Assembly (NCBI RefSeq): GCF_037996645.1
Contig: NZ_JBBMXV010000003.1
Location: 124,001-188,000, forward strand
Origin: Halalkalicoccus tibetensis
Lineage (GTDB): Archaea > Halobacteriota > Halobacteria > Halobacteriales > Halalkalicoccaceae
Reading direction: 5' to 3'
Length of the DNA stretch: 64,000 nucleotides
In this document: positions 1 through 64,000 of the stretch, piece after piece
How the letters are laid out: every line of letters begins with the position of its first letter
Numbering within the stretch: the stretch's first letter is position 1
Notes under the pieces: model-generated
What the model was told of the DNA's origin: nothing
The model's database searches: none
Seen by the model: the letters and a program-made list of their open reading frames with translations, nothing else
Position numbers and translations under genes: made by a program

Positions 1-308
1 GCGATCGCCTGGCCGCTCGGCCGCGAGAGCACCGCGTGGGTGTGGGCGAAGCGCTCTGCGTTCAGCCACGAGACGTTGCCCATGCAGGCGGCGACCTCGA
101 GGGGCTCCTCGAAGCTGACGGACTCGTACTCCTTCTCGCGCTGGTCGTAGAACAGGACCTCCGCGTCCTGGACCGCGCCGAGCGCGTAGAAGAAGCCCGC
201 GTCGATCTCGGCCGCCTCGGCGAGGGTCTCGATCTCCTCGCGCCAGTCGGCACCCGTCTCCATCCGAGCAACGAACTCCCGTCGCGTCTCGACCTCGCGG
301 TAGTGCAT
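1..308 (-). CDS. PPC/DUF296-domain protein (3' part outside window)
   Basis: The first 102 residues are visible; the rest lies beyond the left edge. The start is the ATG beginning MHYREVETRREF. The visible part contains a GFFYALGAV strand, a YESVSFEEPLEV segment and HTHAVLSRPSG, which match the PPC (plants and prokaryotes conserved, DUF296) fold. Prokaryotic members are small trimeric proteins of about 140 residues, usually called DNA-binding although their function is poorly established. The two close histidines in HTH are typical of the family. It stands alone on this strand beside another small minus-strand gene. Confidence 0.75.
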   Translation of the reverse strand, partial: MHYREVETRREFVARMETGADWREEIETLAEAAEIDAGFFYALGAVQDAEVLFYDQREKEYESVSFEEPLEVAACMGNVSWLNAERFAHTHAVLSRPSGQAI

Positions 309-346
309 GCGGAAGGGCAACGAACGGGAGCGGCAAAAACGTATCC

Positions 347-517
347 TTACCGCCAGTCCGAAAGCGACGACGCGTCACGAAGTGGCATGGCGAGCCACGC
401 GTCGTCGGTGGTAACGTCGGCAATAACCACGCGCTCCCCGTCGGGCGCGTCGTCTATCGAGGCCATGACCTCGCTCTCGCCATCCACAGCGGACGCAGGG
501 GTCGCTTTCGTGGACAT
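347..517 (-). CDS. small conserved haloarchaeal protein, 56 aa
   Basis: A 56-residue acidic protein starting MSTKATPASAVDG and ending SLSDWR. It has good third-position GC and a well-placed TATA-like box 27 bases upstream, so a leaderless mRNA starting at this ATG is likely. No membrane segment, cysteine cluster or catalytic motif is visible. The central part (ERVVIADVTTDDAWLAM) looks like a short beta-rich fold. It resembles small haloarchaeal proteins of unknown function, but I cannot name the family with confidence. Confidence 0.7.
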   Translation of the reverse strand: MSTKATPASAVDGESEVMASIDDAPDGERVVIADVTTDDAWLAMPLRDASSLSDWR

Positions 518-540
518 GATATGACAATCGATAGCGTGGC

Positions 541-548
541 TTATAAAC
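541..548 (-). promoter_or_regulatory. TATA box of the 56-aa gene
   Basis: On the minus strand the sequence reads GTTTATAAG, centred about 27 bases upstream of the ATG at 517. This is the normal spacing for a haloarchaeal leaderless promoter. Confidence 0.6.
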
Positions 549-690
549 TTCTCGGAGTCGGCGACGGATTTATCCCCCCGATGTCAACGACATGCAGGTG
601 CAGGGTGGCCCTACGGGCGGCTATTGTGGGGAACGCGGCCGACGGGTCGGATCGGGGGGTACAAGGCCTCGGAGGTCGTACGCGGCGAGC

Positions 691-1545
691 ATGAAAGTCG
701 CAGACGCGATGACGCCGCGCGCGGAGCTCGTGACCGTCGAGCTGCCGGGGTCGCGCGACGACGCGCTCGAGTACCTCCAGGAGCGTGGGTTCTCCTCGGT
801 GCCGGTGGTCAAGGAGGAGGACGGCTCCGAGGAGTTCCGCGGACTGGTCTCCCGGGAGGGGCTGATCGAGCGGCCCGACGAGGACCAGCTCGCGCTGCTG
901 CTGGAGGAGGTGCCGACGACGACCGAGGACGCCTCGATCGAGGAGCTCGCGGGGCTGATGGTCCGCGAGGGTGCGCGCCGTATCCCCGTCGTTGACGGCC
1001 ATCTCGAGGGGATCGTGACGGTCACCGACGTGATCCGTGCGATCGCCGAGGGGAACGTCGCGGGCGACGCCGAAGTCGGCGAAATCGCCGCCAGACACGT
1101 CAACGGCGTCTACGCCGGGACACCGCTGCCGGTCGCCGAGCGCGAGCTCCACTACGCGAACGAGCCCTACGGCGTCGTCCTCGACGACGACGCCGACCCC
1201 TGTGGGATCCTCACCGAGGTCGACGTCCTCGACGTCGCGGAGGTCGTCGAGGGCGAGGAGCGCACCGGCGACAGCATGGCCAGCGACGACAGCGACTGGA
1301 AGTGGGAGAGCATCAAGGCCGTCGGCAACCGGTATCTCCCGACCCGGAACGTCGAGATCCCGGCCGCCCCCGTGAGCGAGTTCATGACCGAGGACGTCGT
1401 GACGGTGACGAAACGCAAGACGGCACAGGACGCCGCCCAGCTCATGATCCGCAACGACATCGAGCAGATCCCGCTGATGAGCGGCGACGAGCTGAGCGGA
1501 ATCGTCCAGGACACCCACCTCTTGGAGGCGCTCGATGAGCGATAG
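691..1545 (+). CDS. four-CBS-domain protein
   Basis: The 284-residue protein has four CBS repeats in tandem (about residues 1-60, 70-125, 130-190 and 225-284), two Bateman modules. Repeat landmarks are MTPRAELVTV, RIPVVDGHLEGIVT, EPYGVVLDD and FMTEDVVTV with IEQIPLMSGDELSGIV. Such modules bind adenine nucleotides or SAM and usually regulate partner proteins; no catalytic domain is attached. The ATG at 691 is chosen because it opens directly on the first CBS repeat, while the frame upstream is not protein-like. The 3' end overlaps glyS by 11 bases, so the two are probably co-transcribed and coupled. Confidence 0.88.
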   Translation: MKVADAMTPRAELVTVELPGSRDDALEYLQERGFSSVPVVKEEDGSEEFRGLVSREGLIERPDEDQLALLLEEVPTTTEDASIEELAGLMVREGARRIPVVDGHLEGIVTVTDVIRAIAEGNVAGDAEVGEIAARHVNGVYAGTPLPVAERELHYANEPYGVVLDDDADPCGILTEVDVLDVAEVVEGEERTGDSMASDDSDWKWESIKAVGNRYLPTRNVEIPAAPVSEFMTEDVVTVTKRKTAQDAAQLMIRNDIEQIPLMSGDELSGIVQDTHLLEALDER

Positions 1546-3343
1546 CGAGAACGAGAATGAAAGCGAGGGCCGTACGCTCGCCGAACTCGCGAAACGGCGG
1601 GGCTTCTTCTTCCCCTCGAACGGCGTCTATGGGGGGACCGCCGGCTTCTACACCTACGGCCCCGAGGGCGCGGCGCTCAAACGCCACCTCGAGGACGCCT
1701 GGCGCGACCGTTTTACGGTGAAGGAGGGCAATCAGGAGATCGAGGCGCCGACGGTGATGCCCGAGGCGGTCTTCGAGGCCTCCGGGCATCTCGACGGGTT
1801 CGACGACATGCTCGTCGAGTGTGCCGACTGTGGCGAGAGCCACCGGGCGGACCACCTGATCGAGGACGACACCGCGATCGAGGACGCCGAAGCCCTGGAG
1901 ATCGCGGAGGTCGAGGAGCTGATCCGCGAGCACGAGCTGGTCTGTCCGTCGTGTGGGACCGCGCTGGCCGGCCAGCCCGTCGAGGACTTCAACCTCATGT
2001 TCGAGACGACCATCGGGCCGGGGTCGGGCCAGACGGGCTACATGCGCCCCGAGACGGCCCAGGGGATCTTCGTCGAGTTCCCCCAACTGGCCGAGTACGC
2101 CCGCAACAAGCTCCCCTTCGGCGTCACCCAGATCGGCCCGGCCTACCGCAATGAGATCAGCCCCCGCAAGGGCGTGATCCGGGTCCGGGAGTTCACGCAG
2201 GCCGAGCTCGAGCAGTTCGTCGACCCCGAGCGCGACGAGCCGGACCTCTCGCGGGTGTCGGACGTCGAAGTGACGCTCTACCCCATCGAGAACCAGCGCG
2301 AGGAGGGAAGCGAGTACGTCGAGACCACGGTCGGCGAGGCCGTCGAGGAGGGAACCATCGCCAGCGAGTGGGTCGCCTACTACCTGGGGATCGCCCAGGA
2401 GTGGTACGAGCGGGTCGGCATCGACATGGATCGATTCAGGTTCCGCCAGCACCTCCCCGGGGAACGCGCACACTACGCGAGCGACTGCTGGGACGCCGAG
2501 GCCGAACTCGGCGGCGACTGGGTCGAGATCGCCGGCTTCGCCTACCGGGGCGACTACGACCTCTCGAAGCACGCCGAGCACTCCGGCGAGGAGTTCACCG
2601 TCTTCGAGCAGTACGACGAGCCGATCCACACGGAGCGCGCGACCGTCGACCCCGACATGAGCTATCTGGGCCCGGAGTTCGGCGGAAAGGCCGGGGAGAT
2701 CGCCGACGCGCTCGAAACGCTCGCCGAGCGGGATCGAGCGGCGTTCGAGGACGAGAGCGTGAGCGTCGAAGTGGACGGCGAGAGCTACGAGATCCCGACC
2801 GAGAGGACGGGCTTCTCGGTCGAGGAGGTCACGGAGTCGGGCGAGCACGTCACGCCCCACGTGGTCGAGCCCTCCTTCGGGGTGGGTCGGACGCTGTACG
2901 CGGTGTTCGCCCACGCCTACCGGGAGGACGAGGTCGACGGCGAGGAGCGAAGCTACCTCTCGCTGCCCCCGGAGATGGCGCCCACGACGGTCGGGGTGTT
3001 CCCGCTGATGGACCGCGACGGGATGGGCGAGCGCGCCCGGACGGTCGCGAGCGAGCTCCGGGAAGCGGGCTTGGAGGTGAGCTACGACGACTCGGGCAAC
3101 ATCGGGCGACGCTACCGCCGGCAGGACGAGGTCGGCACGCCGTTCTGCGTGACGGTCGACTACGAGAGCCTGGAGGACGACACCGTCACCCTGCGCGACC
3201 GCGACTCGACCGACCAGGCCCGGGTGCCGATCGCGGAGCTCCCGGTGCTGTTGACCGATCTGCGCGAGGGATCGCGGTCGTTCGACGCGGTCGCGGACGA
3301 AGGCGAAGAGCTATCGACCGAGCCGGAGAACCCGGCGGAGTAG
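1535..3343 (+). CDS. glyS: glycyl-tRNA synthetase (alpha2 type)
   Basis: This 602-residue class II synthetase charges tRNA-Gly with glycine in the cytoplasm. It is the single-chain alpha2 form of archaea and eukaryotes. Visible signatures: a Cys4 zinc-type insertion (CADCGES then CPSCG, about residues 93-135), class II motif 2 (YRNEISPRKGVIRVREF, about residue 205), motif 3 (EPSFGVGRTL, about residue 448) and a C-terminal anticodon-binding domain starting near MAPTTVGVFPL. Length fits the family. It overlaps the CBS gene before it and the dolichol-kinase-like gene after it, forming a three-gene unit. Confidence 0.97.
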   Translation: MSDSENENESEGRTLAELAKRRGFFFPSNGVYGGTAGFYTYGPEGAALKRHLEDAWRDRFTVKEGNQEIEAPTVMPEAVFEASGHLDGFDDMLVECADCGESHRADHLIEDDTAIEDAEALEIAEVEELIREHELVCPSCGTALAGQPVEDFNLMFETTIGPGSGQTGYMRPETAQGIFVEFPQLAEYARNKLPFGVTQIGPAYRNEISPRKGVIRVREFTQAELEQFVDPERDEPDLSRVSDVEVTLYPIENQREEGSEYVETTVGEAVEEGTIASEWVAYYLGIAQEWYERVGIDMDRFRFRQHLPGERAHYASDCWDAEAELGGDWVEIAGFAYRGDYDLSKHAEHSGEEFTVFEQYDEPIHTERATVDPDMSYLGPEFGGKAGEIADALETLAERDRAAFEDESVSVEVDGESYEIPTERTGFSVEEVTESGEHVTPHVVEPSFGVGRTLYAVFAHAYREDEVDGEERSYLSLPPEMAPTTVGVFPLMDRDGMGERARTVASELREAGLEVSYDDSGNIGRRYRRQDEVGTPFCVTVDYESLEDDTVTLRDRDSTDQARVPIAELPVLLTDLREGSRSFDAVADEGEELSTEPENPAE

Positions 3344-3897
3344 TGGCGGAGATCGGCCGGCGATTGGTGCACGCGAGCGGGACGTTAGCGCCCCTGATCT
3401 ACCTGATCGGGGTGCTGACGTGGGAGCAGCTGGGCTGGCTGCTCGTCCTCGGCGTCGGGATCGCGATGGCCCTCGAGTTCGTGCGCCTGCGGGTGGGGCT
3501 CGACTGGTGGGTCTACGAGGAGCTCACCCGCGAGTACGAACAGGAGAAGGTCGCGGGCTACGCGCTCTACATGGTCGGGATGGCCGCCGTGGCGCTCGCA
3601 GTTCCACCGGAAATCGCACTCCCCGCGATGTTCATGCTCGCGATCGGCGATCCGGTGGGTGGGTATCTCGGCGGGGGCGCGGAGAAGAAGTCCCCGCTCG
3701 CGCTCGGAGCGGTCTTCGTCGTCTGCCTGCTCTTTGCGCTCCCCTTCCTCCCGGTCGTGGCCGCGGTGCTCGGGGCGCTCGCGGCGACTGCCGCCGACGG
3801 CTATCTGGTCTCAGTTCGGGGATACGTCGTCGACGACAACCTGACGATCCCGCTTTCGGCGGCGCTGGCGATGTGGGTCGGGGTCGTAGTGGTGTGA
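3343..3897 (+). CDS. dolichol kinase-like membrane protein
   Basis: A 184-residue protein with about six membrane segments. The start is a GTG sharing one base with the glyS TAG (GTGGCGGAG), giving MAEIGRRLVHASGTL; no ATG fits better. The HASG motif near the N-terminus, EFVRLR after the second helix, and the loop GGGAEKKSPLALGA resemble CTP-dependent polyprenol (dolichol) kinases of the SEC59/phosphatidate cytidylyltransferase superfamily. In haloarchaea such enzymes would supply dolichyl phosphate for N-glycosylation; that role is inferred. Confidence 0.8.
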   Translation: MAEIGRRLVHASGTLAPLIYLIGVLTWEQLGWLLVLGVGIAMALEFVRLRVGLDWWVYEELTREYEQEKVAGYALYMVGMAAVALAVPPEIALPAMFMLAIGDPVGGYLGGGAEKKSPLALGAVFVVCLLFALPFLPVVAAVLGALAATAADGYLVSVRGYVVDDNLTIPLSAALAMWVGVVVV

Positions 3898-3947
3898 GGG
3901 TACTGACGGCCGGAAAAGCTATTATTCGGATATATATACCCTAAATT

Positions 3948-4766
3948 ATGGTTGATTACGGACAGCTCCTGATCGGATTTGTGGCCCTCGGCGTCGGTCT
4001 CTGGTTAGGCTATCAGGTCGTGCTCTCGTTTCGGCAGTACACCACGCTCTCGAAGGCCGAACCGAGCGGCTCAGCAGGCCTCATCGATGGAGAGGCAGCG
4101 ACGATCGAAGGACAGGTCCTCGTGGACGAACCCGCCGACGAGGCAGGGGCTGGCGTAGCACTTGCGGAGCGCGAAAGCGCGCTCGCACTACTCGTCTGGC
4201 GGATTCGACGCATTCGTCACGGCGGAGCGAGGGTGAGAATCGGCGGCGGGAACCGGCGGCGAACCAACAGCACGCTCGCCTCGGGGATCGAACCCGGCGA
4301 GTTTCGGGTCGCTACCGGAAACGACGAGGTTCGAGTCAACCCTGAGTGGCTCCTTAGCAATCACGCGACCGACGATACGGGTTCGATAACTTCGTCCGAT
4401 CCGTGGTCCTCGCCGTACATCCATCTGGGGAACCATACCGAGGAGTTCGAAGTAGACGGGCGAGGCGGGCTACCGGGGTCGCTGGATCTCGGCAATGGCT
4501 CGATCCAGTTCGGCGACAGCGAACGGTTCCAGTCGAAGGCGATCCCCGAGGGCGAGCGCGTCGTGGTTCACGGCGAGACGGCGGTCGAGAACGGGGAGCC
4601 GGTGGTTCGCGGAACGGACGGAACCGCACTAGTGATCTCCGACCAGCCGATCGAGGGGCTGGTCGCAAGTCTCCGCAATCAAGTACTCAAATCGGGCGCG
4701 CTCGCAGTGGCCGCCACGGCCGTCGGTGCGTACTTCCTGTACGATGTCGCCATTGCGGTCTCGTGA
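3948..4766 (+). CDS. GIDE-domain membrane protein
   Basis: A 272-residue protein with one N-terminal membrane helix (about residues 7-27) and one C-terminal helix (about 248-268). The middle resembles the GIDE domain known from mitochondrial MUL1/MULAN: a TIEGQVLVDEPAD stretch early and SKAIPEGERVVVHGE late. No RING finger is present, so this is not an E3 ligase by itself. A loop of about 80 residues between the helices carries a basic patch (IRRIRHGG). Function in archaea is unknown. An AT-rich promoter lies directly before the ATG; an ATTAT box around 3921-3925 is about 26 bases upstream. Confidence 0.75.
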   Translation: MVDYGQLLIGFVALGVGLWLGYQVVLSFRQYTTLSKAEPSGSAGLIDGEAATIEGQVLVDEPADEAGAGVALAERESALALLVWRIRRIRHGGARVRIGGGNRRRTNSTLASGIEPGEFRVATGNDEVRVNPEWLLSNHATDDTGSITSSDPWSSPYIHLGNHTEEFEVDGRGGLPGSLDLGNGSIQFGDSERFQSKAIPEGERVVVHGETAVENGEPVVRGTDGTALVISDQPIEGLVASLRNQVLKSGALAVAATAVGAYFLYDVAIAVS

Positions 4767-4936
4767 GCGCTGGAGAGACCATGGATCAACAGTAGCGGCT
4801 CGTCCGACCCCCGTCGTGTGTTATTTAGCTCCACGGTCATCGATTCATCGGTGAATTGGTGTGACCCTATTTTCATCTGCTTTACTTCCGCCTCGCTACA
4901 CGAACCCTTAACCCCGAGAACGAACAAAACGCTCCA

Positions 4937-7357
4937 ATGGCCGCCACGGACGAGGGGATTCCCCGGGTCGATCACCCCCTCCTCACGCCGGGCTTCATCG
5001 AACGCCGGCTCTACCAGATCCAGCTCGCCGGGAAGGCGAAGACCGCCCACACGCTGGTCTGTCTCCCGACCGGGCTGGGCAAGACGACCGTCAGCCTGCT
5101 CGTGACCGCGGAGCGACTGAACGACCTCAGGGGGAAGGCGCTCTTTCTCGCGCCGACGAAGCCGCTCGTCGAGCAGCACGCCGAGTTCTACCGCGACGCC
5201 CTCGAGATCCCCGACGAGGAGATCGTCGTCTTCACCGGGGAGGTCCGTCCCGACGACCGCGCGGCGCTGTGGGACGACGCGACCATCGTGATCGCCACCC
5301 CGCAGGTCGTCGAGAACGACCTCGTCGGCGGGCGAGTCTCCCTGTCGGACGTCACCCACCTCACCTTCGACGAGTGTCACCGCGCGACCGGCGACTACTC
5401 CTACGTCTACATCGCCGAACGCTATCACGGGGACGCCGAGGACCCGCTCGTGACGGGGATGAGCGCCTCGCCCGGCGGCGACGAGGAGGCGATCCTCGAG
5501 GTCTGTGAGAACCTCGGGATCACCGAGGTCGAGGTGATGACCGAGGACGACTCGGACGTCGCGGAGTACACCCACGACACCGAGGTCGAGTGGAAGCGCA
5601 TCGAGGTGCCCGAGGAGATCATCGAGATCCGCGACGCGCTCAACGAGGTGGTCAAGGACCGCCTGGAGAAGCTCAAGGAGCTAGGTGTGCTCGACTCCGC
5701 CCGAGTCGACATCTCGCGCAAGGAGCTGTTCGGGGTGCGAAGCGAGCTCCAGAAGCTCATCCAGAACGACCAGTCCGAGGGCTATCAGGGCATGTCGATC
5801 CACGCGGAGGTGATGAAGATCAAGCACGCCGTCGAGGTCGTCGAGTCCCAGGGCGTCGAGGCGCTCGAAGCCTACTTCGAGCGGCTTCGCAACGAGGCCC
5901 GTTCGTCGGGGGCGTCGAAGGCGAGCCAGCGCCTCGTCAGCGAGCCCAAAGTCAGGGAAGCGATGCGGAAGGCCGACGCGTACGACGACCTCCATCCGAA
6001 GCTCTCTGAAACCCGCCGGCTCGCCATCGAGACGCTGATCGAGGGCGGGAGCCGGGTGATCGTCTTCACCGAGTACCGCGACACCGCCGAAACCCTCACC
6101 GAGTTCCTCTCGGAGCACGTCGACGCCCGGCGGTTCGTCGGTCAGGGCGACAAGGAGGGCAGTTCGGGGATGACCCAGAAGGAGCAGCGGGAGGTGCTCG
6201 ACGACTTTCGAGATGGGGAGTTCGACGTGCTGGTCTCGACCTCGGTCGCCGAGGAGGGTCTCGACGTTCCCGAAGTGGATCTCGTCCTCTTCTACGAGCC
6301 GGTCCCGACCGCGATCCGGGCGATCCAGCGCAAAGGGCGGACGGGGCGCCAGGACGAGGGCCGCGTGGTCGTCCTGCTCGCGGAGGACACCCGCGACGAG
6401 GCGTACTTCTGGATCTCGCGACGCCGGGAGAAGGAGATGGAGTCCGAACTCCGGAAGCTGAAGGGCGTCGCCGATGAGGTCGAGGAGCAGCTCGATCCGA
6501 GCCAGCGCCAGCTCGCCGACTTCGACGCTGCGGAGACAGGGGACGAGGGGAGCGAGGAGAACGGATCGGACGACCTGTCCCACGGGCTCGAGTCCTATGC
6601 GTCGGAAGCGGAGGGCGAAAGCGGCGAGGAGGATGCGGACGGGGAAGTAGGATCCGAGGACGCTGGCGAGGTCGGCGTCGAAGCCGCGACGCCCGACCCC
6701 GACGGGGGGATCGAGATCGTCGCCGACCAGCGCGAGCTCGATTCGACGATCGCGCGGGACCTCTCGACCCGGGAGGGGATCGAGACTCGTTTGGAGACCC
6801 TCGAAGTCGGCGACTACGTCCTCTCCGATCGGGTTGCAGTCGAGCGAAAGTCGGTGACCGACTTCCTCGACACCCTCGTGGGCGGGGACCGTTCGGTGTT
6901 CGAGCAGGTCGGCGACATGGCCCGCTTCTACTCCCGGCCGGTAGTGATAATCGAGGGCGAGGGGCTCTACGACGAGCGGAACGTCCACCCTAACGCGATC
7001 CGGGGGGCGCTCGCGAGCCTCGCGATCGACTTCGGCACATCGGTCCTGCGAACCGATGACGAGGCGGACACGGCGGATCTGCTGGCCGTGATCGCCGGGC
7101 GCGAACAGGAGACCGCCGACCGCGAGGTGAGCGTCCACGGCAAGAAGTCCTCGAAGACCCTCGCCGAACAGCAGGAGTACGTCGTCGGATCGATCGCCGA
7201 CATCGGTCCCGTCACCGCCCGTTCGCTGCTCGCGGAGTTCGGCAGCGTCGAGGCCGTCCTGACCGCGAGCGAGGAGGAGCTGCTCGCGGCCGAGGGCGTC
7301 GGCGAGGTGACCGCCGACCGGATCCGCGAGGTCGTCGCGAGCGACTACGACCGATAA
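4937..7357 (+). CDS. hef: Hef helicase-nuclease (FANCM/XPF type)
   Basis: An 806-residue fusion of a superfamily 2 helicase and an XPF nuclease, acting on stalled or branched replication forks. The helicase part has Walker A PTGLGKTT (about residue 45), DECH (about 145), SAS in GMSASPGG, and QRKGRTGR as motif VI. An acidic, disordered linker covers about residues 520-595. The nuclease part has the ERKSVTDF catalytic motif (about 635), followed by two helix-hairpin-helix motifs at the C-terminus (IGPVTARSLL, GVGEVTADRI). Both activities look intact. It is monocistronic; a CCTTAACC box about 30 bases upstream is the likely promoter. Confidence 0.97.
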   Translation: MAATDEGIPRVDHPLLTPGFIERRLYQIQLAGKAKTAHTLVCLPTGLGKTTVSLLVTAERLNDLRGKALFLAPTKPLVEQHAEFYRDALEIPDEEIVVFTGEVRPDDRAALWDDATIVIATPQVVENDLVGGRVSLSDVTHLTFDECHRATGDYSYVYIAERYHGDAEDPLVTGMSASPGGDEEAILEVCENLGITEVEVMTEDDSDVAEYTHDTEVEWKRIEVPEEIIEIRDALNEVVKDRLEKLKELGVLDSARVDISRKELFGVRSELQKLIQNDQSEGYQGMSIHAEVMKIKHAVEVVESQGVEALEAYFERLRNEARSSGASKASQRLVSEPKVREAMRKADAYDDLHPKLSETRRLAIETLIEGGSRVIVFTEYRDTAETLTEFLSEHVDARRFVGQGDKEGSSGMTQKEQREVLDDFRDGEFDVLVSTSVAEEGLDVPEVDLVLFYEPVPTAIRAIQRKGRTGRQDEGRVVVLLAEDTRDEAYFWISRRREKEMESELRKLKGVADEVEEQLDPSQRQLADFDAAETGDEGSEENGSDDLSHGLESYASEAEGESGEEDADGEVGSEDAGEVGVEAATPDPDGGIEIVADQRELDSTIARDLSTREGIETRLETLEVGDYVLSDRVAVERKSVTDFLDTLVGGDRSVFEQVGDMARFYSRPVVIIEGEGLYDERNVHPNAIRGALASLAIDFGTSVLRTDDEADTADLLAVIAGREQETADREVSVHGKKSSKTLAEQQEYVVGSIADIGPVTARSLLAEFGSVEAVLTASEEELLAAEGVGEVTADRIREVVASDYDR

Positions 7358-7428
7358 TAGGTCCTCTAGTCACTCGGTATGGTACGGTGTTGATTGTACT
7401 GTTAGCACACTAGCCTTATCATCGGGGA

Positions 7429-7695
7429 ATGCGGATGTTTATCCAGAAAGTGGAGATGTTCGTAACGGAAGAACCAGAAGACGATCGAAGCTCGTTACAA
7501 TCGTGGTACGGCGATCCGCAGTACGACGAGGGGGACACGAACGGGTGGGAGAGCGAGTACTACGGCGCGGCGAGCGGGGAGAGCCCTGAGGATCCGGTCG
7601 AGTTCGTCCCCGAGGTCGAGCACCCGGGCGTGTTCCGTGAGGACGACCGAGTGCCGGAGAGGCGCTCCGCGCGGCCGCTGTCGGCGAGCGACTAG
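7429..7695 (+). CDS. small acidic hypothetical protein
   Basis: An 88-codon acidic reading frame with no recognised family. Later codons show strong third-position GC, supporting real coding. The start is uncertain: in-frame ATGs lie at 7429, 7435 and 7456, and the first 25 codons have atypical usage, so the shorter product starting MFVTEEPEDDR is also possible. Many acidic and Tyr/Trp residues, no membrane segment and no cysteines. It converges with the acyl-CoA synthetase gene, overlapping its stop by four bases. Confidence 0.5.
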   Translation: MRMFIQKVEMFVTEEPEDDRSSLQSWYGDPQYDEGDTNGWESEYYGAASGESPEDPVEFVPEVEHPGVFREDDRVPERRSARPLSASD

Positions 7696-9320
7696 ACGGT
7701 CTCCTCGCGGAGTTCGGTGCGGCGGATCTTGCCCGTGACGGTCTTCGGGAGCTCGTCGGCGAACTCGATCTCCCGGGGGTACTCGTGGGCCGCGAGCTCG
7801 CGCTTGACGTGGTTCTGGATGTCGCCGACGAGCTCGTCGGAGGGCTCGATGCCGGCGCTCGGGACGACGTACGCCTTGACGACGTTGCCCCGTTCGGGGT
7901 CGGACTTGGGGACGACGGCGGCCTCCGCGACGGCCTCGTGTTCGCCAAGCGAGCTCTCGACCTCGAAGGGGCCGATTCTGTACCCCGACGAAATTATCAC
8001 GTCGTCGGCCCGGCCCTCGAACCAGAAGTACCCGTCCTGGTCGAGATAGCCGAGGTCGCCTGAGAGATACCAGCCGTTCACGAAACACTCCTCGGTCTTC
8101 TCGGGCTGCTCCCAGTATCCGGCGAAGAAAGAGGAGTAGTCCCCGCGCTGGGCGATCTCGCCGGTCTCGCCCGGCGGGAGTGGCTCGCCCGTCCCGGGGT
8201 CGACGACCGCAGCCTCGATCCCGGGGAGCGGCTTTCCCATGCTGCCGGGACGGATCTCCATCGTCGGGTAGTTGTTGATGATCATGTTGCCCGTCTCGGT
8301 CTGGCCGTAGGTGTCGTGGATCGTCACCCCCAGAACGTCCTCGCCCCAGTCGACGACGCCCGCCGAGAGGGGTTCGCCGATCGAGAGGGCGTGGCGCAGG
8401 TCCAGGTCCACCCCGTCGAGCACCGACTCCTCCTCGCGGAGCATGCGGTAGGCCGTTGGAACGCTGAAGAGGACAGTAATGGGATACTCCTCGAGCAGGC
8501 CCGCCCACGCCTCGGGGTCGAACTCGCCCTCGTAGGTGAACTGGCTCGTCCCCCAGAACCACGCGCCAAGCGCGTTGATCGGGCCGGTGAGCCAGCCCAG
8601 GTCGCCGGTCGACCAGTAGAGGTCCTCCTCCCGGAGGTCGACCGCGAACCGCTGGGTCGCCGCGACGCCCGCGATCCAGCGGTGTTCGTGGAGCACGCCC
8701 TTGGCCCTCCCGGTGGTCCCGCTGGTGTAGTAGAGCAGGGCGTCGTCCTCCCCCGAGGTCCGGACGGTCTCGAACTCGGGGCTCGCCGACCCGCACTCCT
8801 CGTGGAAGTCGAGGTCCCCTGTCCGACCCTCGCCGACCACGACGACGCGTTCGACCGAGGGGGCGTCCTCGAGGGCCCTCCCGACCGTCTCACGGTTCTC
8901 GCCGGTCGTGATGACGACTTTCGCGTCACAGTCGTCGAGCCGGTAGGCGATCCCCTCGGGGCCGAAGCGCTCGTTGATCCCGCCGAAGACGGTGCCGGCC
9001 TTCAGAGCCCCGACGAGCGTGACGTAGTGCTCCGGTATGCGGGGCATGTAGGAGAACACCCGGTCGCCGCGATCGACGAGCCCCGAGAGGACGTTCGCAA
9101 AGCGGTTCGAGCGCTCCGCGAGGTCGCCGAAGGCGAGCGTCGCGCGCTCGCCCTCGCTCCCGGCGTACTCCAGTGCGGTTCGGTCGGAGGGATGGCGATC
9201 GCAGACCTCGTGGGCGACGTTGAGCTCCTCGGGGGCGTCCCAGTCGGCCTCGCCGTAGACGTCGGCCCACTGGAAAGTCTCGCACAGCTCGTCGTAGTCG
9301 GCCATGTTGTGTGTGGACAT
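7692..9320 (-). CDS. AMP-forming acyl-CoA synthetase
   Basis: A 542-residue enzyme of the ANL superfamily that activates a carboxylic acid to acyl-AMP and then acyl-CoA. Visible motifs: the P-loop YYTSGTTGRAKGV (about residue 185), TYGQTETG (about 315), the hinge region SGDLGYLDQDGY, and the C-terminal catalytic lysine in KTVTGKIRR. The sequence resembles medium-chain acyl-CoA and acetyl-CoA synthetases; the substrate cannot be decided here. The start MSTHNMADYDE is chosen by alignment to the usual N-terminus; the second Met (9305) is also possible. Confidence 0.9.
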   Translation of the reverse strand: MSTHNMADYDELCETFQWADVYGEADWDAPEELNVAHEVCDRHPSDRTALEYAGSEGERATLAFGDLAERSNRFANVLSGLVDRGDRVFSYMPRIPEHYVTLVGALKAGTVFGGINERFGPEGIAYRLDDCDAKVVITTGENRETVGRALEDAPSVERVVVVGEGRTGDLDFHEECGSASPEFETVRTSGEDDALLYYTSGTTGRAKGVLHEHRWIAGVAATQRFAVDLREEDLYWSTGDLGWLTGPINALGAWFWGTSQFTYEGEFDPEAWAGLLEEYPITVLFSVPTAYRMLREEESVLDGVDLDLRHALSIGEPLSAGVVDWGEDVLGVTIHDTYGQTETGNMIINNYPTMEIRPGSMGKPLPGIEAAVVDPGTGEPLPPGETGEIAQRGDYSSFFAGYWEQPEKTEECFVNGWYLSGDLGYLDQDGYFWFEGRADDVIISSGYRIGPFEVESSLGEHEAVAEAAVVPKSDPERGNVVKAYVVPSAGIEPSDELVGDIQNHVKRELAAHEYPREIEFADELPKTVTGKIRRTELREETV

Positions 9321-9400
9321 CGTCCGTGATTGCGGCCGTGTCCTGCATAAATCATCGTGATGGAGCCGGGTTTTTCCCCCGCCGGTACCGAGGGGGACCC

Positions 9401-10030
9401 ATGGGTGCGATCCGTCGCTGTCCCGACCACGGGCCCTTTGCGGGAGAGGCATGCCCGGCCTGCGGCGAGGGGGGCGACCCGTTGCTGGAGGGAGGGCACC
9501 GGAAACGCCTCTCGAAGTTCATGAGCGGTGCGCTCAGGCATTTCCCGAAGGACGCCGGCCTCTCGCTCGACGAACGGGGCTGGACGGGGTACGACGACCT
9601 CGTCCGAACGGTGGTCGGGAAGTACGACTGGGCCGAGCCGGAGCACGTCGAGGCCGTGATCGTCACCGACCCGAAGGGGCGCTTCGAGCGCGCCGACGGG
9701 CGGGTGCGAGCCGCCTACGGCCACTCGGTCGAGGTCGATCTCGGGGAGGCGGAGACGCCGGTTCCCGACGAACTGTATCACGGGACCGCCCCCGAAAACG
9801 TCACATCGATCCGCGAGGAGGGGCTGAAGCCGATGGGCCGCCAGCACGTCCACCTCTCGGGGACGGTCGAGGAGGCGCTCGAAGTGGGGCGGCGACACAG
9901 CCCCGATCCGACGGTCCTAGTCGTGGATGCGGCGGGCATGGAGGGCGACGGGCATCGGATCGTCCGGCGCGCGACGGGGATCTACACGACCGACCGGGTA
10001 CCGCCCGAGTACCTCTCGGTCCACGAATGA
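9401..10030 (+). CDS. kptA: RNA 2'-phosphotransferase (KptA/Tpt1) with N-terminal zinc ribbon
   Basis: A 209-residue protein. The family transfers an internal 2'-phosphate of RNA to NAD, giving ADP-ribose 1'',2''-cyclic phosphate; in eukaryotes this finishes tRNA splicing. Motifs seen: [12 protein letters not shown] (about residue 41), YHGTAPEN (about 125) and QHVHLS (about 147). The first 25 residues form a small zinc ribbon (CPDHG, CPACG), an archaeal addition. The next gene starts inside its stop codon (ATGA), so the two are translationally coupled. Role in archaea is uncertain because archaeal tRNA ligation need not leave a 2'-phosphate. Confidence 0.92.
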
Positions 10031-10467
10031 TCGCCCTGATCTGTGGTCCGCCGGGCGCCGGCAAGACGACGATCGTGGCGGGGGTCGCCGAACGGCTCGA
10101 CGCCCGCGGGTCGCCCCTGCGGGTGCTCCACTCCGACGGGTTCTCGGCGAACACCTACGGGCAGATGTACGAGCGCGTCGCCGGAGAGGGGGGCGACTGG
10201 CTGCTCGACGGCACCTTCTACGAGCGGGGGTTCCGCGAGCGCTTTCGCGCCCTCGACGACGTGTACGTCGTCCACGTCGCCGCGAGCCTCGAGACCTGCC
10301 TCCGTCGGAACCGGGCCCGGGAGGGGTCGATCGACGAGACCGGCGTCTACGCCATCTACCGGGAGTTCGAGCGCCCCCGAGCGGACCTGACGGTCGACAC
10401 CGACGAACTCCCGGTGGAGGAGGCGGTCACGCGGGTGGTTCGGGCGGTCGAGCGGTGGCGCGATTAG
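10027..10467 (+). CDS. P-loop nucleotide kinase
   Basis: A 146-residue P-loop kinase starting [15 protein letters not shown], with the Walker A motif at about residues 7-15. It continues with [23 protein letters not shown] (about residue 62) and a lid-like stretch [10 protein letters not shown]. It resembles adenylylsulfate kinase or polynucleotide-kinase type proteins rather than AAA ATPases. The substrate is unknown. Its start overlaps the kptA stop by four bases, which suggests a linked role, perhaps in RNA end processing (inference). Its stop overlaps the stop of the convergent p27-like gene. Confidence 0.8.
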
Positions 10468-11084
10468 CGGCCGTTCAGCGTCGAGAGGGTCTCCGCGGCC
10501 TCGGTGGCGGCTTCGAGGAACTCGCGGGCGCGCCGTGGGTCCTCGCTGTCGGCGGCCCGCCGCGAGAGCGTGGCGATGGTCCGGCCGAGCTCGTCGCGCG
10601 CCCCCGAGAGGTCGCCGGTCGCCGCCGAGGGTTCGGAGTCTGTTCCGGGAGCGGGCTCGTGCGATTCAACGGCCCGTGCGGGTTCGGGCTGGCCCTCCGG
10701 TTCCGGCTCGGGTTCGGGCTCGCGGACCTCGGAGGGCTGGGAGCCGGTGTCGACGGGATCGGTCCGGTCCTCGTCGGCCACGGCCTGGGCCGCGGCCTCG
10801 GACTCGGGGGCCGTCTCGGCGGGGTCGGGCGACTCCCGGCGGTCGGGCTGCCCGTTCCCCCCGGCCGACTCCTCCTCGGCGGCCTGGCACGACGGACAGA
10901 ACGCCTGGCCCTCGTAGCGGAAGACCGGGTCGCCGCATCGATCGCAGTGGCTGTTGGTCATCGTCGCGCCCTGGAGCAGGAGGTCGCTCATACGCTGGGT
11001 CGACTCCCGGTCGGCCCGTTCGTCGGCGTACTTCTCGCGGAGCTTCTCGCGTTCGGCCTCCTTGTCGAACTCGTCGCTGCTCAT
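10464..11084 (-). CDS. p27 autoantigen-type zinc-ribbon protein
   Basis: A 206-residue acidic protein of the Sjogren/scleroderma autoantigen 1 (p27) family. The N-terminal 70 residues hold a charged helix ([14 protein letters not shown]), the conserved [11 protein letters not shown] stretch, and a zinc ribbon CDRCGDP...FCPSC. The rest is disordered and rich in Glu, Pro and Ala, including an [10 protein letters not shown] repeat, ending in a helical tail. Molecular function is unknown. The gene stands alone and converges with the P-loop kinase gene. Confidence 0.88.
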
Positions 11085-11213
11085 ACCTGGAGGAGGGCCG
11101 TGATCCCGAAAAGGACTGTGGATTCGACGATCGTCGAACCAGAGTTCCCGAGACGACGTGAGATGCCCAGTTCCGACACGTTTAACGGCCTCGGCGTGGC
11201 GTGTTTACGTGAT

Positions 11214-12128
11214 ATGACGAAAGTGAGCGTCGTCGGCGCGGCAGGCACGGTGGGTGCCGCCGCCGCCTACAACATCGCGCTGCGGGACATCGCTGACGAA
11301 CTCGTCCTCGTCGACATCCCCGACAAGGAGGACGACACGGTGGGCCAGGCCGCCGACACGAACCACGGGGTGGCCTACGACGCCAACACAACGATCAGGC
11401 AGGGCGGCTACGAGGACACCGCGGGCTCGGACGTCGTCGTCATCACCGCCGGGATCCCCCGGTCGCCGGGCCAGAGCCGGACGGATCTGGCGGGCGACAA
11501 CGCCCCGATCATGGACGACATCGGGTCGTCGATCGCCGAGCACAACGACGACTTCGTGACGATCACGACCTCCAACCCCGTCGACCTGCTCAACCGCCAC
11601 CTCTACGAGGTCGGCGACCGCGACAGGAAGACGGTGATCGGCTTCGGCGGCCGGCTCGACAGCGCGCGCTTTCGGTACGTGCTCGCCGAGCGCTTCGACA
11701 CCCAGGTGCGGAACGTCGAGGCGACGATCCTCGGCGAGCACGGCGACGCGCAGGTGCCCGTCTTCTCGAAGGTCCGCGTCGACGGCACCGACCCCGAGTT
11801 CAGCGACGACGAGAAGGAGGAGATCCTCGACGAGCTCCAGGAGAGCGCGATGAACGTCATCGAGCGCAAGGGCGCGACCGAGTGGGGGCCCGCGACGGGC
11901 GTCGGCCACATGGTCGAGGCCGTCGTGCGCGACACCGGCGAGGTGTTCCCCGCCTCGGTGCCCCTCGACGGCGAGTTCGGTCACTCGGACGTCGGGCTCG
12001 GCGTGCCGGCGAAGCTCGGCGAGAACGGCGTCGAGGAAGTGGTGGAATGGGACCTCGACGAGTTCGAGCGCGAGCAGCTCGGCTCGGCGGCCGACAAGCT
12101 CAGCGAGCAGTACGACGAGATCGACTAA
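11214..12128 (+). CDS. mdh: malate dehydrogenase
   Basis: A 304-residue NAD(P)-dependent enzyme of the LDH-like malate dehydrogenase family, interconverting malate and oxaloacetate in the citric acid cycle. Visible features: the nucleotide-binding start [13 protein letters not shown], substrate arginines in [11 protein letters not shown] (about residue 82), [11 protein letters not shown], and the catalytic histidine in [12 protein letters not shown] (about residue 175). Length equals that of characterised haloarchaeal MDH. The ATG lies just before MTKVSVVG, with a TTTAAC box about 30 bases upstream. Confidence 0.97.
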
Positions 12129-12223
12129 TCGGGTTCCTGTTTCAGTAGAAGCGAAATCGCTGCATCGATGTTACACACTCTCGATTAAATACCAGCAATG
12201 TTATAATATAGAAGAGTTCTGAA

Positions 12224-13375
12224 TTAACTTGTTCTTCCAAATCGAAATCCAGAGTCACTGAGGAACTCCGAAGAAAGGCCAACAGAACGCGGTCTTTCAC
12301 GAGCATCTGTTGGCGAACATTCTGCAACATCACCCAATGAACCCCTCCCAACTGCATGCAAAGAAACAAGAAACGCATCGTTGTTGATAATCGTATACGT
12401 TGGACCACCGGAATCTCCGGCAGCGGTTTGACCGACCTCGACTTCTACCCCTTCTCCATTGAATGTGACACAGTCTAAATTCGCGCTCTCGTTGTATGCT
12501 GTACAGTAGCCACTCTGGAACTGGGTAGTAGCTCCTCGTTTATATACGGGATCGAAGTCATCGATCAGTTTAGCATAATTCGTGTATGATCCTACGAGAT
12601 TTATCGAATTGTTTTCACTTCTCTGTACATGGCCTGAAAAGTCAAGATCGTTATTCTCGATCTCGATCGCGGCCCAGTCGTACGATTCGTGGTAATTTAG
12701 CACACTCCCTATCTCTCGTGATGGAGCCCAGCTACTGCTCTGTGATAATCGGTTTCCAATCGGAGAAGAATCACAGCCAGTCTTTCCCTGGCCGGCGGCT
12801 ACGTGAGCTGCTGTAAGCATAGTGAGCGTGTCTGTCGATTCCCAGTAGGCTCTTGCACACAACGTTCCACCACCACCGCCCTCTACGGCCGTTATCCAAC
12901 CACCACGCACTGGGTCGTTGGTCCCTCTCAGTGTGCATTGAAGCTCATCAGGTGGTGCTTCTATTGTTTCAATGTTGACACCATCAACGGATTCGGGAAC
13001 GATACTGTCAACATAAGATAGATCGACAATGTCACTGTCATACATAGCGCGTATCTGCAATTCGGTATGACCCTCAATTTCCTCGTTGGATCCTGTGATA
13101 CTAACGCTAGTAATTTCTGGCAAGTCGAGATATTGCTTAGAAACCTCCCGATGTATTTCTTCAGTTCGTTTAACCTCTTCCCACCATTCTTTGGAAACTG
13201 TTTCGTATAGGATCACTTCTTCACCATCAAAAGCCGAAGCGACTTCGATCGTATTGTTATCTCCTGCTGCAATACCTATTCCAGGCAGTACGCTCATACT
13301 TCCTAAGGCTTTCAGGATATTTCACCGAGAACCTCTGATAGACCCTGTGTCAGGATTGTTGTCTTCTTTTCCCAT
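12224..13375 (-). pseudogene. secreted trypsin-like serine protease, Tat signal interrupted by a stop codon
   Basis: From the ATG at 13375 the frame reads 17 codons (ending GSR), then TGA at 13324-13322, then NILKALGSMSVLPGIGIAAG in the same frame and an intact protease. Changing TGA to CGA would give SRRNILKALGS, a standard haloarchaeal Tat signal; the stop sits on the second arginine. Counting from the internal ATG at 13297 (357 residues), about residues 35-115 form a prodomain and the rest a chymotrypsin fold with H165 (TAAHVA), D207 (YDWAAIE) and S296 (GDSGGP); at least five cysteines. The gene is clearly AT-richer than its neighbours, suggesting transfer. Either a recent pseudogene, a sequencing error, or a shorter non-exported product from 13297. 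Confidence 0.82.
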
Positions 13376-13396
13376 ACCAATATATAAGATAGTATT

Positions 13397-13406
13397 GTAT
13401 TTAAAT
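13397..13406 (-). promoter_or_regulatory. TATA box of the protease gene
   Basis: On the minus strand the sequence reads ATTTAAATAC, centred about 27 bases upstream of the ATG at 13375. The spacing supports leaderless transcription from 13375 and therefore the upstream start, which makes the in-frame stop at 13322 significant. Confidence 0.5.
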
Positions 13407-13468
13407 TTTATTTCTATATATTATTATTTAATCGAAAAACATATATTCTACAGGTGGAAAAAGGGTAC

Positions 13469-13942
13469 ATGGATCGGAGAAGCTGGCTCGGCGTCTTGGG
13501 AACTGGAGCCCTCATTTCGCTGAGTGGATGCGTGACTGGGATGCTCTCGGATGAGGAAAACAGTCCAGATCCTCCGGATGGGATCGCAGACGTACGGTTC
13601 GAGCGGAAGGACCCACAGGGCTGGGAACTGATCGATCCCCAGAAAGAAGTACACACCGGCTTCAAGATTATTGATGACAAAGATGCCGACCATCCGACGT
13701 TTATCGTTCGAGGACAGGTGGAGTCAGGGGATCCAGACTGTACAGAGATCCATATAGATGGGATAGAATACATCGATACCACAGTATCAATCGAAATCGA
13801 AGTACGAGAAGAAGGAGAGGAGTGTCTGGACGTTATAGCATTCGAGCCGTTCGAAATGGAGATCGTGTTCGAAACCGAAGACGACGTGCCGGAGTCCATC
13901 GAGATCAACGATTTCGAGAAAGGCGTCCCGGAGCCGGAGTAG
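13469..13942 (+). CDS. Tat-dependent lipoprotein of unknown function
   Basis: A 157-residue secreted protein. The N-terminus MDRRSWLGVLGTG followed by the lipobox LSGC is a typical haloarchaeal Tat lipoprotein signal, so the mature chain would be lipid-anchored on the outside. The ATG at 13469 is chosen over the GTG at 13454 because it places the twin arginine at positions 3-4. The mature part is acidic, beta-rich and has two cysteines (PDCTEI, EECLDV) that could form a disulfide. I recognise no family. It is divergent from the protease gene across an AT-rich 93-base spacer and is followed six bases later by the prodomain-like gene. Confidence 0.8.
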   Translation: MDRRSWLGVLGTGALISLSGCVTGMLSDEENSPDPPDGIADVRFERKDPQGWELIDPQKEVHTGFKIIDDKDADHPTFIVRGQVESGDPDCTEIHIDGIEYIDTTVSIEIEVREEGEECLDVIAFEPFEMEIVFETEDDVPESIEINDFEKGVPEPE

Positions 13943-13947
13943 CCCCC

Positions 13948-14475
13948 ATGAACAGACGAACCCTCCTCGTAACGCTCGGAGCCATCGGAATCACCACGTC
14001 GGGTATCGCGGCGGGCCAATCGGACGAAAACGATGAGAACTGCGAGCCGGTCGAGGTCGTCGTCGGGGAGGACGCCAACGGCGAGATCACCGAGGAGGTT
14101 CCCGCCGCGTGGCAGGAACACGTCGAGCGGACGGAGGAGGTTCACGAGGAGATAGAAACGGAACACGGCAACGAGTCGTGGTTCGAGTCGGCGAGTATCA
14201 GAGAAGGAGAGGGGGAGGTCTGTGATCGGAATCGGATGGCCGTCTCGGTGAACGTTTCGGACAGAGACGAGGCAGAGGAACGGATCGAGGAGCGAGAGGA
14301 CGTACAGATCCTCATCGATGACGGCGACCGGGAGGATCGATTGGAGACGGTCGAAGACGAAGGCGAGGGAGAATCCGAGACAGAGGAGATGGCTGGCTTT
14401 GGAGTCCTCGCCACGCTCGGCGGCCTCGGTGGCGCTGTCTATCTACTTATGCGGCGGTTCGGCAATAGCGAATAG
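13948..14475 (+). CDS. Tat-exported, CTERM-anchored protein resembling the protease prodomain
   Basis: A 175-residue protein with a Tat-like signal (MNRRTLLVTLGAIG), an acidic middle, and a C-terminal tail EMAGFGVLATLGG + hydrophobic helix + RRFGNSE. The tail resembles the PGF-CTERM signal handled by archaeosortase A, but has AGF instead of PGF. The middle contains W55-x3-V-x-RTEEVH-x-E, matching W38-x3-V-x-RTEEIH-x-E in the prodomain of the neighbouring protease (counted from its internal ATG). Further matching is weaker by eye. Inference: a stand-alone, surface-held prodomain-like protein that may fold or inhibit a protease. It forms an operon with the lipoprotein gene. Confidence 0.75.
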   Translation: MNRRTLLVTLGAIGITTSGIAAGQSDENDENCEPVEVVVGEDANGEITEEVPAAWQEHVERTEEVHEEIETEHGNESWFESASIREGEGEVCDRNRMAVSVNVSDRDEAEERIEEREDVQILIDDGDREDRLETVEDEGEGESETEEMAGFGVLATLGGLGGAVYLLMRRFGNSE

Positions 14476-14496
14476 TGAACCGGCGAATGACGGTGA

Positions 14497-14742
14497 TTAC
14501 GGAACCGTCTGCTCGCCGTCGTCGTCGTAGAGCCTGATGGCGTCGACGGGACAGACCCGCGCGGCCATCTCCGCGTCGAACTCCTCGCCCTCGGGCACTT
14601 CGAGGACGAAGGTGCCGTCCTCTTCCTCCTCCGCGCCGACGAGTTCGGCCTTCCCGGCGTCCATGTCCTTCTCGAACTTCTCCCACTCGTCGACGCACTG
14701 GTAGATCCCGATGCAGGTTTCCGGGTCGTACTCGATTCGCAT
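14497..14742 (-). CDS. small ferredoxin, probably 3Fe-4S
   Basis: An 81-residue acidic ferredoxin. The cysteines follow C-x5-C (CIGIYQC, about residues 10-16) and a final C in [11 protein letters not shown], the pattern of single-cluster 3Fe-4S ferredoxins where the second cysteine of the 4Fe-4S motif is missing (here isoleucine/tyrosine positions). A glutamate-rich insertion lies between the cluster motifs. It would act as a cytoplasmic one-electron carrier; the partner is unknown. The gene is divergent from hel308. Confidence 0.88.
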
Positions 14743-14832
14743 ACCGGGTGTTTCGCCGAGGACACCAAAACCGTGGCGGAGCGCGACCCGGGGCGACAGT
14801 TTAAACCCGGTGACGGGTCAAAAACACGCCTA

Positions 14833-17079
14833 ATGCAAACCGCGGAGCTTTCGGGCCTTCCCGCGGGGGTGGCGGACCACCTCCGCGAGGAGGGCATCGA
14901 GGAACTCTACCCGCCCCAGGCGGAGGCCGTCGAGGCCGGCGTCACCGAGGGCGAGAGCGTCGTCGCGAGCGTCCCCACCGCCAGCGGCAAGACCCTGATC
15001 GCCGAGCTCGCGATGCTCGCCTCGGTCGAGCGCGGCGGCAAGGCGCTCTACATCGTTCCCCTTCGAGCCCTGGCCAGCGAGAAGAAGCGCGAGTTCGAGC
15101 GCTTCGAGGAGTTCGGCGTTTCCGTCGGCGTCTCGACCGGCAACTACGAGTCCGACGAGGAGTGGCTCTCGAATCGGGACATCGTCGTCGCCACCAGCGA
15201 GAAGGTCGACTCGCTGGTGCGAAACGGCGCCTCGTGGATCGAGGAGCTCTCCTGCGTCGTCGCCGACGAGATCCACCTCGTCGACGACGCGAACCGGGGG
15301 CCCACGCTGGAGGTCACGCTGGCGAAGCTCAGGCAGTTGAACCCCGCGCTCCAGACGGTCGCGCTCTCCGCAACGGTGGGTAACGCCGACGAGGTCGCCG
15401 ACTGGCTCGACGCCGAGCTCGTCCACTCCGAGTGGCGCCCCATCGACCTTCGGACTGGAGTCCACTACGGCAGCGCGCTGCATTTCGACGACGGCTCCCA
15501 GGAGGAGTTCGCCGTCGAATCGGGCGACAATCCTACAACGGCGCTCGTGAGCGACACCCTTTCCGATGGGGGATCCTCGCTCGTGTTCGTCAACTCCCGA
15601 CGGAACGCGGAGGCCGCCGCCCGCCGCCTGGGGAACGCCGTCGAGGACCAGCTCACGGGCGAGGAGCGCGCGGAGCTCGCGGAGCTCGCAGAGGAGGTCC
15701 GGGGCGTGAGCGACTCGGAGACCAGCGACGATCTGGCCGATGCCATCGCCAACGGGGCCGCGTTCCACCACGCGGGCCTCGCGCGCGAGCACCGCACGCT
15801 GGTCGAGGACGCCTTCCGCGACCGGCTGATCAAGGCCATCAGCGCGACACCCACGCTCGCGGCGGGCGTCAACACCCCAAGCAGGCGAGTCATCGTCCGC
15901 GACTGGCAGCGCTACGACGGCGACGCCGGCGGGATGAAGCCGCTGGCGACCCTGGAGGTCCACCAGATGATGGGACGGGCCGGTCGGCCCGGCCTCGACC
16001 CCTACGGCGAGGCCCTGCTGCTCGCGAACAACCACGACGAGCTCGACGAGCTCTTCGAGAGATACGTCTGGGCCGACCCCGAGCCCGTTCGCTCGAAGCT
16101 GGCAACCGAGCCCGCGCTCCGGACGCACGTCCTCGCGACGGTCGCCTCCGGCTTCGCGAGCTCCCGTGGAGGGCTGCTGGAGTTCCTCGAACGGACCCTC
16201 TATGCGACCCAGTCGACCGATCCCGGTCGGCTCGAATCGGTGACGGACCGGATGCTCGACTACCTCGAACGGAACGGATTCCTCGAACGCGCGGGGGAGG
16301 ACATCGAGGCGACGGGGATCGGCCACACCGTCTCGCGGCTGTATCTCGATCCCATGAGCGCCGCCGAGATGGTCGACGGGCTGCGCGGCGCCGACGACGC
16401 GAGCGCGCTCGGGCTCTACCACCTCGTCGCACGCACCCCCGACATGTGGGAGCTCTACCTCCGGTCGGGCGACCGCGAGAAGTACACCGAGATCGCCTAC
16501 GAGCGCGAGGCCGAGTTCCTCGGCGACATGCCCACCGAGTTCGAGGCCGAACGGTTCGAAGACTGGCTCTCGGCGCTCAAGACCGCCTCGTTGCTCGAGG
16601 ACTGGGCCAGCGAGGTCGAGGAGGACCGGATCACCGAGCGCTACTCGATCGGCCCGGGCGACCTGCGGGGGAAGGTCGAGACCGCTCAGTGGCTGTTGAA
16701 CGCCGCCGAGCGCCTCGCGGTCGAGCTGGACCTCGGACCCGACGTGGTCGCGTCGATCAGCGCCGCGCGCCAGCGGGTCGAACACGGGGTGGGCGAGGAG
16801 CTGCTCGGGCTCACCGGCGTCGGCAACGTCGGGCGAAAGCGCGCGCGGTGGCTCTACGAGGCCGGAATCGAGACCCGCGACGAGCTGCGAAACGCCGAGA
16901 AATCGGTCGTGCTCGGCGCGCTTCGCGGTCGTGAGAAGACCGCCGAGACGATCCTCAGGAACGCCGGCCACCCGAACCCCGCGATCGAGGGCGAGGGCGT
17001 CGAGGCCGACGAGTCGGCGGCCGTCGAGGCCGAGGCGGACTCGCGCGGCGACGGGCAGGCGGGGCTGGGTGACTTCTGA
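14833..17079 (+). CDS. hel308: Hel308 DNA helicase
   Basis: A 748-residue superfamily 2 helicase that unwinds lagging strands at stalled forks. Motifs: Q-motif region [11 protein letters not shown] (about residue 30), Walker A PTASGKT (about 50), DEIH (about 145), SATVGN, and [10 protein letters not shown] as motif VI (about 377). The C-terminus has the ratchet region and a helix-hairpin-helix ([15 protein letters not shown]). The ATG at 14833 ([12 protein letters not shown]) is the usual start in the family; the ATG-less frame upstream adds non-conserved residues. The next gene, cgi121, begins immediately after the stop codon. Confidence 0.96.
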
Positions 17080-17574
17080 ATGGAGCTGCTGGCCGGTAAC
17101 GCCGACATCGACGACCTCGACGCGTTCCTCGACTCGCTCGCCCGGATCGGCGACGAACACGACAGTACCGTCCAGGCGTTCGACGCCCGGTATATCGCCG
17201 ACCCCGAGCAGCTCGAACGCGCCGTCGCGCTCGCGGACCGGGCGATCGGGCGCGACGAGGCCATCGCCCGCGATCGGGCCGTCGAGGTCCTGCTCTACGC
17301 CGCCGGCCGGCGGCAGATCAACCGCGCGTTCGAGATCGGGGTCTCGGAGGGCGAGCAGGCGGTCGTGGTCCTCGTCGACGGCGGGGACGAGCGGGAGGCG
17401 ATCGAGGCCCTCTCGGGGCTCGTCGAGCCGGGCGAGTGGAGGCCGGGCGACCGGGCCGATGAGGGACTGATCGCGGGGTTCTACGGGATCACCGAGGCCG
17501 AACGGGCGGCAACCGACGCGAGCCTCCAGGAGCTGGTCTGTGAACGGGTCGCGCTGCTGGTCGTCGAGCGGTAG
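17080..17574 (+). CDS. cgi121: KEOPS complex subunit Cgi121
   Basis: A 164-residue protein of the Cgi121/TPRKB family, the tRNA-binding subunit of KEOPS, which makes the t6A37 modification in ANN-reading tRNAs. The family pattern is visible in VQAFDARYIADPEQLERAV, the RDRAVEVLLYAAGRRQINRAF segment (about residues 62-82) and the terminal strand. The ATG directly follows the hel308 TGA with no spacer, so the two are almost certainly one transcript. The other KEOPS genes are not in this window. Confidence 0.92.
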   Translation: MELLAGNADIDDLDAFLDSLARIGDEHDSTVQAFDARYIADPEQLERAVALADRAIGRDEAIARDRAVEVLLYAAGRRQINRAFEIGVSEGEQAVVVLVDGGDEREAIEALSGLVEPGEWRPGDRADEGLIAGFYGITEAERAATDASLQELVCERVALLVVER

Positions 17575-17626
17575 GCGTGCGCTTGCAGGTCCAACGGTTA
17601 TGGGTCGGACCGACGAACCGGGAGGT

Positions 17627-17995
17627 ATGGCAGACAAGGATCCACAGGAGAGCGCACGCGAACGACAGCGCGAACGGGCGGAGGCGGCCGAGTCGGCGGC
17701 GGCAGACGAGTTCGGCGGGATGCTCTCGGAACACAAGTACCCCGCGACCAGCGAGGAGCTGGCGGCCGACTACGGCGGCGAGCCCATCGACATGCCCAAC
17801 GAGACCGAGTCGATCGGCAGCGTCTTCGACCGCCTGGAGGGCGAGCGCTTCGATACCGCGGAGGAGGCAGAGGAGGCGCTGTACAACGAGCTCTCGGGCA
17901 GCGAGGGCGGACCTCAGGAGTACAACGACGAACGCGAGCTCGCCGAGGGCGAGGAGGGTCCCGACGACCGGGACCAGCCCGAGGGCTCGCTGTAG
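17627..17995 (+). CDS. DUF5789-type small acidic protein
   Basis: A 122-residue acidic, hydrophilic haloarchaeal protein. The N-terminus is a charged helix (SARERQRERAEAAES); the core KYPATSEELAADYGGEPIDM followed by a helix in which an Asn-Glu pair recurs (ALYNELSGSEGG) fits DUF5789. Function unknown; no catalytic residues stand out. A GGAGG sequence lies immediately upstream of the ATG. Confidence 0.72.
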   Translation: MADKDPQESARERQRERAEAAESAAADEFGGMLSEHKYPATSEELAADYGGEPIDMPNETESIGSVFDRLEGERFDTAEEAEEALYNELSGSEGGPQEYNDERELAEGEEGPDDRDQPEGSL

Positions 17996-18034
17996 GGCCG
18001 AACCGCTTACCCCTCGCGGCGCGTAGGACGGGAC

Positions 18035-19324
18035 ATGTCCCCGCGGATCACCGACCCGTTCGAGATCGGTGGGCTGTCCGTCCCTAACCGACTGTACCGC
18101 GCGCCGCTCTTGGAGTGTGCCGGCAACGGCCCCGACGCCGTCGATACACTGATCCGCGAGCTCGAACCGGCCGCCGAGGCCGGCGCGGGCCTGCTCTTTC
18201 AGGGCGCGACGATCGTCCGTGGCGAGGGCGGCTGTGCGGCCCCCGGGATGACCCGCGTCCACGACCCCGAATTCGTCTCGCGGCTCGGGAAACTGACCGA
18301 CGCGATCGACGACCACGGCTCGCGGATCTTCGTCCAGCTCGAACACGGCGGGCTGCGGAGCATGGAGACCTGGCACGCCGGGTATCGTGCGGAGAACCCC
18401 GACCTGGAACAGCTCGCGGTCTCGCGCCCGCCGGGATTGCTCCGCATGGCGGATCGCCTCGGCGTCCTCGACTACGACCCGCACGTCCTCTCGATCGAGG
18501 AGGTCTACGAGCTGGCCGCCGATTTCGGCCGGGCAGCTGAGCGCTGTGTCGGAGCGGGCTACGACGGGGTCCACATCGCGGGCGCGAACATGGGGATCGT
18601 CCAACAGTTCCTCTCGCCCTTCTACAACCGTCGCGACGACGAGTTCGGGGGAAGCCTCACGAACCGCGTCCGGTTTCTCGCCGCGATCCACGACGAGATC
18701 CGCGAGCGTGCTGGCGACGTCCCGCTCGTGACGAAGGTCCCCGCCGAGACCGCAAGTCCCCCGGTGGTTCGCCGTCACCTCTCCGAGCACGACGCCGTCG
18801 AGATCTGCCGGGCCTGCGAGGCGATGGGCTACGACGCCGTCGTGCCCGTTCGGGGCTCCGTGTTCTGGGACATGAGCCTCGTCCGCGGCGAGCACCCCGA
18901 GCGCGCGTGGGCCGACGACCGCTTCAGGGCGGGCTACGAGGCGGCGTTCGGTGCCCGCTGGCGGGCGGTCGCGCTCGCGAACCGGATCCACGCCGCCGGC
19001 TTCGAGTTCGAGCCGGCGTGGAACGCCGACCTCTGCGAGCGGGTGCGCGAGGCGGTCTCGATTCCCGTGCTCTGCGAGGGCGGGATCCGCGGGCCCGAGA
19101 TCGGGGACGTGCTCGGCTCGGCGGCCGACGCCGTCGGAATGGGCCGGCCCTTCTACGCCGAGCCGCGCCTGCCGGCACGCGTGTTGGCGGGAGAGAGCGT
19201 CGTCTGTGAGAACTGCAACAACTGCACCGTCCCGCAGGTCGCGGGCGCCCGCGGGGTCTGTCGGACCCCGAGCGTGCTCGCGAAGCGGGGGCAGCTGGCC
19301 CGCGAGGGGGCGTACACGAACTGA
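18035..19324 (+). CDS. FMN-dependent oxidoreductase of the old yellow enzyme family
   Basis: A 429-residue TIM-barrel oxidoreductase. Visible features: FEIGGLSVPNRLYRAP at the start, QLEHGGL (about residue 105), the substrate region GYDGVHIAGANMG with QFLSPFYNRRDDEFGGS (about 175-205), and the phosphate-binding GGIRGPEIGDVL near 350. The C-terminal CENCNNC then a fourth cysteine recalls the iron-sulfur motif of 2,4-dienoyl-CoA reductase-like members, but the long flavin domain of those enzymes is absent. Substrate unknown. It overlaps the next gene by one base. Confidence 0.88.
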   Translation: MSPRITDPFEIGGLSVPNRLYRAPLLECAGNGPDAVDTLIRELEPAAEAGAGLLFQGATIVRGEGGCAAPGMTRVHDPEFVSRLGKLTDAIDDHGSRIFVQLEHGGLRSMETWHAGYRAENPDLEQLAVSRPPGLLRMADRLGVLDYDPHVLSIEEVYELAADFGRAAERCVGAGYDGVHIAGANMGIVQQFLSPFYNRRDDEFGGSLTNRVRFLAAIHDEIRERAGDVPLVTKVPAETASPPVVRRHLSEHDAVEICRACEAMGYDAVVPVRGSVFWDMSLVRGEHPERAWADDRFRAGYEAAFGARWRAVALANRIHAAGFEFEPAWNADLCERVREAVSIPVLCEGGIRGPEIGDVLGSAADAVGMGRPFYAEPRLPARVLAGESVVCENCNNCTVPQVAGARGVCRTPSVLAKRGQLAREGAYTN

Positions 19325-19803
19325 TGGTCGAGGTCGCCCTCCTGCTGGCCGTCGCGCTGCTGGTCTGTGGAGTGCTCGCGAGCTTCGTCCCGCTGGCGCC
19401 CGGCGCGCTGCTCTCGCTCGCCGGGATCTACGGCTACTGGTGGGCGACGGGCTACTCCGAACCGGGAACGGTCTTCCTCGTCGTGGCAACGTTCGTCGGA
19501 CTCGGAACGCTCGCGCTCGATTACCTCGCGAGCGCGCTCTCGACGCGGGCGGGCGGTGCGTCGTGGAAGACCACCGCGATCGCCGCCGTCGTGGGGCTGG
19601 CCCTGCTCCCCTTCACGGGCCCGGTCGGCGCGGTGGTCGGCGTGGCGCTCGCGGTCTTCGCCCTGGAGTTCAAGTCGACCGGGGACCTCGAGGGGAGCCT
19701 CCGGACGGCGTGGTACACCCTGTTGGGGATCCTGCTCTCGAAGGGGTTGCAGGTGTTGCTCACGGGAACGTTACTCGTCGGGTTCCTGTTCGTCGTCTGG
19801 TGA
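19324..19803 (+). CDS. DUF456 membrane protein
   Basis: A 159-residue integral membrane protein with four or five hydrophobic helices and two glycine-rich repeats (PLAPGALLSLAGI and PFTGPVGAVVGV), the pattern of DUF456. Function is unknown. The ATG overlaps the stop of the preceding oxidoreductase gene (TGATGG). The 3' end overlaps the convergent zinc-ribbon gene by 33 bases. Confidence 0.85.
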   Translation: MVEVALLLAVALLVCGVLASFVPLAPGALLSLAGIYGYWWATGYSEPGTVFLVVATFVGLGTLALDYLASALSTRAGGASWKTTAIAAVVGLALLPFTGPVGAVVGVALAVFALEFKSTGDLEGSLRTAWYTLLGILLSKGLQVLLTGTLLVGFLFVVW

Positions 19804-20028
19804 TCGCTCCAGGCGTGACCCGTCGCGCGGGCAGTACTCGAACCCCTCGTCCCGTGTCTTGAACCCACACCGAGGACAGCGCTTCGTCGGGGGCCGTGAG
19901 CGAAACAGGAAGGGGACGAACGGGATCAGCAGGAAGAACAGGAAGGTATCGAAGTACACCCACGCGAGAACGCTGATCGCGAGGCTCGCGAACAGGCCGA
20001 GGAGTGCCGTGAGCCAGCGGGCGTCCAT
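19771..20028 (-). CDS. small membrane protein with C-terminal zinc ribbon
   Basis: An 85-residue protein with two membrane helices (about residues 5-40; the second contains FDTFLFFLLIPF) followed by a zinc ribbon KRCPRCGF...YCPRDGSRLE and an acidic tail. Function unknown. The ATG at 20028 starts MDARWLTALLG. Its last 11 codons are antisense to the end of the DUF456 gene. Confidence 0.78.
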   Translation of the reverse strand: MDARWLTALLGLFASLAISVLAWVYFDTFLFFLLIPFVPFLFRSRPPTKRCPRCGFKTRDEGFEYCPRDGSRLERSPDDEQEPDE

Positions 20029-20112
20029 GCCGTTCGTAGCGGCCCCGCCGACAAGGGCGTGTCGCGGCTCGAATCCGTAGCTATAGGGCTCCCGAACACG
20101 TAGCCAGTGGAA

Positions 20113-20319
20113 ATGGCTTCGTTCGGAACCCGCATCGTGGAACTGCTGCCCCACTACATGGCGATGATCGCCGTGATGTTCGCGGTGCTGCTGGCGATCC
20201 AGGAGCTCTACGGCGACATCGGCTTCTGGCCCTCCTTCGCGGTCGCGATCCTGGTCGCGACGGCTTACCCCTTCGCCGTCCGCCGGCTCGGCTACGCCCC
20301 CGAGGCCTGGAAACGCTGA
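20113..20319 (+). CDS. small two-helix membrane protein
   Basis: A 68-residue protein with two membrane helices (about residues 10-30 and 38-54) and a basic end (RRLGYAPEAWKR). The ATG at 20113 is preferred to the GTG two codons upstream. No recognised family; similar small membrane proteins are common in haloarchaea. Confidence 0.68.
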   Translation: MASFGTRIVELLPHYMAMIAVMFAVLLAIQELYGDIGFWPSFAVAILVATAYPFAVRRLGYAPEAWKR

Positions 20320-20379
20320 ACAGCCGGCAGCATCGACCGGCTCTCGGGAGGGTATTTCGCTCCCGGTCCAACGGGGGAT

Positions 20380-21015
20380 ATGGAGACACGCGAGGTCATC
20401 GAGAGCCGCAAATCGGTCCACGACTACGCCGACGAGCCGCTCGACGACGACACGATCGAGTCGATCTTCGAGGCGACCCGCTACACTCCCTCGGGTTACA
20501 ACCTCCAGCCCTGGGAGTTCCTGCTGGTGCGCGAGGAGGGGAACCGCGAGCGCCTGCAGGAGTGTGCCGGCGGGCAGGAACACGTCACCGACGCGCCCGC
20601 CGCGGTGGTCGTGCTGGGCAACCTCGACCCCGCGGCCCACGCCGAGCGCACCTTCGACGACTGGGTCGAGAAGGGGTACCTGCCCAACGACGACGCGCGC
20701 GACGACCTGGTCGAGACCATCGAGGAGTGGCGCGACTGGCCCGAGGAGGAGCGGCGCGTCTGGACCACTCGGAGCACGGCGCTGGCGGCGATGACGCTGA
20801 TGTACGCCGCGTGGGACGAGGGCGTCGCGACCTGCCCGATGGAGGGGTTCGACCGGGAGGCGCTGATCGAGGAGTTCGACCTCGAGGGCTACGAGCCCGT
20901 GATGGTGCTGACGATGGGCTACCCCGCCGAGGGCGCCGACGCCATCGAGGGCGACCGGAAGCTGCGCCGCCCTGTCGAGGAGATCCTCCACAAGGAGTCG
21001 TTCGACGCCGAGTGA
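20380..21015 (+). CDS. nitroreductase-family protein
   Basis: A 211-residue FMN-binding protein of the nitroreductase family. The N-terminal IESRKSVHDYADEPLDD, the TPSGYNLQPWEF segment (about residue 38, flavin contact), and the late GYPAEG stretch are diagnostic. Such enzymes reduce nitro, quinone or enone groups with NAD(P)H; the physiological substrate is unknown. Single gene preceded by an SD-like GGGGGA sequence. Confidence 0.9.
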   Translation: METREVIESRKSVHDYADEPLDDDTIESIFEATRYTPSGYNLQPWEFLLVREEGNRERLQECAGGQEHVTDAPAAVVVLGNLDPAAHAERTFDDWVEKGYLPNDDARDDLVETIEEWRDWPEEERRVWTTRSTALAAMTLMYAAWDEGVATCPMEGFDREALIEEFDLEGYEPVMVLTMGYPAEGADAIEGDRKLRRPVEEILHKESFDAE

Positions 21016-21058
21016 GCGGCGGCGGACGCCTGAAGTAGCCCTCGCCCTTAGGGCGGGC

Positions 21059-22282
21059 ATGGACACGACGGTCCTCGTGATCGGCGGTGGGGCGACGGGC
21101 GCGGGCACGGCGCGCGACCTCGCGATGCGTGGGGTCGACGTCGCGCTGGTCGAGCGCGGCGACTTCGCGGGCGGGACCAGCGGGCGTTCCCACGGCCTGC
21201 TGCACAGCGGCGCGCGCTACGTCCCCGGCGACCGCGAGGGCGCCGAGGAGTGCATCGCGGAGAACAGGGTGTTGAAACGGATCGCCCCCCACTGCGTCAG
21301 CGATACTGGAGGACTCTTCGTCCAAGTCTCGGGCGACGACCCCGAGTTCTTCGAGGAGAAGCGCGCGGCCTGCGAGGAGCTCGGGATCGGGACCGAGGAG
21401 CTCTCCGCCGAGCAGGCGCGCGAGGAGGTCCCCGACCTCGCCGACGACGTCGAGCGGGCGCTTCGCGTGCCCGACGCGGTGATCCACCCCACGCGGCTGA
21501 CGGTCGCGAACGCCGCCGACGCACGCGAGCACGGGGCGACCCTGCTGCCGAACACGGAGGTAAGGGACCTGCTGGTCGAGGACGGCACGGTCCGGGGTGC
21601 GGTCGTCGACGACGGGTCGGGAGAGCGCGAGCTGCGCGCCGAGCACGTCGTCAACGCCACCGGGGCGTGGGCCGGGGAGCTCGCGGCGATGGCGGGCGTC
21701 GAGATGGAGATGGCACCCTCCAGCGGCGTGATGGTCGCCGTCGAGTACGACGGGCTCGATACGGTGCTCAACCGCGCCCGGCCCGCGGCCGACGGCGACA
21801 TCGTGGTCCCACACGACGAGCAGGTCGTGCTGGGGACGACCAGCGTCGATGTCGACGACCCCGACGAGTTCGAGCGCGACGATAGGGAGATCGACCGGAT
21901 GTTCGAGGAGTGTGGCGCCATGCTCTCGGGGCTCGATCCCGACCGGATCGACCGGGTCTACTGGGGGGTCCGTCCGCTCTACAGCGCCGACCGCGAGCGC
22001 CACGCGGGCCGGCAGATCTCGCGGGGCTTCTACCTGCTCGATCACGACGAGCGCGACGGCGTTTCGGGTTTCTCGAGCATCGTCGGCGGGAAGCTCACGA
22101 CCTACCGGGCGATGGCCGAGGCGACGGCCGACCACGTCGCCGAGCGGGTGGGCCGCGAGGGGGAGTGTTCCACCGCCGAAGAGCCGCTCGTGGGCCACGA
22201 CGCTCCGGGGAGGATCGACGAACTGGTGGCGGAGTTCGAGGCCAACAACCCCGCCGACTCGGACGTCATCGGCAGCCCGTAG
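21059..22282 (+). CDS. FAD-dependent glycerol-3-phosphate dehydrogenase-like protein
   Basis: A 407-residue flavoprotein starting with the dinucleotide fold VLVIGGGATGAGTARDL, then GTSGRSHGLLHSGARY (about residue 40) and a C-terminal GGKLTTYRAMAE (about 343), all as in GlpA/GlpD. It ends soon after that point and lacks the C-terminal BFD/ferredoxin-like domain usual in haloarchaeal GlpA; no glpB or glpC follows. It could therefore be a paralogue using another electron acceptor or substrate. Only 18 bases separate a GGGCGGGC sequence and the ATG from the preceding intergenic stretch. Confidence 0.8.
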   Translation: MDTTVLVIGGGATGAGTARDLAMRGVDVALVERGDFAGGTSGRSHGLLHSGARYVPGDREGAEECIAENRVLKRIAPHCVSDTGGLFVQVSGDDPEFFEEKRAACEELGIGTEELSAEQAREEVPDLADDVERALRVPDAVIHPTRLTVANAADAREHGATLLPNTEVRDLLVEDGTVRGAVVDDGSGERELRAEHVVNATGAWAGELAAMAGVEMEMAPSSGVMVAVEYDGLDTVLNRARPAADGDIVVPHDEQVVLGTTSVDVDDPDEFERDDREIDRMFEECGAMLSGLDPDRIDRVYWGVRPLYSADRERHAGRQISRGFYLLDHDERDGVSGFSSIVGGKLTTYRAMAEATADHVAERVGREGECSTAEEPLVGHDAPGRIDELVAEFEANNPADSDVIGSP

Positions 22283-22327
22283 GGGGTGCCCGAACCCACT
22301 TGTGGCGGGCACGCCGACTCGAACGGG

Positions 22328-23332
22328 ATGAGCGATACCAATCGACAGTGGATCCTGGCGAGCCGGCCCGAGGGGAAGCCGACCGAGGACGACTTCGAGC
22401 TCGCCGAAGGGGAGGTGCCCGAGCCCGACGCCAACGAGGTGCTCGTGCGCATGCGCTACCTCTCGGTTGATCCCTACATGCGCGGGCGGATGCGCGACGA
22501 GGAGTCCTACGCCGACCCGTGGGAGGTCGGCGAGCCCATGCGGGCGGGCGTCGTCGGCGAGGTCGAAGAGTCGAACCACGACGCGTTCGAGGCGGGCGAC
22601 GTCGTCACCGGCAACCTGAAGTGGGCCGAGCGCTCGCTGGCCCTCGGGGGCGAGCTGACGCCGGTCGACCCGGATCTCGCGCCGATCTCGACGGCGCTGG
22701 GAGTACTGGGAATGCCCGGTCGGACGGCCTACTTCGGGACCCTGGAGGTCGCCGAGCCGAGGCCGGGCGACACGATGGTCGTCTCGGGGGCCGCGGGCGC
22801 GGTCGGCTCCGTCGTCGGCCAGATCGCCCGGATGGCGGGCGCCCGCGTCGTCGGCATCGCCGGCTCCGATCGAAAATGCGACTGGCTGACCGACGATCTG
22901 GGCTTCGACGCGGCGGTGAACTACAAGGAGGAGGACGTCCGCGAGGCGCTCTCGTCGGCCTGTCCGAACGGGATCGACGCCTACTTCGACAACGTGGGCG
23001 GGGAGATCACCGACGCGGTCTTCGCGAACCTGAACGTCGACGCCCGGGTGGCGGTCTGCGGGCAGATCTCGCTGTACAACGCCGAGGAGCTCCCGACCGG
23101 TCCGCGCAAGCTCGGCACCCTGATCGAGAAGCGCGCCCGGGTCGAGGGCTTTCTCGTCGGCGATTTCGCACCCCGGTTCGGGGCCGCGACCGAGCGCCTC
23201 GGCCAGTGGGTAAGCGAGGGCGAACTTCGGTACGAGGAGACGATCACCGAGGGGTTCGAGAACGCGCCCGCCGCCTTCATCGGGCTGTTCGAGGGCGAGA
23301 ACGTCGGCAAACAGCTCGTGGAACTGGACTGA
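22328..23332 (+). CDS. NADP-dependent MDR oxidoreductase (CurA/leukotriene reductase type)
   Basis: A 334-residue zinc-free medium-chain reductase. RMRYLSVDPYMRGRM (about residue 40) and the cofactor loop SGAAGAVGSVVGQIA (about 155) define the prostaglandin reductase/CurA group, and NYKEEDV plus YFDNVGGEI follow. Such enzymes reduce the double bond of alpha,beta-unsaturated carbonyl compounds. The ATG (MSDTNRQWIL) is 46 bases after the previous gene. Confidence 0.9.
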   Translation: MSDTNRQWILASRPEGKPTEDDFELAEGEVPEPDANEVLVRMRYLSVDPYMRGRMRDEESYADPWEVGEPMRAGVVGEVEESNHDAFEAGDVVTGNLKWAERSLALGGELTPVDPDLAPISTALGVLGMPGRTAYFGTLEVAEPRPGDTMVVSGAAGAVGSVVGQIARMAGARVVGIAGSDRKCDWLTDDLGFDAAVNYKEEDVREALSSACPNGIDAYFDNVGGEITDAVFANLNVDARVAVCGQISLYNAEELPTGPRKLGTLIEKRARVEGFLVGDFAPRFGAATERLGQWVSEGELRYEETITEGFENAPAAFIGLFEGENVGKQLVELD

Positions 23333-23426
23333 GTCGGCACGACCGACCCGGATCGCGTGAGCTAAGTTAACAAACACATCCAGAAGGGTATTAACGACTC
23401 GGGCGCTAGTATCAGTCGATAGAGAG

Positions 23427-24017
23427 ATGTGGCCATGGGAACACGTGATCGTCGGCTACGTCGCCTACTCACTGTTCAGCCACCTCGTGTATCGCGAGGG
23501 GCCGAGCGGGGGAGCGGCGCTGGCGGTGGTGTTCGCGTCGCTGCTGCCGGACCTGATCGACAAGCCGCTGGCCTGGCAGTTCGGGGTCTTCCCCGGCGGC
23601 TACTCGATCGGGCACTCGGTGTTCGTCGCGGTGCCGGTCTCGATCCTCGTCGGCGTCCTCGCCCACCGGTACGGCCGTCCGCGCGTCGGGCTCGCCTTCG
23701 GGGTCGGCTACCTGCTACACCTGCCGAGCGACCTCCTGCCGACGTACGTCCGGGAGGGATGGGTGCCGTACGAGCGGATCCTCTGGCCGCTCGAACAGGC
23801 CGAGGGCGAGCACGGCCACGGGCTGCTCGAGGGCTTTCTGGGTACCGCCCTCCCCTACGCCTACCAGATCGTGACGCTCGATCTGTCGCCGTATCTGCTC
23901 TTCCAGCTCGGGCTAATGGGTTGTGCGTTCCTGCTGTGGGTCTACGACGGGATGCCGATCCTCCGGGAGGCGGTCGTCGGCACGCATCGCCGGGTCGCGG
24001 GGTCCGAGAGCCCCTAA
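23427..24017 (+). CDS. membrane-bound metal-dependent hydrolase (YdjM-like)
   Basis: A 196-residue protein with about five membrane helices. Histidines and acidic residues sit in the pattern of the YdjM/LexA-regulated DUF457 group: WEHVIVGY, SLLPDLIDKP, SIGHSVFVAV and LLHLPSDLLP. These are putative metal ligands. Substrate unknown. A TATTAAC box about 35 bases upstream is the likely promoter. Confidence 0.8.
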   Translation: MWPWEHVIVGYVAYSLFSHLVYREGPSGGAALAVVFASLLPDLIDKPLAWQFGVFPGGYSIGHSVFVAVPVSILVGVLAHRYGRPRVGLAFGVGYLLHLPSDLLPTYVREGWVPYERILWPLEQAEGEHGHGLLEGFLGTALPYAYQIVTLDLSPYLLFQLGLMGCAFLLWVYDGMPILREAVVGTHRRVAGSESP

Positions 24018-24141
24018 TCGTGTAATCTGAGAACATCCCTTACGGCCACACACAGGAGGGAGCGTATCGAGGGGGTTATGCGGGGGCTAAAACGTGTTGG
24101 GAGCGGAATAAGGAAAAGTAAGCACGTGCTATAGTGGAACG

Positions 24142-25530
24142 ATGGGACGTAAACCGAATCGAAGACATTTCCTGGCTGCAGTCGGTGCCGGCACGTTCGC
24201 CCTGTCGGGCTGTACTGACGACCTGCTGGGCGACGAGGAAGGAGACGGCGGCGAGGACGACACCGACGACGAGGACGACGGACTCCTCGACGGCGAGGAC
24301 GACGAGGAACAGCAGGCCACGCCGCCCGCGATCGACGGCGGCGAGGTGGTCAGCGACTTCGACGAGGACATCGACGAGTGGTACGCGCTCGCCGGCGAGG
24401 TCTCCGCCGACGAGGAGAACGCCCTCACCGGCTCACAGACCGTCCGGATCGACGGCGAGGACGCCTCCGCGGGGATCGGCCGCTCGTTCCCCGACGGACT
24501 GGACATGGAGAACCAGCACCTCTCGCTCGCCCTGCGGGTGGACAACCCCCGCCCCGCCCGCGTGACGGTCCGGATCATGGCCCCCGGCCAGGCCGACCAG
24601 CTCTGGAGCACGCGAACCGTCCTCGGTCCCTACGAGGGCTGGCAGCGCATGGACGTCGGCTACACCGGCCAGCGCGGCGAGCCGTTCCTCGACGACGTTC
24701 AGGAGATCCAGATCACCCTCGAGGACCCCAACGCCGAGGAGAACGGCGAGGAGGACGAGGGGGCCGACGCCGCCGAGGAGGAGGCCGAGGGCGACGACGA
24801 CGAGGAGAACCAGGAGGACGGGATCACCTTCTTCGTCGACGACCTGCGCATGACGCCCGCGGCCGATCAGGGCTACGTGATGCTCACCTTCGACGACGGC
24901 GTCGAGAGCCAGTACGAGAACGCCTTCCCGCTGCTCGAGGAACACGACATGCAGGGCGCCGCAGCGGTCGTCCCGAGCTCGCTCAACCGCGAGGGCCGGC
25001 TGACGATCGACCACCTGCGCGAGATGCGCGACGCGGGCTGGGACATCTCCTCGCACCCCGAGGGCGAGGCGTTCATGGAGCTCGAGGATCCGGACGCGAT
25101 CCGCGAGACCATCGAATCCGACTACGAGTACCTCGACCAGCGCGGGTTCCCCGACGGCGCGCGCTCGATGTTCGTCCCGTACCATCGCACCAACGAGGAG
25201 GTCGTCGAGATCACCCGCGACTACCACGACTTGAGCGCGTACTTCGGCGGGACGACGAGCAACGTCCCGTTCACCGACCCGCTGCACCTCTCGCGGGTCG
25301 ACATGCACGACCTCGACGGCTTCACGAGCCTCATCGACTCGGCCGCCGAGCACAACCAGCTCGCGATCGGGCTCGCCCACGGGGTCGTCCCCGAGGACGA
25401 GATCGACGACGACCCGCTCGCGGACATGACGATCGAACAGCTCGAAGAACTGATCGAGTACATCGAGGAGAGCGACGTCCAGGTCGTCACGCCCTCCGAC
25501 CTGCTCGACGCGGACCCCGACGAACTGTAA
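24142..25530 (+). CDS. polysaccharide deacetylase-type lipoprotein
   Basis: A 462-residue secreted protein. MGRKPNRRHFLAAVGAG followed by LSGC is a Tat lipoprotein signal. An acidic linker follows, then a beta-sandwich domain (about 60-235) with another acidic insertion, then a NodB-like domain from LTFDDGVESQYENA (about 252). The TFDD aspartates and the SSHP histidine match metal ligands of carbohydrate esterase family 4; GLAHGVV late in the chain may hold the catalytic histidine. It likely removes acetyl groups from a surface glycan, outside the cell (inference). Confidence 0.88.
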   Translation: MGRKPNRRHFLAAVGAGTFALSGCTDDLLGDEEGDGGEDDTDDEDDGLLDGEDDEEQQATPPAIDGGEVVSDFDEDIDEWYALAGEVSADEENALTGSQTVRIDGEDASAGIGRSFPDGLDMENQHLSLALRVDNPRPARVTVRIMAPGQADQLWSTRTVLGPYEGWQRMDVGYTGQRGEPFLDDVQEIQITLEDPNAEENGEEDEGADAAEEEAEGDDDEENQEDGITFFVDDLRMTPAADQGYVMLTFDDGVESQYENAFPLLEEHDMQGAAAVVPSSLNREGRLTIDHLREMRDAGWDISSHPEGEAFMELEDPDAIRETIESDYEYLDQRGFPDGARSMFVPYHRTNEEVVEITRDYHDLSAYFGGTTSNVPFTDPLHLSRVDMHDLDGFTSLIDSAAEHNQLAIGLAHGVVPEDEIDDDPLADMTIEQLEELIEYIEESDVQVVTPSDLLDADPDEL

Positions 25531-25608
25531 GCCCGCGTCGCCGAACCGCCGGACTCGACTTCCGACCGATCGTCGGCTTCCTGCGCGATCTATCCGCCTA
25601 CTCCAGTG

Positions 25609-26610
25609 CTATCCGTGCTCGGAGAGCCGACCCGCGACCTCGCCCGCGAGCCGTTTGGCCCGTCCGCCCGCCGAGCGGTCGAACGGGTAGGTGACGCCGG
25701 TGAGCTCCTCCGAGAGCTCCCAGAGCCGGGCTGCGTCCTCGCGGTCGTGGGAGGCGTCGCTCGAGTCCTGGACCGCCGGCGCGCCGCGCATGTTCCTGAA
25801 CCCGTCGGGGCCGACGTACTCCCCGCCCTCGATTTCGGGATGGGTCGCGGCATACAGGAGTGGGAGCGCGCCGGCCTCGGCGTCCTGGGCGAGCAGCGCG
25901 TTCATCGCTCCCATCGCCCAGAGCCGGAGCTTCGAGCCCTGCATCTCCGGACCCCGCCGTTGGAGGTCGGTCGCGGCGTAGCCCGGGTGGCAGGCGACGC
26001 TCGTCACCTCGAGGTTCGCCTCCCGGAGCCGCCGGTCGAGCTCGTAGGCGAAGAGCAGGTTCGCGAGCTTCGACTGGGCGTAGGCGCCCCAGGGGTCGTA
26101 CTCGTCCTCGCCGTGGAGGTCCTCGAAGTCGATCTCACCGCTCTCGTGGACCGCGCTGCTCTGGGTCACCACGCGGGTCTCGCCGCCGGTCCCGATCAGC
26201 CGGTCGAGCAGCAGGCCCGTCAGCGCGAAATGACCCAGGTGGTTGACGCCGAACTGGGTCTCGAAGCCCTGTTCGGTCTCGGTCCGGGGGATCGCCATCA
26301 CGCCCGCGTTGTTACAGAGGACGTGCAGCGACGGGTAGGTCGCCTCGAACTCCTCGGCGAACGCCCGCACCGACTCGAGGTCGGCCAGGTCACACTCGTG
26401 GACCGACAGCGAGGCGCTCGGGAGCTGCTCGCGGATCGAGTCGGCGGCCTCGTGCCCGCGCTCGACGCTCCGACAGGCCATCACGACGTGCCCGCCCTTG
26501 CGCGCGAACTCCTTGGTGGCCTCGTAGCCCAGCCCGGTGTTCGCGCCCGTGACGACGATGGTGCTTCCCGAGAGGTCCTGCATCTCGTCGGCCGTCCAGT
26601 TGTCCGCCAT
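25609..26610 (-). CDS. short-chain dehydrogenase (retinol dehydrogenase-like)
   Basis: A 333-residue SDR. The cofactor motif TGANTGLGYEA (about residue 21), NNAGVM (about 98), the catalytic serine in TQSSAVHES and YAQSK (Tyr and Lys, about 178-182) are all intact. The length and the GFETQFGVNHLGHF stretch place it near WW-domain oxidoreductase/retinol dehydrogenase relatives. NADP use is likely from the basic CRS after the second strand. Substrate unknown. Single gene convergent with the deacetylase gene. Confidence 0.9.
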   Translation of the reverse strand: MADNWTADEMQDLSGSTIVVTGANTGLGYEATKEFARKGGHVVMACRSVERGHEAADSIREQLPSASLSVHECDLADLESVRAFAEEFEATYPSLHVLCNNAGVMAIPRTETEQGFETQFGVNHLGHFALTGLLLDRLIGTGGETRVVTQSSAVHESGEIDFEDLHGEDEYDPWGAYAQSKLANLLFAYELDRRLREANLEVTSVACHPGYAATDLQRRGPEMQGSKLRLWAMGAMNALLAQDAEAGALPLLYAATHPEIEGGEYVGPDGFRNMRGAPAVQDSSDASHDREDAARLWELSEELTGVTYPFDRSAGGRAKRLAGEVAGRLSEHG

Positions 26611-26666
26611 GGGAAAGAGTAGGGACTGGGGACGCTAAACGCTTGGTGCCGCGGCGATCGCGAGCC

Positions 26667-26903
26667 TCAGCCCTCGATCGTGAGCGTGCCGTTGTTCGTC
26701 GAGACCTCGTCGGCGCCCTCGGGCAGCTCGAACTCCACCTGGTGGTCGTCGGCGACGACGATCGCCGTGTCGCCGACGATGTCGATCGCCATCTCGTCGG
26801 CCCCGCCGAAGTCGACCGCGATGACGGTGCCGTCGTCGTACTCTACTCGATCGACGAGGACGTCCTGCTGGTCGACGGAACGCAGTTCTCGGGGCGTTTC
26901 CAT
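26667..26903 (-). CDS. small beta-rich haloarchaeal protein, Hsp20-like
   Basis: A 78-residue acidic protein with regularly spaced beta strands (RVEYDDGTVIAVDF, MAIDIVGDTAIVV, VEFELPEGADEV, NGTLTIEG). The ending NNGTLTIEG is like the last strand of alpha-crystallin domains, but the protein is shorter than an Hsp20. A family of haloarchaeal proteins with this look exists; function is unknown. Confidence 0.7.
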   Translation of the reverse strand: METPRELRSVDQQDVLVDRVEYDDGTVIAVDFGGADEMAIDIVGDTAIVVADDHQVEFELPEGADEVSTNNGTLTIEG

Positions 26904-26966
26904 GTCTATCGGTTGGGCCGCGGGACCGATAAGGGCGCTGCCGGCAAGGGGAAGCCGCCCGGACCG

Positions 26967-27371
26967 CTATTCGGGGCTCGGCTCCTCGACGTGCGAGAGG
27001 TAGGCGGTGAGGTCGGTGGTCGTCACGATCCCGACGACGCCCTCACTCTCGTCGACGACCGGGAGGTGATGGAAGCCGTGTTCGATCATCGTATCGGCGG
27101 CCTCGCGGAGGTCCGTGTTCGCGGTGGTCGTCCTCACGTCGGTGCTCATGTACTCGCCGACGGCGGTCTCCGCGGCGGACCGACCCTCGGCGCTCAGCCG
27201 CACGAAGTCCGTCGCCGTCAGGATCCCCTCGAGGGCGTTACCCTCGCTCACGACGACGACCGACCCGATCCCGGTGTCGCGCATCTTCCCGGCGGCCTCG
27301 CTCAGCGGCGTCTCGGCCGAAACGGTCCGGACCGGCGAGGACATCAGCCGACCGACGAACATGTCCGTCAT
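26967..27371 (-). CDS. two-CBS-domain protein
   Basis: A 134-residue protein consisting of one Bateman module: CBS 1 at about residues 5-62 (MSSPVRTVSAETPL, GIGSVVVV, GILTATDF) and CBS 2 at about 70-126 (MSTDVRTTTANTDL, HHLPVVDESEGVVGIVTTTD). Stand-alone modules of this kind sense nucleotides and regulate other proteins. It lies alone between two small minus-strand genes. Confidence 0.9.
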   Translation of the reverse strand: MTDMFVGRLMSSPVRTVSAETPLSEAAGKMRDTGIGSVVVVSEGNALEGILTATDFVRLSAEGRSAAETAVGEYMSTDVRTTTANTDLREAADTMIEHGFHHLPVVDESEGVVGIVTTTDLTAYLSHVEEPSPE

Positions 27372-27487
27372 GTCCGTTCTTCAGGCTCGCCGGCGAATAA
27401 AGTTGGCGTCGGGAGCGATCGCTCTACGGGAGCAGTCGTCCGAAAAAGCGTCGAGATGTGTAAACCGCTAGGACGTCACGAACCGCC

Positions 27488-27682
27488 TTAGAGGCGGGTG
27501 ACGTTGGTCGCTCGGGGGCCCTTGGGGGCCTGCTCGATATCGAACTCGATCTCAGTTCCCTCCTCGAGATCCGGGCCGCCGACGTCTTCCATGTGGAAGA
27601 AGACGTCCTCGTCCGCGTCCTCAGTCGAGATGAAACCGTAACCGCCAGTGTCGTTGAAGAAGTCGACTTCGCCTTTCGCCAT
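27488..27682 (-). CDS. cspA: cold-shock domain protein
   Basis: A 64-residue single cold-shock domain that binds single-stranded RNA or DNA. Both RNA-binding motifs are present: GGYGFIST (RNP1, about residue 13) and DVFFHM (RNP2, about 26). The chain is acidic, as usual for haloarchaeal CspA. On the minus strand a TTATCC box lies about 30 bases upstream of the ATG, and a GGAGG lies between it and the start. Confidence 0.95.
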   Translation of the reverse strand: MAKGEVDFFNDTGGYGFISTEDADEDVFFHMEDVGGPDLEEGTEIEFDIEQAPKGPRATNVTRL

Positions 27683-27790
27683 TGCAACTCTACTAACGCC
27701 TCCTCGACGGATAAGGCTTCCGTGGGTGCTCTACACACGGGATCCGGCACAACCTACTATGGGAGCGGAGCGTGTACGGCCGACAGAACC

Positions 27791-27883
27791 ATGATCGGGC
27801 AGGCGAACACGACCGATCGGCGAACCGTCGACGCCACGAACAGCACGCAGGGTGGGGAGCGCGACGACGGGGGGTGGTCGTAG
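27791..27883 (+). CDS. possible 30-codon leader ORF
   Basis: A 30-codon frame (MIGQANTTDRRTVDA...) whose TAG directly abuts the ATG of the F420-type gene. It is polar, with no hydrophobic segment. The exact abutment suggests translational coupling, but length and composition are too short to prove coding. It could also be untranslated leader. Confidence 0.25.
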   Translation: MIGQANTTDRRTVDATNSTQGGERDDGGWS

Positions 27884-28840
27884 ATGGCCGACATCGGCTA
27901 TCAGGCCTCCCACGAGCAGTTCGCGCCGAGCGAACTGCTCGAATACGTCCAGCTGGCCGACGAACGGGGCTTCGACAGCGTGCTCGCTTCCGATCACTTC
28001 CACCCCTGGAGCGAGCGCCAGGGCGAGTCGGGGTTCGTCTGGTCGTGGCTGGGCGCGGCCCTCCAGACCACCTCGATGGACTACGGGACGGTCAACGCCC
28101 CCGGCTACCGGTATCACCCGGCGATCGTCGCCCAGGCCGCGGGCACGCTGCGGGAGATGAACCCCGAGCGGTTCTGGCTCGCCGTCGGCAGCGGCCAGCT
28201 GCTCAACGAGGGGATCGCGGGGACCGACTGGCCGGTCAAGGAGGAGCGAAACGCCCGCCTAGAGGAGTGTGCGGAGGTGATGCGCCGGCTCTGGGACGGC
28301 GAGGAGGTCACCCACCACGGGCAGGTCGACGTCGAGCGCGCGACGCTGTACACCCGCCCCGAGACCGCCCCGCCGCTGATCGGGGCCGCGCTCTCCGAGG
28401 AAACGGCGCGCTGGCTCGGGACGTGGGCCGACGGGATGGTCACGATCGGCACCCCCGACTTCGAGGGGATGGAGGAGCGCATCGAGGCGTTCCGCGAGAA
28501 CGCGCCCGAGAAACCCGTCTACCTGAAGGTCCAGCTCTCCTACGACGACGACCACGAGAGCGCCCTCGAGGGGGCTTACGACCAGTGGCGCACCAACTGC
28601 GTGCCGGGGCCGACGACCCAGGAGCTTCGTACCCCCGAGCAGTTCGACCAGCAGGGCGAGGGCGTGAGCAGGGAGCAGGTCGAGCAGAACGTCCGCGTTT
28701 CGGCCGATCTAGAGGAGCATCTGGAGTGGGTCCGCAAGGATCTGGATCTCGGCGCCGAGAAGGTGATCCTCCACAACGTCAACACCAACCAGGAGCAGTT
28801 CATCGAGGACTTCGGGGAAAGCGTACTGGCGGAGCTGTAG
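27884..28840 (+). CDS. F420-dependent LLM-class oxidoreductase
   Basis: A 318-residue TIM-barrel flavin/F420 oxidoreductase of the luciferase-like family. The opening IGYQASHEQFAPSELL, ASDHFHPWSERQG (about residue 42) and FWLAVGSGQLLNE (about 98) match the F420-dependent glucose-6-phosphate dehydrogenase-like group (TIGR03557 type). Haloarchaea make F420, so this cofactor is plausible; the substrate is unknown. It ends just before a convergent tRNA gene. Confidence 0.9.
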   Translation: MADIGYQASHEQFAPSELLEYVQLADERGFDSVLASDHFHPWSERQGESGFVWSWLGAALQTTSMDYGTVNAPGYRYHPAIVAQAAGTLREMNPERFWLAVGSGQLLNEGIAGTDWPVKEERNARLEECAEVMRRLWDGEEVTHHGQVDVERATLYTRPETAPPLIGAALSEETARWLGTWADGMVTIGTPDFEGMEERIEAFRENAPEKPVYLKVQLSYDDDHESALEGAYDQWRTNCVPGPTTQELRTPEQFDQQGEGVSREQVEQNVRVSADLEEHLEWVRKDLDLGAEKVILHNVNTNQEQFIEDFGESVLAEL

Positions 28841-28870
28841 CTCCCTCGTGAGAAACGCGGAGAATTCGAG

Positions 28871-28943
28871 TAGTCCCAACAGGATTCGAACCTGTGTCGA
28901 AGCCCCCAGAAGGCTTCAGGATTGGCCACTACCCCATGGGACT
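28871..28943 (-). tRNA. tRNA-Gln (CTG anticodon)
   Basis: The minus strand folds as a full cloverleaf of 73 bases: acceptor AGTCCCA/TGGGACT with discriminator A, a D arm GGGT/ATCC, an anticodon stem AAGCC/GGCTT closing the loop TTCTGGG (anticodon CTG, reading CAG), a four-base variable loop, and a T arm ACAGG/CCTGT with loop TTCGAAT. No CCA is encoded and no intron is seen. It is convergent with the F420-type gene and divergent from purO. Confidence 0.95.
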
Positions 28944-29077
28944 GAGATCGCGCACCCGTTGATACCCGACGCTACAATGTAAGCGTTGCGCGTTCCGGTC
29001 ACGCGTGTCACCTCATCACACAACCCGTCCGTGCATAGACCGACATCTACTTGTCCGCGAGCTAAGCACGGACGTGT

Positions 29078-29656
29078 ATGTACGTCGGCCGCTTCCTGAT
29101 CGTCGGCCCCGACTGCGGGGCCTACCGCGTCTCCTCGCGCTCGTTCCCGAACCGTCGGATCGCGGAGCGCGACGACCGCCTCACCGTCGGCCCGACCGAG
29201 GAGGCCGAGGAGACCGACAACCCCTACGTCTCGTACAACTGCGTGCGTTCGACCGGAAACGGTGCGGTGCTCGGAAACGGCTCGCACGTCGATCCGGTAG
29301 CCGAGAAGATCGACGTGGGCTATCCCGCTCGGGACGCGCTCGCTTCGAGCCTGCTCGCGCTCGACTACGAGAAGGACGACTACGACACCCCCCGGATCGC
29401 GGGCGTGCTGGACGAGGGCGGGGCGGTGGTGGGTATCGTTCGGAAGGACGCGCTGCTGGTCGAGCGCGTCACCGAGCCGACGCTGGTCGCGACCTACGAG
29501 AAGGACTCTCCTGAAGAAATCGACTTCGCGCCCGAGAGCGCCGCGGAGGCCGCCGAGACGGCCTACGACCACGAGTTCGAGCACGCGGTCTGTGCGGCCG
29601 GGGTCGTTCGCGAGGGCGACGGCGTCTCCTGGGCGATCGAGAACGGACAGGACTGA
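29078..29656 (+). CDS. purO: IMP cyclohydrolase, archaeal type
   Basis: A 192-residue enzyme closing the ring of FAICAR to IMP, the last step of purine synthesis. It belongs to the archaeal PurO family, unrelated to bacterial PurH. Diagnostic parts: [10 protein letters not shown] at the start, [20 protein letters not shown] (about residue 50) and DNDY-like region YDTPRIAGV. The length agrees with the family. A GTATG context and an upstream AAGCACGG stretch precede the ATG. Confidence 0.95.
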
Positions 29657-29677
29657 AGGCCCACCTCCCCCTCCGAG

Positions 29678-29708
29678 GGGTATGCGCGTCGGCCTCGTCT
29701 CAGACATC
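29678..29708 (+). repeat. 31-bp direct repeat, copy 1
   Basis: This 31-base stretch, covering the start codon and first nine codons of the chimeric gene, is identical to 30531-30561 at the start of the metallophosphoesterase gene. Similarity continues more weakly for about 30 further bases. It marks a local duplication 853 bases apart. Confidence 0.9.
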
Positions 29709-29843
29709 TACACGGACCAGGTCACGCTCGAGGCCGCTTCCGACAGGGGAGCCCACGTCCCGCTCCGGACGCTGCTCGCCGTCGGGATTCCCCTCTCGAT
29801 CCTGACCTCCGTCCTCGCCGTCCTCGTCCTGACGTTCCTCTGA
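29682..29843 (+). CDS. chimeric small protein: phosphoesterase start fused to a membrane helix
   Basis: A 53-residue frame. The first 18 residues (MRVGLVSDIYTDQVTLEA) copy the start of the phosphoesterase gene at 30535, but the metal-binding histidine of SDIH is now tyrosine. The remaining 35 residues are unrelated and end in one hydrophobic helix (LLAVGIPLSILTSVLAVLVL). It cannot be a phosphoesterase. Either the original start of a small membrane protein was replaced by a duplicated fragment, or this is debris under no selection. It lies 25 bases after purO, so it may be transcribed with it. Confidence 0.5.
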   Translation: MRVGLVSDIYTDQVTLEAASDRGAHVPLRTLLAVGIPLSILTSVLAVLVLTFL

Positions 29844-29898
29844 AATCGAGCGGCCGAGCGACCGAAAGGCGGACCCGTCGCTGGTCGGTATCCCAGGT

Positions 29899-30483
29899 AT
29901 GGCCGACGATCCGGAGTTCGACATCGAGGACTGGCGGGCGGAGCTCGAGGAGAAACGCGACGAGAAGGACGAGTTCCTTTCGACCCATCCCCAGTCGCCG
30001 ATCCCGCCCGAGAAGCGAGGGGGGTTCGACGGACTCGACTACTTCGAGCCTGACCCACAGTACCGCCTCAAGACGACGGTCTCGATCCCCGAGAATCCCG
30101 CTTCCGACCCGGTCTACATGGAGACCACCGCCGGAGGGGAGGTCCGCTATCTCCGAACCGTGGTCCTGACGATGGATATCGAACGCGAGGATCCCGACCT
30201 TGCGGACACGGAACTCGAACTCGCGGGCTACGAACAGGAAGGCACCGATGGCGCGCTGTTCGTCCCCTTCCGGGACAAGACCACCGGCCAGATGACCTAC
30301 GAGGGCGGGCGTTACATGGAACTCGCGGCCGAGGACGACCTCGCGGAGGGCGACTCGATCGTGGTCGATTTCAACCTCGCGTACACCCCCTTCTGTGCGT
30401 ACAGCGAAACTTTCGAGTGTCCGCTCCCGCCCGAGGAAAACTGGCTCGAGGTCGCGATTCCGGCGGGCGAACGGCTCGAATAG
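29899..30483 (+). CDS. DUF1684 protein
   Basis: A 194-residue soluble protein of the DUF1684 family. The N-terminal DWRAELEEKRDEKDEFL, the FEPDPQYRL stretch (about residue 50) and the conserved block FRDKTTGQMTYEGGRYME...DFNLAYTPFCAYS (about 115-170) with ENWLEVAIPAGER at the end are typical. Function unknown. Preceded by a GGTATCCCAGGT stretch. Confidence 0.88.
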   Translation: MADDPEFDIEDWRAELEEKRDEKDEFLSTHPQSPIPPEKRGGFDGLDYFEPDPQYRLKTTVSIPENPASDPVYMETTAGGEVRYLRTVVLTMDIEREDPDLADTELELAGYEQEGTDGALFVPFRDKTTGQMTYEGGRYMELAAEDDLAEGDSIVVDFNLAYTPFCAYSETFECPLPPEENWLEVAIPAGERLE

Positions 30484-30530
30484 CTCGGTATCCGAGGCCG
30501 AGAATACATACCTCTGGACGCGCTCGCCTC

Positions 30531-30561
30531 GGGTATGCGCGTCGGCCTCGTCTCAGACATC
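30531..30561 (+). repeat. 31-bp direct repeat, copy 2
   Basis: Identical to 29678-29708. This copy is the native context because it continues into a complete phosphoesterase. Confidence 0.9.
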
Positions 30562-31194
30562 CACGCGAACCGAGTCGCGCTCGAGGCAGTCCTCGAGGAC
30601 ATGCCCGCGGTCGACCGGCTGTTCTGTGCGGGCGACGTCGTGGGCTACAACCCCTGGCCCGCCGACTGTCTCGAGACGGTCCGCGAGCGGGGGATCCCGA
30701 CGGTGATGGGCAACCACGACCGCGCGGTCGCCAGCGACACCGCCTTCCGGTTCAACGCGATGGCGAAGGCCGGCGTCGAGCACGCCCGCCGGGAGCTCTC
30801 CGATGAGCAGTTGGAGTGGCTCGCCGGGCTTCCCGAGGAGCGCACGGAGCTCGACGGTCGGGTGAAGCTCGTCCACGGCCACCCCGAGGACCCCGACCAC
30901 TACACCTACCCCGGGGAGTTCGGGCCCGACCTCCTGGAAGAGGAGGAACTGCTGGTGTTGGGCCACACCCACGTCCAGGGTCACGCGGTCTACGAGGAGG
31001 GGATCGTCTGCAACCCCGGGAGCGTCGGCCAGCCCCGCGACGGCGATCCGCGCGCCGCGTACGCGGTCGTCGACCTCGACGATCGGTCGGTCGAGGAACG
31101 GCGCGTCGAGTACGACGTCGAGCGGGTGGTCGAGGCCGTCGAGAGGGCGGGACTGCCCGGGTCGATCGGGAGCCGGCTGCGAGAGGGCCGCTAG
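30535..31194 (+). CDS. metallophosphoesterase (YfcE/MJ0936 type)
   Basis: A 219-residue calcineurin-like phosphoesterase with all metal motifs: SDIHAN (residues 8-13), GDVVGYN (about 33), GNHDRA (about 58), HGHPED (about 105) and GHTHVQ (about 140), plus NPGSVGQPRDG. Family members are small phosphodiesterases or phosphatases using two metal ions. Substrate unknown. Its stop overlaps the stop of the convergent aspartate kinase gene. Confidence 0.92.
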   Translation: MRVGLVSDIHANRVALEAVLEDMPAVDRLFCAGDVVGYNPWPADCLETVRERGIPTVMGNHDRAVASDTAFRFNAMAKAGVEHARRELSDEQLEWLAGLPEERTELDGRVKLVHGHPEDPDHYTYPGEFGPDLLEEEELLVLGHTHVQGHAVYEEGIVCNPGSVGQPRDGDPRAAYAVVDLDDRSVEERRVEYDVERVVEAVERAGLPGSIGSRLREGR

Positions 31195-32369
31195 AAGGCC
31201 TCCTGGATCGTCTCGAGGGTGCGTTCGCGGTCGGCCCAGGGGACGAAGACGGCGACGCTGGTCGCGCTGGTGATCACGTCGTGGACGGCGATCCCCTGTT
31301 CGGCGACCGGCGTGATCACGTCCTGGATGATCCCCGACTGGTTGGGCAGCTCCCCGCCCGTGACGCGGATGACCGCGAAGTCGCCCTCGAGGGTGACGCT
31401 CGAAAGCGACTCGTCCTCGATCACCGATTCGTGGAGGATCGCCTCGGTCTCCTCGGCCTCCCCCGTATCGACGTAGAAGGTGACCGAGTCCATCCCGCTG
31501 GCGACCGCGTCGAGGTTGATCCCCTGCTCGGCCAGCGGCGTCGAGAGGTCCGAGAGGATTCCAGGACGATTTCTGATTGCGCGCCCGGCGATCGTCACGC
31601 AGGCCAGCGGCTCCTCGCGCATGTCGACGAGGTTCTCGAACTGGCCCTCGATGCTCGTTCCCCCAGTGAGAAGATCGCCGTGCTGGTAGTGGACGACCCG
31701 GACGCCCATCCGGCCGTCCTTATACGAGAGCGCCGAGGGAGCGACGACCTCCGCACCGCGGAACGAGAGGTTGCGAAGCTCGTCGACGCTGATCTCGCCG
31801 ACGTTGCGCGCGCCCTCGACGACGGAGGGGTCGCCGGTCATCACGCCCTCGACGTCGGTAACGATCACGACCTCGTCGGCCTGCATGTACTTACCAAGCA
31901 TGACGGCGGTGGTGTCGCTACCCCCGCGCCCCAGGGTGGTGACGCTGCCGTCGTGGGTTTCGGCGAGGAAGCCGGTGATGACGGGGACGACCCCGTCGAG
32001 CTCCGCGGCGAGCTCCTTCGCGCGCCGCCGGGTCTCCTTGACGTCGACCTCGCCGTACTCGTCGGTGACGATCGGCCACTCGTCCTTGCCCGGTTCGACG
32101 AAGATCGCCTCGACCCCGCGGGAGGCAAGCGCGGCCTTCAGCATCCGGACGGAGGTGCGCTCGCCCATGCTGACGATCTCCGCGCGGTCGGCCTCGTCGG
32201 TCTCGAAGGTGATGTCGTCGAGCAGGTCGTCGGTCGTCGAGCCCATCGCGCTGGCGACGACCGCGATCTCGTGGCCCTGCTCGACCGCGCCCGCGATCGA
32301 GTCGGCCGCGCGGTTGATCCGATCGCCGCTGCCCAGGCTCGTCCCGCCGAACTTCGCTACGACGCGCAT
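31191..32369 (-). CDS. lysC: aspartate kinase
   Basis: A 392-residue kinase that phosphorylates aspartate in the first step of the lysine/threonine/methionine pathway. The N-terminal KFGGTSLGSGDRI motif, the GRGGSDTTA catalytic stretch (about residue 152) and two C-terminal ACT domains (about 250-390) are complete, so feedback control by an amino acid is likely. Single gene, start MRVVAKFGG. Confidence 0.95.
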   Translation of the reverse strand: MRVVAKFGGTSLGSGDRINRAADSIAGAVEQGHEIAVVASAMGSTTDDLLDDITFETDEADRAEIVSMGERTSVRMLKAALASRGVEAIFVEPGKDEWPIVTDEYGEVDVKETRRRAKELAAELDGVVPVITGFLAETHDGSVTTLGRGGSDTTAVMLGKYMQADEVVIVTDVEGVMTGDPSVVEGARNVGEISVDELRNLSFRGAEVVAPSALSYKDGRMGVRVVHYQHGDLLTGGTSIEGQFENLVDMREEPLACVTIAGRAIRNRPGILSDLSTPLAEQGINLDAVASGMDSVTFYVDTGEAEETEAILHESVIEDESLSSVTLEGDFAVIRVTGGELPNQSGIIQDVITPVAEQGIAVHDVITSATSVAVFVPWADRERTLETIQEAF

Positions 32370-32469
32370 ACTGCTCCCACCGTGTGTGCCGTGCTCATAC
32401 CCCCGATAATCCCAGCGAGCAAATAATCCTACTCATCTCGGGTGAGAACCGCCCACGCGTCGACCGAAC

Positions 32470-34053
32470 TCAGGTGAACTTCCGGGCGGTCACGTCCAGC
32501 GTGTCGAGGTCGACGATCGGCGCGTACCCCACGTCGGGGTCGATGTTGACGCTCTTCTGGAAGGCGGTCTGATCCTGCCAGCAGCCGCTGTTGATCGCGG
32601 TGACGCGGTGGTAGTTCCCGAAGCCGAGCTTGTGGACGTGGCCCGTATGGAAGACGTCGGGCACCTCGTCGATCACCAGGTAGTCCCGTTCCTCGGGCGC
32701 GATCCGCATCTTCCCCCCGTACTTGGGCGCGACGTGGCGCTTCTTCAGGAGGTGGTACATCGCCTTTTGAGGGTCGTCGTAGCTCGCCTTCCCCTCGGGG
32801 AGATCCGCGATCATCTCGTCGAGGCTCATTCCGTGGTACATCAACACCGACACACCTTCCAGGGTGACGATCGAGGGGTTGCCCGTGAGCCGGGCGTCGT
32901 GGGCCGACATGATCCTTCGGAGCTCCTCGTCGAAGGCCGGCTGGGGTTCGGCGAGGCGCACCGCGTCGTGGTTGCCCGGGATCATGATGATCTCAAGGTC
33001 CCCGGGCACCTCCTTGAGGTACTCCGCGAACGCCTCGTACTGCTCGTAGATGTCGACGATCGAGAGCTCCTCGTCCTGGTCGGGGTAGACGCCGACGCCC
33101 TCGACCATGTCGCCCGCGATCAGCAGGTACTCGACGTGCTGGGCCTCCGCGGTGTGGAGCCAATCGGCGAAGCGGCTCCAGGCGTCGGCGGCGAACTCCT
33201 GGCTGCCGACGTGGACGTCCGAGATCAGCGCGGCCTGGACGTGGCGGTCCGCCGTCGAGGGCTCGTGGGTGCGGGGGACGTCCGGGAAGAAGATCTCGTC
33301 GGTGAAGAGGATCCCCGCGTCGTCGGCGAGCGTTCCCCGGACCGCGATCACCTCGTCGTAGACCAGCTCGTTGACGAGGTCCGCGATCTCGCGGTCCTTC
33401 ATCACCAGACACGGGAAGACGCCGGTGGTGTCCTCGAGCTCGACCAGCCAGTGGCCGCTGGCGGTCGAGCGGATGTCGTTGACCATGCCGATCATCTCGG
33501 CGTCGCTCCCGCCGGGCATGTCCTGGATCGCGTCGGCGGGCCGGTGGTTGACCCGCCCGCGGAGCTTGCCGGCGAGTCGCTCGTAACGGTCGCGAAAGAC
33601 GGTCACGAAGTCCTCGTACTCGCCGGTTCCGGTACTCTGACCCGTGATATCGCCCAGGATCTCGACGAGGCGCTTCTCGGGGTCGGTCGGGACGCGGCCC
33701 GCTCCCGGGTCGTTCGGGGTCGGCCCGTCCGCCGGGCCGTCCTTCGTTTCGTGTGGAGCTGCTGAGCCGCCGTCGGCGGCTTCGTCGCCGGGTTCTGCAG
33801 GAGAAGCGAAGGGGTCGGCCGACGGGGACTCGGGCTCGGCCTTGCGGACCGGCTCGCGTGCCTCGCCGTCGAGCAGCGTCCGGACGTGCTCGCCGGAGAT
33901 CTTGAACGCGTCGTCGGGGGCGGCCTCGACCGCGCGCTCGATCGCGCCCGCTGGGTCGGACGCGCCCGCGAGGAGGGTCACGGCCTCGCGGTCCGCGTTG
34001 TAGCCGCGGGCCGCGAGCTCCGTTATGATCCGCCTGTCCGTCTCTCCCGGCAC
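32470..34053 (-). CDS. polB: DNA polymerase D small subunit DP1
   Basis: A 527-residue proofreading subunit of archaeal polymerase D. The N-terminal 90 residues form a small helical domain, then a disordered acidic linker (about 70-135), an OB fold (about 200-260) and a calcineurin-type 3'-5' exonuclease with ALISDVHVGS, LIAGDMVEGVG, PGNHDAVR, MYHGMS and HTGHVHK. All metal ligands are present. No intein. The partner DP2 (polC) is not in the window. Divergent from the signal peptidase gene. Confidence 0.96.
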   Translation of the reverse strand: MPGETDRRIITELAARGYNADREAVTLLAGASDPAGAIERAVEAAPDDAFKISGEHVRTLLDGEAREPVRKAEPESPSADPFASPAEPGDEAADGGSAAPHETKDGPADGPTPNDPGAGRVPTDPEKRLVEILGDITGQSTGTGEYEDFVTVFRDRYERLAGKLRGRVNHRPADAIQDMPGGSDAEMIGMVNDIRSTASGHWLVELEDTTGVFPCLVMKDREIADLVNELVYDEVIAVRGTLADDAGILFTDEIFFPDVPRTHEPSTADRHVQAALISDVHVGSQEFAADAWSRFADWLHTAEAQHVEYLLIAGDMVEGVGVYPDQDEELSIVDIYEQYEAFAEYLKEVPGDLEIIMIPGNHDAVRLAEPQPAFDEELRRIMSAHDARLTGNPSIVTLEGVSVLMYHGMSLDEMIADLPEGKASYDDPQKAMYHLLKKRHVAPKYGGKMRIAPEERDYLVIDEVPDVFHTGHVHKLGFGNYHRVTAINSGCWQDQTAFQKSVNIDPDVGYAPIVDLDTLDVTARKFT

Positions 34054-34134
34054 GACCCCAGGGTAGTCGGGGTGCCGTCAAAAGCGTGCCGGAACCCAGA
34101 AGGTTGAAACCCGAACGCCCCGGTAGGAAGGACA

Positions 34135-34974
34135 ATGAGTCCCCCCGGCGACGACCGGTCGCCTTCCGACGAGGAGTCGGCGCGTGCGGATCGCGGTCGA
34201 GAGGAGCGCCCCGAGACGGTTCGTGGCTGGCTGCACTGGTTCTGGACGGTCGACCGCGGCGGCCCGGCGGTCGCCCGCGAGTTCCTCATCAGCGTCGGCG
34301 CGGTCCTGATCGTCGGGCTGCTGTTGTTCTCGCTGTCGGGCGTCTGGCCGCCGATGGTCGCCATCGAGAGCGGGAGCATGGAGCCGAGCATGCAGCCCAA
34401 CGACCTCGTGTTCATCACCGACAACGAGCGGTTCGTGAACGACGCCGCCCACGGCGAGACCGGCGTCGTGACTCACGAAGCGGGCCAGGAATCGGGCTAC
34501 GAGAAGTTCGGCGACCACGGCGACGTGATCGTCTTCGCGCCCAACGGCAACGACAGGCAGGTGCCGATCATCCACCGGGCGCACTTCTGGGTCGGCGAGG
34601 GCGAGGACTGGTACGACCGCGCCGATCCCGACCACATCGGCAACGCCGAGAACTGTGGGGAGCTGCGCAACTGTCCCGCCCCCAACGACGGGTTCATCAC
34701 GAAGGGCGACAACGAGCTGACGAACCAGCGCTACGACCAGGTCCGCGGGCTCTCCGGGCCCGTCGAGTCCGAGTGGGTGATCGGCACCGCCGAGATCCGC
34801 GTGCCGTGGCTCGGCTGGATCCGCCTGCAGCTCGCGGAACTCGCCGCCGGCGGCGCCCCGCAGGTGATCCTCGAGACGGCGCCGGAGCCGACCGATACGG
34901 GGGTCCAGCCGTTCGAACGCGGCGAAGCGGATGGGATGGATCGAACGGAGCGAGCCGGACAGGCGCTAACGTAG
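34135..34974 (+). CDS. sec11: signal peptidase I (Sec11 type)
   Basis: A 279-residue membrane protease removing signal peptides of Sec substrates. A hydrophilic N-terminal tail of about 50 residues precedes one membrane helix (about 57-79). The catalytic serine is in IESGSMEPSMQPND (about residue 82) and the base is histidine in IIHRAHF (about 145), the Ser/His version of archaea and the ER instead of bacterial Ser/Lys. A TKGDNELTNQ stretch with the conserved aspartates follows. The C-terminal tail after PWLGWIRLQL is variable. Confidence 0.92.
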   Translation: MSPPGDDRSPSDEESARADRGREERPETVRGWLHWFWTVDRGGPAVAREFLISVGAVLIVGLLLFSLSGVWPPMVAIESGSMEPSMQPNDLVFITDNERFVNDAAHGETGVVTHEAGQESGYEKFGDHGDVIVFAPNGNDRQVPIIHRAHFWVGEGEDWYDRADPDHIGNAENCGELRNCPAPNDGFITKGDNELTNQRYDQVRGLSGPVESEWVIGTAEIRVPWLGWIRLQLAELAAGGAPQVILETAPEPTDTGVQPFERGEADGMDRTERAGQALT

Positions 34975-35173
34975 CCGTCTGCGAAGCAAAAAGCGAGCAC
35001 TGCTATCTGCCGTGTGCCGTCATTCCGGCCAAACCGATCGGGACGTGCCGTCGGGCGGGCGTCTGCTTATCGAACGCCGGAGCAGTCCGCCGAGGCTGAG
35101 AGGTATTGGAATAGCGTGCCGAGTGGAGAGTGGAACGGAGTGTGGAGAGCACGGAGGCGACACCGGCGAACGG

Positions 35174-35551
35174 TCAACGATCCGCCAACACTGCACGAGC
35201 CGCGATGACCACCAATGCGAGACCGAGGACGATCGTGAGCCCTTGGGAGGCCACGGCGACGGCGGAGTCGACCCCTTCGCCGGTCGCGAGCGCGATCACG
35301 TCAGGAACCGCACGAAGCGAGCCCAGAGCGCCTATCGCTCCCACCGCAGCCATCCCGTAGACCGCGAGTCGCTCGCGGTTGGTCTCCCGGCCCATGGACG
35401 CGAGCCCGACGACGAGGATACCGAAGACGGCCGGGATGAGCGCCGTCACGTGGGTGAAGTCGGTGAGAGCCCAGGCGCCGACGCCGATCAGGGCCAACGC
35501 GACGCCGATGACGATTCCGCTACCGAACACGAACCGCGTACTGTCGGCCAT
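35174..35551 (-). CDS. four-helix membrane protein of unknown function
   Basis: A 125-residue hydrophobic protein with four predicted membrane helices; a conserved-looking loop ASMGRETNRERLAVYG joins helices 2 and 3. I recognise no family. A TATA box at normal leaderless distance lies upstream. The 199 bases between sec11 and the end of this gene show no coding potential. Confidence 0.75.
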   Translation of the reverse strand: MADSTRFVFGSGIVIGVALALIGVGAWALTDFTHVTALIPAVFGILVVGLASMGRETNRERLAVYGMAAVGAIGALGSLRAVPDVIALATGEGVDSAVAVASQGLTIVLGLALVVIAARAVLADR

Positions 35552-35573
35552 AGCTGGATGTTTAGCGGCCGGG

Positions 35574-35581
35574 CCTTATAG
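35574..35581 (-). promoter_or_regulatory. TATA box of the four-helix membrane protein gene
   Basis: Minus strand CTATAAGG is centred about 27 bases before the ATG at 35551. A second AT-rich box (TTTATAACC) lies about 10 bases further upstream. Confidence 0.55.
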
Positions 35582-35633
35582 GTTGGTTATAAAAAGGACA
35601 GCCTCCCTCTCCGTGGTTCGATTGACGGTTGGC

Positions 35634-37130
35634 TCAGTTGTCGAAGCGCGCCTGGACGAACGGCTGGATCTCCTCGATCTGCGAGAGCCGCGAGTCCGCG
35701 AGCAGAACGGCCTCGGTCTCCTCGGTCGGAACCGAGAGGCTGATCTCCTTCGTCCGTCCGTATCTCCCCTTCGAGACGACGATCGCGTTGACGATCCCCA
35801 GCATGTCGAGCTCGCTGATCAGGTCCGTCACCCGGCGCTGGGTCAGCACGTCGGCGTCGATCTCCTCGCAGAGCCGTTTGTAGATGTTGTAGACCTCGCC
35901 GGTGTTGATGTTGTGGACGCCGTTCTTCTCGAGCAGGATGATCGAGAACAACACGAGCTTCGACTGGGTCGGGAGCGTGCGGACGACCTCGACCACGCGG
36001 TCGAGCTCGATCTTGTCCTGCGCCTTTCGGACGTGGCTCTCGTCGACGCGCTCGGCCTGGCCGCGTTCGGCGAGCTCGCCCGCCGTCCGCAGGAGGTCGA
36101 GCGCTCGGCGGGCGTCGCCGTGTTCCTGGGCGGCGAAGGCGGCACACAGCGGGATCACGTCGTCGGTCAAGGCACGCTCCTCGAAGGCGATGTCCGAACG
36201 GTGCTGGAGGATGTCCCGCAGCTGGTTGGCGTCGTAGGGCGGGAAGACGATCTCCTCCTCGCCGAGGCTCGACTTCACCCGGGGATCGAGGAAGTCGGTG
36301 AACTTCAGGTCGTTCGAGATCCCCATGATCGAGACCCGCGAGTTGTCGAGCTCGGAGTTCATCCGCGAGAGGTTGTAGAGGGTGTCGTCGCCCGACTTCT
36401 CGACGAGCTTGTCGATCTCGTCGAGCATGATGACGACCACGCGCTCACGGTAGTCGACGGCGTCGAAGAACTCCTTGTAGACCCGATCGGTGGGCCAGCC
36501 GGTCATCGGAACGGGCTCCATCCCCTCGAGCTCCTCCTCGAGCTCGTCGACCCGCGAGTCGATCTCCGTGGCGCTCCCGAAGGGGGTCGCTTCGGGTGCA
36601 GTGGCGCCCTCTTCGATCGCCTCCCGGAGGTCCGCGAGGTCCTCGAGCCGGCGCTCGGCGTGGGCCCGGTTCTGCTCGATGAACTTGTTGGCGAGCTGGG
36701 CGAGCACCCGGTACTGGGTGTCGGTCACCTCGCAGTTGATGTACTCGACCTCGCAGGGGACGTCGTACTTCTTGGAGGTCTGTTCGAGCTCCTGGCTGAC
36801 GAACTTCGCGCTCGCGGTCTTGCCGGTGCCGGTCTTCCCGTAGATGAGGATGTTCGAGGGCGTCTCGCCACGGAGCGCGGCGACGAGGATCGTCGCCATC
36901 TTGTTGATCTGATCGGATCGATGGGGGAGCTCGTGGGGCGTATAGGAGGGACGAAGGACCTCCTTGTTCTCGAAGATCGGGTCGCCCGAGAGCAGGTCGT
37001 CGAACAGCCCCTGGGAGGGCGACTCCTCCTCGTCCGCATCCTCGAGGACCTCCTCGACGTCGACCGCGAACGAACGGTCCGGCTCCTCGTCGGCGGATCG
37101 GTCCTCGGGTGGCGAGTCGTTCGCTGTCAT
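35634..37130 (-). CDS. orc1: Orc1/Cdc6 replication initiator
   Basis: A 498-residue AAA+ origin-binding ATPase. Motifs: Walker A YGKTGTGKTAS (about residue 98), Walker B VIMLDEIDKL (about 230), sensor 1 GISNDL, and the arginine region RRALDLLRTAGE. A winged-helix domain begins near THE QSKLVLFSIILLE stretch (about 400) and binds ORB repeats. The acidic N-terminal tail is about 60 residues, and the region around residues 165-205 is an extended linker. It is transcribed away from the adjacent origin, the classic arrangement of haloarchaeal oriC1. Confidence 0.97.
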   Translation of the reverse strand: MTANDSPPEDRSADEEPDRSFAVDVEEVLEDADEEESPSQGLFDDLLSGDPIFENKEVLRPSYTPHELPHRSDQINKMATILVAALRGETPSNILIYGKTGTGKTASAKFVSQELEQTSKKYDVPCEVEYINCEVTDTQYRVLAQLANKFIEQNRAHAERRLEDLADLREAIEEGATAPEATPFGSATEIDSRVDELEEELEGMEPVPMTGWPTDRVYKEFFDAVDYRERVVVIMLDEIDKLVEKSGDDTLYNLSRMNSELDNSRVSIMGISNDLKFTDFLDPRVKSSLGEEEIVFPPYDANQLRDILQHRSDIAFEERALTDDVIPLCAAFAAQEHGDARRALDLLRTAGELAERGQAERVDESHVRKAQDKIELDRVVEVVRTLPTQSKLVLFSIILLEKNGVHNINTGEVYNIYKRLCEEIDADVLTQRRVTDLISELDMLGIVNAIVVSKGRYGRTKEISLSVPTEETEAVLLADSRLSQIEEIQPFVQARFDN

Positions 37131-37152
37131 GGGTGTTGGGCCGCGAGCGCCG

Positions 37153-37177
37153 AACCCCTTCGTTTCATGTGGAATAC
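37153..37177 (-). repeat. ORB1 (origin recognition box)
   Basis: Minus strand: TTCCACATGAAACGAAGGGG followed by TT. It matches the haloarchaeal ORB pattern TTCCAnnnGAAACGAAGGGGT and lies nearest to orc1, only 23 bases upstream of its start codon, so initiator binding here could also repress orc1. Confidence 0.88.
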
Positions 37178-37372
37178 GGGGCGCGAATCGACGAATCGAC
37201 GTCAGGAGGGCTCGAAAGTCCCGTTCCCGCGGAATACGGCTCCGAATCGACCGTCAGACGATGCAGACGAACCCAAGGTATGGGAGGGTCTTAAAACTGT
37301 CTTTCCGCCCACCGGACGGCTGACTCGGAACGACAAGTATAGTAATTACGATATATCGATATCCGTGGAACC

Positions 37373-37399
37373 CCCCACCCCTTCGTTTCGGGTGGAACC
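37373..37399 (-). repeat. ORB2 (origin recognition box)
   Basis: Minus strand: TTCCACCCGAAACGAAGGGG followed by TGGGG, including the G-string typical of the full ORB. Same orientation as ORB1 and facing away from the AT-rich segment. Confidence 0.9.
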
Positions 37400-37432
37400 G
37401 TCCGAAGGAGGGACCCCCCTATCGAGGGATAC

Positions 37433-37548
37433 TAGTAAGGAAACAGCTAAGTGAGTAGCGTCAAAACAGCATCCGTACTGCAGTAGCATAGATTATTTTA
37501 GAAGGGTTATATCTTGTCTAGATACACTTCGCTAGTGGAATATATCCG
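37433..37548. other. AT-rich segment, likely duplex unwinding element
   Basis: Between ORB2 and ORB3 the GC content falls sharply, with runs such as GATTATTTTAGAA (about 37491) and GGAATATATCC (about 37539). Placement between inverted ORBs is the normal position of the unwinding element. Confidence 0.65.
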
Positions 37549-37590
37549 AACGGCGGTCGTCCCACGATCACCCCCACCCTCCCGGCCCTC

Positions 37591-37617
37591 TCCAGTCGAA
37601 ACGAAGGGGTGGGGGTG
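37591..37617 (+). repeat. ORB3 (origin recognition box)
   Basis: Plus strand: TCCAGTCGAAACGAAGGGGT followed by GGGGG. Opposite orientation to ORB1 and ORB2, so the set forms an inverted arrangement around the AT-rich segment. Confidence 0.9.
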
Positions 37618-37790
37618 TCGTGTCGTGTTCTGTCATGGGTCGAGGTATGGCCTCCCTTGTCACGTTCTCGCACGACAGGAACCCGGCGAGTCCATCGGGG
37701 ACTCCCGCCGGGCGTCACGGAAGTATAATCATTGTTATGGGTGTCTGACGCAGGCTTAAGTACCGTTGCCTATTCGTCTACGCGCATGGA

Positions 37791-37812
37791 CGCGCCGTCT
37801 GGCGCGGGAGGA
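37791..37812 (+). promoter_or_regulatory. hairpin overlapping the ribosome binding site of oapA
   Basis: CGCGCC (37791-37796) and GGCGCG (37801-37806) form a perfect six-base stem with a GTCT loop. The next bases GGAGGA (37807-37812) are a strong Shine-Dalgarno sequence five bases before the ATG. A likely promoter box, CTTAAGTA, lies at about 37755. The stem ends where the ribosome site begins, so folding could tune translation. Confidence 0.55.
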
Positions 37813-37816
37813 CAGG

Positions 37817-38458
37817 ATGGGACTGTTCACAGATATCAAAGATAGTATCTCACGCGCGGCAGACCGGCTTTTCGCTACCGACTCGCAGAAACGGATCGGT
37901 ATCTACGGGCCACCGAACGCGGGCAAGACGACGCTCGCGAACCGCATCGCACGGGACTGGACGGGCGACGCCGTCGGCCCGGAGAGCCACGTCCCCCACG
38001 AGACCCGGCGCGCCCGCCGGAAGGAGAACGTCGAGATCGAGCGAAACGGCCAGTCGGTCTCGATCGACATCGTCGACACCCCTGGGGTGACCACGAAGGT
38101 CGACTACAACGAGTTCCTCGACTACGACATGGAGGAAGAGGACGCCGTCCGGCGCTCCCGGGAGGCCACCGAGGGCGTCGCCGAGGCGATGCACTGGCTG
38201 CGCGAGGACGTCGACGGCGTCATCTACGTGCTCGACTCGACGGAGGACCCCTTCACGCAGGTCAACACCATGCTAGTGGGGATCATCGAGAGTCAGAACC
38301 TGCCCGTGTTGATCTTCGCGAACAAGATCGACCTCGAGGGATCGAACGTCCAGCGCATCGAGAACGCCTTCCCACAGCACGAAACGGTCGAGCTCTCGGC
38401 GCTCGAAGGGGAGAACATGGACGAAGTGTACGACAAGATCGCGGAGTACTTCGGGTGA
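37817..38458 (+). CDS. oapA: origin-associated GTPase OapA
   Basis: A 213-residue Era/Der-like GTPase. G motifs: GPPNAGKTT (G1, about residue 31), DTPGV (G3, about 90), NKID (G4, about 169) and SALEG (G5). A putative amphipathic N-terminal helix precedes the G domain. It is the first gene of the oapABC cluster that sits next to oriC1 in haloarchaea; the name means only origin-associated protein, and its function is not known. Four bases separate it from oapB. Confidence 0.9.
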   Translation: MGLFTDIKDSISRAADRLFATDSQKRIGIYGPPNAGKTTLANRIARDWTGDAVGPESHVPHETRRARRKENVEIERNGQSVSIDIVDTPGVTTKVDYNEFLDYDMEEEDAVRRSREATEGVAEAMHWLREDVDGVIYVLDSTEDPFTQVNTMLVGIIESQNLPVLIFANKIDLEGSNVQRIENAFPQHETVELSALEGENMDEVYDKIAEYFG

Positions 38459-38462
38459 TCGA

Positions 38463-38849
38463 ATGGCAGAGATAACCGACCCGGACGACGACGGGGTGCA
38501 GATCGACCTCATCAGCGGCGAGCGTATGGACGAACTCGCGAGCATGGAGAAGATACGGATGATCCTCGACGGCGTTCACGAGGGGAACATCGTCATCCTC
38601 GAGGAGGGGCTCACCCCCGAGGAGGAGTCGAAACTGATCGAGGTGACGATGAGCGAGATCAACCCCGACGGGTTCAACGGCATCGAGATCGAGACCTACC
38701 CCAAGTCGCAAACCAAGGACAGCGGCTTCCTGGGCCGACTGATGGGCAAGCAGGAGACCAAGAAGCTCACCGTCATCGGGCCCGCGAACCAGATCGAGAC
38801 GCTTCACAAGGACGAGTCGCTCATCAGCGCGCTCGTCTCGCGCCAGTAA
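38463..38849 (+). CDS. oapB: OapB, DUF2073 protein
   Basis: A 128-residue acidic protein of the DUF2073 family. The QIDLISGERMDELASMEKIRMILDGVHEG opening block is split here as IDLISGERMDEL and KIRMILDGV, followed by IVILEEGLTPEEESKLIEVTM. Together with KKLTVIGPANQIETLHKDE near the end, it is conserved among euryarchaea and found next to the OapA GTPase. Function unknown. Its stop overlaps the ATG of oapC (TAATG). Confidence 0.9.
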   Translation: MAEITDPDDDGVQIDLISGERMDELASMEKIRMILDGVHEGNIVILEEGLTPEEESKLIEVTMSEINPDGFNGIEIETYPKSQTKDSGFLGRLMGKQETKKLTVIGPANQIETLHKDESLISALVSRQ

Positions 38850-39367
38850 TGCCCCACCAGTGTACCGAGTGCGGCCACTCCTTCGAGGACGGCTCCAAGG
38901 AGATGCTCTCGGGCTGTCCCGAGTGCGGGGGCAACAAGTTCCAGTTCATGCCGGAGGGGGCCGTTGGAGACGACGATACGGAACCGACGACCGAATCCGA
39001 GCCCGATCCGGAGCCCGAACCCGACCCGTCCCCGGCCCCCGACTCCCGTTCGAAGTCGAAGTCGTGGGTCCGCGAGGACAGCGCGCAGGCCGACGCCCGC
39101 TCGTCGGTCGTCGACAGCGACGACCTGCCCGAGCGCGAGCGGTCCGACGACTCCGGCGATCCCGAGGAGCCCGAAGAGCCCGACCTCGCCCGGCTGCGCG
39201 AGGAGCTCAACGACCAGTTCGAGAGCATCCGGATCGTCGACCACGGTCAGTACGAGCTCAACCTGATGGAGCTCTACAAGCGCGAGGAGTTCATCATCGC
39301 GCTCCAGGAGAACGGCCGCTACGTCATCGAGGTCCCCGAGTCGTTCCGGCGCGGCTCGGAGGACTGA
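38849..39367 (+). CDS. oapC: OapC zinc-ribbon protein
   Basis: A 172-residue protein with an N-terminal zinc ribbon (CTECGHSF, CPECGGNKF), a disordered Glu/Asp/Pro-rich middle (about 45-110) and a conserved C-terminal domain (SIRIVDHGQYELNLMELYK, VIEVPESF). It is the third gene of the origin-linked cluster and overlaps oapB by one base. Function unknown; the ribbon suggests nucleic-acid or protein binding. Confidence 0.88.
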   Translation: MPHQCTECGHSFEDGSKEMLSGCPECGGNKFQFMPEGAVGDDDTEPTTESEPDPEPEPDPSPAPDSRSKSKSWVREDSAQADARSSVVDSDDLPERERSDDSGDPEEPEEPDLARLREELNDQFESIRIVDHGQYELNLMELYKREEFIIALQENGRYVIEVPESFRRGSED

Positions 39368-39382
39368 CCTACCACGACCCAT

Positions 39383-39405
39383 AACCCCTTCGTTTCGCCT
39401 GCAAC
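39383..39405 (-). repeat. distal ORB-like site
   Basis: Minus strand: GTTGCAGGCGAAACGAAGGG followed by GTT. The core GAAACGAAGGGGTT is identical to the oriC1 ORBs; the left arm differs (TTGCA for TTCCA). It lies in the intergenic region after oapC, about 1.8 kb from ORB3. Confidence 0.7.
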
Positions 39406-39509
39406 ACGTCTAGTCCTGCGTATGTTCCCGGAAATCGCCGGATCCCTCCACCGGAAGGAGGGGTAGGCCCCTCCGGGCGGGCGACGGACGCCGAGCGCGG
39501 GATGAGTAC

Positions 39510-39517
39510 ACTTTATG
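39510..39517 (+). promoter_or_regulatory. TATA box of the 30-aa membrane peptide gene
   Basis: ACTTTATG, centred about 28 bases before the ATG at 39542, fits a leaderless promoter for the two-gene unit that follows. Confidence 0.55.
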
Positions 39518-39541
39518 CGTTCGGATGACAACCCGGCTCGT

Positions 39542-39634
39542 ATGAGCCAAGCTACGAAGATCGTCGTGGGGACGGTCGCGATCTCGGCGGCGGTGTCGCT
39601 TACGCTGGTCGCGTACTACGCGTTCCTCATCTGA
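39542..39634 (+). CDS. 30-residue membrane peptide
   Basis: A 30-residue peptide (MSQATKIVVG... ending YYAFLI) made almost entirely of one membrane helix. It has its own promoter at the right distance, good codon usage, and a stop that overlaps the ATG of the next gene (TGATG), all supporting real coding. Function unknown; a small anchor or membrane partner for the following protein is possible. Confidence 0.75.
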   Translation: MSQATKIVVGTVAISAAVSLTLVAYYAFLI

Positions 39635-40416
39635 TGTTCCAGGAGCGCGAACTCACGCCCGAACTCGCCGGCGTCCGCGAGGACCACGCCCCCGGGGCGC
39701 TGGTGCTCGACTGCGAGGGCGATTTCGAGACGCTTCCACCGGAGGCGCTCGACGACCTCGCGCTGCTGACCGAGGGGATCTCGCCGGCGAACCATCCCGA
39801 TGAGTGGCTACCCGCGGACGCCCCCGAGGTCCTGCGGCGATATGCGGGTCCGGACCTCGTCGTCGGCCTGCCGGGCGACGGCAGCGTCGCGTGGACCACC
39901 CAGACGACGCCGCCGATCTGCTTCGTCAAGGCGCGCGTCGAGGGCGTTCCCGACTCGTTCGTCGAGTTCCTGATCGCGGAGGCGCTCGTCGAGGTCGGCC
40001 TCGATCTCCCCGAGGGCTTCCTGGACTTCTTCGGCGAGTCGTATCCCGACCTCGCGCGGGCGACGTCGCTCGGTCCCAACGCGACCTACCAGGTCGCCGC
40101 CGCGCTCTATACGGGCTGGCGCGGCCTGCACACCCGCGAGGTCTTCGCCGGATGGGGGGACGAGCGCCCCGAACTACACGCGGCGTGGGTCGACGCGGGC
40201 GAGCGCCTCGAGGGCCGGGTCGGGGAGCTGCCGAAGCTGGTCGCGACGGGCGAGCTCGACTTCGCGGAGGCGACGGAGCTCGCCTGCAGCGCGATCAAAC
40301 ACGGGTTGGAGCTGCCCGCGGGCTTCGCCGCGCTCGACACGGGGGCCTATCGCGAACACGGCGCGCCCTTCGCGGTCCGGTGGGCGGAGAAGACGTTCGG
40401 GGAGCTCGAGGAGTAG
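39634..40416 (+). CDS. conserved haloarchaeal protein near oriC1
   Basis: A 260-residue soluble acidic protein of unknown function. No known motif is visible; notable stretches are FVKARVEGVPDSFVEFLIAE, SLGPNATYQVAAALY (about residue 147) and the C-terminal ACSAIKHGLELPAGF. I believe it belongs to a haloarchaeal family that keeps this place near the origin, but I cannot confirm that here. Translation is coupled to the 30-residue peptide by an overlapping start. Confidence 0.75.
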   Translation: MFQERELTPELAGVREDHAPGALVLDCEGDFETLPPEALDDLALLTEGISPANHPDEWLPADAPEVLRRYAGPDLVVGLPGDGSVAWTTQTTPPICFVKARVEGVPDSFVEFLIAEALVEVGLDLPEGFLDFFGESYPDLARATSLGPNATYQVAAALYTGWRGLHTREVFAGWGDERPELHAAWVDAGERLEGRVGELPKLVATGELDFAEATELACSAIKHGLELPAGFAALDTGAYREHGAPFAVRWAEKTFGELEE

Positions 40417-40451
40417 CGAACAACGGGTAATGAACGGCCGGCCCGACCGAC

Positions 40452-41030
40452 TCAGAACTCGCAGCTCACGCTGCCGTCGGCGTCGAGGTCGATCGTGCCG
40501 TCGAACAGCTCGACGTACTTCTCGGTGACCTCGGCGTCGTGGACCTCCTGGGAGAGGTGGAAGAGGCCGACGGCGTCGTACTCATCGAGCAATGCGAGGA
40601 TCTCGATCATCGCGTCGTAGACCGCGTCCTCGTCGGCGTAGTAGGCGAGCTCGGTGACCGAGTCGACGGTCAGGCGGAGCTTGCCGTCGTGCGAGTCGAG
40701 GAAGTCGCGGGCCTGCGAGACGATCCCGTCGAGGTCGTCGGGCGAGGAAACGTAGTGGATCCGCTCGCCGCTTCGCCGCGAGTAGCCCCGCTCGACCGAC
40801 AACGTGTCGAGGATCACCGCCCGGGACTCGTCGACGTCGTAGTACTCGAGCTTCTGGGTGACCTCGCGGGCGGTGGTCCGCGTCGAGATCACGAGGAAGT
40901 GGTCGGTGTCGGTCGCGAGGAAGTCCGTGTCGATGCGGTCGGTCTCGCCGGTGCTCGGATGCAACAGGAGGACGCCGGTACCACCCGACACCGTCTCGGG
41001 TGCCCCCTCTATCGCGAGCCTGTAGTCCAT
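40452..41030 (-). CDS. RecA/KaiC-like protein without Walker motifs
   Basis: A 192-residue protein with a RecA-like outline (ETVSGGTGVLLLHPSTGET, HFLVISTRTT, RAVILDTLSV, GKLRLTVDSVTELAYY, DAVGLFHLSQEVHD) but no GxxGxGK[ST]. It resembles the haloarchaeal KaiC-related proteins that have lost ATP binding. It may act as a regulator or scaffold. Convergent with the preceding plus-strand gene. Confidence 0.7.
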   Translation of the reverse strand: MDYRLAIEGAPETVSGGTGVLLLHPSTGETDRIDTDFLATDTDHFLVISTRTTAREVTQKLEYYDVDESRAVILDTLSVERGYSRRSGERIHYVSSPDDLDGIVSQARDFLDSHDGKLRLTVDSVTELAYYADEDAVYDAMIEILALLDEYDAVGLFHLSQEVHDAEVTEKYVELFDGTIDLDADGSVSCEF

Positions 41031-41170
41031 AGTGGGGGCACCCGACCGATCGACTTAAACGTACGTGAACGCGAGCCGACCGGTGGCGCCCCGTTCCCGG
41101 TCAACTGGCCCGCCCCGCTGCCCACGTCGGTTCCCTTTTCTACCGCCGACGAGTGGGACCGAACGAACGC

Positions 41171-41740
41171 ATGGTCCACGACTCGGCGCTCGACGTCTAC
41201 CGGAGCGCCCTCCCGGTGATCCTGGTCAGCCTCGTCGCCGGGCTGTTCGCGGGGACGATCCTCGGCAGCGAGACGATGCGCGCGGGCATCGAGAGCGTGC
41301 CCGGGCTGCTCCTGTTGCTGCCCGCCTTCCTGGCGACCCGCGGCGGCGTCTACGGCTCGCTGGGCGCGCGCCTCTCGAGCGGCCTCCACCAGGGGGTGAT
41401 CGAACCCCGCTTCGAGCGCGACGAGCGCCTGACCAACGCGGTGGTCGCCTCCTTCGTCAACGGGATGGCCGTCTCCGTCTTCATCGCGGTGGTGGCCTAC
41501 CTCGTCCTCCTGGTCTCGGGCGGGGAGGGGAGCCTCCTCCAGCTGGTCGGGGTCATGGTCATCGCGGGCTTCCTGAGCGCGCTGTTGATGCTCTCCGTGC
41601 TCGTGGCCGTCGTCTTCGTCGGCTACCGACGGGGCTACGACCCCGACAACATCGTCGGCCCGCTCGTGACGACGCTGGGCGACGTCTTCGGCGTGTTCTT
41701 CCTGCTGGTCGGCGTCGTCCTCGTGGGGTGGGTGCTGTGA
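41171..41740 (+). CDS. MgtE-type magnesium transporter half, first subunit
   Basis: A 189-residue membrane protein with five helices corresponding to the SLC41/MgtE membrane domain: PGLLLLLPAFLATRGGVYGSLGARLSSG (pore-lining segment) and YDPDNIVGPLVTTLGDVFGV (metal-site region). The cytosolic N and CBS domains that gate bacterial MgtE are missing. The ATG at 41171 is preferred to the GTG at 41153. It overlaps the next gene by four bases. Confidence 0.85.
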   Translation: MVHDSALDVYRSALPVILVSLVAGLFAGTILGSETMRAGIESVPGLLLLLPAFLATRGGVYGSLGARLSSGLHQGVIEPRFERDERLTNAVVASFVNGMAVSVFIAVVAYLVLLVSGGEGSLLQLVGVMVIAGFLSALLMLSVLVAVVFVGYRRGYDPDNIVGPLVTTLGDVFGVFFLLVGVVLVGWVL

Positions 41741-42384
41741 GCCTCATCGGCGACGACCTCTCGGGGATGAGCGACCGGATCCACGGGCTCTACGAGCGCC
41801 TGTTCGAGGAGGACGGGGACGACGCCGACCCCCTCGAAGGGTGGGCGACCCGGACGATCGTGACGACGATGCTTCCGCTGTTGGCGGGGCTGTCGGTGCT
41901 CCAGATGGTCTCGGGCTCGGTCCTCGAGGCGTTCGAGGAGACGCTGCTGGCCTATCCCTCGCTGTTGATCCTCGTGCCCGTCCAGATCGGTACGGCAGGA
42001 AACCTCGCCTCGATCATGTGCGCCCGCCTCTCGACCCAGCTCCACCTCGGGACCTTCGAGCTCGACCCCTCGAACCCCGACGTCCGGGCGAACACCCTCG
42101 CGATCCTTGGGCTCGCGGCCACCGTCTTCCTCGCGGTCGGGGTCGCCGCCTGGGCGATCGGGCAGGTCCTCGGCGGAAGCCTGAGCCTCCTCGAGGTGTT
42201 CACGATCTCGATGGTCAGCGGGATGGCGCTGGCGGTCCTCGTGGTCGTCCTGAGCGTCCTCTCGGTCTGGGGCTCCTTTCGGCTGGGCTACGACCCCGAC
42301 GACACCACCATCCCGATCGTCACCAACGTCTGCGACATCACCGGCGTGCTGATCCTCTTCGCGGTCGCCTCGGTCGTGATCTGA
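41737..42384 (+). CDS. MgtE-type magnesium transporter half, second subunit
   Basis: A 215-residue membrane protein starting at a GTG within GTGA, the overlap with the first half. It repeats the same fold: PSLLILVPVQIGTAGNLASIMCARLS and YDPDDTTIPIVTNVCDITGVL. A soluble N-terminal stretch of about 40 residues precedes the first helix. The two halves probably form one heteromeric cation transporter; neither has CBS domains. Confidence 0.85.
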   Translation: MSLIGDDLSGMSDRIHGLYERLFEEDGDDADPLEGWATRTIVTTMLPLLAGLSVLQMVSGSVLEAFEETLLAYPSLLILVPVQIGTAGNLASIMCARLSTQLHLGTFELDPSNPDVRANTLAILGLAATVFLAVGVAAWAIGQVLGGSLSLLEVFTISMVSGMALAVLVVVLSVLSVWGSFRLGYDPDDTTIPIVTNVCDITGVLILFAVASVVI

Positions 42385-42424
42385 GTTCCGGAACCGGTTT
42401 CCTCGTCGCCACCCCAGACCTCCC

Positions 42425-43105
42425 ATGAGCGTCCGCGAGGAGTTCGACGACTGGGCCGCCCGGGGCAAGGACCGGGGGATGGAGGACCGCCACTGGCACA
42501 CCGCGAAACACGCGCTCGCGCGCATGCCCGTCGAGGAGGGCGATACGGTGTTCGACCTCGGGACGGGATCGGGCTACGCGCTGCGGGCGCTGCGCGAAAC
42601 CAAGGGCGCGGGACGGGGCTACGGCCTCGACGGCTCGCCCGAGATGGTCCGCAACGCCCGCTCGTACACCGACGACCCCGCCCTCTCCTTCCTGCTCGGG
42701 GACTTCGACTCACTCCCGCTGGCCGACGACTCGGTCGATCACGTCTTCTCGATGGAGGCCTTTTATTACGCGAGTGACCCCCACAACACCCTCTCGGAGC
42801 TCGCGCGAGTCCTCCGACCCGGTGGGACGTTCTTCTGTGCGGTGAACTACTACGAGGAGAACGTCCACTCCCACGAGTGGCAGGAGCGCATCTCCGTGGA
42901 GATGACCCGCTGGTCGCGCCTGGAGTACCGCGAAGCCTTCCGCGAGGCCGGCTTCCACGTCGCCGAACAGGACAACCTCCCCGATCGCGAGATAGAGATC
43001 CCCGAGGAGAGCGAGTTCCCCACCGAGGAGTGGGAGAGCAGGGAGGAGATGGTCGAGCGCTACCGGACCTACGGCACCCTGCTCACGGTCGGGGTCGTCC
43101 CGTAG
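42425..43105 (+). CDS. SAM-dependent methyltransferase
   Basis: A 226-residue class I methyltransferase. FDLGTGSGYALRAL (motif I, about residue 42), GLDGSPEMV (motif II), LGDFDSLPLADDSVDHVFS (motif IV) and ARVLRPGGTFFC (motif V) are clear. The C-terminal third is specific and contains many Trp and Glu residues. Substrate unknown; a small-molecule methylase of the UbiE/Methyltransf_11 type is likely. Confidence 0.88.
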   Translation: MSVREEFDDWAARGKDRGMEDRHWHTAKHALARMPVEEGDTVFDLGTGSGYALRALRETKGAGRGYGLDGSPEMVRNARSYTDDPALSFLLGDFDSLPLADDSVDHVFSMEAFYYASDPHNTLSELARVLRPGGTFFCAVNYYEENVHSHEWQERISVEMTRWSRLEYREAFREAGFHVAEQDNLPDREIEIPEESEFPTEEWESREEMVERYRTYGTLLTVGVVP

Positions 43106-43119
43106 TTCCACCCGAAACG
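43105..43119 (+). repeat. partial ORB-like arm
   Basis: GTTCCACCCGAAACG is identical to the left 15 bases of ORB2 (read on its own strand) but continues as TATCCCT instead of AAGGGGT. It overlaps the methyltransferase stop region. Confidence 0.4.
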
Positions 43120-43268
43120 TATCCCTACCATCCGAGAGGTCCCTACCGATCATCGCCGGGTGATCGCTCCTTCGGGGTCCTCTACGGCCGTTCGGGTGGT
43201 TTCGGGCCGAGCGTCGCCGATTCTTCCATCCTAGTTCTCATCCGCGATAAAACGTTGCGACGCGTTCA

Positions 43269-43291
43269 CAACCCCTTCGGTTCCGATGGAG
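43269..43291 (-). repeat. distal ORB-like site with one core mismatch
   Basis: Minus strand: CTCCATCGGAACCGAAGGGG followed by TTG. The core differs from the ORB consensus only by C for A (GAACCGAAGGGG). It lies directly beyond the stop of the SpoIIM-like gene, about 5.7 kb from ORB3. Confidence 0.45.
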
Positions 43292-44848
43292 CTACAGCAA
43301 CCAGCTCGCGATCCGGGGCGTGAGGAACGCCTCGACGAACGAGGCGAGCACGAACACGAGCGCGAGCCCCACGAGGACCCAAAAGGCGAGGCGGAGTTCC
43401 TCGGCGAGCGCCGCGTCGTCGGCCCGTCCCCGAGCGCGTCGCCAGGCGACCCGACCGAGGTGGAGTCCCAGCGCGCCCGAGACCGCGAGCGCGGGGACCT
43501 CGAGGATCGCGTGGGGGACGACCAGCGCGGCGACGACGAACAGGTCGGCGCTGATCCCGGCGACGATCCCGACGATCGCGCCGTTGAACAGCAGGTTGAC
43601 GGCCGTGGGGATCCCCAGCGCGAGCCCCGCGAACGTCTGGCCGACCGCGACCAGCCAGTTGTTCGCGGCGATCATCACGAACGTCCCGACCGGGAACGCC
43701 CCGAACACGTCGGCGGGATCACCGATATCGCCGGTCTCGACGGCGAACTCGCCGACCATCAGGTAGCCCCCGACGGTGCCGAGCCCGAACAGCAGGAGGC
43801 TCGCGCCCGTCAGCGAGAGCCCGGTCCCCGAGAAGGTAAAGGAGCGAAGCGAGCCCATGCTCGTAGACCAGCCGTTTCGGAGGCGCGCACGCACGCCAGG
43901 ACCCTCGCCCGAGAGCAGGGGTCGGGCCTCGATCCGGTCGCCCTCGGCGTAGATCCCGGTCTTCACGAGATGGAGGAAGGGCGTGACGAGCAGCAGCGTC
44001 ACCAGCGAGACGACGTTCTGGACGCCGACCAGGGTGAGCAGGGCGGTCGCCCCACTGGTCGCGAGCCAGATCCCGATCGCGAGGGCGACGTAGACGGCGA
44101 AGGCGCCGGGTCGCCGCCTGATGAAGCCGGCGCCGCGTTTGAGCCCGCCGACGGTCCCCACGCCGTCGACGACCACCGCCTGCGGGGCGAAGACGAACAC
44201 CGCGGCGATCAGGAGGAGCGAGAGCAGCCAGACGGGCGCAAGCAGCGCCGCCCCGGCCGCGACCGCCAGCCCGATCCCGGGGTCGGCGGTGTAGACCGCA
44301 CCCGCGACGAAGACGACCAGCCCGTAGACCAGCGTCACCAGCAGGTAGAGGCCGTACTCGAGGATCCGGAGCCCGACGAACGGCTTCGCGTCGGCGATCG
44401 CTCCGGAGACGCCCGACTCGACGGGCTCCCTCCCCAGTAGGGCGGCGTAGACGGTATGTATCTGGCCGGCGTGGAAGGCGGCGCCGACGACGATCCAGAC
44501 CGCGATCCCCAGAACGATCGAGAGGCCGACGATCGCCACCACGCCCGGGGTGACGAGGCCCGCCAGCGCTTCGGAGAGCGCGTCGGCCGGCAGCGCGTCG
44601 GGGTCGGCGGCCGCGGGGTCCTCGGTGGCCTCGTCGAGGGCCTCGAGGTCGGCCGCCGCGAGCGCCTCCTCTACGGGTTCGAGGCGGCCCTGGGCGAGCA
44701 GGAGCAGATAGGCGAGGAAGAGCCCGATCAGGGGGATCGTCCGCGCGACCGTGCCCGCGCCGTAGCCGACGAAGTACGCGGGCAGGACCCCGGCGGGCTT
44801 CGAGAGGAGCGTCGAGAGCGCGCCGTCGAGCGCGTCGGTGACCTTCAT
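43292..44848 (-). CDS. polytopic membrane protein with C-terminal SpoIIM (DUF95) domain
   Basis: A 518-residue protein with an N-terminal multi-helix domain (about 1-310, similar to DUF7847-type haloarchaeal membrane regions) and a C-terminal stage II sporulation protein M domain (about 330-518; FGAFPVGTFVMIAANNW, NGAIVGIVAG, PHAILEVPAL). The glutamate in PHAILEVPAL is conserved in the family. Function in archaea is unknown; archaea do not sporulate. Confidence 0.82.
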   Translation of the reverse strand: MKVTDALDGALSTLLSKPAGVLPAYFVGYGAGTVARTIPLIGLFLAYLLLLAQGRLEPVEEALAAADLEALDEATEDPAAADPDALPADALSEALAGLVTPGVVAIVGLSIVLGIAVWIVVGAAFHAGQIHTVYAALLGREPVESGVSGAIADAKPFVGLRILEYGLYLLVTLVYGLVVFVAGAVYTADPGIGLAVAAGAALLAPVWLLSLLLIAAVFVFAPQAVVVDGVGTVGGLKRGAGFIRRRPGAFAVYVALAIGIWLATSGATALLTLVGVQNVVSLVTLLLVTPFLHLVKTGIYAEGDRIEARPLLSGEGPGVRARLRNGWSTSMGSLRSFTFSGTGLSLTGASLLLFGLGTVGGYLMVGEFAVETGDIGDPADVFGAFPVGTFVMIAANNWLVAVGQTFAGLALGIPTAVNLLFNGAIVGIVAGISADLFVVAALVVPHAILEVPALAVSGALGLHLGRVAWRRARGRADDAALAEELRLAFWVLVGLALVFVLASFVEAFLTPRIASWLL

Positions 44849-44903
44849 TATCCCGTGATCCGGCTGTCAGTCGCATAATCATTACGACTCGTTGGACCCG
44901 AAC

Positions 44904-45665
44904 TCAGACCAGGAGCGACGCCGCGAGCCCGATCAGGACGACCCCGAGCGCGAACTTCAGGCGCTCGGCGGCGATCCGGTGGGCGAGCCACCAGCCCAGT
45001 GTGACGCCGCCCAGATAGGCGGCCGTGATCAGGAACACGAGGGGAGTGACGACCGCGTCCAGCAGCAGGTAGTTGGCGGTCGTGAACAGCGCGGTGAAGA
45101 GGACGACGACCTGGGTGACCGCGATCGTCACGAGCATTGGGACGCCGACGAGCACGAGCGCCGGCGCCGACAGCGCCGCCCCGCCGATCCCCAACAGGCC
45201 GCCGAAGACGCCGATCACGAGCCCGATAACGACGAACGCGGCGAGATCCCGTCCCTCGTGGCCGAGCTCGATGCGGGGTTCGAGGTCGCGGTACTCCCGG
45301 TAGACGATGTTGCAGCCGACGGCCGCGAGCATCGCCGCGAGGATCAGCCCGTAGAGCTCCCGCGAGAGGTAGGCGTTGGCCTGCACGCCGGCCCAGGTGC
45401 CGACGGCCGCGGCGGCGCTGACGCTCCCCGCGACCGTCCAGTCGATCTCGCCCGAGCGCGCGTATATCAGACTGCCCAGTATCGCGCCGACGGCGAACGT
45501 CGCGCTGGAGGTGCCCGCGACCTCGGCGCTCGAGAACGGAGTCAGCAGGTAAAGGCCGGTGACGATGAGGATCCCGCCGGGGCCGATCGTCGAGACGATC
45601 GTCCCGCCGACGAAGGAGAGCACCGTGAGAACGAGGAGGATCCCGATCCCGAGCCCGAAGTCCAT
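44904..45665 (-). CDS. TauE/SafE-family membrane transporter
   Basis: A 253-residue permease with about eight helices. The two family repeats are visible as SFVGGTIVSTIGPGGILIV and IGVFGGLLGIGGAALSAP, the usual glycine-rich halves. The family exports sulfite, sulfoacetate or other organic anions. The ATG at 45665 (MDFGLGIGIL) starts directly with the first helix. It is alone on its transcript. Confidence 0.9.
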   Translation of the reverse strand: MDFGLGIGILLVLTVLSFVGGTIVSTIGPGGILIVTGLYLLTPFSSAEVAGTSSATFAVGAILGSLIYARSGEIDWTVAGSVSAAAAVGTWAGVQANAYLSRELYGLILAAMLAAVGCNIVYREYRDLEPRIELGHEGRDLAAFVVIGLVIGVFGGLLGIGGAALSAPALVLVGVPMLVTIAVTQVVVLFTALFTTANYLLLDAVVTPLVFLITAAYLGGVTLGWWLAHRIAAERLKFALGVVLIGLAASLLV

Positions 45666-45738
45666 TCGCCCCAGCCTACTCGCGTAGTACGGTTGAGGGT
45701 TCCCCTTGCGGTCGATCGGGCGACGACCCCGCGGACGG

Positions 45739-46380
45739 CTACCGACGATCCTCCGCGAGCCGCCGGAAGTTCCCGAACAGCTCCGTCGCCGCGAACGCTT
45801 CCACCGACTCCTCGTGGGGTTCCCAGCCGTGTTTCTCCCCCGCCACCCGGTAGAACCGCTCGGTGCACTCAGGGTGGAACTGGACGCTCCAGACCGGGGC
45901 CCAGCGGTGGCGGGTCGCGAACAGCGGGTAGTTGGGCAGCGAGGCGATCGGCTCCATCCCCTCGCCGGCCTCGACCACCCAGTCGCCGTGGACTGCCGCC
46001 ACGCCGGGACCGACGCCATCGAACAACGGACTGTCGTCGAACTCGGGCTCGACGAGCGCGCAGCGAAGCCCCCGGTGCTCGACGCGCCCGCCGAGCGCCC
46101 CGTTGATCGCCTGATGGCCGAAACAGACGCCAAGCGTCGGCACGCCCTCCCCGACGAGATCGCGGATCCACTCGGCCTGCTCGGCCATCCACGGGTGCTC
46201 GTCGGCCTCGTAGACGCCGGCCGTGCTCCCCGCGAGGACGACGCCATCGACGTCCCCGAGGTCCGGCGGGGAACCCTCGCTCGCGAAGTCGTGCTCGCGC
46301 CGGTCGGGGAACTGCCGTGCGAGCTCCTCGGTGTGGTAGCGCGAGCCGGGGTCGGGCTCGTTGTGGACGACGAGGATCAT
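45739..46380 (-). CDS. class I glutamine amidotransferase-like protein
   Basis: A 213-residue stand-alone GATase1. The nucleophile is in GVCFGHQAINGALGG (about residue 86) and the histidine/glutamate pair in VQFHPECTE (about 175); an oxyanion-type GSTAGVYE comes earlier. It resembles GMP synthase glutaminase-like proteins of unknown substrate rather than a dedicated biosynthetic subunit. Confidence 0.88.
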   Translation of the reverse strand: MILVVHNEPDPGSRYHTEELARQFPDRREHDFASEGSPPDLGDVDGVVLAGSTAGVYEADEHPWMAEQAEWIRDLVGEGVPTLGVCFGHQAINGALGGRVEHRGLRCALVEPEFDDSPLFDGVGPGVAAVHGDWVVEAGEGMEPIASLPNYPLFATRHRWAPVWSVQFHPECTERFYRVAGEKHGWEPHEESVEAFAATELFGNFRRLAEDRR

Positions 46381-46508
46381 CGGCCGTGAGTAGCGGGCGG
46401 GAGTGGTAATCGTTGTCGGTGGGCGAGGGAGCGTGAGGTACCCTGATGGGGACTCCGATACACCAGCACGCCAGTACACTCATTACGACAGCACGCCAAT
46501 ACGACGCT

Positions 46509-46868
46509 ATGCCCATCAGTATCGACGATTTCGCCGAGGGGCGGCTCCCGGACGGCCCGAGCGTCCCCGAACGAGTGGTTCGGTTCCTCGCCGCGAACGA
46601 CGACCGGGCGTTCACCCGTTCGGAGATCGCCGCCGGGATCGACGCCGATCCCAACGGGGTCGGGACGGCGCTCTCCCGGCTGAAGGAGCGCGAACTGGTC
46701 CGCCATCGGGGCAACTACTGGGCGATCACCGAGGATCGCGAGCGGCTACGGTCGGCCTACCGACTGCACCGCGAAACGGCGGTGCTGGACGACGAGGACG
46801 GTGGGGTCGACCCGGAGAAATGGGACGAACACGCGCCCGACGAGCCCCATCCCAGCGAGCGTGAGTGA
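46509..46868 (+). CDS. winged-helix protein, possible antitoxin/regulator
   Basis: A 119-residue protein with a winged-helix domain (about 20-75: ERVVRFLAANDDRAFTRSEIAAG, VGTALSRLKEREL) and an acidic C-terminus. The ATG at 46509 (MPISIDDFAEG) is chosen; an in-frame ATG lies 63 bases upstream. Its stop overlaps the ATG of the PemK-like gene (GTGATG), the typical layout of a regulator/toxin pair. Confidence 0.78.
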   Translation: MPISIDDFAEGRLPDGPSVPERVVRFLAANDDRAFTRSEIAAGIDADPNGVGTALSRLKERELVRHRGNYWAITEDRERLRSAYRLHRETAVLDDEDGGVDPEKWDEHAPDEPHPSERE

Positions 46869-47196
46869 TGCAGCCCGAACGTGGTGACGTAGTCCGTAGC
46901 GCCGACCCGTTCAAACTGGAAACCGACAAGCAGCGACCCTGGCTTATCCTGTCCGACGACCGCCATCCCTTCGACACCGAGCAGTTCATCGCGGCGGCCG
47001 TCTCGCGCAAGGAGTACGAGCCGTCGATCCGGTTGGCCGACGACGTCTGGGAAACGGGCGGCGTCCCCGAGGAGTCGTTCGTCGCCCCATGGTCGATACA
47101 TTCGCCCCGGAGCGAGATTTGGTGGCCTGGCAGGGTCGCGTCGCCGAGACGTTCGTCGATCGAGTCGTCGCTGCCCTCCGGGGCTATCTCGACTGA
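46868..47196 (+). pseudogene. PemK/MazF-like protein with a frameshift
   Basis: The start (MQPERGDVVRSADPFK, RPWLILSDDRHPF) resembles the PemK/MazF fold of small RNases. The frame holds to about 47109 (WSIHSP), after which the expected end (RDLVAWQGRVAETF...VVAALRGYLD) appears in the frame one base back. Adding one base to the C run at 47105-47108 restores a full protein of about 110 residues ending at the TGA 47194-47196. In the unbroken frame the tail is unrelated and runs on to 47308. Either a decayed gene or a homopolymer error in the sequence. Confidence 0.7.
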
Positions 47197-47395
47197 TCCC
47201 GGGACGATCTCGGTACTGGTCGTAGCTGAGGACGAGGAAGACGACCACCAGTCCGACCAGGGCCCCGAGCTCGAAACCCGGCGCGAAGTCGATCCCGAGG
47301 TAGTGTAACGCCGCACTCGTCCCGAACGCTACCACCAGCGCGAAGACGATGACGTACGCCGGGCGGTACAGCCAGTCGGGTGCTATCGAATCCAT
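47184..47395 (-). pseudogene. small two-helix membrane protein with a frameshifted end
   Basis: From the ATG at 47395 the protein reads MDSIAPDWLYRPAYVIVF with two membrane helices (about residues 11-30 and 43-57) and a tail YDQYRDRP. In the open frame it then runs antisense through two other genes to 46757, which is not credible. Adding one base in the CCCGGG at about 47203-47208 gives a short natural end (RDQSR, TAG at 47186-47184), convergent with the PemK-like stop. I annotate this shorter form. Confidence 0.55.
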
Positions 47396-47508
47396 GATAA
47401 ATAGTTTTTACCTGATATATGATTTCTCCTGCGGGAGACCGCTCGTGCTCGCTTCACTTTCACCCTACAGGCGAGCGGATCAAGTGGCTGGGAGCCCTGC
47501 TATCCACA

Positions 47509-49569
47509 ATGAGCGACAGCAGTTCGGGCCCGCTGCAGCCCGACAGACCGGAGGCCGAGAAGCCGTTTCGCGTCGAGGCCCCCTTCGAGCCCGCCGGCGA
47601 CCAGCCCGAGGCGATCGAACAGCTGGTCTCGGGCTACGAGTCGGGGATGGACCGCCAGACTCTCCTGGGCGTGACGGGCTCGGGCAAGACCAACACCGTT
47701 AGCTGGACCGTCGAGGGCATTCAAACTCCTACCCTCGTCATCGCGCACAACAAGACGCTCGCCGCGCAACTGTACGAGGAGTTCAGGAACCTGTTCCCGG
47801 ACAACGCCGTCGAGTACTTCGTCTCCTACTACGACTACTACCAGCCCGAGGCCTACGTCGAGGCCAGCGATACGTACATCGACAAGGACGCCTCGATCAA
47901 CGACGAGATCGACCGGCTGCGCCACTCCGCGACCCGGTCGCTGCTGACCCGCGACGACGTGATTGTCGTCGCCTCGGTCTCGGCGATCTACGGGCTCGGC
48001 GACCCGCGCAACTACGTCGACATGAGCCTCCAACTGGAGCAGGGCCAGCGGATCGAGCGCGACGAACTCCTCAAAGGCTTGGTCGACCTGAACTACGAGC
48101 GAAACGACGTCGACTTCACCCAGGGTACCTTTCGAGTGCGCGGCGACACCGTCGAGGTGTTCCCGATGTACGGCCGGTACGCCGTGCGCGTCGAGTTCTG
48201 GGGCGACGAGATCGACCGCCTCACGAAGCTCGACCCCCTCGAGGGCGAGCTGAAAAGCGAGGAGCCTGCTGTACTCATCCACCCCGCAGAACACTACTCG
48301 ATTCCCGAGAGCCGGCTGGAAAGCGCCATCGACGAGATCGAGGAGGACCTGGAGAAGCGGATCCGCTACTTCGAGCGCCAGGGCGACATGCTCGCGGCCC
48401 AGCGCATCGAGGAGCGGACCACCTTCGACCTGGAGATGCTCCGCGAGACGGGCTACTGTTCGGGCATCGAGAACTACTCGGTCTACTTCTCGGAGCGCGA
48501 GTCGGGCGACCCGCCCTTCACCCTGCTCGACTACTTCCCCGACGACTTCCTCACCGTCATCGACGAATCCCACCAGACCATTCCGCAGATCAAGGGCCAG
48601 TACGCCGGCGACAAGTCGAGGAAGGACTCGCTGGTCGAGAACGGCTTTCGGCTGCCCACCGCCTACGACAACCGCCCGCTGACCTTCGAGGAGTTCGAGG
48701 AGCGCGTCGGAAAGCGGCTGTACGTCTCCGCGACCCCGGGCGAGTACGAGCGCGAGAACAGCGAACAGGTCGTCGAGCAGATCGTTCGACCCACTCATCT
48801 GGTTGACCCCGCCGTGGAGGTCCAGTCGGCGGAGGGCCAGATCGACGACCTGATGGCCCGAATTCAGGAGCGAACCGAGCGCGACGAGCGCGTGCTCGTG
48901 ACCACCCTCACCAAGCGCATGGCCGAGGACCTCACCGAGTACCTCGAGAACGCGGGCGTGGGCGTCGAGTACATGCACGACGAGACGGACACGCTGGAGC
49001 GCCACGAGCTGATCCGGGGGCTCCGGCTGGGCGAGTTCGACGTGCTCGTGGGGATCAACCTGCTTCGGGAGGGTCTGGATATCCCCGAGGTCTCCTTAGT
49101 AGCCATCCTCGACGCCGACCAGCAGGGGTTCCTGCGCTCGCGGACCACCCTCATCCAGACGATGGGGCGAGCGGCCAGAAACGCCGAGGGTGAGGTCGTC
49201 CTGTACGCCGACGAGACGACCGACGCGATGGCCGAGGCGATCGACGAGACCCAGCGCCGCCGCGAGATCCAGCGCGAGTTCAACGCCGAACACGGCTACA
49301 CGCCGACGACCATCGACAAGGCGGTCGGCGAGACCAACCTCCCGGGAAGCAAGACCGACACCGGCGGCGTGACGGGCGATGCCCCCGAGGACGCCGAGGC
49401 CGCCCAGGCGCGGATCCAGGCCTTGGAGGAGCGCATGGACGAGGCCGCGGGCAACCTGGAGTTCGAGCTCGCGGCGGACATCCGCGACCGGATCCGCGAG
49501 CTGCGCGAGGAGTTCGACGCGCTCGAGGACGACGAGGGCGTCGTTCCCGAGCCCGAACCCGACTTCTGA
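47509..49569 (+). CDS. uvrB: excinuclease ABC subunit B
   Basis: A 686-residue damage-verification helicase of bacterial-type nucleotide excision repair. Walker [11 protein letters not shown] (about residue 55), the beta-hairpin [21 protein letters not shown] is seen as [10 protein letters not shown] and TYIDKDAS (about 105-125), DESHQT (about 350) and GRAARNAEG motif VI are intact. The C-terminal UVR motif (about 635-670) contacts UvrC. UvrC lies 7 kb away on the other strand; UvrA is not in the window. Confidence 0.97.
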
Positions 49570-49572
49570 GGC

Positions 49573-50886
49573 CTACAACCCGTCGAGAAACGCGTCGAAC
49601 GCCCCGCTCTCGGGGTGGAAGTGACAGTAGGTCCCCAGCACCTGGTGTTCGACGAGTCCGTCGTGCTCGCCGTCGATCCCCTCGCCACGCTCCATCTCGA
49701 AGGCGAAGCGGGCGTCCGAACCGACGTCGGCACTCGAGTAGTGGAACTCGTGACCCCGCAGCGCCGTTCCCCCGGAGGCGGTGAGGGCGTCGCGCGTCGC
49801 CCGCAGCTCGACGTGATCGAGCGCTTGATAGCGCTCGTGCATCCGAACCTCGGCCGGGAGGACGCCGGCCATCGGGTAGGTCTCGCCATCCGCCGTCGTC
49901 AGCGACTCGGAGAGCGTCATCAGCCCGCCGCACTCGCCGAACACGGGCAGTCCCTCGCCCGCCCGTCCTGCCAGTTCCTCGAGCGCGGGCGATCCCGAGA
50001 GCGCCTCGGCGTGCAGTTCCGGGTACCCGCCGGGGAGGTAGACCGCGTCGCAGTCGGGCAGCGCGTCGCCCGCGACCGGCGAGAACGTCACGACCTCGCC
50101 GCGCTCGCGCAGGCGCTCGATCGTCGCGGGGTAGCAGAAGCGGAAGGCGGAATCGCGCGCGACGGCGATCCGCTTGTCGGTGGGCGCGTTCGACCCCGTA
50201 CCCGTCGATTCTTCCCCTTCGGGCCGCGGCGGATCGCGCGCGACGTCGAGGAGCCGCTCGACGCGCAGGTGCTCGCTCGCGGCGTCGAGCGCCTCGTCGC
50301 TCAGCGGCGCCTCCTCGCCGGTCTCCAGGCCGAGGTGGCGGTCGGGGATCTCGAGGGCCTCGTCGGGCGCGATCCGCCCGAAGTACTCCAACCCCTCGGG
50401 CAGCGCATCCCTGATCCCCCGCTCGTGGCGCCCGCCCTGGGCGCGCTGGGCGATGATCCCCGCGACCTCGACGTCGCGACCGGCGTGGGACGCATACTCT
50501 CGAAAGCCAAGCGCGGTCGCCGCGACGCTCTCCATGCCCGCCGAGGCGTCGACGACGAGGACGACCGGCAGGTCGAGCGCCTCCGCGACCATTGCGGTGC
50601 TCGAGACCTCGCCGTCGTAGAGCCCCATCACCCCCTCGACGATACAGATATCGCCCTCGCCACGGTGGTAGTTGCGCCCCATTCCGTCCTCGCCCTGGAG
50701 CCACGGGTCGAGCGTCCGGGAGGGGCGGCCCGCCACCCGTCGGTGGTGGCTCGGATCGATGAAATCCGGGCCGGCCTTCGCGGGCTGGACCGCCCGCCCC
50801 GCCCGATCGAGCGCGCGGATCGTCGCAAGGGTCGCGACGGTCTTGCCGACGTTCGAACTCACTCCTCCGAGGACGAATCCCTTCAC
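49573..50886 (-). CDS. cbiA: cobyrinate a,c-diamide synthase
   Basis: A 437-residue enzyme that amidates the a and c side chains of cobyrinate, using glutamine and ATP, in cobalamin synthesis. The N-terminal P-loop GGVSSNVGKTV (about residue 6) and substrate block KAGPDFIDPSHH are clear; the C-terminal glutaminase has GECGGLMTL and the HFHPES ending. The GTG at 50886 is the start because the next residues, KGFVLGGVSSN, align with the family; the frame upstream is not conserved. The rest of the cobalamin pathway is not here. Confidence 0.92.
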   Translation of the reverse strand: MKGFVLGGVSSNVGKTVATLATIRALDRAGRAVQPAKAGPDFIDPSHHRRVAGRPSRTLDPWLQGEDGMGRNYHRGEGDICIVEGVMGLYDGEVSSTAMVAEALDLPVVLVVDASAGMESVAATALGFREYASHAGRDVEVAGIIAQRAQGGRHERGIRDALPEGLEYFGRIAPDEALEIPDRHLGLETGEEAPLSDEALDAASEHLRVERLLDVARDPPRPEGEESTGTGSNAPTDKRIAVARDSAFRFCYPATIERLRERGEVVTFSPVAGDALPDCDAVYLPGGYPELHAEALSGSPALEELAGRAGEGLPVFGECGGLMTLSESLTTADGETYPMAGVLPAEVRMHERYQALDHVELRATRDALTASGGTALRGHEFHYSSADVGSDARFAFEMERGEGIDGEHDGLVEHQVLGTYCHFHPESGAFDAFLDGL

Positions 50887-51248
50887 GATCCCCCACCCCT
50901 TCCCGGCCCGGTCGTACGAGGGCTCCGGGAATCTCGCGGTTGGCCGAAGGTCACTGGACCGTATCGACCCCAACCGGACTTTAATCGGTCGGTGCTTCAC
51001 CCGCCCGCTCAGGGGCCCGCTCGCGGCTCGGCAGGGGGGTTCGTATCGGGCCGGGCCGCGAGGGCTGTCCGTGAGTCCCGAGCGGTCCGGTCCCGAACCC
51101 GCGACCGTAGTAAACTGAACTTGTATTACAGAAAACGAGGTTGGGAATATTTATGCCGATCCCGTCGGATAGACGTGACACGGCCCGATCCGCCGCCCCC
51201 GAACGGCGTTGCGCCACCAGTGGCGACGCTGTCGGACCGTATCTACCT
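50887..51248. other. intergenic region between cbiA and nrdA
   Basis: These 362 bases hold no credible gene. Near the right end AT-rich boxes TGTATTACA (about 51122) and AATATTTATG (51147-51155) are candidate nrdA promoters. The first sits about 27 bases before an in-frame ATG at 51153 that would lengthen NrdA by 32 residues, but the codons between have weak third-position GC, so that longer start is less likely. No clear riboswitch or terminator is seen. Confidence 0.5.
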
Positions 51249-53648
51249 ATGAGCCAGGCTACGACACGAACCGACACGATCGAATCGATACTGCGAGAGG
51301 CATGGAGCGACCGGGTTGACGACGAGGCCTTCGAGGAGGTCGTCCGCTCGGCCGAGCGCGACTGCTACGAGGGCGCGAGCCGCGAGGAGCTCTACGAGGC
51401 GATCGTGGGCGCGCTGAGCGCTCGCATCGAGCGAAACCCCGCCTACAAACGCGTCGCGGCTCGCGTCTTCCGGGAGCGGTATTTCGAGGAGCGCGTCGGC
51501 GACGTCGAGCCCGGGGATCGCGAGGACGCGTACCGGGAGTCGTTCGTCGCCTCCATCGAGCGCGGGGTCGAGACCGACCTGCTCGACGAGCGCATGGCCG
51601 AGTACGACCTGTCGAGCCTCGCCGAGGCGCTGGAGCTCGACCGCGATGACCGGCTCGACCACATGGCGATGGAGACGCTGTACCAGCGCTACTTCCTCCG
51701 TGACGGCGACGAGCCAATCGAGCTGCCCCAGACGTTCTGGATGCGCGTCGCGATGGGGATCGCGCTCCGGGAGGCCCCCGAGGAGCGAGAGGAGTACGCG
51801 AAGGAGTTCTACGAGCTACTCTCGACGCTGCGGTTCGTCCACTCGACGCCGACGCTGTTCCACGCCGGGACGACCCACCCGCAGCTCTCCTCGTGTTACC
51901 TCACGACCGTTCCCGACGACCTCGAGGGGATCTTCGACGCCTACAAGGAACACGCGAAGCTCTCGAAGTGGTCCGGCGGGCTCGGCAACGACTGGACGCC
52001 CCTACGCGCCAGCGGCGCGCGGATCTCCTCGACGGGCGTCGAGTCGACGGGGACGGTCCCGTTCCTGAAGATCTCGAACGACGTGACCGGCGCGATCAAC
52101 AGGAGCGGGAAACGGCGCGGGGCGGCCTGTGCCTACCTCGAGGCGTGGCACATGGACTTCCCCGCCTTTCTCGACCTGCGGCGAAACACCGGCGACGAGC
52201 GCCGGCGCACCCACGACATGAACACCGCGGCGTGGGTGCCCGACCTGTTCATGAAGCGCGTCCAGGACGGCGGGGAGTGGACGCTGTTCTCGCCCGACGA
52301 GGTGCCCGACCTGCACGGCTCCTACGGTGCCGAGTTCGAGGAGAAATATCGGGAGTACGAACGGCAGGCCGAAAACGACGAGCTCGACCAGTACGAACGC
52401 GTCGAGGCCGATGAGCTGTGGCGGACCATGCTCACCCGGCTGTTCGAGACCGGCCACCCGTGGATCACGTTCAAGGACCCCTGTAACGTCCGCTCGCCCC
52501 AGGACCACGCGGGCGTCGTCAACTCCTCGAACCTCTGTACGGAGATCACGCTGAACACCAGCGAGGAGGAGACCGCCGTCTGCAACCTCGGCTCGGTGAA
52601 CCTCTCGCGCCACGTCGACGGGGAGGGCCTCGACCGCGAACGGCTGGAGGACACGGTTCACACCGCGATGCGGATGCTCGACAACGTCGTCGACCTGAAC
52701 TTCTACCCCACGGAGAAGGCCGAACGCTCGAACATGCGCCACCGGCCGATCGGCCTCGGCGTCATGGGCTTTCACGACGCCCTGCTCGACCAGGGGATCG
52801 CGATGAACTCCGAGGGGGCCGTCGAGTTCGCCGATCGTACCCAAGAGATCGTCTCCTATCACGCGATTCTCGGCTCCTCGGAACTGGCCGCAGAACGCGG
52901 GGCCTACGAGAGCTACGAGGGCTCGAAGTGGGACCGCGACCTCCTCCCGCAGGACACCGTTTCGCTCCTCGAGGAGGAGCGCGGCCGGGAGATCCCGATC
53001 GACGTCGAGGAGCGCCTCGACTGGGGACGGGTGCGAGAACACGTCGCCGAACACGGGATGCGAAACTCCAACACGATGGCGGTCGCGCCGACGGCGACCA
53101 TCTCGACGATCGCCGGGACGACCCCCTCGATCGAGCCGGTCTACTCGAACCTCTACGTGAAGTCGAACATGTCGGGCGACTTCACCGTGATCAACGACCA
53201 CCTCGTTTCCGACCTCAGGGAACGTGGCCTGTGGACCGACGAGATCCGCGACCGGATCAAGTACCACGACGGCTCGATCCAGGAGATCGACGCGATCCCC
53301 GAGGAGCTGAAGGAGCTCCACCGGGGCGCCTTCGAGATCGACCCGCGCCACCAGCTCCGCCTCTCCGCGGAGCGTGCGACCTGGATCGACCAGAGCCAGT
53401 CGCACAACGTCTTCTTCCCGTCGACGGACGGCTCGCTGCTCGCGGGCGTCTACGAGACCGCCTGGGAACTCGGCCTGAAGACGACCTACTACCTCCGGAC
53501 GCTGGGCGCGAGCCAGGTCGAGAAGACCACGCTGGACATGCGCGAGTACGACGACACCCAGTTCCGCGATTCGGATGACGATGACGACGAGGACGAGGGG
53601 AACAGCCTGCCGAGCGTCGAGGACCCCACCTGTGAGGCCTGCCAGTAA
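51249..53648 (+). CDS. nrdA: ribonucleotide reductase class I, large subunit
   Basis: A 799-residue catalytic subunit converting ribonucleotides to deoxyribonucleotides. Active-site cysteines: SSCYLTTVPDD (about residue 217), SNLCTEITLN (about 428, thiyl) and the C-terminal CEAC redox pair. NSNTMAVAPTATIST binds substrate phosphate, and TTYYLRTLG holds the paired tyrosines of the radical path. A normal N-terminal ATP cone is not recognisable. The TAA overlaps the nrdB ATG (TAATG). Confidence 0.95.
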   Translation: MSQATTRTDTIESILREAWSDRVDDEAFEEVVRSAERDCYEGASREELYEAIVGALSARIERNPAYKRVAARVFRERYFEERVGDVEPGDREDAYRESFVASIERGVETDLLDERMAEYDLSSLAEALELDRDDRLDHMAMETLYQRYFLRDGDEPIELPQTFWMRVAMGIALREAPEEREEYAKEFYELLSTLRFVHSTPTLFHAGTTHPQLSSCYLTTVPDDLEGIFDAYKEHAKLSKWSGGLGNDWTPLRASGARISSTGVESTGTVPFLKISNDVTGAINRSGKRRGAACAYLEAWHMDFPAFLDLRRNTGDERRRTHDMNTAAWVPDLFMKRVQDGGEWTLFSPDEVPDLHGSYGAEFEEKYREYERQAENDELDQYERVEADELWRTMLTRLFETGHPWITFKDPCNVRSPQDHAGVVNSSNLCTEITLNTSEEETAVCNLGSVNLSRHVDGEGLDRERLEDTVHTAMRMLDNVVDLNFYPTEKAERSNMRHRPIGLGVMGFHDALLDQGIAMNSEGAVEFADRTQEIVSYHAILGSSELAAERGAYESYEGSKWDRDLLPQDTVSLLEEERGREIPIDVEERLDWGRVREHVAEHGMRNSNTMAVAPTATISTIAGTTPSIEPVYSNLYVKSNMSGDFTVINDHLVSDLRERGLWTDEIRDRIKYHDGSIQEIDAIPEELKELHRGAFEIDPRHQLRLSAERATWIDQSQSHNVFFPSTDGSLLAGVYETAWELGLKTTYYLRTLGASQVEKTTLDMREYDDTQFRDSDDDDDEDEGNSLPSVEDPTCEACQ

Positions 53649-54640
53649 TGCCGATCATCAACAACCAGGGCCACCACGACCCCAACAAGATCCTGCCGAT
53701 CGACTACGACTGGGCCCGCGAGTACTACAAGGCCGGCGTCGCCAACAACTGGACTCCCGAGGAGGTGCCGATGGCCGACGACGTCCACCAGTGGGAGAAC
53801 CACGAGTTCAGTAGTGAAGAACGACAGCTCGTCGAGTGGAACCTCGGCTTCTTCTCGACCGCCGAATCGCTGACCGCCAACAACATCGTTCTCGCGGTCT
53901 ACGACTACGTCACCGCCCCCGAGTGTCGCCAGTACCTGCTGCGCCAGGCCTACGAGGAGGCGATCCACACGGACACGTTCATCTACTGCTGTGACTCGCT
54001 GGGGTTCGATCCCGAGTACATGTACGGGATGTACGACCGCATCCCCGCGATCGAGGCCAAGGACGAGTTCGTCGTCGACCTCACGCAGGTGATCGACGAC
54101 CCGACCTTCGAGATCGAGAGCGAGGAGGACGTTCGGGAGTTCCTCCGGGATCTCGTCGGCTTCTACGTCATCATGGAGGGGATCTTCTTCTACGCGGGCT
54201 TCGCGATGATGCTGGGGCTCAAACGTCAAGGAAAGATGGTCGGCGTCGGCGAGCAGTTCGAGTACATCATGCGCGACGAGTCGCTGCATCTGAACTTCGG
54301 GGTCGACCTGATCGAGACGATCCGCGACGAGAACCCGGGGGTCTGGACCGAGGAGTTCGAGGCCGAGATCGAGGGGCTGATCCGCGAGTCCGTCGAGCTC
54401 GAGCGCCGGTACGCCCGCGAGGCCTGCCCCGAGGAGGTCCTCGGCATGGGACCCGAACAGTTCGCGGAGTACGTCGAGTACGTCGCCGACAGGCGCCTCG
54501 ACCAGCTCGGGATGGAGCCGGTCTACGACACCGACAACCCGTTCCCGTGGATGGCCGAACAGGTCGACCTGAACAAGGAGAAGAACTTCTTCGAGACCAA
54601 CGTCGCGGAGTACCAGTCGGGCGGCTCGCTCGAGTGGTGA
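53648..54640 (+). CDS. nrdB: ribonucleotide reductase class I, small subunit (class Ic-like)
   Basis: A 330-residue radical-generating subunit. Ligands are visible as E73 (TAES), E104 and H107 (EEAIH), a glutamate in IMEGIFF, and E/H in RDESLHLNF. The position of the radical tyrosine, four residues after the first histidine, is phenylalanine (F111), and the first ligand is glutamate, not aspartate. The spacing E73-E104-H107-F111 equals that in chlamydial R2 (E89-E120-H123-F127), which uses a Mn/Fe centre. A class Ic-like mechanism is inferred. Translationally coupled to nrdA. Confidence 0.93.
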   Translation: MPIINNQGHHDPNKILPIDYDWAREYYKAGVANNWTPEEVPMADDVHQWENHEFSSEERQLVEWNLGFFSTAESLTANNIVLAVYDYVTAPECRQYLLRQAYEEAIHTDTFIYCCDSLGFDPEYMYGMYDRIPAIEAKDEFVVDLTQVIDDPTFEIESEEDVREFLRDLVGFYVIMEGIFFYAGFAMMLGLKRQGKMVGVGEQFEYIMRDESLHLNFGVDLIETIRDENPGVWTEEFEAEIEGLIRESVELERRYAREACPEEVLGMGPEQFAEYVEYVADRRLDQLGMEPVYDTDNPFPWMAEQVDLNKEKNFFETNVAEYQSGGSLEW

Positions 54641-54656
54641 GGGACTGACCGACTGA

Positions 54657-55142
54657 CTACTCCCGGGCGAGGCGCTCGCGCCGTTCGCGACGCCGTTCGA
54701 GCGCCAGATCGCGGAGTTCGGCCTGCTCGTCGGTCGGGCAGGCGAGATCGGGGACCGCCGTCGGCGACTCCTCGTCGTCGAGCGCGACGAAGGTGAAAAA
54801 CGAGCTCGCGGTGTCGCGGCGTTCGCCCTCGCTGGGCCGTTCGGCCCGCACGTCGACCTTGACGTCCATGCTCGTCCGCCCGGTATCGAAGACGTAGCCC
54901 TCGACGACGACGATGTCGCCGAGCTCGATCTCCCCCAGGAAGTCGACGTGGTCCATCGAGGCGGTGACGACCTGGCGCTTCGCGAACCGCCTGCCCGAGA
55001 TCGCCCCACAGATGTCCATCCAGTGGAGCACCGACCCCCCGAGCGCCCGCCCGAGGTTGTTCGTGTGGTTCGGCATGAGGATCTCGCTCATCTCCGTGTG
55101 GGAGTCCGCGAGCGAGACCCGGTCAGAGACGGGGACTGCCAT
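54657..55142 (-). CDS. acyl-CoA thioesterase (hot-dog fold)
   Basis: A 161-residue hot-dog thioesterase of the YciA/BACH group that hydrolyses acyl-CoA. MPNHTNNLGRALGGSVLHWMD (split here: NHTNNLGR, GGSVLHWMD, about residues 25-43), the strand ASMDHVDFLGEI and the SSFFTFVALDD strand match the family. The conserved Asn/Asp pair is intact. It converges with nrdB and has its own promoter. Confidence 0.92.
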   Translation of the reverse strand: MAVPVSDRVSLADSHTEMSEILMPNHTNNLGRALGGSVLHWMDICGAISGRRFAKRQVVTASMDHVDFLGEIELGDIVVVEGYVFDTGRTSMDVKVDVRAERPSEGERRDTASSFFTFVALDDEESPTAVPDLACPTDEQAELRDLALERRRERRERLARE

Positions 55143-55165
55143 GGGATCGCTTCCCGCTCCACCCG

Positions 55166-55172
55166 CTTAAAT
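55166..55172 (-). promoter_or_regulatory. TATA box of the thioesterase gene
   Basis: Minus strand GATTTAAGC, centred about 27 bases upstream of the ATG at 55142. The further upstream run around 55186-55206 is strongly AT-rich. Confidence 0.55.
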
Positions 55173-55280
55173 CGACCCACTTGCCTTAACACAAATTAAA
55201 TTGTTTTCCGTGCGGGTTCGGTTCGGCGGAACGCCGTCCGAACACAAGCCGACTGGAACCCAGTACGGGTCGCGGCGGCG

Positions 55281-55300
55281 GTAGTACAAAACTACTTGTC
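55281..55300 (+). promoter_or_regulatory. candidate operator with nested inverted repeats
   Basis: GTAGT-ACAAA-ACTAC is an inverted repeat (five-base arms), overlapping ACAA-N6-TTGT. It ends 22-28 bases before the ATG of the winged-helix gene, the position of the TATA box. Binding here would block the promoter, so autoregulation by the adjacent regulator is a reasonable inference. Confidence 0.4.
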
Positions 55301-55322
55301 CTCCGGCTCTCGATGAGGACCA

Positions 55323-56138
55323 ATGGCGGACACCGACGACACCGGCGGGTCGAGCGTCCTGCGCAGCAAGCGCGACGCCACCCGGTATCAGATCCTGGTC
55401 CAGATCGCCGAGCGCCAGCCCGCCGTCAGCCAGCAGGAGATCGCCGACGCCATCGGGATCACCGCCCAGGCGGTCAGCGACTACCTGGGGGGGTTGGTCG
55501 AGGAGGGCTACGTCGAGAAGGGCGGTCGCGGGCGCTACGAGGTGAGCAAGGAGGGCGTCGACTGGCTGATCTCGCGGACCGACGAACTCCGGGAGTTCAC
55601 GACCCACGTCGCCGAGGACGTCATCGGACAGGTCGAGGTCGAGACCGCGCTCGCGACCGGGCGGATCGAGGAGGGACGGTCGGTCTCGCTCTCGATGGAG
55701 GAGGGCGTCCTCCGGGCGAGCCCCGAGGCGAGCGCGCGCGGCGCCAGCGCGGTCGCGATCACGGGCGCCGAGGCGGGCGGGGACGTCGGGATCACCGACT
55801 TCGAGGGCGTGCTCGACTACGAGCTCGGGGAGGTGACGATCGTCTCGCTCCCGACGGTGGTCGACGGGGGGAGCGGGGTCGCCGACCCCGGGACCATCGC
55901 CGAGTACGCCGCCGACCACGACCTGGTGGCGACCGCGGGCACCGAGGCGGTCGCGGCGGCCAGCGCGGCCGACGTCGGGGTCGACGTCCGCTTCGGGACG
56001 CCCGAAGCGGTTCGAGAAGCGGCGACGAAGGGGCTCGACGTGCTCCTGCTCGCCTCGGACGACCGGCTCGCGGCCCACACCGAGCGGCTGCGCGAGGGGA
56101 CCGTCGGCTACCAGATGGTCGAGGCCGCGGATAGGTAG
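55323..56138 (+). CDS. winged-helix transcriptional regulator
   Basis: A 271-residue protein with an N-terminal winged helix (about 15-75: YQILVQIAERQPAVSQQEIADAIG, AQAVSDYLGGLVEEGYV) and a C-terminal domain (about 130-265) with alpha/beta repeats such as ALATGRIEEG and ATKGLDVLLLASDDRL, which may bind a ligand. It belongs to the haloarchaeal MarR-like regulators with large sensor domains. Targets are unknown; an inverted repeat lies over its own promoter. Confidence 0.8.
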   Translation: MADTDDTGGSSVLRSKRDATRYQILVQIAERQPAVSQQEIADAIGITAQAVSDYLGGLVEEGYVEKGGRGRYEVSKEGVDWLISRTDELREFTTHVAEDVIGQVEVETALATGRIEEGRSVSLSMEEGVLRASPEASARGASAVAITGAEAGGDVGITDFEGVLDYELGEVTIVSLPTVVDGGSGVADPGTIAEYAADHDLVATAGTEAVAAASAADVGVDVRFGTPEAVREAATKGLDVLLLASDDRLAAHTERLREGTVGYQMVEAADR

Positions 56139-56169
56139 CCCGGAGCCGCTCGGCGATCGTCTCCACGCC

Positions 56170-57903
56170 TCAGAGGCGTTCGGCTATCGTCTGCGCCGTC
56201 TTCTCGCCGACGCCCTCGACACTCTGTAGGTCCGCCGGCGAGGCCGCGCGGATCCCCTCGACGCTGCCGAACCGCCGCAGCAGGCTCGTCCTCGTCTTGG
56301 GGCCGATCCCTGGCACGTCGTCGAGAACCGTCGAGACGTCGTCGCGAAGCGTCTGGTGGTACTGGACTGCGAAGCGGTGGGCCTCGTCGCGCACCCGCTG
56401 GAGGAGGTGGAGGTGCGCGGCGTCGGAGGGCCAGTCGAGCGGTCCCTCGGGCGTGATCACCAGCTCCTCGGCCTTCGCGAGCCCGACCGCGGGGACGTCC
56501 CAGCCGACCTCGCGCATCGCCTCGCGGGCGGCGTCGAGCTGGCCCTCCCCGCCGTCGATCAGCAGGAGGTCGGGATCGGGCCGGTCGTCCCGTCCCTCGA
56601 CCGCCCGAAGCGCGCGCCAGCGTACGAGCGCGCGCATGTTGGCGTAGTCGTCGTTTCGCTCCTCCAGTTTCTTGCGGCGGTAGCCCGACGTGTCGCTTTC
56701 GCCGCCGACGAACAGCACGTCGCTGCCCACGGCCGCCTTCCCCTGGGCGTGGCTCACGTCGAACCCCTCGATGCGCTCGGGGCGGGGCATCGAGAGCGCT
56801 TCGGCGAGCGCGCTGACCGGGTCGTCGCTGTAGTCGCCCCGGCGCGCGTTCTTGATCGCCAGATCGACCAGGGTGGCCTCCCGGCCCGCGCCGGGCACCC
56901 GGAGGTCGACCCCCTCGCTTTCGAGCCAGCCCCGCAGCTCGGCGTCGGCGGGGTCCTCGGGCAGCAGGATCGCCTCGGGCAGGTCGCGCTCGGCGTAGTA
57001 CTGGGCGATGAACGCCGCGAGCACGCCCGCGTGGCCGTCCTCGGCGTCGGGGATCGAGAGGTGGTGGCGGTCCCGGTCGACCAGCTGGCCGCCCTCGCCC
57101 TGCAGCCGGGCGACGATCGCGCGCTCGCCCTCGGTCGCGACCCCGAGCACGTCGACGTGGCGCGCGTCGGTCGCGTCGCTGATCGCCTCCCCGCGGCCCT
57201 CGTGGAAGCCCTCGACGGCCTCCAGCCGATCGCGGAGACTCGCCGCCCGCTCGAACGACTGCTCCTGGGCCGCCCGCTCCATGCGTCGCCTGAGGGGGTC
57301 GGCCAGTACCCCCGTCTCGCCGGCGAAGAAGCGTTTCACCGATTCGACGTCCTCGACGTAGGCCTCCCGCCCGATCTCGCCGGTACAGGGGGCGGTACAG
57401 AGCCCGATGTCGTGGTCGAGACAGGGGCGTTTCCTGCCCGAGAACTTGTGGTCCGAACAGCCCCGCACGCCGTAGACCTCCCGGAGGGCCTTCACCACGA
57501 CCTCGACGACCCCCTTGTTCGTGAAGGGGCCGAAGGCGGTCGCGGCCGGATCGGGATCGCGCGTGATCTCGATGCGGGGGAACTCGTGGTCGGTCAGCTG
57601 CACCAGCGGGTAGGACTTGTCGTCCTTCAGCCGGACGTTGTAGCGGGGCTGGTGGCGTTTTATCAGGTTCGCCTCCAGCAACAGCGCCTGGGTCTCGGTG
57701 TCGGTCACCGCGAAGTCGATCGCCTCGGCGCCCCGGACCATTCGACGGATCCGCTCGCTCCGGGGGTCGGCGTAGGATCGTACCCGGCTCCTGAGGTCGA
57801 CGGCCTTCCCGACGTACAGCGTCGTCCCGTCGGCGAGGAACTGGTAGACCCCCGGCTCGCGCGGCAGCGTCGCTGCTCGATCCCTGAGTTCGGCCCCGTC
57901 CAT
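56170..57903 (-). CDS. uvrC: excinuclease ABC subunit C
   Basis: A 577-residue dual nuclease of bacterial-type excision repair. The N-terminal GIY-YIG domain ([17 protein letters not shown] seen as GVYQF and [12 protein letters not shown]), a central UVR motif (about 195-230), the RNase H-like nuclease with [17 protein letters not shown] near residue 375, and a C-terminal helix-hairpin-helix ([21 protein letters not shown]) are all complete. The four cysteines after [14 protein letters not shown] may bind a cluster or zinc. Confidence 0.96.
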
Positions 57904-58003
57904 TCACCCGTTCTAGCCGCCGGGCTCGTTTGAACCTGCCGCCCTCGCGGCCCCTTCAGGCCGCGACCGCCGCCTACAAACACCCGGCGGTCGAATCGCG
58001 GGT

Positions 58004-58258
58004 ATGAGCGATACCGTCCGGTGCTGGCTGGTCGAGCGCACGTACGACGACAAGGGGCTGATCCGGCTGGTCTACGCCCCGCCCGGCGGCGAGGAGCAGT
58101 ACGTCACCGAGCGCGCCGCGGCGACCGGCGCCGACGCGACCGCCGCCATGGAGGTCGAGGCCGAGAAGCTGGCGCCGATCGCCGAGGAGAACGCCGAGCG
58201 CTACGCCCAGGAGGCCGATCGGATGGCCGAGCGCCACGAGCCCGACGAGTCGGTCTGA
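58004..58258 (+). CDS. small conserved acidic protein
   Basis: An 84-residue protein with an N-terminal beta part (VRCWLVERTYDDKGLIRLVYAPPGGEE) and a long C-terminal helix rich in Glu and Ala. It looks like a small haloarchaeal family of unknown function. Good third-position GC and clear separation from neighbours support coding. Confidence 0.72.
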   Translation: MSDTVRCWLVERTYDDKGLIRLVYAPPGGEEQYVTERAAATGADATAAMEVEAEKLAPIAEENAERYAQEADRMAERHEPDESV

Positions 58259-58301
58259 TTCGACCTAAAGACCTATACCGGGGCTGGAACAAGCGCGGGT
58301 A

Positions 58302-59234
58302 ATGACCGCGATCGAGCTACGGGGCGTCACGAAACGGTACGACGACGGGGGGCTCGGCTCCTCCGAGGAGGTCGTCGCCGTCGACGACCTCGACCTCGAG
58401 GTCCGGGACGGCGAGGTCTTCGGCTTTCTCGGACCCAACGGCGCGGGCAAGTCGACGACGATCAACATGATCCTCGACTTCGTCCACCCGACCGAGGGGA
58501 GCATCGAGGTGCTGGGCCACGACGCCCACGCCGACAGCGTCCGGGTCCGCGAGCGCACCGGCGTCCTCCCCGAGGGGTTCGACGTCTACGACCGCCTTTC
58601 GGGCCGGAAACACGTCGAGTTCGCGATCGAGTCGAAGGGAACGAGTGAGAACCCCGACGCGCTGCTCGAGCGCGTGGGGATCGCCGACGCCGCCGATCGC
58701 AAGGCCGGGGGCTACTCGAAGGGGATGACCCAGCGGCTCGCGCTCGCGATGGCGCTGGTCGGCGAGCCCGACCTCCTCATCCTGGACGAACCCTCGACCG
58801 GGCTCGACCCCAACGGCGCCCTCGAGATGCGCGAGATCGTTCGCCAGGAGGTCGACCGCGGCGCGACGGTGTTCTTCTCCTCGCACATCCTCGGGCAGGT
58901 CGAGGCCGTCTGTGACCGGGTCGGGATCCTCCGGGGGGGTGAGCTGGTCGCCGAGGACAGCGTCGAGGGGTTGCGCGAGGCCGCCGGGACCGACGCCACC
59001 CTCCGGATCTCGGTCGGCGAGCTTCCCTCGCGGGCCGTCGACCGCGTGCGCGCGCTCGAGGGCGTCTCGGGGGTCGAGCAGAACGGCTCGGCCCTCCGGG
59101 TGTCGGTCGACGACGCCTCGAAGACGACCGTGTTGAGCACCCTCGAGGAGGAGGGCGCGGAGGTCCGTGACTTCGAGACCGAGGAGGCCTCGCTCGAGGA
59201 CCTCTTCCGGTCCTACACGGAGGGTGCGGCATGA
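58302..59234 (+). CDS. ABC transporter ATP-binding protein
   Basis: A 310-residue ATPase of the ABC-2 exporter type (CcmA/NatA-like). Walker [10 protein letters not shown] (about residue 47), signature [12 protein letters not shown] (about 140), Walker [16 protein letters not shown] and a switch histidine in SSHIL are complete. The C-terminal 90 residues form a regulatory-like domain. It overlaps the permease gene by four bases (ATGA). Confidence 0.93.
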
Positions 59235-60121
59235 GCTGGCAGGCGATCGCCCGCAAGGACTTCGCGGACTCGATCCGCTCGTGGTGGGTGCTCGCGCTGT
59301 CGGCGCTGTTCGTCGTCGTCTTCGTTGTCCCCGCGTACTTCATCGGCCGCGAGAGCGACGTGATCGCCGACCAGGTCGGCGCCGAGACGATCACCTCCGA
59401 CGCGTTCGTCAACCTGTTGTCGTCGTTCGTCGCCTTCCTCATCCCGATCGTCGCGATCGTGCTCGCCTACGCCGCGGTCGCGGGCGAGCGCGACTCGGGG
59501 ACGCTGAAGCTGCTGCTCGCGCTGCCCCACTCCCGGCGGGACGTCGTCCTCGGGAAGGTGATCGGGCGCAGCGCCGTGATCGTCCTACCCATTCTGGTCG
59601 GTTTCCTCGCGGCGGCGATTGTCTTCCTGATCACGCCCGTGAGCCTCGAGGTCGGCAACTTCGTCGCCTTCGCGCTGCTGTCGGCGCTGTTGGGCGTCGT
59701 GTTCGTCTGTCTCGCGGTCGGGATCAGCGCGGCCGCGGGCACCCGACGGCGGGCCATGCTCGGCAACGTCGGCGTCTACGTCACCTTCGCGCTGTTCTGG
59801 GCGAGCTTCGCCGAGGGGCTGGTCAGCCTGCTCGACGAGTACACCGACGTCGGCTTCGGCGCGCTCGTCGAGCTCCAGCTCGCGACGCGGCTTCTCAACC
59901 CGGTCGACGCCTATCAGTCGCTCGCGGCGATCCTCTGGACGGGCGACGAGTTGGGCGCGCGCGTCGCGCTGTTCGACGGGTTCGTCGGCCAGTTCTACGC
60001 CCAGGAGCTCGACCCCCTCGCGTGGTACTTCTCGGATCCGGTCGTCGCCCTCCTCTTCCTCGCGTGGCTGGTCGTCCCGCCCGTGCTGGGCTATCTCATC
60101 TTCCGGGACGCCGATCTCTGA
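59231..60121 (+). CDS. ABC-2 type transporter permease
   Basis: A 296-residue membrane protein with six helices, beginning [18 protein letters not shown], with the conserved AVAGERDSGTLKLLLALPHSR stretch (about 80-100) of NosY/ABC-2 permeases. Together with the ATPase it would export an unknown substrate; membrane assembly or drug export are possible. Confidence 0.9.
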   Translation: MSWQAIARKDFADSIRSWWVLALSALFVVVFVVPAYFIGRESDVIADQVGAETITSDAFVNLLSSFVAFLIPIVAIVLAYAAVAGERDSGTLKLLLALPHSRRDVVLGKVIGRSAVIVLPILVGFLAAAIVFLITPVSLEVGNFVAFALLSALLGVVFVCLAVGISAAAGTRRRAMLGNVGVYVTFALFWASFAEGLVSLLDEYTDVGFGALVELQLATRLLNPVDAYQSLAAILWTGDELGARVALFDGFVGQFYAQELDPLAWYFSDPVVALLFLAWLVVPPVLGYLIFRDADL

Positions 60122-60143
60122 GAGCGCCCGATCGGGGCCCTCG

Positions 60144-63223
<3,080 letters not shown>

Positions 63224-63288
63224 GGGAACGCTGAGGGCCGCCAGTCACTAACCGTTTGGCCGGTCGTGTGTCGATCCCGGACGACCGC

Positions 63289-64000
63289 TCACCCCATGTA
63301 GCCCTCGCCCATCCGGATTCCCTCCCGGACCAGCCGTCGACCGGCCGCCAAGCGCTCTCGTTCCCAGTCGCCGAGCGCCGTCACGGGATCGCTCCCGTCC
63401 AGCGCCGCACCGAGCCCGATCGCGTCGGCCGCGGCCTTCGCGGTACCCGCGGCGGTGTGCGGCCGGGCGACGAACGCCGCGTCGCCCAACAGACAGACCC
63501 TCCCGAAGGCCATCTCAGGTGCGGAAAGGTCGTAGATCGTCTGGACGAACGGTTCCCGAGTTTCCCCGACCAGCCGGGAGAACGGGTCGGGAAACTCCTC
63601 CTCAGCGGCCCTCCGGAGATCGCGTTCGACCTCCCCTCGGAGGTCGCCGGGCGCGACCGAGAAGTCGCGTTCGGTCCCCTGGGAGTCGGTCAGAAGCTCG
63701 TCCAGTCGCTCCCGGTCGCGCACGTCGTCGTACCAGACCCAGTTGAGCCGGCGTTCGCCCCTCCCCGTTTCGCCGTCGGGGCCGGGGATCAGGTAGCCCA
63801 GGATCAGCTGGCGCTCGCCCTCGAAGAAGACGAACGTGTCCTCGAAGCGCTCGATCAGATCCGATGGAACGTCACGCTCGCCGATCAACCCCCGCCAGGC
63901 GACGTAGCCGGCGTACTCCGGCGAAACGTCCGGGAGGAGCGCTTCGCGGGTCTCCGAGCGCCCGCCCTCGGCGATGACCAGCAGGTCCGCCCGGCGTTCG
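63289..64000 (-). CDS. FAD-dependent monooxygenase (5' end outside window)
   Basis: The C-terminal 236 residues of a class A flavoprotein monooxygenase; the start lies beyond the right edge. Visible: ADLLVIAEGGRSETREAL (second FAD region), PEYAGYVAWRGL, and RVCLLGDAAFVARPHTAAG with the conserved GDA and the proline-rich FAD contact. The pattern fits 2,6-dihydroxypyridine or salicylate hydroxylase-like enzymes; the substrate cannot be told. Confidence 0.85.
   Translation of the reverse strand, partial: ERRADLLVIAEGGRSETREALLPDVSPEYAGYVAWRGLIGERDVPSDLIERFEDTFVFFEGERQLILGYLIPGPDGETGRGERRLNWVWYDDVRDRERLDELLTDSQGTERDFSVAPGDLRGEVERDLRRAAEEEFPDPFSRLVGETREPFVQTIYDLSAPEMAFGRVCLLGDAAFVARPHTAAGTAKAAADAIGLGAALDGSDPVTALGDWERERLAAGRRLVREGIRMGEGYMG

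Follow-up and report, generated by a model that had tools for sequence, protein, structure and literature searches.

A stop codon at the second Tat arginine of a predicted chymotrypsin-like protease gene in Halalkalicoccus tibetensis: probably a young pseudogene

Organization of the protease locus

The window, a stretch of 64,000 nucleotides from a contig of Halalkalicoccus tibetensis (NZ_JBBMXV010000003.1), contains an interrupted protease gene whose frame was re-read on the minus strand, and the positions that the initial annotation had given for the ATG at 13375 and the TGA at 13322-13324 were found to be correct. Starting from ATG 13375-13373 the frame encodes MGKEDNNPDTGSIRGSR, is interrupted by TGA (13324-13322) at codon 18 counted from this ATG, and continues with NILKALGSMSVLPG... 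through 365 open codons to the stop at 12224 (Table 1). From the internal ATG at 13297 an ORF of 357 aa can be read. The upstream ATG had been described as promoter-matched, which agrees with a TATA-like box, TTTAAATA, read about 26-27 nt upstream of it; a box at such a spacing is expected for a leaderless haloarchaeal transcript. A scan for sigma-70 promoters was set aside as inapplicable to archaea. The Tat twin-arginine motif is incomplete in the translated N-terminus, where translation ends at the second Arg, and a hydrophobic core/cleavage region, NILKALGSMSVLPGIGIAAGDN, judged by eye, comes after the RR position. Reading the sequence by eye, no homopolymer run or tandem repeat was seen at the stop codon.

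Table 1. Coordinates of the features of the protease locus and its divergent neighbours in the window.
Feature	Position	Strand	Basis or remark
TATA-like box TTTAAATA	13398..13405	-	read from sequence; centred ~26-27 nt upstream of ATG 13375
Putative ancestral start codon ATG	13373..13375	-	frame translation and starts of relatives
Tat signal remnant, 17 codons, MGKEDNNPDTGSIRGSR	13325..13375	-	frame translation
TGA at the site of the second Tat arginine	13322..13324	-	R in that column in 78/78 relatives
Gap between stop and next in-frame ATG, 24 nt	13298..13321	-	sequence reading
Internal-ATG ORF, 357 aa: end of signal region, N-terminal domain of ~100 aa, chymotrypsin-like domain	12224..13297	-	
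Catalytic His codon	12803..12805	-	column H165, invariant
Catalytic Asp codon	12677..12679	-	column D207, nearly invariant
Catalytic Ser codon, in GDSGGP	12410..12412	-	column S296, invariant
Divergent neighbour, Tat-type lipoprotein (MDRRSWLGVLGTGALISLSGC...)	13460..13942	+	same insert; lipobox judged by eye
Tat-signal protein like the protease N-terminal domain, PGF-CTERM-like C-terminus	13948..14475	+	same insert

Genomic setting

The protease gene (minus strand), the lipoprotein gene and the gene of the small Tat protein (both plus strand) share a low-GC insert of about 12.15-14.48 kb, which is located between the malate dehydrogenase (mdh) and ferredoxin genes. GC3 amounts to 40% in the protease gene, 60% in the lipoprotein gene and 74% in the gene of the small Tat protein, compared with 96% in mdh and 91% in a gene that is presumably Hel308-like. 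In all five congeners that span the site (G001, G002, G003, G004 and G006; the contig of G005 ends 485 bp after mdh), mdh and ferredoxin are separated by 183-1116 bp, as against about 2.4 kb in the window, and none of the three genes was found there. The mdh protein is 95% identical between the window and congener G003. Because five congeners span the site without it, the protease gene is considered accessory, and it was probably acquired horizontally. At the DNA level no match to the gene was obtained in nine other genomes of the family. A close orthologue with the ancestral codon was found neither in 98 related genomes (protein search) nor in the nine family genomes (DNA search), plasmids, phages, genome_contigs or viral_contigs; the protein matches listed among the 98 genomes, the window's own aside, show 23-38% identity. 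A viral origin of the insert was also considered and is unsupported by the phage and viral_contigs searches.

From the sequence, the mdh-ferredoxin gap (12129-14496) reads as a variable site in the genus: in congeners it holds a gene that we take to be of the cupin type (G001, G003, G004) or frames for small membrane proteins (G003, G006).

The protein family

No Pfam trypsin model matched the ORF of the window alone. In a protein search of 98 related genomes, relatives were detected with E-values down to 2.5e-23, and at E up to 1e-3 matches were present in 16 of the 98 genomes, the window's own included, two of them (G005, G059) matching through the stand-alone type of the N-terminal domain. 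The window ORF and 16 relatives were combined in an alignment of 17 members, in which H and S are invariant and D is nearly invariant (columns H165, D207 and S296). Individual members matched Trypsin_2 (7/17; missed by 10/17) or Trypsin (4/17), and the profile of the alignment matched streptogrisin B in the PDB at E 4.5e-8 (1cso, 1sgd). On the basis of the invariant H and S, the nearly invariant D, the streptogrisin B match and the Pfam matches among members, the gene product is most likely a chymotrypsin-like (S1/PA clan) serine protease, predicted to carry an N-terminal domain of about 100 residues. That the protease domain is intact, as had been annotated, was borne out, with H, D and S all present at the conserved columns. 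The read-through frame scored 325.8 bits against the profile, to which the window ORF itself contributed. Of 392 genomes of the order that were searched with this profile, 187 gave a match at E up to 1e-10, a count that takes in some stand-alone N-domain proteins. A second, distant member lies in the same genome (G000:C1:910987-911901, E 8.7e-23).

Plasmid proteins of Halorussus halophilus, Salinigranum rubrum and Halobacterium hubeiense, annotated as hypothetical or trypsin-like, belong to the same family over 84-97% of the ORF with 22-24% identity to it, and the Halorussus and Halobacterium copies (L020, L004) are intact with an RR signal. With the streptogrisin B/alpha-lytic protease group (1cso, 1sgd) the family shares the catalytic domain with H, D and GDSGG; the relation is remote, and the N-terminal domain of the window family is unmatched there. 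The Tat-dependent halolysins, such as SptA of Natrinema sp. J7-2, are likewise secreted serine proteases of haloarchaea in which a Tat signal and an N-terminal domain precede the catalytic domain, but they are subtilisin-like, whereas the protease of the window is chymotrypsin-like with its signal broken by a stop (PMC6085418). A literature search of limited coverage yielded no publications on a family of Tat-signal chymotrypsin-like proteases. The larger gain of the analysis is this family itself, with its distinct N-terminal domain and stand-alone N-domain relatives elsewhere.

The stop codon and the Tat signal of relatives

For the comparison of the signal region, relatives were taken from the matches of the protein and profile searches as a subset consisting of the best matches and others picked for stops or partial matches. 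Filtering by a script left 78 distinct relatives that are intact and of full length; they are not independent (L068-L071, for instance, are near-identical), and 29 partial match rows were set aside, among them duplicates, contig-edge copies, two stand-alone N-domain proteins, and L085 and L086, whose frame looks intact and whose match begins late. In the alignment the two Tat columns hold R and R in 78/78 of these relatives, and R and a stop in the copy of the window. Every intact relative thus agrees with the proposal that an ancestral Tat signal lost its second arginine to the stop. The codon of this arginine is CGT in 20, CGG in 17, CGA in 16, CGC in 15, AGA in 7 and AGG in 3 relatives. Both codons for which the initial annotation had proposed to look, CGA and CGT, are therefore in use; since all six Arg codons occur and no orthologue was found, the C-to-T change is an assumption. 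At the column of the internal start (13297), Met is found in 1/78 relatives, and homologues that naturally start there without a Tat signal were not encountered among the 78.

As a control for chance, all six frames of the window were screened, and a Tat-like pattern was found to flank 6 of 1802 in-frame stops; among these six, TGA 13322-13324 alone occupies the Tat position of a protease family and is followed by 365 open codons. When the ORF was lengthened upstream past the stop, its score against a profile of the 16 relatives rose from 202.2 to 209.7 bits; among 200 shuffled prefixes, 2 scored as well as the real extension. Judged on these sequence comparisons, the gain of 7.5 bits appears as modest support when taken alone and as strong support together with the RR alignment, which seems the stronger evidence of the two. 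The present frame holds 20 codons that are one transition, and 120 that are one substitution, away from a stop, so that a stop landing on the Tat arginine is a modest coincidence among the possible nonsense changes. It was also claimed that a single change removes both export and translation. This holds, and it adds little, as any early nonsense change stops translation.

With respect to columns conserved in at least 85% of members, the copy in the window matches 17/19, the misses being the stop and a G near the C-terminus, which was counted as a gap. Fewer conserved columns than in the window copy were counted in 7/78 relatives at a threshold of 70%, in 6/78 at 85% and in none at 95%. By these counts the window copy falls toward the lower end of the conservation range, partly through the stop itself.

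Fate of the interrupted gene

We consider it probable that a recent nonsense mutation silenced an accessory, probably horizontally acquired gene for a Tat-exported chymotrypsin-like protease. Ribosomes would start at the upstream ATG 13375 of a leaderless transcript, synthesize a peptide of 17 residues and terminate at codon 18; they would then fail to reinitiate at the internal ATG, which follows the stop after 24 nt, and no protease would be made. According to the respective studies, transcripts of Haloferax volcanii are mostly leaderless (PMC3986360), and three gene pairs of this organism lost reinitiation at distances of 22-23 nt (PMC10666635). Intact homologues exist and the copy in the window is interrupted by a stop, as in a pseudogene. 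A second lesion is absent, with 365 open codons after the stop and the conserved residues kept, so that the gene is young as a pseudogene, in use, or misread: the lack of other lesions would make the change a young one, and an intact downstream frame is equally expected if the downstream part is still used or if the stop is a sequencing error. Among the possibilities listed by the initial annotation, a fresh pseudogene fits best, given the stop at a family-invariant Arg, the intact remainder and the site without the gene in congeners. Nonsense pseudogenes, accessory genes that are intact except for one premature stop, are a general prokaryotic kind, to which the gene of the window would belong; here the stop happens to be on the Tat arginine. 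It would represent a clean, very young loss of a haloarchaeal secreted protease gene, and it warns that the 357-aa ORF should not be annotated as a cytosolic protease of natural origin.

An error of sequencing or assembly, in which case the true genome would have an arginine codon here and encode a functional secreted protease, would account for a difference of a single codon in which all else is intact, and the assembly is a draft in 15 contigs. We regard it as unlikely. The codon lacks a homopolymer run or tandem repeat, and in 39 segments (41,922 bases) conserved with G003, some of which are shadow frames, every stop on the side of the window precedes the first Met of the aligned query. The sequence is therefore not generally poor, a result compatible with a single error.

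Ribosomes may also initiate independently at the internal ATG 13297. The frame is intact past this ATG, AGGA is located shortly before it, and a second AT-rich box (13387-13381) could begin a shorter transcript. That a non-exported 357-aa protease made from this start works in the cytoplasm, as had been suggested, is nevertheless rather improbable. The gap of 24 nt between stop and start compares with abolition of reinitiation at 22-23 nt in Hfx. volcanii (PMC10666635), which, according to PMC3986360, does not use SD motifs in 5'-UTRs. With Met at the column in one relative and RR in all 78, the product would be without Tat arginines, unlike every intact relative. Furthermore, a Tat-mutated halolysin was active inside cells, followed by cell death, according to a passage of PMC6085418 that cites earlier work; that enzyme is described there as subtilisin-like and thus belongs to a different family. 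In a more elaborate form, the stop would have made an intracellular enzyme of an exported protease: the short upstream frame would serve as a leader, and weak internal initiation would give a Tat-less protease, restrained either by its own N-terminal domain or by the stand-alone relative of that domain from the adjacent gene. We hold this to be very unlikely.

Read-through or recoding of the TGA, giving some full-length protein, would profit from a frame that is open on both sides. This proposal fared poorly and is highly improbable, as no tRNA-Sec above the family cut-off was found in the genome (97.31% complete), where four weak matches were tRNA-Thr, Arg, Ser and His, and as only insertion of Arg would be expected to restore the Tat motif, which any other residue would still spoil. 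No conserved in-frame TGA was seen among the stop-bearing relatives inspected. Such a TGA had been considered as a feature of the family and was rejected after mapping of 20 of the stop-bearing match rows ('1 TGA' rows among them): in intact copies the stops are the normal terminators, located where the match ends, and the remaining ones fall in frame-broken or contig-edge copies. That the export signal is switched on and off, reversibly or at the level of the population, another of the annotated possibilities, has nothing direct in its favour and is scarcely credible; neither a tandem repeat nor a slippage tract was read at the codon, and between 11.9 and 14.9 kb the longest inverted repeats are imperfect, 20 nt long and none of them closely flanks it.

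Frame-broken or split relatives were seen in G017:C26, G017:C33, G011:C45, G186:C1, G386:C5 and G201:C2 (loci L002, L130, L129, L119, L114 and L132); their share is a biased rate, as partial and stop-bearing rows were picked on purpose. These copies suggest either frequent loss of an accessory family or draft-assembly errors.

The stand-alone N-domain protein and the lipoprotein

The lipoprotein encoded at 13460-13942 gave no Pfam match at E up to 0.1. Its neighbour, the protein of 175 aa encoded at 13948-14475, is related to the N-terminal domain of the protease (profile E 3.3e-14, direct BLAST 6.7e-4), and its PGF-CTERM-like end was found at E 0.095, below the cut-off. Among 392 genomes of the order, 12 gave a match to it at E up to 1e-4, counting that of the window; some of the matching rows represent proteases or are short. 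Speculatively, such a protein could be an inhibitor or a decoy of these proteases. It may be worth more than the stop codon itself.

A fixed pairing of the protease with a stand-alone N-domain protein was rejected. The other protease loci that were scanned, over about 0.5-1.5 kb on each side, have no such neighbour, and contig C79 of G005 carries the lipoprotein and small-protein pair with no protease on that contig. There the pair (13460-14475 in the window) recurs upstream of mdh (L146 3285-4334) with 79% and 73% identity.

A second copy of the small Tat protein in G005, at 1390-1908 of L015 (G005:C146), has an in-frame TAA. At its beginning this contig resembles bacterial sequence, presumably FtsK-like, joined to the copy of the small Tat protein, and it is perhaps a chimeric assembly.

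Follow-up and report, generated by a model that had tools for sequence, protein, structure and literature searches.

Organization of the locus

The window, a stretch of 64,000 nucleotides from Halalkalicoccus tibetensis, carries at one site a serine protease gene on the minus strand (product P0001, the window protease) and, divergently oriented, the genes for a lipoprotein and for a putative exported and anchored protein (P0003, the CTERM protein). Their features are collected in Table 1; G and L numbers are used below as genome and locus labels. The lipoprotein gene lies between the two others, as the first-pass annotation had described. Its description of one AT-rich island was only partly right: the GC content is 47% in the protease gene, 52.5% in the lipoprotein gene and 61% in the CTERM gene, against 64-70% in the flanking genes. 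The protease gene is compositionally foreign. Since the three values differ, the genes do not appear to have been imported together, and the differences point to separate histories. The lipoprotein and CTERM genes, with a gap of 5 bases, are probably co-transcribed. This pair recurs in a contig (C79) of the congener G004 with 81% and 77% identity, which brings its occurrence to two genomes in total.

The malate dehydrogenase-ferredoxin gap (window 12129-14496) is an accessory-gene hotspot whose contents vary among congeners, with a cupin-like gene in L140 and with GNAT and MazF-like genes beside the CTERM gene in L011. G004 contig C146 (L011 1-2160) appears to be a chimera or to carry contamination: on its left, the encoded proteins look bacterial right to the boundary of the haloarchaeal lipoprotein.

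Table 1. Features of the locus (window positions; the last row gives positions within the named loci).
Feature	Position	Strand	Basis or remark
Streptogrisin/alpha-lytic-type serine protease ORF (P0001), internal ATG, 357 aa	12224..13297	-	triad H165/D207/S296
Tat signal remnant, in frame from ATG 13375, MGKEDNNPDTGSIRGSR*NILKALGS	13298..13375	-	relatives begin with a Tat-type RR leader
TGA codon at the position of the relatives' second Tat arginine	13322..13324	-	aligned relatives
Protease prodomain, residues 16-114, predicted bbabbab	12956..13252	-	profiles and AF2 model
Protease catalytic domain, about residues 121-357	12227..12937	-	family alignment and profile
Prodomain shared motif, residues 38-51, WWEEVKRTEEIHRE	13145..13186	-	
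Divergent intergenic region, AT-rich	13376..13468	.	
Lipoprotein, 157 aa	13469..13942	+	
CTERM protein (P0003), 175 aa: Tat-type leader, prodomain-like domain, acidic linker, C-terminal membrane segment	13948..14475	+	
Prodomain-like domain of the CTERM protein, residues 32-126, clade-specific cysteines C32 and C92	14041..14325	+	
Shared motif of the CTERM protein, residues 55-68, WQEHVERTEEVHEE	14110..14151	+	
C-terminal membrane segment, PGF-CTERM-like (GFGVLATLGGLGGAVYLLMRRF region)	14392..14460	+	TIGR04126 22.8 bits; PF18204 E 0.095
Signal-less solo proteins with the domain	L115 4521-4847; L119 4314-4622; L116 4728-5132; L038 1588-1938		

The window protease and its interrupted Tat signal

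The residues H165, D207 and S296 are invariant in the alignment of the protease family (A2), and this catalytic triad is kept in P0001. The profile of the catalytic part of the family matched S1E enzymes, streptogrisin B (E = 3e-9) among them; with its triad inside a streptogrisin-like domain, P0001 belongs to S1E. The ORF start at 13297 falls downstream of the Tat motif, and the same frame continues up to an ATG at 13375. A TTTAAA sequence at 13405-13400, 30 bases ahead of this ATG (a match to the consensus only), fits an upstream start of the protease. The upstream frame reads ...SIRGSR*NILKALGS..., the codon of the second arginine of the twin-arginine signal being a TGA, for which a sequencing error is possible. 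As the frame is open past the TGA and the triad is intact, the change would be either recent or such an error. Taken as it reads, the replacement of the second Tat arginine means that this strain probably does not export the window protease. A Tat mutant of the halolysin SptA, as quoted in PMC6085418, retains the enzyme inside, where it becomes active and leads to cell death. By analogy with this mutant, the window protease without its Tat signal is unlikely to be of use to the cell.

Leader and predicted anchor of the CTERM protein

The CTERM protein begins with the twin-arginine leader MNRRTLLVTLG, whose RR is invariant across six homologues, and its export is predicted. The claim that both proteins are Tat-type exported thus stands for the CTERM protein and fails for the protease, which has a TGA in place of the second arginine. 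The PGF-CTERM-like C-terminus stays below the cut-off of 24.5 bits of TIGR04126 (NCBIfam), and it was also compared with Pfam PF18204 (Table 1). It has AGF at the place of the PGF which is present in the G122 and G179 homologues. Export and anchoring of the CTERM protein are predicted from these sequence features.

Homology of the CTERM domain and the protease prodomain

The motif said to be shared by the two proteins was found in both, at W38-E51 of P0001 and W55-E68 of P0003. A pairwise BLAST comparison of P0001 with P0003 was insignificant, and direct searches with P0003 returned acyl-CoA synthetases (E = 1e-5 to 1e-4), false matches produced by the composition of P0003, and a SHOCT-like protein; both were rejected as spurious. 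For these two reasons profiles were used. Relatives of P0001 were collected from 295 genomes of the order, and a protease-only HMM was built from 22 protease prodomains, P0001 being left out (E-values at Z = 1e5). This HMM matched P0003 with an E-value of 8e-8, whereas none of 2,000 shuffled sequences scored; all five CTERM proteins tested were matched, at 8e-8 to 7e-21 (8e-10 to 7e-21 for the others). The CTERM-only profile matched the leader and prodomain of the window protease at 9e-13. The profile-profile comparison suggested by the first-pass annotation was also significant, hhalign giving 99.2% over 100 columns between the CTERM and prodomain profiles, and 96.3% with only the two same-genus anchored sequences. 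By these matches P0003 is a member of the haloarchaeal protease prodomain family (A1), and the prodomain-homology half of that annotation survives. Judged from the profiles, the shared motif is true homology and not chance, and P0003 is the product of a separate gene homologous to a protease propeptide, without catalytic domain.

Predicted fold

AF2 modelling of the CTERM domain from three sequences gave a pLDDT of 92.3 and the element order bbabbab. The same order was obtained for the prodomain part of the P0001 model (pLDDT about 40-80), an agreement which is not fully independent, the alignment used for P0003 including two protease prodomains. No difference in predicted fold was therefore seen between the CTERM domain and the prodomain model, which share their order of strands and helices. 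The model of the whole protease, made from two sequences, had a mean pLDDT of 35; its catalytic part was unusable and its Foldseek matches were set aside. When the CTERM model was compared with the PDB by Foldseek, four chains of the alpha-lytic pro region (3pro, 4pro) were among the top 24 matches. Their query-normalised TM-scores (0.45-0.50) and their probabilities (0.69-0.93) were the highest of the 50 matches shown, with E-values of 0.14-0.34, which are not significant. The resemblance fits the streptogrisin/alpha-lytic kinship of the catalytic domain. By sequence, the domain matched no Pfam family, Pro_Al_protease (PF02983) included, and no PDB entry. This domain of about 115 columns, absent from Pfam and at present annotated as hypothetical, stands N-terminal to most of these proteases and elsewhere alone. 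From homology in sequence and similarity of the predicted folds it can soundly be inferred that the CTERM protein is a free-standing, prodomain-like protein of the cell surface, and on this point the earlier proposal is supported.

Distribution of the domain

The domain was present in 83 of the 394 genomes of the order, and in a phylum sample of 295 genomes every match fell within the same order. Most architectures are Tat proteases of about 350-430 aa; the others are a Tat-plus-anchor form and a short signal-less form of 102-145 aa. Signal-less domain-only proteins of about 102-134 aa form a clade of their own (95/93). A profile built from six anchored proteins and run on the 394 genomes detected full-length anchored proteins in six of them (G000, G004 with two, G059, G122, G179 and G369). 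According to tree and alignment, these proteins group in a single clade (100/99), to which a cysteine pair is private, and this clade is an old and small family. P0001 was not seen as its sister in the tree, whose deep forks are poorly resolved; within that resolution, an origin of the CTERM gene by duplication of the neighbouring prodomain was rejected.

Even where the genome is otherwise good, many family proteases are broken up by a frameshift, a stop or a deletion (L020, L023, L043, L044, L078, L113 and L123), and broken copies are exemplified by G011, G017, G179, G187, G202 and G388. Plasmids of Halorussus, Salinigranum and Halobacterium also carry members. A scan of genome contigs with an alignment of three proteases found only Haladaptatus sp. 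DYF46, and nothing was found by viral-contig scans and a phage search.

Relation of the CTERM protein to the adjacent protease

The first-pass annotation had proposed a possible module, in which the anchored protein would be devoted to the adjacent protease, for immunity or for tethering, both forming a working unit. The genes do adjoin in the window, their domains are homologous, and stand-alone propeptide inhibitors encoded beside proteases are known elsewhere, as with Plasmodium SUB1-ProM (PMC6993865). A family protease is also present in three of the six anchored-protein genomes, broken copies included, versus 73 of 388 (counts hand-tallied from the 394-genome domain search), but the Fisher p-value of this co-occurrence is 0.09. 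The survey for the same gene pair revealed the protease beside the anchored protein in the window only, that is in 1/6 genomes. The two-gene neighbourhood is not conserved: in five congeners the site, flanked by malate dehydrogenase and ferredoxin-helicase, is empty of all three genes. In G004 the protease lies on a different contig from the anchored protein, and in G179 (L113 6900-8400) the anchored protein is intact and its own protease is without most of its prodomain. The placement of P0001 outside a sister position to the CTERM clade, the nonsense codon in the protease Tat signal and the unequal GC of the genes likewise argue against a dedicated protease/inhibitor pair, which we regard as improbable. 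From the sequence comparisons the adjacent protease looks like a chance neighbour.

Proposed function and alternatives

The explanation that we favour, with a probability of about one half, is that the CTERM protein is a stand-alone, anchored mimic of a prodomain which binds streptogrisin-like proteases at the surface and is not the dedicated partner of its neighbour. Its family, small and old, would consist of copies of the pro domain of streptogrisin-like Tat proteases that are exported and anchored in the membrane on their own. Placed outside the membrane on the acidic stalk, the CTERM domain would bind the catalytic domain of streptogrisin/alpha-lytic-type proteases as the prodomain does, and would mainly inhibit or dock secreted or foreign proteases at the surface of the producer. 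The neighbouring protease would have come by a separate acquisition, and its export has probably ceased in this strain. The match of its catalytic domain to streptogrisin B is in agreement with such a mimic; the insignificant Foldseek E-values for the alpha-lytic pro region and the lack of a sequence match to Pro_Al_protease are not. Neither is G122, a genome with an anchored member, in which no recognisable protease of the family was found. Signal-less solo members, moreover, exist where no secreted protease would be met, so that the domain may have another ligand.

This last observation leads to a second explanation, in which the domain is a general binding module (for a ligand, or as a surface or S-layer component) common to proteases and to anchored or cytosolic proteins, the CTERM protein being unrelated to proteolysis. 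Such a role is possible, though less likely. In its favour, the solo members have neither signal nor protease neighbour, the gene that recurs beside the CTERM gene encodes a lipoprotein, and the anchored clade has its private cysteine pair and anchor. Against it, the domain in most members precedes a protease in the same chain, at the place of the pro region in the alpha-lytic family, and the predicted fold resembles that pro region. It is very improbable that the CTERM protein is a decayed, functionless protease whose catalytic domain was lost and whose anchor was a chance gain. Many family proteases are indeed broken, and one of the CTERM copies in G004 is interrupted by a TAA, but the conservation of leader, cysteines, linker and anchor in a clade that spans at least three families implies selection.

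The frequent breakage of the family proteases and their presence on plasmids would fit an enzyme that is mobile and dispensable and serves as a weapon or for scavenging. A separately inherited shield against such mobile proteases would, as a conjecture, make sense. A haloarchaeal class of surface-tethered, stand-alone prodomains might shield the producer from streptogrisin-like proteases, its own or those of neighbours, or serve to dock them, an idea which we put forward with reserve. If it is true, the alpha-lytic/streptogrisin family would, as far as known, have its first stand-alone propeptide inhibitors in these proteins, which in archaea would also be the first to be anchored, and the pro domain of a secreted protease would have been reused by haloarchaea as a separate surface shield or dock. 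We know of no description of such a protease-immunity strategy in archaea, nor, for the streptogrisin-like protease type, of a stand-alone, surface-tethered prodomain.

Comparison with known systems

The halolysins SptA, Nep and HlyR4 are, like the family proteases, Tat-exported haloarchaeal serine proteases with an N-terminal propeptide, but they are subtilisin-like (S8) and their catalytic domain differs from that of the window protease. No report of a stand-alone propeptide protein was found in the literature on halolysins. HlyR4 and HFX_0892 likewise associate a haloarchaeal protease with a second secreted protein; the latter, however, is a substrate releasing an antimicrobial peptide and is not described as a prodomain relative (PMC12893001). 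This halolysin/precursor antagonism was rejected as a model, the protease family and the role being different.

The alpha-lytic/streptogrisin pro region (S1E, PF02983; 3pro, 4pro) has in common with the domain of the CTERM protein and the family proteases a mixed alpha/beta structure, predicted for the latter, and a position N-terminal to a streptogrisin-like domain. The alpha-lytic pro region also inhibits its protease. It makes folding about 1e9 times faster, and the active site is crossed by its C-terminus (PMC2829044). The CTERM domain differs in being without detectable sequence match to this pro region and in occurring also as a stand-alone, membrane-anchored protein.

As small, separate propeptide-like products, the inhibitors of MEROPS families I9 (POIA1, yeast PBI2, Plasmodium SUB1-ProM, Toxoplasma MIC5) and I29 (crammer, CTLA-2alpha) are similar to the CTERM protein. 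To our knowledge, none of these stand-alone propeptide inhibitors is membrane-anchored. Stand-alone propeptide inhibitors have been described for subtilisins (PMC6993865) and for cathepsins (PMC4089206), and the SUB1-ProM gene adjoins subtilases (PMC6993865). The I9 and I29 inhibitors target subtilisins or cathepsins, whereas the CTERM protein is archaeal and anchored and has a streptogrisin-like protease as its putative target.
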